DNA of 25,030 bases. It comes from a virus. Below are positions 1 to 25,030 of this stretch, in pieces (position 1 is the first letter of the stretch; each line of letters begins with the position of its first letter). Under the pieces are notes generated by a model that worked only from the letters and a program-made list of their open reading frames with translations, had not been told where the DNA came from and did no database searches. The stretch is taken from IMG/VR virus record IMGVR_UViG_3300025301_000103, positions 1-25,030 of that record; one strand, 5' to 3'. The translations under genes were made by a program, and so were the position numbers.

Positions 1-41
1 AAGTAGAGACAAATGAAAAAGGCGTTGACCTTATTAAATCA

Positions 42-446
42 ATGGAAGGATTTAGCCCTTCTGTTTATCGCTGTCCCGCTGATATATTTACTATCGGCTA
101 CGGCTCTCTGCATGGTCTTGATGGCGATAGGCTTGACCGCGATCATAGGGACATTACCCATAACGAGGGGACAACGTTACTTAAAAGAGACCTACGGAAA
201 ACTGAATATTTCGTTGCGAAGCTGGTTGGGGTTCCTCTGACCATTAATCAGTTCTCCGCGCTCGTCAGCCTGGTATTCAATATCGGGTCTGGTAATTTCC
301 AGAACAGCACCCTCAGAATGAAACTCAACAGGCGTGATTATCAGGGTTGTGCGGATAACTTCTGGCAATGGCGCAGGGGCGGAGGCAGGATTCTTCCGGG
401 TCTGGTGAGAAGGCGCGAACTGGAGAAACAGTTATTTTTATCCTGA
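42..446 (+). CDS. T4-type phage lysozyme (GH24), 5' end frameshifted
   Basis: This is an endolysin-type muramidase that would cut the glycan backbone of peptidoglycan at lysis. The glycoside hydrolase 24 signature is plain: EGF near the start, YRCPADIFTIGYG (the E-8-C/D-5-T arrangement, here with Cys in the second position as in many phage lysozymes), then VPLTINQFSALVSLVFNIG and a C-terminal LPGLVRRRELEKQLF. The family normally starts about ten residues earlier. That missing N-terminus (MKKALTLLNQ) is encoded from an ATG at 13 in a different frame, and one base appears to be missing near 41-44. Starting at the ATG at 42 leaves the catalytic Glu at residue 2, and no Shine-Dalgarno precedes it. 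The gene is therefore a short functional form, a pseudogene, or carries a sequencing indel. Family assignment is sure; functionality is not. Confidence 0.85.
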   Translation: MEGFSPSVYRCPADIFTIGYGSLHGLDGDRLDRDHRDITHNEGTTLLKRDLRKTEYFVAKLVGVPLTINQFSALVSLVFNIGSGNFQNSTLRMKLNRRDYQGCADNFWQWRRGGGRILPGLVRRRELEKQLFLS

Positions 447-649
447 ACACGGCGTGTACATTTTTTGTACACAGTTTCTAACTGTATCTGACAGGAAATC
501 CTGGTATTCTGCCGTTTTTTACTATATCTGACAGTGGGGACATACGTCCCGAACGATGTGCGCTACCAGACTGCGCCACTCCCCGACTCCTTGATTTTAA
601 AGGGTTTTTCCGGTTCTCCTTATTTTCTCCAATGTACACGGTGTGTACA
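447..649. other. attP: Probable phage attachment site (attP) region with tRNA-Pro 5' half
   Basis: On the minus strand, bases 585 down to about 545 read as the 5' half of a tRNA-Pro: acceptor strand CGGGGAG, D-arm GCGCAGTCTGGTAGCGC, and anticodon loop TTCGGGA (anticodon CGG). The match stops just after the anticodon loop and no T-arm or acceptor 3' strand follows, so this is a core of identity with a host tRNA gene, not a tRNA gene. It lies directly beside the 3' end of int, the usual place for attP. A 14-bp direct repeat, ACACGGyGTGTACA, lies on each side (447-460 and 636-649, one mismatch). A second pair, ACTrTATCTGACAG, lies at 481-494 and 521-534. These are candidate arm-type integrase or excisionase sites. 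Confidence 0.7.
481..534 (+). repeat. Direct repeat pair in attP arm
   Basis: ACTrTATCTGACAG occurs at 481-494 and 521-534 with one difference and 40 bp between starts, in the gap between the lysozyme and the tRNA-like core. Position and spacing suit arm-type integrase or Xis binding sites; this role is inferred. Confidence 0.5.
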
Positions 650-1604
650 AAAACGAGCCTAAATCCTCTGCCTGTTTGACCAGATTCTCTGGTCTTCCAT
701 GACGATAAACCCGCTTGACGGTTTCAAAGGAGGTTTCGGTAAACTCTGAAATCTCCTCTATCCCCCAGCCTTTCTGTGCAAGCCATGTTATCGCGGTATG
801 TTTTAAAACATGAGGACTGCACCAGGGTACACCGGCACGGTCGGCAGTTTTTTGAAAAGCTGTCTTGATCGACTTCACTGGCTTCCCATTCCACTCGATT
901 ACATAGTCTGTTGTCGCCATAAGGTGGGCCTCTCTCAGGGCCGTGATTAACTCTCTGGTAATGGGAACAACGGATCGTTTCTTGTTGGTTATAAACATTT
1001 CGGGGTTGTGGAAATCAATCACCCCTGCGTCCATATCAACACGGTCCCATTCAAGATCGAGAATTGCACCCTTTCTGGCTCCAGTGGTCATGGCAATTAA
1101 GATAAAAAGTTTTATATGAGGGCGGTGCGCCGCTCTTAATAAATTTATTCCCTGTTCCTGAGTGAGGAATTTATCCCTTGGCGAGGGCCTGGGAGGCAGT
1201 TCAACGTGCGGCGCTTTTTCTATCCAGCCCCTTTTCTCGGCCAGCTTTAAAGCGGCCCTCAATTCCTCCAGTTGCCGTCTGTTGTTCTTACAGAGTCGTA
1301 CATGGTCTTCCACTTGTTCGGGGTACTTATTGCCCCAATATTTCTTCAGGGCCATAGCGTGGTCCCTGAGGGCTTCAGGACGGGCAACGTAGGGCGATCT
1401 TGCCCTGACCCGTGCGTCCAGAAGCTCGCCGATTGTCTTCCCGGCGGGTGATTCCAGTGCGGCCTTGAAGTTACTTAAAAATTCTTCCGCCGCTTTTCTG
1501 TCTGGAGTATGTGTAGAAATCCTGCGTGTTGTGCCGCGCTCCGTGATTCTGACATACCAGTTTCGTCGTCCGGGTTCTTTAATAAGGCGCGGTCCTTGTG
1601 GCAT
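597..1604 (-). CDS. int: Tyrosine-recombinase integrase
   Basis: This 335-residue integrase would catalyse site-specific recombination between attP and a host tRNA-Pro gene. Residues 1-50 form an arm-binding-type N-terminus, about 60-145 the core-binding domain, and 150-330 the catalytic domain. Visible catalytic residues are R177 (TTGARKGA), the beta-hairpin Lys (TNKKRS, 207-211), the H265-V-L-K268-H box and nucleophile Y300 (VKRVYRHGRPE). The usual HxxR arginine is Lys here, as in some other phage integrases I know. The 3' end abuts attP and contains one copy of the 14-bp repeat. The ATG at 1604 has only a weak A/G-rich leader; translation is probably coupled to the upstream excisionase, whose reading frame overlaps it by 130 bases. 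It is the last gene of the leftward operon. Confidence 0.93.
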   Translation of the reverse strand: MPQGPRLIKEPGRRNWYVRITERGTTRRISTHTPDRKAAEEFLSNFKAALESPAGKTIGELLDARVRARSPYVARPEALRDHAMALKKYWGNKYPEQVEDHVRLCKNNRRQLEELRAALKLAEKRGWIEKAPHVELPPRPSPRDKFLTQEQGINLLRAAHRPHIKLFILIAMTTGARKGAILDLEWDRVDMDAGVIDFHNPEMFITNKKRSVVPITRELITALREAHLMATTDYVIEWNGKPVKSIKTAFQKTADRAGVPWCSPHVLKHTAITWLAQKGWGIEEISEFTETSFETVKRVYRHGRPENLVKQAEDLGSFLYTPCTLEKIRRTGKTL

Positions 1605-1762
1605 TCGGTTTTCTTTTTAAATTCTTCCAGGTGTTCAGGCCAAACTCTATAATGCCCATTGAGAGGTTTGCAAGCGTTCAACTGACCCGTAGAAATCAAA
1701 TGATAAACGGTCTGGCGTGAATAGCCCAGTTTTTCACAAACCTGTGGAATGGTAAACGCCAT
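1475..1762 (-). CDS. Excisionase-like HTH DNA-binding protein
   Basis: Residues 1-50 are a MerR/excisionase-type helix-turn-helix (FTIPQVCEKLGYSRQTVYHL, then a wing ending NGHYRVWPEHLEEF). Proteins of this kind bend att DNA and set the direction of integrase. It starts at the ATG at 1762 behind GAGGGGAT, and this start overlaps the stop of the preceding small gene (TAATG). The N-terminal half accounts for the whole known domain. The remaining 45 polar residues overlap the first 130 bases of int, which is a long overlap; this tail may have no function, or the overlap may couple the levels of the two proteins. Identification as Xis rests on the fold and on its position immediately before int. 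Confidence 0.8.
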   Translation of the reverse strand: MAFTIPQVCEKLGYSRQTVYHLISTGQLNACKPLNGHYRVWPEHLEEFKKKTECHKDRALLKNPDDETGMSESRSAAQHAGFLHILQTEKRRKNF

Positions 1763-1905
1763 TATCCCCTCAGATATTTTAGTAACTGCATGGCCAGTCG
1801 CCAGGCTGCGCCGGTACTTATTTGTTCGTGGAAAAGCTCCTTATTATCCTTGTGTAAAATCAAAAACAACTCGCCTTCAACCTCTCTGAAATTCGGGTAG
1901 ATCAT
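1762..1905 (-). CDS. Small protein of unknown function
   Basis: This 47-residue protein begins MIYPNFREVEGELFLILHK. Its ATG at 1905 overlaps the stop of the transglycosylase gene (ATGA) and its stop overlaps the excisionase start (TAATG), so it is translationally coupled on both sides. A longer frame from 1953 would run 50 bases into the upstream gene and is less likely. The sequence is amphipathic with no motif I recognise. Its place between the DNA-modification genes and xis-int does not reveal its role. Confidence 0.6.
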   Translation of the reverse strand: MIYPNFREVEGELFLILHKDNKELFHEQISTGAAWRLAMQLLKYLRG

Positions 1906-2612
1906 GCGACTAAATCCTGTTGAACTGGCTTCACATTCCAATCGACGGGACACTGGCTTGAGTCAATTTGCCTTGCCAGATATTCGGCCACAGGCAGGGA
2001 TTCAGGCGTTGATTTGGTAACATCCATGTTTTGTTGTTGGCATATACTAGTGCTATCGGCTGACGCAAATGGCCAACGCTTCCCACCCACACTTAACCCT
2101 CTCATCATATGGCACCAAGGCAACGGCCCATTTTTCGCCAAGGCATTGAACGCCATATCAATCCGTCTCTCCCAACGATCAGACCCAATTTGCCAATACT
2201 CACCGCTGGAACCAAAAGCCAGTTTGCCAAATCCTAAATCTGAAAGTTTGAGAAGGTGGTCGATGGATTCCGATAGATGCCAGACAACAGCCGCGCAGTC
2301 TTCACGGTGGGGCCATTCCTTGATTAAGGCTAGATTATCTTCTTCTTCCCCATCAATGACATCAGGGACTACAGCCCAATTAGGATGACCAATATATCCC
2401 TCCACCCAACTATAATATTTATTCCAATCAACTTCTATGTTTTGGGTAAACATACTAAAGGCTCCATTATCAAACATAACAGACTGGCTTATATGCTTGG
2501 CCTGTCGTGCCAGCTTTGGGTACATAAAAGAAACACAAAGATGCTTCCCTGCCATGCCCCAAAATTGATGGTCTGTCCAATTGCCTCCATGATAATGAAT
2601 CACGTTTCGCAT
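1902..2612 (-). CDS. DpdA-like DNA (or tRNA) guanine transglycosylase
   Basis: This 236-residue protein resembles the tRNA-guanine transglycosylase (TGT) superfamily, and by length and context the phage DpdA branch that swaps guanine in DNA for a 7-deazaguanine. Landmarks: FDNGAFS (47-53) aligns with the TGT DSGGFQ motif holding a catalytic Asp (D48); VPDVIDG (82-88); FGSSGEYW (133-140); and RGLSVGG followed by FASADST (171-188), where TGTs have GGLAVGE and then the nucleophilic Asp region (D186 is the candidate). No TGT zinc-site cluster is apparent, as expected for a short DNA-acting form. It overlaps the QueF-like gene upstream by 13 bases. The neighbouring QueF-like enzyme and YhhQ-type transporter strengthen the assignment. 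Substrate (preQ0, preQ1 or a derivative) and target (DNA rather than tRNA) are inferred. Confidence 0.72.
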   Translation of the reverse strand: MRNVIHYHGGNWTDHQFWGMAGKHLCVSFMYPKLARQAKHISQSVMFDNGAFSMFTQNIEVDWNKYYSWVEGYIGHPNWAVVPDVIDGEEEDNLALIKEWPHREDCAAVVWHLSESIDHLLKLSDLGFGKLAFGSSGEYWQIGSDRWERRIDMAFNALAKNGPLPWCHMMRGLSVGGKRWPFASADSTSICQQQNMDVTKSTPESLPVAEYLARQIDSSQCPVDWNVKPVQQDLVA

Positions 2613-2842
2613 ACCACTTTGACGCCGCTATGATAACCCACGGTCTTTACCCGCGCCGGGATTTCTCTCGAAAGAGCCAGTGTGATATTCTCCTGGAAGT
2701 CCTTGTGATTGATTGTTTCCACGGCCATTAAAATATCTTCGACAGGGATGACCTTTGTCGAGGTTATTTCTACCTCATATAAGTCAGCCAGATTATCCAC
2801 TGGGCAACTGGAGTACATTTCCAAACTATATTTTACCAACAT
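2600..2842 (-). CDS. Mini QueF-like (T-fold) 7-deazaguanine-modifying enzyme
   Basis: This 80-residue protein matches the core of QueF, the preQ0 nitrile reductase. SSCPVDNLAD (11-20) corresponds to QueF SLCPVTGQPD, keeping the active-site Cys (C13) and the Asp seven residues later (D20). INHKDFQEN (44-52) corresponds to RNHGDFHED with the Glu kept (E51) and the adjacent His replaced by Gln. IPARVKTVGYHSGVKV matches the strand with QueF's RGG region. The NADPH-binding ESKSxK-type motif is absent (VEDILMA instead). Archaeal QueF-L proteins have the same pattern of loss and amidinate preQ0 to archaeosine. So this may be an amidino- or other nitrile-transforming enzyme rather than a reductase. 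The ATG at 2842 follows a strong GGAGG (2850-2854) at 7-nt spacing, favouring it over the upstream ATG at 2860. Confidence 0.6.
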   Translation of the reverse strand: MLVKYSLEMYSSCPVDNLADLYEVEITSTKVIPVEDILMAVETINHKDFQENITLALSREIPARVKTVGYHSGVKVVCET

Positions 2843-3302
2843 TGGCAAGCCTCCATACAATCAAAGCACCAATCATTTTTGCAACGGTCATCAAGACAAC
2901 CCCAGTTAGGCTAAAGTGTCCGATCATTCCAAGAAACACCGCACTATCCAATGGTGTAGAAACCGCACTTGAAATCAGAACCCGCTCTGCGAAAGGCTTC
3001 TTAGTCCATGTGTAGACACCCCAATCTGCAAACTCAGATACCAGGAACGCCGCCAAGGATGCGACGGCTACAAAAGGGGACGCCATAATATAAGACAAGG
3101 CAGCGGCAACCAGCATGGCTATGATGACTTTGTGCTGAATTTCACGCTGGGCAAAATCCCTAGCTACAAAAATCAACCCGACAACGAGAGACATTGGTGG
3201 AAACATCTCGCCCAAAATTGGGATTAGAGGAACAACTGTGAATCCCCAGTTGACCAAAACAATTAAAACAATGTAACCAAGTGTAAATTTGTAATTTCTC
3301 AA
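2826..3302 (-). CDS. VUT/YhhQ-family queuosine-precursor transporter
   Basis: This 158-residue integral inner-membrane protein has about five or six hydrophobic segments and the conserved marks of the YhhQ (VUT, queuosine precursor transporter) family: ARDFAQRE (47-54), SEFADWGVYTWTKK (89-102) and an Arg followed by SSAVSTPLDSAVF (111-123). Family members import preQ0/preQ1. Next to QueF-like and transglycosylase genes it would supply the base for DNA modification. The start is TTG at 3302, overlapping the previous stop (TTGA) with a GGAG about 10 bases upstream; starting here keeps the first membrane segment. It is shorter than bacterial YhhQ, which is usually over 200 residues. Confidence 0.8.
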   Translation of the reverse strand: MRNYKFTLGYIVLIVLVNWGFTVVPLIPILGEMFPPMSLVVGLIFVARDFAQREIQHKVIIAMLVAAALSYIMASPFVAVASLAAFLVSEFADWGVYTWTKKPFAERVLISSAVSTPLDSAVFLGMIGHFSLTGVVLMTVAKMIGALIVWRLANVGKI

Positions 3303-3541
3303 TGTCCCAACTCCGAATTTAATTTGACCGCCTCGTTAAATGTAAGACAGCGCATTTCCCTTACTGATATGAATTTCTTTCCCAAGTATCCCTTAACGGC
3401 GGCGGCTATCTGCTTAAAGTCCGAGTTGATTCTTTCATGACATATTTCCTTGTCACTATAACTTTGTGTCCATTGCAGCCAGCCCTCTGCTGGGGTATTG
3501 GTGGTCATAACCAGAACAGTAATGAAGAAGATTTTAATCAT
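3299..3541 (-). CDS. Small exported protein of unknown function
   Basis: This 80-residue protein starts MIKIFFITVLVMTTNTPAEG, a plausible signal peptide, followed by a short mature part with two cysteines (EICHE and MRCLTF) that could form a disulphide in the periplasm. The ATG at 3541 shares its first base with the stop of the preceding small membrane gene (TGATG), which supports this start over an earlier one at 3592. Its stop overlaps the transporter's TTG. I do not recognise the family. Coupling to a membrane protein upstream and a transporter downstream suggests envelope-related work, but that is inference. Confidence 0.6.
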   Translation of the reverse strand: MIKIFFITVLVMTTNTPAEGWLQWTQSYSDKEICHERINSDFKQIAAAVKGYLGKKFISVREMRCLTFNEAVKLNSELGH

Positions 3542-3663
3542 CAGAAAATGACCAGCGCGAAATATGTAATGGTGAAAAACAAAAACACACATGCTCCTTC
3601 GAGCAGGGTCTGGATGATTCTGCCCCGGCGTCTGAATCTTAGTAATAATAAATTGTCAATCAT
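3541..3663 (-). CDS. Small single-pass membrane protein
   Basis: A 40-codon reading frame starts MIDNLLLLRFRRRGRI and ends in a hydrophobic stretch (CVFLFFTITYFALVIF), with the basic cluster likely on the cytoplasmic side. Its ATG at 3663 overlaps the DUF1367 stop (ATGA) and its TGA overlaps the next ATG (TGATG). This perfect two-sided coupling, not homology, is the main evidence that it is a gene. It fills what would otherwise be the only gap in this part of the operon. Confidence 0.55.
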   Translation of the reverse strand: MIDNLLLLRFRRRGRIIQTLLEGACVFLFFTITYFALVIF

Positions 3664-4076
3664 TCCGAAAAGACCTCCGCCAGTAGTTCGTCTTTATCCA
3701 TCCCAAGCATGACTCCAATGGCCTCCGCCGCCTCGTCCATAAACCTGGAAAATTCCTCATGGGTCATGTTTGAAAACGCGAGTGATTTGGGAATGGGAAT
3801 CGATTTGCCGTCGATAAATTTGAAATTCTCGAAATATCCCAATCTTACGGTCAGGGCGTAACGGAACATATCCAAAGTCGGGTAGTATTCCTGATTGTCG
3901 AAAGCCCTGTTAAGGAGCGCGAAAAACAGACGGTGTTGCTTGACTGATCTTCTCCGGGGGTCTTTCACGTCAACTGTCACAATCTCACCTGATCCGATTT
4001 TGCCTAAGACCTTAAAGGCGGTTTCAGAGTCGGGCTTGAGACCGCCGAAGTCTTTTCTCATCAAGACTTCAACCAT
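3660..4076 (-). CDS. DUF1367-family phage protein
   Basis: This protein of about 138 residues resembles DUF1367, found in the recombination/Nin-like regions of lambdoid phages. Seen here are a start of the type MxEVLMRKDFGGLKP, a central RRSVKQHRLFFALLNRAFDN (the family has a similar HRxFFALLN segment), a YPTLDMFRYALTVRLGYFE stretch and a C-terminal SLAFSNMTHEEFSRFMDEAAE. The biochemical role of the family is unknown to me; the setting next to recombination genes suggests DNA metabolism. A GTG at 4094 would add six residues. ATG 4076 is preferred because it gives the family-like start with an AAGAG about 8 bases upstream. Confidence 0.7.
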   Translation of the reverse strand: MVEVLMRKDFGGLKPDSETAFKVLGKIGSGEIVTVDVKDPRRRSVKQHRLFFALLNRAFDNQEYYPTLDMFRYALTVRLGYFENFKFIDGKSIPIPKSLAFSNMTHEEFSRFMDEAAEAIGVMLGMDKDELLAEVFSE

Positions 4077-4404
4077 GCCCAGGCTCTTCTTCACCTGTTA
4101 TTAGATATTCAGGAGTGGTGCCACATAGCTTTGCAATAGTTTCAATGCGGTTTTGTTTTGGATAGCTACGACCTTTTTCCCAATCTACTATTGACGGTTG
4201 ACCAACACCAAGTTCGCTGGCAAGAAATTGTTGAGTGTGGCGGCTTCTCTTTCTTACCCGGCTAAGACGATCACCAAAACCTACCGAATGATGGAACCAT
4301 TTTAGCCGTTTCATTCCAGTAGGTAACTGAACATTTACACCATCATCACTGGTAATGCTGATTGAGGTTTTGCCTTCCTCAATAGTTATTACGATCTGGC
4401 TCAT
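4069..4404 (-). CDS. XRE-family helix-turn-helix regulator
   Basis: Of 111 residues, 44-105 form a Cro/CI-type HTH: FGDRLSRVRKRSRHTQQFLASELGV, then GQPSIVDWEKGRSYPKQNRIETIAKLCGTTPEYLITG. The first 40 residues are an unusual N-terminal extension (MSQIVITIEEGKTSISI and on) that looks like a small beta-rich domain. It starts at ATG 4404, overlapping the previous stop (ATGA). As a second repressor-like protein inside the leftward operon it could tune phage or host genes. Target unknown. Confidence 0.75.
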   Translation of the reverse strand: MSQIVITIEEGKTSISITSDDGVNVQLPTGMKRLKWFHHSVGFGDRLSRVRKRSRHTQQFLASELGVGQPSIVDWEKGRSYPKQNRIETIAKLCGTTPEYLITGEEEPGHG

Positions 4405-4745
4405 TGAATCCCCCTTACATAAATGTCGGCGTTTGCCCAGGCCTGTCCGGCATTATCGAAGCGGTTAAAAATATCCCACAGACCTTCGGTGATTTCCCTG
4501 GGGTTGAGACCTTTGGACTCCCACCAAAGCTCCTCACCACGACTATGTTGCTCTGCATGGCACGGCTGACAGAGACTCAAACAATGCTCGTCAGAAGGTT
4601 TTATTCCGGTTCCACAAGGCGCGATGTAACGGACATGGGCGGCTTGAATGTTTTGATTTGTCTTGCACACGACGCAAGGCAGCGTCCGAATGTATTTCAG
4701 ATATTTCGGCATTCGTTTAAACTCTGCCTTGCGTATCATGTTCAT
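4401..4745 (-). CDS. HNH/DUF968-like zinc protein, putative recombination nuclease
   Basis: This 114-residue protein has paired metal-ligand motifs: LPCVVCKTNQNIQAAHV (C24, C27, H37), KPSDEHCLSLCQPCHAEQH (C55, C59, C62, H63, H67). The C-x2-C, AAHV and C-x2-CHxxxH arrangement is that of HNH-like phage proteins such as DUF968, often encoded in phage recombination clusters. A nuclease role on DNA intermediates fits its place after ERF and YqaJ. It is coupled to the upstream gene by TAATG and to the downstream gene by ATGA. The complementary strand here also has a long open frame, which I consider a shadow. Confidence 0.72.
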   Translation of the reverse strand: MNMIRKAEFKRMPKYLKYIRTLPCVVCKTNQNIQAAHVRYIAPCGTGIKPSDEHCLSLCQPCHAEQHSRGEELWWESKGLNPREITEGLWDIFNRFDNAGQAWANADIYVRGIQ

Positions 4746-5020
4746 TAAAATGGAATCTCATCGTCAAGCTCGTTAGAAACGTCCGCATGAATTCCGGCGT
4801 CTGGCTGCATGGGTTGTCTATCGTCGTAAATGTCGGACATTCTCAGGCTTTGAAATTTTCCTTTGGTGCCGGTTTTCGTCCATGCTCCAAGCTCCAGCTT
4901 TTCGCCCGCTTTAATATCCCTGTGCGCGATAATGTATCCGGTAGCGTCGGGATGATTATCGGCGTTTTTGTATTGGTTTTTGAAAAGCGACCCGTCGCCG
5001 GGTTTAGGTTCGTAAGTCAT
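4745..5020 (-). CDS. Small protein with SSB-like acidic C-terminal tip
   Basis: This 91-residue hydrophilic protein ends in DDEIPF, almost identical to the acidic tip of bacterial single-stranded DNA-binding protein (DDDIPF type) that recruits recombination and repair partners. The body (GSLFKNQYKN, then HRDIKAGEKLELGAWTKTGTKGKFQSLRMSD) looks like a short beta-rich domain and could be a reduced OB-like fold. It lies between the YqaJ exonuclease and an HNH protein, where phages often carry an SSB. The function is inferred from tip and position; the central domain is not recognised with certainty. Confidence 0.6.
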   Translation of the reverse strand: MTYEPKPGDGSLFKNQYKNADNHPDATGYIIAHRDIKAGEKLELGAWTKTGTKGKFQSLRMSDIYDDRQPMQPDAGIHADVSNELDDEIPF

Positions 5021-5022
5021 TT

Positions 5023-5640
5023 TTATTTCTCCAGTTTTTCTAAAGCAGTTAATTTGTCTTCAAATTCTCCGATAAAATCAGCAACCATTGTCCTGATCTC
5101 ATCAAGCCTTTCATCGTCACATTCAAACCGCTTGACGAACAGTTTCAGGTTTTCAGGCATGCGTGGGTCGTAAGAAACGAAGTCGCACCACTTCCTCCCC
5201 GTGCATTCCATTTGCCACAACATCTGGGTTTCATATTTCCGTGGGATTTTCTGGTCCAGCAGTGTCTGGATGTGCGTTCCCGTATTTGGGCATTTGATCT
5301 CTATTAAGCCGTCGTCTCCCACCAACCCGTCCGGGCTTGCGCCGCTTTCGAGCTTCTGGTGTTTGACAAATCCGATTTCCTGCACCCCTTCATTTTCATA
5401 AAATTCATAAGCCGTGCGGGCTTCGTCTTCGTGGTCTGTCCCCCACTGCATTGCAGAATTGGTATAACTGTCTGCGACCTCGCCAGTCAGTCGTTCGGCT
5501 ATTAACTGCGCCATGTAATTAGCGCGGCTAGCGCCCCAGCCTGATTTTGTCTTAGCTATAACGTCGGAGACGCGGGAGGCCGTGACCTTGCCACAACGAA
5601 TCTTAAACCATTCGTCTGATCCTTGTTTGACATTATCCAT
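5023..5640 (-). CDS. YqaJ-type (lambda Exo-like) recombination exonuclease
   Basis: This 205-residue nuclease of the PD-(D/E)xK superfamily would resect double-stranded ends to make 3' single strands for the annealing protein encoded next to it. Motifs: QGSDEWFKIRCGKVTASRVSDV (6-27), WGTDHEDEARTAYE, and the catalytic ASPDGLVGDDGLIEIKCP with the D and ExK residues. QMLWQMECTGRKWCDFVSYDPR follows as in the family. Its start overlaps the ERF stop by 8 bases. Together with ERF it forms a two-component recombination system like lambda Exo/Beta. Confidence 0.93.
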   Translation of the reverse strand: MDNVKQGSDEWFKIRCGKVTASRVSDVIAKTKSGWGASRANYMAQLIAERLTGEVADSYTNSAMQWGTDHEDEARTAYEFYENEGVQEIGFVKHQKLESGASPDGLVGDDGLIEIKCPNTGTHIQTLLDQKIPRKYETQMLWQMECTGRKWCDFVSYDPRMPENLKLFVKRFECDDERLDEIRTMVADFIGEFEDKLTALEKLEK

Positions 5641-6409
5641 TTTTACGGGCCTTCTTCTGTGCCGCTATTGTCTTTAGAGACGTTTTGCAATCCTCAAATT
5701 GTTCTGCTGGCATTTCCGCGACAGAGGAGATTTTGTGATGGTCACAAAATTTTATTGTTTCGGCTTTTGTGTCCTCAATTAATTTAAGGATCTGTTTTTT
5801 CTGTTTGGCGTTTATAAAGATTTCTGTTGGTACGTTTTTATTTGTTTTAATGGGGACAACCTTTTGCCCTCCATCCCCGTCATCATCCACATTAAGATCA
5901 CTGTCCTGATCCGAAATCACCAACCCTAATGCGGAAACTAACGTGTAACGCTGAAGGTAGCTGGTAGTTGATCCTATGGCCTGGATGGAATTTTTCTTGC
6001 CAGAATTGTCAGGACCACCCGCTAATTTTGTTCTCTGCTCATGTCCGTCAACATGGCTGATAACACAAGTGACGTGAACAATGCCGTCTACGAAATCCGT
6101 ATCCCAGCTATAGTGAAGATTACACTTATCTAAGACGGGTTTTATTGTTCTGGCTATGTTATCAAGGCTGGCGAAAAAGTATCCAAACCCCTCCTTGTTT
6201 TTAACCACAGTTTTGACTTCATCCATAAACTTTTGGCGGGCGTGATTGAAATTGGCTTTCGCTTGTTTTTCCTCCCACTTCTCCTGAAGTTCCATGAGTT
6301 GTGCGAGCTGGCTTAAATCACCGCCCTTGGTTATAATGGTGTTAATTAAATCAACAGGCGTCGGGTTGCTTTTTGGTTGCGCAATCGCAATATCTTTTCT
6401 TGCAGGCAT
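5633..6409 (-). CDS. ERF-family single-strand annealing protein
   Basis: This 258-residue protein belongs to the ERF family (P22 Erf type) of recombinases that anneal complementary single strands and can circularise phage genomes. The core spans about 40-170: KANFNHARQKFMDEVKTVVKN, FASLDNIARTIKPVLDKCNLHYSW and AIGSTTSYLQRYTLVSALGLV. An acidic linker (DSDLNVDDDGDGG) follows, then a basic lysine-rich C-terminus. The start overlaps the upstream stop (TAATG). Its partner exonuclease is directly downstream. Confidence 0.92.
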   Translation of the reverse strand: MPARKDIAIAQPKSNPTPVDLINTIITKGGDLSQLAQLMELQEKWEEKQAKANFNHARQKFMDEVKTVVKNKEGFGYFFASLDNIARTIKPVLDKCNLHYSWDTDFVDGIVHVTCVISHVDGHEQRTKLAGGPDNSGKKNSIQAIGSTTSYLQRYTLVSALGLVISDQDSDLNVDDDGDGGQKVVPIKTNKNVPTEIFINAKQKKQILKLIEDTKAETIKFCDHHKISSVAEMPAEQFEDCKTSLKTIAAQKKARKNG

Positions 6410-6672
6410 TATTCTTCTCCCACTTTTTCATTGATGTCTTCAATCGCGCCATTGATGTCTTCAATCGCGCCATTTATTGATCCCTCGATTTCTTGACATT
6501 CATTTTGGAATTCAACGTCTGCGCCCAAATATTCTGCGTAGCGAAGTAAACTTATCAATTTTTCAAGAACGGGGAGGGCCGCTGCCATTTCGGCCTGGGC
6601 CTCAATGAGATCATCCCGCGCACCGTCAGTGAGGCCTGGGTCTCGTCTGGTAGGTATTGTCAAATCAAGCAT
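6409..6672 (-). CDS. Small helical early protein of unknown function
   Basis: This is the first gene of the leftward operon, 87 residues. The ATG at 6672 follows AAAGGAGAACCACA, an excellent ribosome site, and lies about 30 bases after the predicted -10 box; an upstream frame from 6735 would start inside the promoter and is rejected. The protein is helical and acidic, with a tandem seven-residue duplication near the C-terminus (NGAIEDI twice) encoded by a perfect 21-bp tandem repeat at 6430-6471. No known family recognised. Confidence 0.65.
   Translation of the reverse strand: MLDLTIPTRRDPGLTDGARDDLIEAQAEMAAALPVLEKLISLLRYAEYLGADVEFQNECQEIEGSINGAIEDINGAIEDINEKVGEE
6430..6471. repeat. Perfect 21-bp tandem duplication
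   Basis: Bases 6430-6450 and 6451-6471 are identical. The duplication is in frame and adds one NGAIEDI heptad to the first protein of the leftward operon. It is probably a recent slippage event and may vary in length between relatives. Confidence 0.9.
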
Positions 6673-6702
6673 TGTGGTTCTCCTTTCCACCATATTAGAT
6701 GT

Positions 6703-6731
6703 AACATATAGACTAAATAAGTTTATGTCAA
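6703..6731 (-). promoter_or_regulatory. Leftward early promoter (PL-like)
   Basis: On the minus strand TTGACA (6731-6726) is followed after exactly 17 bases by TATGTT (6708-6703). It faces the recombination, modification and integration operon. The -35 box overlaps the left arm of the AACCAAATTG inverted repeat, so repressor binding there would block it. Confidence 0.7.
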
Positions 6732-6778
6732 CCAAATTGGCGTATCACTATCCTGTGGCTAAATAAAACAATTTGGTT
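6730..6778. promoter_or_regulatory. Putative repressor operator pair
   Basis: AACCAAATTG (6730-6739) and its perfect reverse complement CAATTTGGTT (6769-6778) flank a 29-base spacer in the divergent region. The left copy overlaps the leftward -35 box; the right copy lies just downstream of the repressor's predicted -10. This is the layout expected for repression of the leftward promoter with autoregulation. Confidence 0.55.
6737..6765 (+). promoter_or_regulatory. Possible repressor promoter (PRM-like)
   Basis: TTGGCG (6737-6742), 17 bases, TAAATA (6760-6765). This is a weak match to sigma-70 consensus, as usual for a maintenance promoter, lying about 30 bases ahead of the repressor GTG and between the two operator arms. 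Confidence 0.35.
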
Positions 6779-6793
6779 TAAACTTAGAATGTT

Positions 6794-7438
6794 GTGAATA
6801 AAATTGCTCATTTCCGAAAAAAAGCGGGGTTGTCTCAGGTGAAACTCGCTGAACTCGCTGGCACGTCTGGACAGCAAGTCGGACGACTAGAATTGGGGGT
6901 CCGAAAATTAAACGTCGAGTGGGCTGAGAGGTTCGCGCCGCACCTAGGATGTTTGGCCGTCGAGCTTCTTTTCGAGGATGTTGAAATAACCAAGGGCAGC
7001 TTGACCTCGGTTAAGTGCGTCGGGTTCGTCCAGGCTGGCGATTGGCGCGAGGCGGTAGAACTCCCGGAAGACGAGCAATATGCGGTGAATGTGCCGCCTG
7101 ATAGGAGATTCAGGGAGATTGAAGTCTTCGCCCTCGAAATACGCGGCGACAGCATGAACCTTCGTTACGCGGATAAATCGCTGTTAATATGTTCCCGCTA
7201 CGATCCAGTAAACGACCGGCTCCCCGTCGGTAAACGTGTCATAGTCCAAAGGCGATCTGAACTGGGATTGATCGAGGCGACCTGTAAGGAACTGATCATA
7301 GACGACGAAGGGAAGGGGTGGCTGAAACCTGAATCAAACAATCCTGCACACTCATCTATAAGATTCACTCAAAATGATGACGGCGAAGACGATACCCAAA
7401 TAATCGCTGTCGTGCTGGCGTCATACCAACCAGAATAG
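6794..7438 (+). CDS. CI-like repressor with S24 (LexA-type) self-cleavage domain
   Basis: This 214-residue lysogeny repressor has an XRE HTH at about 5-58 (FRKKAGLSQVKLAELAGTS) and a C-terminal LexA/S24 peptidase domain. The likely cleavage site is A81-G82 (VQAGDW), the nucleophile S120 (RGDSMN) and the general-base Lys K165 (EATCKEL). RecA-stimulated autocleavage after DNA damage would induce the phage. The start is GTG at 6794, because the in-frame codon three triplets upstream is a stop. No good Shine-Dalgarno precedes it, as is common for repressors translated at low level. It is divergent from the leftward operon. Confidence 0.9.
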   Translation: MNKIAHFRKKAGLSQVKLAELAGTSGQQVGRLELGVRKLNVEWAERFAPHLGCLAVELLFEDVEITKGSLTSVKCVGFVQAGDWREAVELPEDEQYAVNVPPDRRFREIEVFALEIRGDSMNLRYADKSLLICSRYDPVNDRLPVGKRVIVQRRSELGLIEATCKELIIDDEGKGWLKPESNNPAHSSIRFTQNDDGEDDTQIIAVVLASYQPE

Positions 7439-7457
7439 AAATAATACACCATATAGG

Positions 7458-7496
7458 TTGACATACTACTAGCTTCTGGTTTATGAAGTTAGTATG
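7458..7496 (+). promoter_or_regulatory. Rightward early promoter (PR-like) with operator
   Basis: TTGACA (7458-7463), 18 bases, TATGAA (7482-7487). An interrupted inverted repeat, CATACTA (7462-7468) / TAGTATG (7490-7496) with inner CTTC/GAAG, spans the promoter and reaches the cro-like start codon. Transcription expected about 7 bases after the -10 would begin at or next to the ATG (7494), giving a leaderless message. Confidence 0.55.
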
Positions 7497-7691
7497 CAAC
7501 TTTCCAAATACCTAGAGAAAAACGAAATGACCGTAGCCGAAGCTGCGCGGGATTTCGGTGTAATAGACCAGACCATGAGGCATTGGGCGATGGGACGGAG
7601 AACTCCGCGTCCAAAGGCCATGCGCCAGATCATGGAATGGTCACGCGGATATGTAACGCCTCTCGACTTCCTGGATGGAGAGCCGAAATGA
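7494..7691 (+). CDS. Cro-like small helix-turn-helix protein
   Basis: This 65-residue protein is essentially one HTH (MTVAEAARDFGVIDQTMRHWAMGRRTPRP), as in Cro or YdaS-type early regulators. As first gene of the rightward operon, divergent from nothing but directly after the CI-like gene, it would oppose the repressor and favour lytic growth. There is no Shine-Dalgarno, and the promoter position predicts a leaderless transcript. Its stop overlaps the next start (ATGA). Confidence 0.75.
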   Translation: MQLSKYLEKNEMTVAEAARDFGVIDQTMRHWAMGRRTPRPKAMRQIMEWSRGYVTPLDFLDGEPK

Positions 7692-7990
7692 GTAACCTGG
7701 ATTTGTTTGAGAGATACCCAACCGTTCCAGGTCATCGTGGAATTGATACCTCTATTCATGCGGCGGAGAGTATAAAGCCGAAAAGCAAAATTCTCCGCCA
7801 GACGGTATTAGACGCCCTCTTAGATTACGGCCCTATGTCAACCCTCGAAATCTGCCTGGTTACAGACGAGCAGTACGCCAACATCCAGCCTAGAACCTCG
7901 GAGTTAAAAGCCAAAGGAAAGATTGAGGACACGGGAACCCGGCGGAAAACACCTTCTGGAAAACCGGGGATCGTGTGGGGGTTGGTCTAG
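7688..7990 (+). CDS. Winged-helix DNA-binding protein
   Basis: This 100-residue protein starts MSNLDLFERYPTVPGHRGID at ATG 7688, overlapping the Cro-like stop. A winged-helix domain is visible from about 40 to 98: KILRQTVLDALLDYGPMSTLEI, then PRTSELKAKGKIEDTG and a wing ending GKPGIVWGLV. It resembles small phage proteins encoded between Cro and replication genes. It is probably a DNA-binding regulator or replication accessory; the exact role is unknown. Confidence 0.65.
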   Translation: MSNLDLFERYPTVPGHRGIDTSIHAAESIKPKSKILRQTVLDALLDYGPMSTLEICLVTDEQYANIQPRTSELKAKGKIEDTGTRRKTPSGKPGIVWGLV

Positions 7991-7991
7991 T

Positions 7992-8891
7992 GTGTTTCAG
8001 GTCCTGGATCTTTTCAGTGGCATTGGCGGCTTTTCTTTGGGGCTGGAAAGAACGGGCGGTTTCAAGACTGTTGCGTTTTGCGAGATCGAGGAATTCCCCA
8101 GAAGGATTCTTAAGAAGCATTGGCCTGACGTTCCCATATACACGGACGTTAGAGAGTTAAATGCCCAGCGGCTCGCAGACGATGGAATTATTCCCGACAT
8201 CCTTACTGGGGGATTCCCCTGTCAGGACATCTCCACTGCGGGAAAACAGGGCGGCATCGAAGCCCAGAGATCAGGACTCTGGGATGAACTCTGCCGACTT
8301 ATTGGGGACATACGACCGCGCTTCGCAATCGTGGAGAACGTCTCAAACCTGCTTTCTGGCCCAAGTGAACAACGAGGGGGATGGTTTGGCAAGGTTCTCG
8401 GAGACTTGGCCGAAATCGGGTTTGATGCGGAATGGGAAATCATATCGGCGAAAGATGTTGGATGCCCCCACCTTAGAGAGCGGGTCTGGATTGTGGCAAA
8501 CTCCCAACGCCAACGAGGACCGGGCAGAGTGCTATACGATCGAGACAAGCTATCGTCACAAGCAGGAAGGTCGGCAGATACATTTGGCCCAGGAGGTGCG
8601 GGACAGACGATTGTGGCCGACACCGACAGCAGCATACGGGCAGGGATCAACTGGCGGCAAGAACCGCTCGAGCGATCTCCGAAACCAGGTTACTGGACAG
8701 TTAAATCCATCCTGGGTCGAGACTTACTTGATGGGTTACCCAATTGGATGGTCGAGCCTGACATCTCCAGAGTCGGAGTCGGAATCCCCGATAGACCCGC
8801 CCGTCTCAAAGCAATCGGAAATGCAATCGTGCCTCAAATCGCAACCCTTATCGGGCAAGCAATTTTAAATGTCGAAATACAGAAACATTAA
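7992..8891 (+). CDS. DNA (cytosine-5) methyltransferase
   Basis: This 299-residue enzyme transfers methyl from S-adenosylmethionine to C5 of cytosine in DNA. Motif I is LDLFSGIGGFSLGLE (5-19), motif IV is GGFPCQDIS with catalytic C77, motif VI is VENV (114-117), and motif VIII-like HLRERVWIVA follows. After a target-recognition region, motifs IX-X read PARLKAIGNAIVPQIA. The GTG start at 7992 immediately follows the previous stop (7988-7990) and places motif I at the usual distance; GGGGGT lies upstream. A long second reading frame (8161-8868) lies wholly within the gene. It may protect phage DNA from host restriction. Confidence 0.93.
   Translation: MFQVLDLFSGIGGFSLGLERTGGFKTVAFCEIEEFPRRILKKHWPDVPIYTDVRELNAQRLADDGIIPDILTGGFPCQDISTAGKQGGIEAQRSGLWDELCRLIGDIRPRFAIVENVSNLLSGPSEQRGGWFGKVLGDLAEIGFDAEWEIISAKDVGCPHLRERVWIVANSQRQRGPGRVLYDRDKLSSQAGRSADTFGPGGAGQTIVADTDSSIRAGINWRQEPLERSPKPGYWTVKSILGRDLLDGLPNWMVEPDISRVGVGIPDRPARLKAIGNAIVPQIATLIGQAILNVEIQKH
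8161..8868 (+). CDS. Overlapping reading frame within the cytosine methyltransferase gene
   Basis: This 235-codon frame lies entirely inside the methyltransferase gene on the same strand. Unlike the shadow frames, it looks like a real protein: TYDRASQSWRTSQTCFL, ARFSETWPKSGLMRNGKSYR, two W-x-TP segments (GLWQTPN and RLWPTPT) and GQLNPSWVETYLMGYPIGW. From memory this W-x-TP and LNPxWVExLMGxPxGW pattern recurs in stand-alone phage proteins encoded near cytosine methyltransferases. Its TAA (8866-8868) directly abuts the ATG of the next gene (8869), whereas the methyltransferase runs 23 bases into it. ATG 8161 has only AGAGAG upstream. Function unknown. It could instead be a by-product of a conserved gene sequence. 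Confidence 0.45.
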   Translation: MPSGSQTMELFPTSLLGDSPVRTSPLRENRAASKPRDQDSGMNSADLLGTYDRASQSWRTSQTCFLAQVNNEGDGLARFSETWPKSGLMRNGKSYRRKMLDAPTLESGSGLWQTPNANEDRAECYTIETSYRHKQEGRQIHLAQEVRDRRLWPTPTAAYGQGSTGGKNRSSDLRNQVTGQLNPSWVETYLMGYPIGWSSLTSPESESESPIDPPVSKQSEMQSCLKSQPLSGKQF

Positions 8892-9201
8892 AACTGAGGT
8901 GGACGGGATCGTGTTCGATTCCAAAGCTGAAGCCCGTCGGTATGCAGAATTAAATCTGCTTGAAAAAGCCAATGAGATTTCTGATCTGAGATTACAGACT
9001 GAATTCGACTGTGTAGTGAACGGCCAGAAAATCTGCACATACAGGGCGGATTTTGACTACTGGATCAGGGATGAGGAGTTTTCGCCCGACGACAAATACA
9101 TTGTTGAAGACGTAAAGGGGTTCAGGACTCAGGTCTACAGGCTCAAGAAGAAACTTGTGGAGGCTCTCCACGGAGTTGAAATCCGCGAGGTGAGAGCATG
9201 A
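8869..9201 (+). CDS. DUF1064-family nuclease-like phage protein
   Basis: This 110-residue protein fits DUF1064: YRNIKTEVDGIVFDSKAEARRY, then LRLQTEFD, YRADFDYWI and YIVEDVKGFRTQVYRLKKKL. The E-(x)n-D-(x)n-EDVKG series resembles a PD-(D/E)xK nuclease core, so a junction-resolving or recombination nuclease role is plausible but unproven. It starts right after the nested frame's stop and overlaps the next gene (ATGA). Confidence 0.8.
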   Translation: MSKYRNIKTEVDGIVFDSKAEARRYAELNLLEKANEISDLRLQTEFDCVVNGQKICTYRADFDYWIRDEEFSPDDKYIVEDVKGFRTQVYRLKKKLVEALHGVEIREVRA

Positions 9202-9476
9202 ACTGCCCCAAATGTGAAGGTGCCGCAATGATTCCGGGTCGGCTTCTGGCCTTTGCCTCAACGGAAACGAACCCAAATCAATTATACCCCTGCGACTATG
9301 AAGGCTGTCACGCTGGTCATACGCATTGCTGCGACGGTCTCGAAGAGGACGAGTGGACTCTTGAATACCGATGGGTAGGTCACAACGAGGAAATCCCCGA
9401 AGGGTTCAAGTTGGCCAATGAAAAGAAGAGTCATCATACGAGACATTCCAGACTGGTGGTGAAGGAATATTTATGA
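9198..9476 (+). CDS. Small zinc-ribbon-like protein
   Basis: This 92-residue protein opens MNCPKCEGAAMIPGR (a CxxC knuckle) and has a second Cys/His cluster, YPCDYEGCHAGHTHCCDG, suggesting one bound zinc. The C-terminal half is charged. The gene overlaps both neighbours by four bases (ATGA). Family and function not recognised; a nucleic-acid or protein-binding role is likely. Confidence 0.6.
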   Translation: MNCPKCEGAAMIPGRLLAFASTETNPNQLYPCDYEGCHAGHTHCCDGLEEDEWTLEYRWVGHNEEIPEGFKLANEKKSHHTRHSRLVVKEYL

Positions 9477-9814
9477 AGTGGTCAAAGGAAATGGAATCCA
9501 GGCTGGTATCCCTCTGGAAGTCCGGTCTGACCTTCAGGGAGATTGGCAACAAAATCGGAATGAACCGCTGCATGGTTGCGGGCAAGCTCTCCCGCATGGG
9601 CATGAGAAGGAAATTAAAAAGTTCATGGGAGGTGCCGGTACGACCTTATGAAAAAAAAGGCGACTGGGAAAAAAGGGGGGATTTTAAATTCTGCCAGTGG
9701 CTGGAAGATGAATTCTGTCACGCCCCGATTAGTTTAAACCGGAGTTTTGCATTTTGTGATGAACATATAAAAAAAGTTATGAGGCAGGGAGGAAACAATG
9801 ACAATCTTCAGTGA
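9473..9814 (+). CDS. GcrA-like cell-cycle regulator homologue
   Basis: This 113-residue protein has the GcrA layout: an N-terminal HTH, WSKEMESRLVSLWKSGLTFREIGNKIGMNRCMVAGKLSRMGMR (3-45), a charged linker, and a C-terminal Cys/His segment, FCQWLEDEFCHAPISLNRSFAFCDEH, like the sigma-70-binding part of GcrA. In Caulobacter and relatives GcrA activates promoters carrying N6-methylated GANTC. A phage copy could redirect host transcription or activate phage late promoters in a methylation-dependent way. It is one of the best clues that the host is an alphaproteobacterium. Confidence 0.75.
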   Translation: MKWSKEMESRLVSLWKSGLTFREIGNKIGMNRCMVAGKLSRMGMRRKLKSSWEVPVRPYEKKGDWEKRGDFKFCQWLEDEFCHAPISLNRSFAFCDEHIKKVMRQGGNNDNLQ

Positions 9815-10145
9815 GAAGGACGCGGCAAATTATTTTGGGATTAAGTTTAAATATCCACGGGTACACGAGCCGTTGAAATCGGTCAGGCGGGTTGTTCAGC
9901 AAGAGTTTAATTTAACGAAAAAACAGATGTGCGGTCGTCAGCGCAACAGAAATATTAGCTGGCCGCGCTTCATAGCCTGGTGGATTTCCACCGAGGTCAC
10001 ATACAGTAGTCTTCCCGAAATCGGCAGGGTTTACAACGTTGACCATACCTCCGTCATGCACGGCGTTAAGCGGGTTAAGGAATGGGAGGATACCAATCCC
10101 GAATGGTGGGATAAGGCGCAGGAAATCAGGGGAGAATTTCTGTGA
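9798..10145 (+). CDS. DnaA domain IV-like DNA-binding protein
   Basis: This 115-residue protein resembles the C-terminal DNA-binding domain of DnaA: VVQQEFNLTKKQMCGRQRNR, RFIAWWISTEVTYSSLPEIGRVYNVDHTSVMHGVKRV, including the DHTSV box that contacts DnaA boxes. The ATPase and DnaB-loading parts are absent. It starts at ATG 9798 behind GGGAGGAAAC, overlapping the previous gene by 17 bases. It probably recognises an origin or DnaA boxes during replication, or competes with host DnaA. Confidence 0.8.
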   Translation: MTIFSEKDAANYFGIKFKYPRVHEPLKSVRRVVQQEFNLTKKQMCGRQRNRNISWPRFIAWWISTEVTYSSLPEIGRVYNVDHTSVMHGVKRVKEWEDTNPEWWDKAQEIRGEFL

Positions 10146-10873
10146 GTACCCTTCCTTACTTTAAATTTTATACGAATGACTGGCTTGTCGATACTGCCAC
10201 TATAAGCCCCACGGCGAAGGGTTGTTACATTGATATTCTTGCCCATACCTGGAGTAAAAAATCGTTTTTCAGGGACAACGACACGGAGATGGCTCGACTT
10301 TTAAGACTTACAAAAGGTCAATGGAAAAAGGTAAAAATAGAACTTGAGCAATATTTTGATCTCAAAAATGGGACGTTTTTTAACAAAAGATTGGCAAAAG
10401 AACTGCAGGAAAGTGAGGAAAAAAGAGAAAAAAATAAATTAAACGCGAGTCTGGGTGGGATAGCTAAATCATTGAAAAGAAAAGAAACTGCTGTAGCGAA
10501 CGGCAAGCGAACGCTAGGAAAAAACTTGCCCATATTAGAGTCAGAGTTAGAGTTAGAGTTAGAAAGAAAAGAAATATATAAAGAAAAATGTTTTGAAGAA
10601 TTCTGGAATCAGTACCCAAGGAAGGTCTCTAAAAAGGCTTCAGAGAAGGCTTACCTAAAAGCAATTCAAAAATTTACGCCTCAAGAAATTTTACACGGTC
10701 TGATGAAATATAATTTTAACCCAGACCCTAAAATGATCCCCCACGCATCAACATGGTTAAACGGAGAACGGTGGAATGACGAACCAACTGACTACGCAAC
10801 CAACTCAAACCAATCTTCCAACGCAGCGGAAGCGTATAGAGATTTCGTTTCTCGAAGAGAGGCTGTCTCCTGA
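10142..10873 (+). CDS. DUF1376 replication protein (primosomal/organiser type)
   Basis: This 243-residue protein starts with GTG at 10142, overlapping the previous stop (GTGA). Residues 1-110 form a DUF1376 domain (LPYFKFYTNDWLVDTATISPTAKGCYIDILAHTWS). A basic linker and a Glu/Leu repeat (SELELELERK) follow. About 150-225 reads FEEFWNQYPRKVSKKASEKAYLKAI ... HASTWLNGERWND, a segment typical of phage replication initiators and helicase-loading proteins. The coding sequence is visibly richer in A+T than its neighbours. It likely organises replication with the following gene product. Confidence 0.8.
   Translation: MSTLPYFKFYTNDWLVDTATISPTAKGCYIDILAHTWSKKSFFRDNDTEMARLLRLTKGQWKKVKIELEQYFDLKNGTFFNKRLAKELQESEEKREKNKLNASLGGIAKSLKRKETAVANGKRTLGKNLPILESELELELERKEIYKEKCFEEFWNQYPRKVSKKASEKAYLKAIQKFTPQEILHGLMKYNFNPDPKMIPHASTWLNGERWNDEPTDYATNSNQSSNAAEAYRDFVSRREAVS
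10535..10564 (+). repeat. Hexanucleotide TTAGAG-type repeat
   Basis: Five near-identical hexamers (TTAGAG with one TCAGAG and one TTAGAA) encode alternating Leu/Ser-Glu residues in the linker of the DUF1376 protein. It looks like replication slippage in a tolerant linker. Confidence 0.8.
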
Positions 10874-10913
10874 TTTTGATTTTCAGGGATTTAAATTTAA
10901 CCGCAAGGTGACG

Positions 10914-11258
10914 ATGGCTGAACTTAACAAGGCTCTTGAAGAAATAAAATCGTCGCTGATCCCTGCGAGTGACAAGGAGATAGCTGGAGAACTATTGAAA
11001 TTAAGATCTCTGACTAAAACCAGAAATGAAGGCAAAAACGACATACGAATAATGATGGAGAGTTACGCGGAGAAATTTAGGGAGTACCCCAGAGATGTCG
11101 CTTTGGAAGTTCTAGGAATGGCACCAGGCCGGTATAAATTTTTCCCTTCATGGGCTGAGTTAGAGGAAGAACTTGATTGGCGGTCAGGTTACGCCAAGGA
11201 AGCGGTAGCCGCAATCGAGGGAAAGATAATGTCAAGACGTTTGCAAGAATTGAAATGA
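10914..11258 (+). CDS. Putative replication accessory / helicase-loader-like protein
   Basis: This protein of about 114 residues starts MAELNKALEEIKSSLIPASDKEI and contains LRSLTKTRNEGKNDIRIMMESYAEKFREYPRDVALEVLGM and APGRYKFFPSWAELEEEL. The FFPSWxEL-type ending and its place directly after a DUF1376 protein are seen in phage replication cassettes. I assign a replication-accessory role only by context. The frame is open from an ATG at 10776, but that overlaps the previous gene by 98 bases. ATG 10914 has AAGGTG just upstream and is preferred. The stop overlaps the ATG of a gene-start remnant at 11255 (ATGA). Confidence 0.6.
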   Translation: MAELNKALEEIKSSLIPASDKEIAGELLKLRSLTKTRNEGKNDIRIMMESYAEKFREYPRDVALEVLGMAPGRYKFFPSWAELEEELDWRSGYAKEAVAAIEGKIMSRRLQELK

Positions 11259-11299
11259 TTGATATTTCAGAACAGTCTTATCTGGCCGAAAGAGGCTAA
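11255..11299 (+). pseudogene. Duplicated 5' fragment of the gene at 11923
   Basis: Bases 11255-11277 match 11923-11945 at 22 of 23 positions. They encode the same start, MIDISEQS, which then runs out of homology and stops at 11297-11299. The copy keeps the ATGA overlap with the upstream gene that the intact copy now has with the methyltransferase. It reads as the left scar of the methyltransferase insertion. Confidence 0.75.
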
Positions 11300-11302
11300 C
11301 GC

Positions 11303-11926
11303 ATGAAGGAGGTAATCGGAAACGCCACCCTGTATCTGGGGGATTGTCTTGAGATTATGCCGACGCTAGGCAAGGTCGATGCCGTCGTGACGGACCCGCC
11401 TTATCCAGATTGGCTGGCAGATGAATATAAATATTATGATGGAATTCTAGACCCATTCAAAAATATGGAATGTAGGCAATTAATATTTTGGACAACTAAG
11501 GAAGTTTTCCCGCTAGAATATACAGCGCGACACGTTTGGGATAAAAAAACCGGCTGCGGTTCCGAATACGAATTTATATTTGAGCGCAACGGCAACGCTA
11601 ATTTTAAAGTGTTCCGCTACTATTTAATAAATTCAACAGTGGCGGCGTCGTTTACGGGGGATATTTGGACAGGCCATAAAAGCCAAAAGCCAAAAGCTCT
11701 AATTGAAAATTGCATAAAATATATTCAAGGAAAAGCTGTCCTCGACCCATTTATGGGCAGCGGCACCACGGGAGTAGCTTGCGCCAAGTTAGGCCGCAAG
11801 TTTATCGGCATTGAGATTGAGCCGAAGTATTTCGATATATCCTGCGAGCGTATTCAAAAGGCTTACGACCAGCCTGATATGTTTGTCGAGCAACCAAAGG
11901 CCGTACAGGCAGGGATGGGAATATGA
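11303..11926 (+). CDS. DNA methyltransferase (N6-adenine or N4-cytosine)
   Basis: This 207-residue enzyme has DPPY (31-34, catalytic motif IV) near the N-terminus and LDPFMGSGTTGVACAKLGRKFIGIEI (motif I, SAM binding) near the C-terminus, the beta-class order shared by m6A and m4C methyltransferases. The region between is short, so target recognition must be compact. The middle is richer in A+T than the flanking genes. It lies between two copies of the 5' end of the following gene, suggesting arrival as a cassette. It likely protects DNA or works with the GcrA-like regulator; its target site cannot be read from sequence. Confidence 0.9.
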   Translation: MKEVIGNATLYLGDCLEIMPTLGKVDAVVTDPPYPDWLADEYKYYDGILDPFKNMECRQLIFWTTKEVFPLEYTARHVWDKKTGCGSEYEFIFERNGNANFKVFRYYLINSTVAASFTGDIWTGHKSQKPKALIENCIKYIQGKAVLDPFMGSGTTGVACAKLGRKFIGIEIEPKYFDISCERIQKAYDQPDMFVEQPKAVQAGMGI

Positions 11927-12318
11927 TTGATATATCAGAACAGTCCCAGCAAGCCTATCAGTGGGCGACCAGGGAAACATTAAAAAAGGCGCGGCCTGAT
12001 CCTATTTTAGTATGGGCTGAAAATAAAAAGCTCAATTCAGTCCTGCAGGAGAGTTGCTGGGGGATCAGGAGGGCGGTGAAGTATATCCGCAGCGAGGTTG
12101 ATTTTCAGACTTTGGATTATTCCACTCTCGATTGTCCAAGGGGCCGGGGAAATACGAACAATGAGAGGGAGCCCAAGGAAGTCAGAAGATATTTAATCTG
12201 GTCGAGCGGGGTGCTGGGCCGGCTTGGTTCAAGGGGATTGAACATGATTGTGAATTGTATCGTGGAGGGAGACGAGTGCGACTGGGATTTGTTTTCATCA
12301 GCCATCAAGGATTATTAG
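11923..12318 (+). CDS. Unknown early/middle protein
   Basis: This 131-residue protein starts MIDISEQSQQAYQWATRE. Its first 23 bases are duplicated upstream of the methyltransferase. A helical central part, ESCWGIRRAVKYIRSEVDF, and a C-terminal VLGRLGSRGLNMIVNCIVEG segment are visible, with no known motif. Its place at the end of the replication region, before lysis and packaging genes, is where many phages keep a late regulator, but nothing in the sequence proves that. Confidence 0.6.
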   Translation: MIDISEQSQQAYQWATRETLKKARPDPILVWAENKKLNSVLQESCWGIRRAVKYIRSEVDFQTLDYSTLDCPRGRGNTNNEREPKEVRRYLIWSSGVLGRLGSRGLNMIVNCIVEGDECDWDLFSSAIKDY

Positions 12319-12339
12319 GTTCGGGCGCTTTCCCATGAG

Positions 12340-12759
12340 GTGAAATTGTCGGCACTGCTTTGTTTAGCGTTGAATGTCTATTTCGAGGCCAGGGGTGAGC
12401 CAACTCTCCTGTCCATGGCCGCGCCCGCTCACGTTGTATTGAATCGGGTAAAAGACGACCGCTACCCGAATGATATTTGCTCCGTGGTGAAACAGGCTAA
12501 AACCTGGCGTGGCAATCCAATTAGGAATCAATGCCAGTTCAGTTGGTATTGTGACGGTCTTAGTGACAGACCATTGAATAAACCGGCTTTTGAATTTTCC
12601 ATGTTGATAGCGAGACTCGTCATGGAAGGGCGTATAGAGGACGTTACCTCCGGCGCTACGCATTACCATGCCGATTACGTCCAGCCAGACTGGAAAATCT
12701 ATAAAACCTTCACGGCAAAGATAGGCTCGCACCTTTTCTACAGGTGGGAACGCTCCTGA
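12340..12759 (+). CDS. SleB-type cell wall hydrolase
   Basis: This 139-residue protein matches the Hydrolase_2/SleB family of peptidoglycan hydrolases: LALNVYFEARGEP with the conserved YFEARGE catalytic Glu motif, HVVLNRVKDDRYPNDICSVV, QFSWYCDG, GATHYHADYVQPDW and a final IGSHLFYRW. It would cleave glycan strands and could act as a second lysis enzyme or at entry. The start is GTG 12340 or possibly TTG 12346, which is better placed after GAGGTG. No signal peptide is convincing. It lies far from the GH24 lysozyme in this order, so the phage has two wall-degrading enzymes. Confidence 0.85.
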   Translation: MKLSALLCLALNVYFEARGEPTLLSMAAPAHVVLNRVKDDRYPNDICSVVKQAKTWRGNPIRNQCQFSWYCDGLSDRPLNKPAFEFSMLIARLVMEGRIEDVTSGATHYHADYVQPDWKIYKTFTAKIGSHLFYRWERS

Positions 12760-12791
12760 AACCTGTCAATTTTTAAAAGGGGGTTTAAAAA

Positions 12792-13118
12792 ATGATTAAA
12801 TGGAACGAGATTAAATACGATTTGATTGGTCAAGACCTGGAGAGTTACGAGGGAGAACCCGGATATTGGAAGGCAGACCAGACAACATTGCCGCCTATGG
12901 GAATGAGTGTTTTGTTTTATTTCCCGCCTTACAAGCAAGGAGAACAATCGGGCATTTATTACGGGTATTGGATAGACGAAAAAGAATGGAGTGATGATTA
13001 CCCACCCCATATTATTTGGTATGCGCCGAACCCAGAAGACAAACGATGCGTATATACTGACGTTATGCTTGGCAATCACGTCACTCACTGGGCTGATATT
13101 GATCTGCAGGAGAAGTAG
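12792..13118 (+). CDS. DUF551-like phage protein
   Basis: This 108-residue protein starts after AAAGGGGGT with good spacing. GMSVLFYFPPY in the middle and VTHWADIDL at the C-terminus match the DUF551 style of short phage proteins that end in a VTHWmxLP-like motif. Its function is unknown. A tiny gene follows after no gap. Confidence 0.6.
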   Translation: MIKWNEIKYDLIGQDLESYEGEPGYWKADQTTLPPMGMSVLFYFPPYKQGEQSGIYYGYWIDEKEWSDDYPPHIIWYAPNPEDKRCVYTDVMLGNHVTHWADIDLQEK

Positions 13119-13175
13119 ATGGACATACTTGATATAATAGCGGTCCTGGTTGACGTATTCCTTCACATACTATGA
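13119..13175 (+). CDS. Tiny hydrophobic peptide (18 aa)
   Basis: The frame encodes MDILDIIAVLVDVFLHIL, a single hydrophobic helix with acidic residues at its N-terminal end. Its ATG follows the previous stop immediately, and its TGA overlaps the next ATG (ATGA). The couplings are its only support; it may be a translational coupler. Confidence 0.35.
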   Translation: MDILDIIAVLVDVFLHIL

Positions 13176-13324
13176 AAAAGAAGCCGCGTGATCCGTCGTG
13201 GAAACTGCGCCATGCTTTGGGTCACAAGGTCGAGCCTGACCTGAAGAAGTACAGGCGGAAGGCCAAGCATAAGAAAAAAGTAACCTGGAATGATTCTAAA
13301 CTGTTGACAGAAGTTTCAGAATAA
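13172..13324 (+). CDS. Small very basic protein (50 aa)
   Basis: The protein starts MKKKPRDPSWKLRHALGHKV and is rich in Lys/Arg throughout (KKYRRKAKHKKK), so it should bind nucleic acid. It starts at the ATGA overlap with the tiny peptide gene and ends just before a rho-independent terminator (13343-13371). No family recognised. Confidence 0.5.
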   Translation: MKKKPRDPSWKLRHALGHKVEPDLKKYRRKAKHKKKVTWNDSKLLTEVSE

Positions 13325-13342
13325 CATAGTTTCGTGCTTGGA

Positions 13343-13371
13343 CCCGTGCGCCTAAATGGCGGCGGGTTTTT
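13343..13371 (+). terminator. Rho-independent terminator
   Basis: CCCG (13343-13346) pairs with CGGG (13363-13366), and CGCC with GGCG inside, around loop TAAAT, followed by TTTTT. It lies after the early/middle genes and ahead of the small-gene cluster and late genes, so read-through or antitermination here could gate late expression. Confidence 0.65.
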
Positions 13372-13384
13372 CTATGGAGGTTCG

Positions 13385-13555
13385 ATGTATAGCAGAATTG
13401 ATGTTGTAGACATACCCCAGGAAGGCGGATCGCTGGCTGAAGCCCGTATTGTAGTCGAGTTTGAAACGACGGAAGAAGCCAGGGACTGGGTTGACGAATT
13501 TCTGGTGAAGGGCGTTCTGTTCGTCATGGACGGGCCGGGGCCGGTGATGCACTGA
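13385..13555 (+). CDS. Small protein of unknown function (56 aa)
   Basis: The ATG at 13385 follows GGAGG at 5-nt spacing, a strong ribosome site, so the earlier in-frame ATG at 13334 (inside the terminator region) is not used. The protein, MYSRIDVVDIPQEGGSLAEA..., has a beta-alpha pattern (ARIVVEFETTEEARDWVDEFL) suggesting a small ferredoxin-like fold. No family recognised. Confidence 0.65.
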   Translation: MYSRIDVVDIPQEGGSLAEARIVVEFETTEEARDWVDEFLVKGVLFVMDGPGPVMH

Positions 13556-13598
13556 TGCTGCTTTCGTTACTGCTTATATTATTGTTGTAGGAGTTGTC

Positions 13599-13691
13599 AT
13601 GCCTAAAGGAATTGGAACTTACGGAACCAAGAGGGGGCGGCCCCCCAAGAAATCCAAAAAGTCAGGGAAAAAGATCAAGAAAAAGAAGTAA
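13599..13691 (+). CDS. Tiny lysine-rich peptide (30 aa)
   Basis: The frame encodes MPKGIGTYGTKRGRPPKKSK followed by a lysine tail. The GRPPKK segment resembles an AT-hook (RGRPxK), which binds the minor groove of A+T-rich DNA. GGAG lies about 7 bases before the ATG. Its TAA overlaps the next ATG (TAATG). Phage small basic peptides beginning MPKGxGTYG are familiar to me, but their role is not. Confidence 0.5.
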   Translation: MPKGIGTYGTKRGRPPKKSKKSGKKIKKKK

Positions 13692-13768
13692 TGTTTGACA
13701 GGCAGGAGATTCTTCTCGGAACGATAGTCGTAATATTCTTTGTAGGCGTGTTCTGGTTCTTTTCATAA
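13691..13768 (+). CDS. Tiny single-pass membrane peptide (25 aa)
   Basis: MFDRQEILLGTIVVIFFVGV is followed by FWFFS, a single transmembrane helix with a short charged N-terminus. It is coupled to the basic peptide gene by TAATG. It could be a pinholin-, holin- or inhibitor-like peptide, but there is no direct evidence. Confidence 0.4.
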   Translation: MFDRQEILLGTIVVIFFVGVFWFFS

Positions 13769-13830
13769 TCTCACTGCGGATACACCACCGATTAGAAATT
13801 AGCACGAAGGTATCCAGCATAGATTAAAGA

Positions 13831-14349
13831 ATGGGCAAGAGGTCTAACTTCATAAGGCTCAAGGGGGACTTTTACAGAACACCCAAGAAGGCCGTTGATG
13901 TTTTATGCTCACATATAGAAAGAAATTTTACTTACCACGAGCCGTGCGCTGGTGATGGTGCTTTAATCGAGGCGTTAAATTTATACCAGATTCCCTGTGT
14001 CTATAAAAATGACATAGAGCCAAAGCATAAAGAGATAAAAAAGCAGGATGCTTTTGACTTGGATAAATGTGCTGGTGATTGTTTTGTTACCAATCCGCCG
14101 TGGACAAGAGACTTGCTGCACCCGCTAATAATTCATTTGTCAAACTTGGCACCAACATGGCTGTTATTTGATGCAGACTGGATGCACACAAAACAAGCTG
14201 AAGAATACCTAAGCAGGTGTGAAAAAATTATCTCGGTAGGCCGGTTAAAGTGGATTGCTGACAGTGACCATGCAGGGAAAGATAATTGCGCCTGGTATCT
14301 GTTCGGCAACCAGCCAGAAGTCGGTACTGTTTTTATTGGTAGGCACTAA
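13831..14349 (+). CDS. NPPW-type SAM-dependent methyltransferase
   Basis: This 172-residue class I methyltransferase carries SAM motif I HEPCAGDGALIEAL (36-49) and catalytic motif TNPPW (87-91), as in N6-adenine DNA methyltransferases; a protein or RNA substrate is less likely. It is short and lacks an obvious target-recognition domain, so it may be non-specific or use a partner. The A+T-rich sequence differs from the terminase genes that follow. Its stop overlaps the next start (TAATG). This is the third methyltransferase in the window. Confidence 0.8.
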   Translation: MGKRSNFIRLKGDFYRTPKKAVDVLCSHIERNFTYHEPCAGDGALIEALNLYQIPCVYKNDIEPKHKEIKKQDAFDLDKCAGDCFVTNPPWTRDLLHPLIIHLSNLAPTWLLFDADWMHTKQAEEYLSRCEKIISVGRLKWIADSDHAGKDNCAWYLFGNQPEVGTVFIGRH

Positions 14350-14630
14350 TGGCTAGAAGATTTGATCTGAAACATGACCCCAAAACGCGGGAGAAAATAC
14401 AGACAAGTCAGCTTGTTAACAGGTTGAATTCATTTGTATTAAATGGAGTCGATCCGAAAACAAAGAAGCCAATCGAAATGAGCAGGGAACAGATAACAGT
14501 TGCGTTGGGTTTATTGAAAAAAACCCTGCCTGATTTATCGAGCGTTGAACTGAAGGGCGACGAAGCCAATCCGTTGAATATGTCGTTTACGGTCAAGTAT
14601 GCAGACAGTGACTCTTCCGAGAGCGTTTGA
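14349..14630 (+). CDS. Putative terminase small subunit
   Basis: This 93-residue protein lies immediately upstream of and overlaps the large terminase (by 32 bases), the usual place of the DNA-recognition subunit. The central MSREQITVALGLLKKTLPDLSSVELKG resembles the small-terminase-like proteins seen before PBSX-type large subunits. It is short for a full TerS with HTH and oligomerisation parts. The assignment is mostly positional. Confidence 0.55.
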   Translation: MARRFDLKHDPKTREKIQTSQLVNRLNSFVLNGVDPKTKKPIEMSREQITVALGLLKKTLPDLSSVELKGDEANPLNMSFTVKYADSDSSESV

Positions 14631-15834
14631 GGATCTAAGACAGCCCGCGAGATATAAAGCATATTATGGGGGTCGAGGTTCGGCCAAGTCTCATTCGTTT
14701 GCGACAGCCTTATTGATGCGTGGGGGTGAGAAGCCTCTACGGATACTATGCGCCCGTGAAGTTCAGTTAAGTATCAAGGATTCCGTTAAGCAGCTACTGG
14801 ACGACAAGATAGCAGACTTTGGTATGGAGTCGTTTTATCAATCGTACCAGAGCGAGATACGGGGCAGGAACGGGACTAACTTTATCTTTGCCGGTCTGGG
14901 TAAGATGACGGCAGACCAGATAAAGAGTATGGAGGGAATTGATATAGCCTGGGTCGAGGAGGCTCAGACAATTTCGGATAACTCGTTGGAGATACTTATC
15001 CCGACGATACGAAAGGACAAGTCGGAGTTGTGGTTCTCATGGAACCCAAGGCATTCGAGCGACCCGATAGACAGGAGATTCAGAGGCGAGGTCGTTCCTG
15101 ACAACTCGGTTATTAAAAAGGTCAACTACCCGGACAATCCGTTTTTCCCCAGGGAACTGGATAGCGAGCGGGAGTTTGACAGGGACAACAACGCAGAACG
15201 CTATGGTCACATCTGGATGGGTGACTATGAGCCAACTGCAATAGGAGCTATATGGGATCGGGCAACCTTGCATTCGGGCAGGACTAAAGAGCCGCCGCTA
15301 ATGAATAGAATAGTGGTCGCTGTAGACCCGGCGGTGAGTGATACGGACGGCTCAGACGAACATGGAATTATAGTCTGTGGTGTAGGCGAGGACAGCAAGG
15401 GTTACGTTCTGGACGACCTATCCAGGCATGGTTCGCCGAAGCAATGGGCGGAACAGACGATAGCGGCTTATGATAAATGGTCTGCGGACGCAATCGTGAT
15501 AGAGGTTAATCAAGGCGGGGATATGGTTCGGCATACGCTTGAGAGCGTGAGGCCGGGAATACGGATAATCGAGGTGCGGGCTACAAGGGGAAAGCATGTT
15601 CGAGCGGAGCCGATCTCGGCTTTGTACCAGTTGGGAAGAATATCACACGCCGGGACGTTCGATAAGTTGGAGGATCAAATGTGCCAGATGACTTCCGCAG
15701 GGTATCAGGGTGATGGTTCGCCCGACAGGGTGGACGCTATGGTATGGGCATTTAGCGAGCTATTCCCCAAGCTCAACAGACAGAAACCTAAAGTAGACCA
15801 CCGCAATAATGCGGGCGGGTCTTGGATGGGATAA
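14599..15834 (+). CDS. terL: Terminase large subunit (packaging ATPase/nuclease)
   Basis: This 411-residue motor protein of headful or pac packaging has an N-terminal ATPase with Walker A GGRGSAKS (24-31) and Walker B IAWVEE (116-121), coupling motif FSWNP, and a C-terminal RNase H-like nuclease with VVAVDPA (D243) and the late Asp in RVDAMVWA. It belongs to the PBSX-like terminase type. ATG 14599 lies inside the small-subunit gene. It feeds the portal encoded next. Confidence 0.95.
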   Translation: MQTVTLPRAFEDLRQPARYKAYYGGRGSAKSHSFATALLMRGGEKPLRILCAREVQLSIKDSVKQLLDDKIADFGMESFYQSYQSEIRGRNGTNFIFAGLGKMTADQIKSMEGIDIAWVEEAQTISDNSLEILIPTIRKDKSELWFSWNPRHSSDPIDRRFRGEVVPDNSVIKKVNYPDNPFFPRELDSEREFDRDNNAERYGHIWMGDYEPTAIGAIWDRATLHSGRTKEPPLMNRIVVAVDPAVSDTDGSDEHGIIVCGVGEDSKGYVLDDLSRHGSPKQWAEQTIAAYDKWSADAIVIEVNQGGDMVRHTLESVRPGIRIIEVRATRGKHVRAEPISALYQLGRISHAGTFDKLEDQMCQMTSAGYQGDGSPDRVDAMVWAFSELFPKLNRQKPKVDHRNNAGGSWMG

Positions 15835-17798
15835 TGGACGATATTGTAAAAGAAGCTAAAGAGGCATTCGAGACCTGTCAGGAAGCGGAGGAGGAGAACC
15901 GCGACAACGCCGAGAGCGATATTAAGTTTGCCCGGATGGGTGACCAATGGGACGAGGCAGACCGTAACAAGCGGAACAGGGAAGGCCGACCCGTTCTGAC
16001 GATTAACCGTATGCCCGCGTTCATAAGACAGGTGGCTAACGACGCCCGGCTGAATACGCCCAGCATTAAGGTGTTCCCCGTTGATGATACGGCAGACGTA
16101 GACTGCGCGGAGATACTCAACGGACTCCTGAGGAACATACAGGTCCAGAGTAACGCCGACGCTGCCTACGATACGGCCATGAGCGACGCGGTCACTGGAG
16201 GGTTTGGGTATTTTATCATCGATGTAGACTATGCGTATAACGACACGTTCGAGCAGGATATTTTAATCAAGAGGATTGCCAATCCGTTCACGATACACGG
16301 CGATCCAAGAAGCACGGCGATAGACAGCAGCGACTGGAATATAGGGTTTGTCAGTGACATGATGAGCCATGCAGAGTTCGAGCGGGAGTTCCCCAAGGCC
16401 GAGAAGGTGGACTGGGACGCCGACTTTGAATCAGAGAAAGACTTTGACTGGATAACGGAGGAATCGGTAAGGGTTGCAGACTACTGGAAAAGGGTAGAGG
16501 AAGACCGGCCTATCGTTCTCCTGAGTAACGGCGAGGTAATAGACGAAGAGGTCTATGAAGAACAGAAAGACTGGTTTGATGTCCAGCAGGCATTCGTAGA
16601 GAATACGCGGACGGTCAAGTCATGGAAGGTCAGGAGATATACTTTAAGCGGTCAGGAAGTATTAGAAGAAATTGACTGGCCGGGGATGTATATTCCCATT
16701 ATCCCGGTATACGGAGAGGAAAGCTGGGTCGAGGGAAAGAGACACTTTAAATCCCTTATCAGGGACGCGAAGGACCCTCAGAGGATTTATAACTACTGGA
16801 GGACGGCCTCGACCGAGTTAGTAGCCCTGGCTCCCAAGGCTCCTTTCATTGGGCCTGTTGGTGCATTCGATGAGGACGGGGACAAATGGGCAACGGCCAA
16901 TACCGACTCACATCCTTATTTACAATACGACGGACAGGTAGCGCCGCAGAGACAGTCATTCGCAGGGCCACCAGCGGGAGCTCTACAGGAAGCCCTCAAC
17001 GCTTCAGACGATATGAAATCCGTGGTCGGGATGTTCGATGCCTCTTTAGGCGCGAGGTCGAATGAGCAGTCAGGACGTGCGATTTTAGCGAGACAGAGGG
17101 AAAGCGATGTCTCGACATTTCACTTTATCGACAATCTCAACAAGGCGATTCAACACGCCGGGAAGATCATCCTCGACTTGATTCCTCATGTTTATTCGGG
17201 CGAGAGAGTGGTCAGGGTTCTGGGTGAAGACGACAAGCCTGAGAACGTCCAGGTCAATCAGCAAATCCCCATGATGCAGGACGGCCAGCCTGTCATGGAT
17301 GAAATGGGTCAACCGAAGGCCAGAATATACGATCTGACGAAGGGCAAGTATGATCTTGTGGTGAGAAGCGGGCCTAGCTTTACGACAAGACGCGAGGAAG
17401 CCGCTACTCAAATGATGGAACTTCTCAGGGTATATCCGGACGCCGCTCCTATAATCGGAGATATATTCGCCAAGAACCTCGACTGGCCTGGAGCTGATGA
17501 GATAGCCAAGAGACTGGAGAAACTAACCCAAGGTCAGCCTGAAGACCCGGAGAAAGCCGCTTTGGCAGCGCAGTTGCAGATGGCCGTGGATAGAATACGG
17601 CAGCTTGAAGGCGACCAACAGGTAGACGCCGCCAAGGTACAGATTGACAGACAGAAGCTCGACCTCGACAGGCAGAAGGTGGGCATAGATCAATTCGAGG
17701 CTGAGACCGACAGAATGGAAGCCCAGGCTGAGATACAGAAAGATTTAGCACAGGCGCAGAGTTACGGGCCTGTCATTAATTACCCCTTCCGGGGGTAA
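15834..17798 (+). CDS. Portal protein (P22 gp1-like)
   Basis: This protein of about 654 residues forms the dodecameric DNA-entry ring. The start region (DNAESDIKFARMGDQWDEADRNKR), NRMPAFIRQVANDAR, DAVTGGFGYFIIDVDY and DPQRIYNYWRTASTELVALAPKAPF are P22-portal-like. The C-terminus is a long charged coiled coil (IRQLEGDQQVDAAKVQIDRQ and on), a possible barrel-like extension. ATG 15834 overlaps the terminase stop (TAATG); an in-frame ATG 15822 would add four residues. The stop codon lies within a small hairpin. Confidence 0.92.
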   Translation: MDDIVKEAKEAFETCQEAEEENRDNAESDIKFARMGDQWDEADRNKRNREGRPVLTINRMPAFIRQVANDARLNTPSIKVFPVDDTADVDCAEILNGLLRNIQVQSNADAAYDTAMSDAVTGGFGYFIIDVDYAYNDTFEQDILIKRIANPFTIHGDPRSTAIDSSDWNIGFVSDMMSHAEFEREFPKAEKVDWDADFESEKDFDWITEESVRVADYWKRVEEDRPIVLLSNGEVIDEEVYEEQKDWFDVQQAFVENTRTVKSWKVRRYTLSGQEVLEEIDWPGMYIPIIPVYGEESWVEGKRHFKSLIRDAKDPQRIYNYWRTASTELVALAPKAPFIGPVGAFDEDGDKWATANTDSHPYLQYDGQVAPQRQSFAGPPAGALQEALNASDDMKSVVGMFDASLGARSNEQSGRAILARQRESDVSTFHFIDNLNKAIQHAGKIILDLIPHVYSGERVVRVLGEDDKPENVQVNQQIPMMQDGQPVMDEMGQPKARIYDLTKGKYDLVVRSGPSFTTRREEAATQMMELLRVYPDAAPIIGDIFAKNLDWPGADEIAKRLEKLTQGQPEDPEKAALAAQLQMAVDRIRQLEGDQQVDAAKVQIDRQKLDLDRQKVGIDQFEAETDRMEAQAEIQKDLAQAQSYGPVINYPFRG

Positions 17799-17853
17799 AT
17801 CGACCAGCCCTACGGGGAGTCGGAGGTACACCGACCAGCCCCAAAGGAAGTCG
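17781..17853 (+). repeat. Three consecutive hairpins, two from a 22-bp direct repeat
   Basis: TACCCC-ttccg-GGGGTA (17781-17797) encloses the portal stop. It is followed by two imperfect 22-bp repeats (17801-17822 and 17832-17853), each CGACCAGCCC...GTCG with CGAC/GTCG and CCC/GGG-type pairing. No T-run follows, so these look like mRNA-processing, stabilising or attenuating structures between portal and scaffold genes. Confidence 0.6.
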
Positions 17854-17877
17854 AAACCACAACCCATGAGGTAAATT

Positions 17878-18759
17878 ATGGCTGACGAACAACCCGATGA
17901 GGGAATCGTTGAAGGGGACGAGAACGAACCCCAAGAGGTAGAGACCGAAGAAGAAATCGAGGAAGCTGCCAAACAGGAACCGACAGAAGAGGATGAGGAG
18001 GACTCGGAAGAGCAAACCGAACCGTCCCCTGAATCGACGACTGTAGAATACGAGGGGCAAGAGTATAACATCCCCCCTGAATTAAAAGAGATGTTTTATC
18101 GACATAAGGATTATACGACCAAGACTCAGGAGATGGCGGAACAGCGGAAGGGTCTGGAAACCGACAAACAACGGTTCCAGGAAGCCATTCAGTTGCAAGC
18201 CGCCCATACTGAGGCTTACACCCAGCTAGGCATACTTGACCAGCAACTAGCTCAATACAATGAGGTAGACTGGAATACATGGGCCTCCCAAGACCCTAAT
18301 GCCGCGCAACAAGCGCAGATACAGATGGGTGCGTTACGGGAACAACGAACACAAGCTCAGGGGAAACTGCAATCTCTACACACCGAAACTCAACAGCAGA
18401 TGCACACCGAGACAGCAAAAGTTGTTGAGCAAAATCGTGCCAGGATAGAGAGGTCAGTCCCTAACTGGAGTTCGGAAACCGAAAAGGCTGTTTTTGACTT
18501 TGGGATTCAAAGCGGCCTGTCCGAGAGTCAACTGGCCGGGACGAACTACGATCCCATCTTGATAGGGATCTTAAATAAGGCCCGACTATTTGACGAACTT
18601 CAACAGAAGCAGACCGGCAAGAAACCCAAAAAGTCTGAACCTGTCCCGCAAGCCACGAGGGTAAAACCCAAGAGGACTGCCCCGAAGGGCCTGCATGACG
18701 GTTTAAGTATGGACGAATGGGTGAAACGTCGGAACGCTCAAGTAGCTAAACGAGGTTAA
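17878..18759 (+). CDS. Capsid scaffolding protein
   Basis: This 293-residue, highly charged protein has an extremely acidic N-terminus (about residues 1-55), a helical glutamine-rich middle (QEAIQLQAAHTEAYTQLGIL, GALREQRTQAQGKLQSL) and a basic C-terminus (KKPKKSEPVPQATRVKPKR). This matches the size and architecture of P22-type scaffolding proteins, whose basic C-terminus binds coat. Position between portal and coat confirms the role. GAGGT lies 6 bases before the ATG. It would guide procapsid assembly and then exit. Confidence 0.82.
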   Translation: MADEQPDEGIVEGDENEPQEVETEEEIEEAAKQEPTEEDEEDSEEQTEPSPESTTVEYEGQEYNIPPELKEMFYRHKDYTTKTQEMAEQRKGLETDKQRFQEAIQLQAAHTEAYTQLGILDQQLAQYNEVDWNTWASQDPNAAQQAQIQMGALREQRTQAQGKLQSLHTETQQQMHTETAKVVEQNRARIERSVPNWSSETEKAVFDFGIQSGLSESQLAGTNYDPILIGILNKARLFDELQQKQTGKKPKKSEPVPQATRVKPKRTAPKGLHDGLSMDEWVKRRNAQVAKRG

Positions 18760-18760
18760 T

Positions 18761-19411
18761 ATGGCTAATACAACTTTAACTCCGACAGCGGTTACGAGGG
18801 AAGCCCTTCGTATACTGCACCAGAAGTTGAACTTTGTAGGCACGATCAACCGTTCCTATGATTCATCTTTTGGTAAAAGCGGTGCAAAGATTGGCGACAG
18901 TCTGAAGATCAGGCTTCCCAATCAATACACCGTAAGATCCGGGGCGGCACTCTCTTCACAAGACGTCGTGGAGTCGAGCGTGACCCTTCAGGTCGCGACC
19001 CAGAAGGGCGTCGATACCACATGGACAAGTGACGATTTGTCACTGGATATAGACGACTTCGGTTCGAGAATATTAGAACCGGCAATGTCAGTCCTGGCGG
19101 CGAACATCGAATCCGACGCCATGTCCATGTACAAGGATGTCTATAATCATGTTACGGACGTTGGCGCGACAATTACGTCAAGCGATGTGATGACGGCGTC
19201 CAAGGTGCTGACGGATAATCTGGCACCATACGACAACCGTTGCTTAAACCTGTCGACTCAGGACAACCTTGACTTGGTTGAAGCCCTAAAAGGTCTCTAT
19301 AACGACCGGACTAATGTAGGCAAAAACTACAAGGAAGGCCGTGTTGCTTCTAACACATTCGGGTTCTCCGAAATTATGGAAAACTCCATGTGGCCGCAGC
19401 ATACATCGGGT
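18761..19411 (+). CDS. Major capsid protein, exon 1 (P22 coat-like)
   Basis: This is the first 217 codons of the coat protein. MANTTLTPTAVTREALRILH, KIGDSLKIRLPNQYTVRSGA and a DIDDFGSRILEPAMSVLAANIE stretch are typical of the P22 coat-protein family (HK97 fold with an inserted domain). The frame runs to a TAG at 19424-19426, but the last residues before it (KTIH) are intron-encoded in my model. The 5' splice site is placed after GGT at 19411, a codon boundary, where the exon ends in U as group I introns require. Without splicing a 221-residue truncated coat would result. Joined to exon 2 the protein is 406 residues, close to P22 coat (430). Confidence 0.85.
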
Positions 19412-19675
19412 AAAACTATCCATTAGATTGCCCCCTTGCCGTGCAAGCGGTGAGTGCAAATTCTGTGAATTGCTGGAAAGCTAAGTTAGGAATAATAAGC
19501 CAATCAGCAGCCAAGTCTGGCAGTAATGTCAGGAAGGTTCAGAGACTAGGCCAAGGAATCCTCGCAAGAGGATGGTAAAGGCCCAAGAGCGCAGAACATT
19601 CCTTTGGGATGATGATATAGTCCGATACTCCGATGAAAATCGGAGACAGTAATTAAAAAAGCTGTGTAACAATTG
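19412..19675 (+). ncRNA. Group I self-splicing intron in the coat gene
   Basis: This 264-nt intron has the full catalytic core. P1: exon GGGU (19408-19411) with GCCC (19430-19433), giving the U-G wobble at the splice site. P2: 19435-19439/19443-19447. P3: UUCUGUG (19461-19467) with CGCAGAA (19590-19596). P4: UGCUG (19471-19475) with CAGCA (19505-19509). P7: GACUA (19544-19548) with UAGUC (19618-19622). P7.1/7.2: AUCCUC-GCAA-GAGGAU (19558-19573). P8: CAUUCC/GGGAUG (19597-19611). P9: CUCCGAU-GAAA-AUCGGAG (19628-19645). The conserved strings GUUCAGAGACUA and GAUAUAGUCC are present. The last base is G (19675). The P7.1/P7.2 insert points to subgroup IA. No endonuclease gene is present. Confidence 0.9.
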
Positions 19676-20245
19676 ACTGACGATGGTACAGGCGACTATC
19701 TGGTGAATGATGCTGGCACGATAGCCGAGGGATCGACTTCGATCACTACGGATACCGGCGCTGGAACGTACCTGATAGGCGATATTTTCTACTTCGCTTC
19801 CGTGTACGCGGTTCATCCTGAGACGAAGGCAACACTCACGAAGTTGAAAGAGTTTACCGTTACGGCGAACTCCGGGACTTCTGCAACTACGATCAGTTTC
19901 TCTCCTGCGCTTTATAGTTCAGGTGCGAAACAGAATGTCAGTGCGATGCCTGCCAATAATGCCGCCTTGCATAAAAACGAAAGCGACCAGTCTACTGATA
20001 TAGCTGCAAGCGCCGATTACGGTGTGAGCCTCGCTTATCACAAGGACGCTTTCTGCTTTGCAACGGCTGACTTGATCATGCCTCAGGGCGTTGATTTCTC
20101 GGCACGGGAAGTTATGGACGGTATCTCAATGAGAATTGTACGGGATTACAGTATTTCAGCAGATACGTTCCCGACAAGGATCGACGTTCTCTACGGGTAT
20201 AAAACCATCAGGCCAGAAATAGCCTGTCGTATCCAGATGAACTAA
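19676..20245 (+). CDS. Major capsid protein, exon 2 (P22 coat-like)
   Basis: These are the last 189 codons of the coat. Splicing joins ...QHTSG to TDDGTGDYLVND in frame, with no stop. The continuation (GDIFYFASVYAVHPETKATL, FTVTANSGTSATTISFSPALY, then FATADLIMPQGVDFSARE and RIDVLYGYKTIRPEIACRIQ) is the normal C-terminal half of P22-family coat proteins, including the GVyaV.PETK-like segment. Upstream in-frame codons from 19673 (TTG) are intron sequence, and there is no ribosome site, so it is not an independent gene. A strong UUCG hairpin follows. Confidence 0.85.
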   Translation, partial: TDDGTGDYLVNDAGTIAEGSTSITTDTGAGTYLIGDIFYFASVYAVHPETKATLTKLKEFTVTANSGTSATTISFSPALYSSGAKQNVSAMPANNAALHKNESDQSTDIAASADYGVSLAYHKDAFCFATADLIMPQGVDFSAREVMDGISMRIVRDYSISADTFPTRIDVLYGYKTIRPEIACRIQMN

Positions 20246-20251
20246 ACCACA

Positions 20252-20277
20252 GGGAGGGCTTCGGCCCTCCCCTTCTT
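20252..20277 (+). terminator. Strong UUCG hairpin after the coat gene (terminator or attenuator)
   Basis: GGGAGGGC-TTCG-GCCCTCCC (20252-20271) is an 8-bp perfect stem with a UUCG tetraloop, followed by a weak CTTCTT tract. It probably lowers transcription into the tail genes relative to coat, or protects the coat mRNA 3' end. Confidence 0.65.
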
Positions 20278-20289
20278 CAGGAGATAAAC

Positions 20290-20418
20290 ATGCCAAAGTG
20301 GATGTATAAAAAGGACAAGGGCGAAATCGTTTCCAAGCTCTTCCAGGATGGCGACGATATTCCGAAAGAGTGGAAAGAAAGCCCTGGCGAAGCTGAAAAG
20401 AAACCCAAGAAGAAATAG
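20290..20418 (+). CDS. Small charged protein between coat and neck genes (42 aa)
   Basis: MPKWMYKKDKGEIVSKLFQD begins this 42-residue protein, which ends in EAEKKPKKK. AGGAGATAAAC gives an excellent ribosome site 6 bases before the ATG, and the stop abuts the next ATG (20419). Small proteins of this look (W-Y-K-x-G, ending in lysines) are common between coat and adaptor genes in such phages. Function unknown. Confidence 0.65.
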   Translation: MPKWMYKKDKGEIVSKLFQDGDDIPKEWKESPGEAEKKPKKK

Positions 20419-21069
20419 ATGGCTTTAACGAATTTTGCGACCTTAAAAACCGCAATAGCTTCGGAGTTCTCACGCTCCGATACGGGGTTCACCAATGCTG
20501 TGCCTGATTATGTTCTGAGGGCGGAAGCGGTTCTGAACAGGCGTTTGAGAACGCACCAGATGCGGGCGACGGCGACGGTTACTATTTCCTCATCGGCAAG
20601 CACTGCCTCCCTGCCTACGGGATTTCTATCGGATATTGGATTGCACTACACGTCCGACCTGAGTCAGCTAACCCCTGCGACAGACGCCGATCTGGTCTAC
20701 TGGGGCGCAACGGATTCAGGCCAGCCCCGGCTCTACAGGGTTGGAGCGACGGTGTACGAGTTTGATAGACCAGCGGACCAGGCCTATTCAACGAAGGCCG
20801 TTTATTTCAAGGCGAATAATTTAACGTCCGACGCCACCAACTGGCTGATGACCAATTACCCCGATGCGTACCTTTATGCGGCGTGTTTCGAGGCTGCGGC
20901 GGCAAGACAGGCCAAGGATCGAATGGCAATATATAAACCTCTAAGGGACGAGATTATCGAGGAAATTAACCGTCTTAATTCCAAGACCCAGGGTCGTGTA
21001 AGAATGCGGCACGATTCGAGCCTTGCAAGGGGGAACCAGTTTAACGTCAACACCGGCGGTTATCTATGA
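20419..21069 (+). CDS. Head-to-tail adaptor protein (P22 gp4-like)
   Basis: This 216-residue protein is in the place of P22 gp4, which binds beneath the portal. LKTAIASEFSRSDTGFTNAVPDYVLRAEAVLNRRLRTHQM at the N-terminus, then a beta-rich centre (SLPTGFLSDIGLHYTSD) and helical YLYAACFEAAAARQAKD are typical of phage adaptor proteins of this kind. The stop overlaps the nozzle gene (ATGA). Confidence 0.75.
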   Translation: MALTNFATLKTAIASEFSRSDTGFTNAVPDYVLRAEAVLNRRLRTHQMRATATVTISSSASTASLPTGFLSDIGLHYTSDLSQLTPATDADLVYWGATDSGQPRLYRVGATVYEFDRPADQAYSTKAVYFKANNLTSDATNWLMTNYPDAYLYAACFEAAAARQAKDRMAIYKPLRDEIIEEINRLNSKTQGRVRMRHDSSLARGNQFNVNTGGYL

Positions 21070-22559
21070 TTGTATTCGGGGAGTTCGCTCCCGACCAGCC
21101 AGCCCTGGATTCGGGCGGTCAGTTCAGTACGGTTGCCAAGAACGTCATCCCAAGGACGAAACACTCCTATGCTCCCCTTGGAACATTGGCGGCATTGACA
21201 AATGCCCTTGATAACAACTGTCAGGGTGCGGCGGCGTTCAGGGATTCAACTGGTGCGGTTAATTCATTCGCAGGGGATACGAGTAAGCTCTATAAACTTT
21301 CCCAGACAACCTATTCGGACGTTACGGGCTCGACCACTCCCTCTGTTGCAGACGACGATACATGGCAATTCGCGAAGTTCGGCGAGAGAATTATAGCGGT
21401 CAGCGGCCACGCCACGAATACCCAGAGCTATGTAATGAACAGTTCGAGTACCTTTGCCGATCTGGACTCCGACGCCCCAAGGGCGAGACACATAGCCCAG
21501 ATTAAAGACTTTATAATGCTGGGGAACACTTATACCTCAGCGGACGACGCTGTGGCGAACAGGGTCCACTGGTCAGCGATAAACGACCCCACGGACTGGC
21601 CTACCATTGGAAGCGCGGACGCAGCGAGTAAACAGAGTGACAGACAAGACCTCCCTTCGGGAGGATGGATTCAGGCAATCACGGGAGCTGTAGGTGGTAC
21701 GGACGGAGTTATATTCATGGACGACGCGGTGTATCGTGTTATTTATTCAGGTCCGCCAACGGTCTTTGAATTCTATGAGGTTGAAAGAGCCAGGGGGACG
21801 ATAGCTCCGAGGAGCGTGGTCAATATAGGGGATTCGTGTTTCTATCTCAGCCGCGACGGGTTCTTCCAGTTTAACGGGCAGGATTCTATCCCGATAGGGG
21901 ACCAGAAGGTAGACAAGACATTCTTTTCAAGATACACGCAGGATTACCCTCATTTAGTATGGGGCGCAAGCGATCCAATTAATAAGGTCGTGATGTGGAC
22001 CTACCCCTCCGCCTCGACTTCAAACGCGACAAAGGCGCTCATATTTAACTGGAGTCTCAATGAATGGTCTGAGGCGGAGTTTAATTCCCAGGTGTTATTT
22101 ACCGACCTGACCCAGGGATATACTTTAGAAGGTCTGGACGATGTCGAAAGCCAACTGGACGACCTTCCCTATAGTCTGGATTCGAGGATCTGGACGGGGG
22201 GCAAGGAAGTCCTCGCAGTTTTTGACACGGATAAGAAAAACGCCACATTCTCAGGGGTGAACCTTGCGGCGGTGATTGAATCACAGGAGATAGGCGGGGG
22301 CGAGAGGGTTCTGATCGACGGTATCAGACCTTATGTGGATGTCAGTAATACGGCGCACCTTACCGTTGCCTTAAAGACACGCGACGACGTAGGCGCTTCC
22401 ATAACGACGGGGACGGCTTCGGGTATAGACGCAGATGGTCAGGCTCATTTCACCACGTCCTCGAGATATGCAAGGGCGCAGGTCAATATAGCCGCCAGTG
22501 CGACGTGGACTCACGCCCAGGGAGTAGATGCAGATATAACCGCTGACGGAACGGCGTAA
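21066..22559 (+). CDS. Tail nozzle / DNA-stabilisation protein (P22 gp10-like)
   Basis: This 497-residue beta-rich protein has repeating beta-propeller-like segments (DTSKLYKLSQTTYSDVTGS, DTWQFAKFGERIIAVSGH, DFIMLGNTYTSADDAVANRVHWSAINDPTDW, CFYLSRDGFFQFNGQDSIPIGDQKVDK). These match the family of P22 gp10, which closes the tail channel. The order portal-scaffold-coat-adaptor-nozzle is that of P22. It starts at ATG 21066 overlapping the adaptor stop and ends in TAATG with the next gene. Confidence 0.82.
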   Translation: MIVFGEFAPDQPALDSGGQFSTVAKNVIPRTKHSYAPLGTLAALTNALDNNCQGAAAFRDSTGAVNSFAGDTSKLYKLSQTTYSDVTGSTTPSVADDDTWQFAKFGERIIAVSGHATNTQSYVMNSSSTFADLDSDAPRARHIAQIKDFIMLGNTYTSADDAVANRVHWSAINDPTDWPTIGSADAASKQSDRQDLPSGGWIQAITGAVGGTDGVIFMDDAVYRVIYSGPPTVFEFYEVERARGTIAPRSVVNIGDSCFYLSRDGFFQFNGQDSIPIGDQKVDKTFFSRYTQDYPHLVWGASDPINKVVMWTYPSASTSNATKALIFNWSLNEWSEAEFNSQVLFTDLTQGYTLEGLDDVESQLDDLPYSLDSRIWTGGKEVLAVFDTDKKNATFSGVNLAAVIESQEIGGGERVLIDGIRPYVDVSNTAHLTVALKTRDDVGASITTGTASGIDADGQAHFTTSSRYARAQVNIAASATWTHAQGVDADITADGTA

Positions 22560-23512
22560 TGGCTGACTATTTCACAAGAATCCCCGGCCCTCTGGAGGTT
22601 ATGCGGAGGCTGGGGTTAAACGTCCCTTCGGGCCAGCAACTGGGAAAGTTTTCTACGGCTGTTCCTGAGTTTGTAGGCCCACAGGCTGACGTTGCGGGTA
22701 TGGTCAGGGATGCGGGCCAGGTTATGCCCAACATACAGTCTGGAGACTACGGGCAGGCATTAGCGAACCTCGGTATGGCTGCGGCGGCTATCCCGTTTAT
22801 GGCAATTCCGGGGACGGTATCACAGGTCAAGAAGTTATTTCCTGGCCCTAAAATGACACGTCAAGAATTTAAAGACGTTTTCTTGAGTCGTAGTAAAGAC
22901 CGCCAGAAATGGGGTGCGGAAAGAAAAGAAAGAATCAATGATTTGCGAGATCAGGTAAAAGAAGTCCAGAAATACCGGGGGCATTCTCTCTCATGGCAGG
23001 GGCCACCTAAACGAACCTGGGAGCCTTCTCGTAAAGTGGAATTAGAAGATGTTTTGGTAACTCGCTCACGAAATCGGCCTTATGAAGCTGATAAATTAAG
23101 GTCGGCCCGTCCATATTTAGCATTAGACAAAGGGAATTTTTGGGGTAAACGTTTTAGAAAAGAGGTTTCTGATAAAGCGGGAAACATTGATATTTATGGT
23201 CGGCAGGGAGTAGCAGAGGCCATAAACAGGGCAAATATGGAAGCTGTTCCGCGCATTTTGAAAAAGGAAGGTTGGACACTTCGCCACGGGTCCAAGGGCC
23301 GTTCTGGGCGGAAATCCAGTCGGTATCTTGTTTCCCCTGACAAGGATTATGAATTGCGACTTTCTGACCATTATCTGCCTGACACGATGGAACGGGCACA
23401 TAGTCGCAGTCAATACGGGACCAGATGGGACGATGAAATTGTTTTGGGAGGCACGGAATCGCCTGATCATATAATTGATAATATAAAGAAATTATATTTA
23501 GAAACGAAATGA
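22559..23512 (+). CDS. Virion-region protein with an apparently acquired C-terminal domain
   Basis: In this 317-residue protein the first 100 residues (PGPLEVMRRLGLNVPSGQQL, then AMAAAAIPFMAIPG) look like phage ejection-type sequence with a hydrophobic helix. From about residue 100 the DNA becomes clearly richer in A+T. The protein changes to a Lys/Arg-rich domain ending RILKKEGWTLRHGSKGRSGR, SSRYLVSPDKDYELRLSDHYLP and WDDEIVLGG. The SxYLxxxxxxxLRLSDH pattern is one I associate with scattered phage proteins of unknown function. It may be a delivered effector or toxin domain, but no catalytic motif is certain. Overlaps: TAATG upstream, ATGA downstream. Confidence 0.6.
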   Translation: MADYFTRIPGPLEVMRRLGLNVPSGQQLGKFSTAVPEFVGPQADVAGMVRDAGQVMPNIQSGDYGQALANLGMAAAAIPFMAIPGTVSQVKKLFPGPKMTRQEFKDVFLSRSKDRQKWGAERKERINDLRDQVKEVQKYRGHSLSWQGPPKRTWEPSRKVELEDVLVTRSRNRPYEADKLRSARPYLALDKGNFWGKRFRKEVSDKAGNIDIYGRQGVAEAINRANMEAVPRILKKEGWTLRHGSKGRSGRKSSRYLVSPDKDYELRLSDHYLPDTMERAHSRSQYGTRWDDEIVLGGTESPDHIIDNIKKLYLETK

Positions 23513-23838
23513 GTGAATTTCCCGGCATTACAGCTTCAACGGCCAGTACAGGGTTATTCCTGAGGGACGCCCTTGAATGGTCACGCCGTGTCATGCAGGG
23601 GAAACTGAACAATACCGCCCTCTGGACTCTGGCGGCGGATGCGGGAACCACGACATTCACGGACGACAGGATAGGACTGGAGACAGCCTTACACTGGAGT
23701 CCAACTACGGTAAACGCCGCTGCAATAGTGGCGAGCATGTACGTTTCGGAAACAAGCAGAAAGAATGGTGAAGTGACAATCTCACATACCAATAATTCCA
23801 ACACGGACAAGATATTCAGGATCACGTTTCATGGCTGA
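23509..23838 (+). CDS. Small virion-associated protein of unknown function
   Basis: This 109-residue protein, MSEFPGITASTASTGLFLRD, has mixed helix and beta content and ends ISHTNNSNTDKIFRITFHG, suggestive of a small beta-sandwich decoration or tail protein. It is coupled to neighbours by a 4-base and an 8-base overlap. Not recognised with certainty. Confidence 0.55.
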   Translation: MSEFPGITASTASTGLFLRDALEWSRRVMQGKLNNTALWTLAADAGTTTFTDDRIGLETALHWSPTTVNAAAIVASMYVSETSRKNGEVTISHTNNSNTDKIFRITFHG

Positions 23839-24961
23839 GCCTCTTCCACATCGACTCCCCGCAGGCGGTCTGCTTCCAGGGCGGTATAGTTATTTTTCGG
23901 CACCACCTTGGTTTATGGACACCGATGACCAACGCCGTGGCGGCACCGGCGCGTATTTTGAACTTGATCATTCTATCTATGATAATCCTGGAGGATGGGC
24001 CGCTTCTACTTTTGCCCCGGATGTAAGGGATTTTATTGAAACGGAAAACAGGAATGTTTCCTTTGCTCCTTATTCGGATCACCCTACAACAGTGACCGCG
24101 AGAAATCTGCCAGTTGGGGCTTTTGGCAGGGGAAAAGACAGCACCTATGGTGAGATAATACAGACCCCAGATGTGGCATATTTTACACAGTCAAGACCTG
24201 AGCTACCATCACCAGTAGCAGAAGACAAGCCCCTGGTATCAGGTGAGCAAAGGTCTACTTTCCCCATACCGACAACCCAATGGTTTAACCCAGATACAGA
24301 GGAGGTTGTAGACATAGGACAAGGGGGACCGCAGTATTTCAGCGGCTTATCTACAGCCAGGCCAAAGCCGGAAGGCTTCCTTGGCAAGGTGGGCGATTTC
24401 TTCACCAGACCAGGCAGAGATATAAGAGATATGACCCAGGTTCCTGTTATGGGTTCCGGTGTGGCAGCGGCAGCGAGGGGCATTCTTCCGTTTGCCATAC
24501 CTGGCGCGGGGTTACTGAGTTTAATTGCCGGGGCGTTAGGCGGAGGTGATGAGACGCCGTTTCAGTACGAAGGCAAACAGGTGACTGATATTGGAATCGG
24601 ACCAAACCAGACCTGGCTTGGCGCAGCCGACAGATACGGAAAAGACGGAAGATTTATCGAGGGCGCAAAGGGCGGCGGATATTATATGTACAACGACAAA
24701 ATAGACATGAGCAAGCTGGGCGGCGGACGTGAAAAGGATGACAGGGGAAATATTATCGGACGCGATATAACCGTTCATACTGATGAGGGTCCGATAGCTG
24801 CGACTTACAGGGTAGACGACACGGGCGCCGCGTCAATTACAAGTGAGGGATTCGGCGCACCCGGCGTGGACTACGGTGATATTTACTATGGCGGGGCTGA
24901 TTACGAGGGACTTGATACTGGATCAGACGAGCAGTGGGACGCCTATTGGGGGGATTGGTAA
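23831..24961 (+). CDS. Structural or ejection-type protein of unknown function
   Basis: This 376-residue protein is rich in Gly, Pro and Asp, with one hydrophobic stretch around residues 205-237 (GVAAAARGILPFAIPGAGLL). The C-terminal third is Gly/Tyr/Asp-rich and strongly acidic (YGDIYYGGADYEGLDTGSDE). Low-complexity segments with a glycine-rich membrane-active helix are common in phage internal virion proteins. The family is not recognised. Confidence 0.6.
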   Translation: MAEPLPHRLPAGGLLPGRYSYFSAPPWFMDTDDQRRGGTGAYFELDHSIYDNPGGWAASTFAPDVRDFIETENRNVSFAPYSDHPTTVTARNLPVGAFGRGKDSTYGEIIQTPDVAYFTQSRPELPSPVAEDKPLVSGEQRSTFPIPTTQWFNPDTEEVVDIGQGGPQYFSGLSTARPKPEGFLGKVGDFFTRPGRDIRDMTQVPVMGSGVAAAARGILPFAIPGAGLLSLIAGALGGGDETPFQYEGKQVTDIGIGPNQTWLGAADRYGKDGRFIEGAKGGGYYMYNDKIDMSKLGGGREKDDRGNIIGRDITVHTDEGPIAATYRVDDTGAASITSEGFGAPGVDYGDIYYGGADYEGLDTGSDEQWDAYWGDW

Positions 24962-25030
24962 TAACGCAACTCTGGGGAGTTACGGGGTCGGAGATAGACG
25001 ACGTTTGGCCCAGTGTCGAACCTTTTATCC
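24955..25030 (+). CDS. 5' end of a further phage gene (partial)
   Basis: An open frame from TTG 24955 reads MVITQLWGVTGSEIDDVWPS and continues VEPFI to the window edge. The opening with VWPxVEPxI resembles phage proteins of the acetyltransferase-like type encoded in virion regions, but only 25 codons are visible. A G-rich run precedes the TTG. It overlaps the previous stop by a few bases. Confidence 0.4.
   Translation, partial: MVITQLWGVTGSEIDDVWPSVEPFI

Follow-up and report, generated by a model that had tools for sequence, protein, structure and literature searches.

A predicted salvage, insertion and remodelling module for 7-deazaguanine DNA modification in a phage record, with a minimal T-fold protein related to QueF-Like

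Three overlapping minus-strand genes in a virus record from IMG/VR (IMGVR_UViG_3300025301_000103) probably form a module that salvages a 7-deazaguanine base, inserts it into DNA, and remodels it there. The window that we analyzed is this entire record of 25,030 bases, which is linear and lacks terminal repeats. The three genes encode a YhhQ-type transporter, a minimal T-fold protein, and a small DpdA-type DNA guanine transglycosylase. Our reading of the module is based on homology, fold, invariant catalytic positions, the overlaps between the genes, and the conservation of the set across phages, whereas the chemistry itself is predicted.

In the proposed mechanism, the phage YhhQ would import a 7-deazaguanine as the free base, preQ0 being the most likely one, and the small DpdA would then swap guanines in DNA for the imported base. 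In a third step, which would be optional in the family, Cys13 of the T-fold protein would attack the 7-cyano group to form a thioimide. Resolution of the thioimide to an amidine by ammonia would yield deoxyarchaeosine (dG+), while water in place of ammonia would yield dADG. We favor dG+ as the specific product only tentatively. The altered bases would protect the phage DNA against restriction.

Most of the phages known to carry 7-deazaguanines in their DNA produce the precursor themselves. If the proposed module is real, many phages would instead draw on queuosine precursors in the environment or the host to evade restriction, as hundreds of uncultured phage contigs contain relatives of this DpdA. 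The reading also provides a function prediction for a PHROG that lacks one (phrog_37496), and it would help to account for the DpdA-only group of phages (Hutinet 2019).

Operon, transporter, and transglycosylase

The genes belong to an early operon on the minus strand that runs, in order, through Erf, YqaJ, two small ORFs, an HTH protein, NinB, and a 97-aa ORF (3299..3592) before it reaches the transporter (2826..3302, minus strand, 158 aa), the T-fold protein (2600..2842, minus strand, 80 aa), and the DpdA (1902..2603, minus strand, 233 aa). A 63-aa ORF, an HTH/excisionase-like gene, and an integrase follow downstream in the same operon. The sequence-only reading had placed the module between recombination genes and xis-int, which agrees with this order, and its three overlapping frames and every motif that it quoted are present in the window.

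We refined the gene starts as follows. The transporter begins at a TTG within a TTGA overlap with the upstream stop. The T-fold protein most likely begins at ATG 2842, which lies within the 3' end of the transporter and has GGAGG upstream, rather than at TTG 2860. For the DpdA, we preferred GTG 2603 (MIHYHG...) over ATG 2612 because the resulting length matches the homologues and the start forms a GTGA overlap with the T-fold stop. The 97-aa ORF, which overlaps the transporter start from upstream, had no match in Pfam and PHROG family searches and is assigned to no family; a homologue occupies the equivalent place in two other loci (L004 and L005). PADLOC returned no match. Elsewhere in the record, we observed an endolysin-like (lysozyme) ORF at the left end (42-446) and a terminase large subunit of the P22/Sf6 type (14599-15834, about 40% identity).

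For all three proteins, the similarity to known families lies well above chance. The transporter is of the YhhQ/COG1738 type (Vut_1, DUF165), as originally proposed. It matches Pfam Vut_1 at 1.3e-6 (29.2 bits, over the cut-off of 27.2) and NCBIfam TIGR00697, the queuosine precursor transporter family, at 6.9e-7, which is under that family's cut-off. It also shares 45-59% identity with phage proteins, several of which are annotated as preQ0 transporters.

The idea that the third gene encodes a DpdA-like transglycosylase, an assignment made by homology, gained support from profile comparisons. The window protein matches phrog_887 ("queuine tRNA-ribosyltransferase") at 1.2e-39. In hhalign, a profile of 88 relatives aligned over 164 columns (Prob 98, E 2.6e-13) with DpdA1 proteins, among them those of CAjan, 9g, and Dp-1, and the small-DpdA HMM matched the DpdAs of 9g, CAjan, Dp-1, and phiSM at 1e-10 to 1e-13. 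A relative from a phage with measured DNA is gp032 of Salmonella phage 7-11 (35% identity over 180 aa); in the DNA of 7-11, dADG was found at a very low 50 per million nucleotides (Hutinet 2019, PMC6884629). The kinship is drawn through DpdA profiles because a Pfam search gave no TGT match in the window DpdA nor in 50 relatives, and a PDB sequence profile search found nothing. The AlphaFold2 model is a TIM barrel (pLDDT 84.6), for which Foldseek ranked TGT second and weakly (E 7.8e-4), behind tryptophan synthase alpha and among otherwise generic barrels.

Five residues (D48, D84, H112, H168, and D186, numbered from ATG 2612) are invariant in all 88 small DpdAs. D48, in DNGAF, aligns with the Asp of CAjan DSGAFS, and D186, in SADS, with the Asp of SCDSS. 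In the TGT mechanism, one Asp acts as nucleophile and a second as acid/base; from this mechanism and the alignment, D186 would be the nucleophile and D48 the acid/base of the guanine exchange. Another motif that had been singled out, RGLSVGG, is indeed present in the window DpdA, but just its Arg is invariant in the family. H168 aligns with the region of H196 in 9g, a position at which DpdA2 lacks a His (Hutinet 2019, PMC6884629).

These data also bear on the nature of the substrate. It is improbable, in our estimation, that the enzyme acts on host or phage tRNA and aids translation or Q metabolism in infection. tRNA is the ancestral substrate of the superfamily and is reflected in the PHROG name, and TGT was present in 11 of the 11 hosts checked, so Q metabolism exists in those hosts. 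However, the closest characterized relatives are DpdAs with modified DNA, the protein is far shorter than TGT, and the CxCxxC zinc motif of E. coli TGT is absent from 88/88 small DpdAs and 8/8 DpdA1s. We retain DNA as the predicted substrate.

The minimal T-fold protein

The middle gene had been described as QueF-like. By sequence profile and predicted structure, its nearest solved relative is the archaeosine synthase QueF-Like. When a profile of 27 T-fold sequences was compared with the PDB, QueF-Like 5jyx was the sole significant match (E 7.2e-5), with the next at 1.9. The AlphaFold2 model (pLDDT 96.5) has the order strand-strand-helix-helix-strand-strand, and Foldseek placed QueF-Like first (4e-6) and GTP cyclohydrolase I next. 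The window protein itself had no Pfam match, while 26 of the 27 members matched phrog_37496, whose label reads "unknown function."

Across 37 homologues, C13, P14, Y22, E35, E51, and H71 are invariant. The family combines the T-fold with the CP nucleophile and the (H/Q)E motif by which QueF-Like is recognized. QueF-Like and QueF both have an acid/base Asp and a Cys to which preQ0 is bound as a thioimide (PMC5485725). In the phage family, the conserved Asp is Asp16, at +3 from the Cys (36/37). The motif CPVxxxxD, quoted earlier as a QueF-like signature, does occur in the window protein, but its Asp at +7, the general-acid position in QueF-Like (Asp28 of QueF-L), is found in just 8 of the 37 and is not a family trait. 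A late His, in contrast, is present in 37/37, and GTP cyclohydrolase I has a late His at the aligned position.

Our best reading is that the T-fold protein would act on the preQ0 nitrile as QueF-Like does. We make no claim of strict QueF-Like membership because, though the Cys and (Q/H)E are kept, the conserved Asp is displaced and the late His is of the GTP cyclohydrolase I type. Since the general-acid Asp position of QueF and QueF-L is absent and the late His is conserved, the chemistry may differ. For example, within the same module, the protein could be a nitrile hydratase (or hydrolase), in which water activated by the late His would attack the Cys thioimide to give dADG (or a carboxy base) rather than dG+. 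We regard this version as somewhat unlikely. It fits the universally conserved late His, the lack of conservation at the Asp28 position, and the dADG of the relative phage 7-11, from which its authors inferred an unknown preQ0-converting protein (PMC6884629). On the other hand, 7-11 carries no copy of the T-fold gene, so its dADG has another source, and the nearest solved homologue of the family uses ammonia.

It appears quite unlikely that the T-fold protein is a reductase of the QueF type, turning preQ0 into preQ1 either as the free base or within DNA and leaving dPreQ1 as the end product. A pairwise hhalign comparison shows weak kinship with QueF (E 1.4e-4), and Dp-1 and HVTV-1, which have QueF homologues, contain dPreQ1 (PMC6884629). 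The unimodular QueF proteins of phages are, however, about twice as long (153-173 aa) as the T-fold protein, its best relatives are QueF-Like and FolE, and Pfam QueF was touched by only 1 of the 27 members, at 0.048. The NADPH motif of QueF, E(S/L)K(S/A)hK(Y/W), is not seen in the T-fold family alignment. Weak Pfam matches to GTP cyclohydrolase I (FolE) occurred in 2/27 members. FolE binds zinc through a Cys-His-Cys set (C110, H113, and C181 in E. coli), which is incomplete in this family: the Cys and the late His are kept, and the other two positions are Asp and mostly Gly. We ranked both the QueF reductase and the FolE readings lower because these defining residues are missing, and we continue with action on the preQ0 nitrile as the preferred prediction.

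Recurrence of the module and precursor salvage

To describe the gene neighborhood beyond the window, we used the DpdA alignment as bait in IMG/VR, which returned at least 556 relatives; the broad T-fold profile was too variable for seeding such collection scans. The bait sets share some contigs, so the neighbor counts that follow are not independent samples: among the best 80 of the at least 556 DpdA relatives, YhhQ was nearby in 73 and the T-fold in 26, in both gene orders; with YhhQ as bait, a small DpdA was present in 72/80 and a T-fold in between in 38/80; and with the T-fold as bait, DpdA adjoined in 14/14. Three of the eight YhhQ loci without a small DpdA were inspected, of which two had a different TGT-like gene and one had a broken T-fold. 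The TGT-like proteins (L212:2944-3564 and L214:1962-2555) are about 200 aa, follow YhhQ, carry AADNGC(F/Y)A, APDVVG, and then GADSCDGT or GCHSVDGT, and are not matched by the small-DpdA profile.

The membership of the module is variable. In a tree of 185 DpdAs, which was a quick tree with some incomplete loci, T-fold presence changed at least 26 times and YhhQ presence at least 16 times, meaning that these accessory genes come and go. Many DpdA relatives lack the T-fold, including the two nearest to the window DpdA (L191 and L004), and Pseudomonas/Burkholderiales prophages pair the T-fold with DpdA but have no YhhQ. Such frequent gain and loss of the T-fold could indicate passenger genes (morons) that are merely co-located, with an inactive or idle DpdA as in mycobacteriophage Orion, which has a DpdA and no measurable 7-deazaguanine in its DNA (PMC6884629). 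We consider this very improbable, as the pairing was recovered from three baits and in two gene orders, the reading frames overlap, and the catalytic residues are invariant. A functional module remains our preferred reading.

Parts of the module are present in the isolates RHph_X2_30 (L003), RHph_N3_2 (L001), Pam5 (L002), Mae-JY30 (L009), and Epa33 (L012), whose defined gene combinations make the prediction directly testable. RHph_X2_30 carries all three genes, RHph_N3_2 and Pam5 have YhhQ with DpdA, and Epa33 and Mae-JY30 have the T-fold with DpdA. The T-fold was absent from the searched parts of 9g, CAjan, Dp-1, HVTV-1, phiSM, phi47:1, and 7-11. An 86-aa gene between the transglycosylase and the transporter of Pam5 was considered as a T-fold candidate and rejected, as it encodes a different protein.

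Several other genes were observed in or beside the module. In L084 (2962-3507), a QueC-like PP-loop protein (182 aa, SGGIDS) lies between YhhQ and DpdA, in the usual place of the T-fold, which suggests an exchangeable slot. In Caulobacter phage DMCA (L008:4705-5001), a miniature PTPS/QueD-like protein of 98 aa is encoded immediately upstream of the small DpdA. A PAPS-reductase-like PP-loop gene (SGGRTS) adjoins the T-fold/DpdA pair in 18 loci (e.g. L009:2177-3004; also L014-L019, L021-L023, L083, and L089). A C5 cytosine methyltransferase follows DpdA in T-fold phages (L012:4985-7075; also L015, L017, L022, L023, and L026), hinting at stacked DNA modifications. Finally, a protein of 80-86 aa (GG(L/Y)E.RF..ER.DG.PI...RR), with no function assigned, recurs within or beside the module in five loci (L002:6678-6938, L003:4515-4757, L063:4228-4470, L107:5686-5928, and L008:5723-5977).

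The sequence-only reading had also proposed that the phage scavenges its precursor, and the gene content agrees with this. QueC, PTPS/QueD, QueF, and FolE were not found in the window, a 25-kb linear record that may not be the whole phage genome. Among 36 related phage records, QueC was found in one, and a PTPS-like (QueD) match in a different one, that of DMCA. We also surveyed 67 bacterial genomes that carry a DpdA relative. Host QueC was missing from 6 of the 12 with YhhQ in the locus and from 0 of the 55 without it (Fisher p 9e-6, or 0.008 within Alphaproteobacteria, with relatedness only partly controlled), and QueD was missing in exactly the same six. Since five of these six are MAGs and relatedness is partly controlled, the host pattern is supportive and not conclusive. 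In Alphaproteobacteria, the majority of the hosts with YhhQ in the locus carry another Vut_1 gene besides the phage copy. QueF, too, is missing from some of these hosts, so preQ1 or queuine could be salvaged instead of preQ0. Taken together, precursor salvage fits both the rarity of QueC in the phages and its absence from half of the hosts with YhhQ in the locus.

The most far-reaching form of our proposal is that the T-fold protein, as a relative of QueF-Like, works on DNA and remodels preQ0 once DpdA has inserted it, in phages that depend on salvaged precursor which other microbes release, possibly producing an unseen base, and with a middle position that may hold a T-fold, a QueC-like enzyme, or nothing. 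We would put its chances at a little below even. If it is true, phrog_37496 would be the first case that we know of in which a T-fold enzyme acts on DNA.

Comparison with known systems

Neither this linked module with its overlapping genes nor the pairing of the T-fold family with a small DpdA appears to have been described in the papers that we consulted, leaving aside Cui et al. 2023, which reportedly covers DpdA3/4 and DpdL/M/N. DpdA-only phages and phage-borne transporters (QueT in Dp-1) were already known. The new part is the T-fold family.

DpdA phages without biosynthesis genes make up group 3 of an earlier survey, in which YhhQ showed no correlation with any phage group (Hutinet 2019, PMC6884629). 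Our phages resemble group 3 (e.g. 7-11) in having DpdA without preQ0 biosynthesis genes, but in them the three genes overlap and recur as a set, whereas 7-11, the only measured phage with a small DpdA, carries neither YhhQ nor T-fold. Phages of the Dp-1, CAjan, and 9g type likewise have a DpdA homologue with a precursor transporter near it (QueT in Dp-1, YhhQ in CAjan); they differ in encoding FolE, QueD, QueE, and QueC, in a DpdA of about 300 aa, and in the lack of this particular T-fold gene. The window transporter belongs with E. coli YhhQ, the preQ0 transporter of COG1738, by its match above the Pfam Vut_1 cut-off, but the phage form is shorter and falls below the TIGR00697 cut-off, and its transport of preQ0 is a prediction.

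For the T-fold protein, the closest comparison is with QueF-Like of P. calidifontis (5jyx/5k0p), which acts on preQ0 already inserted in nucleic acid (PMC5485725). The phage protein shares its T-fold, the CP motif (with the nucleophile Cys21 in QueF-Like), and the HE/QE motif. It differs in its length of 80 rather than about 109 aa, in an Asp at +3 rather than +7, in an additional invariant Tyr and late His, and in being linked to DpdA rather than to arcTGT.
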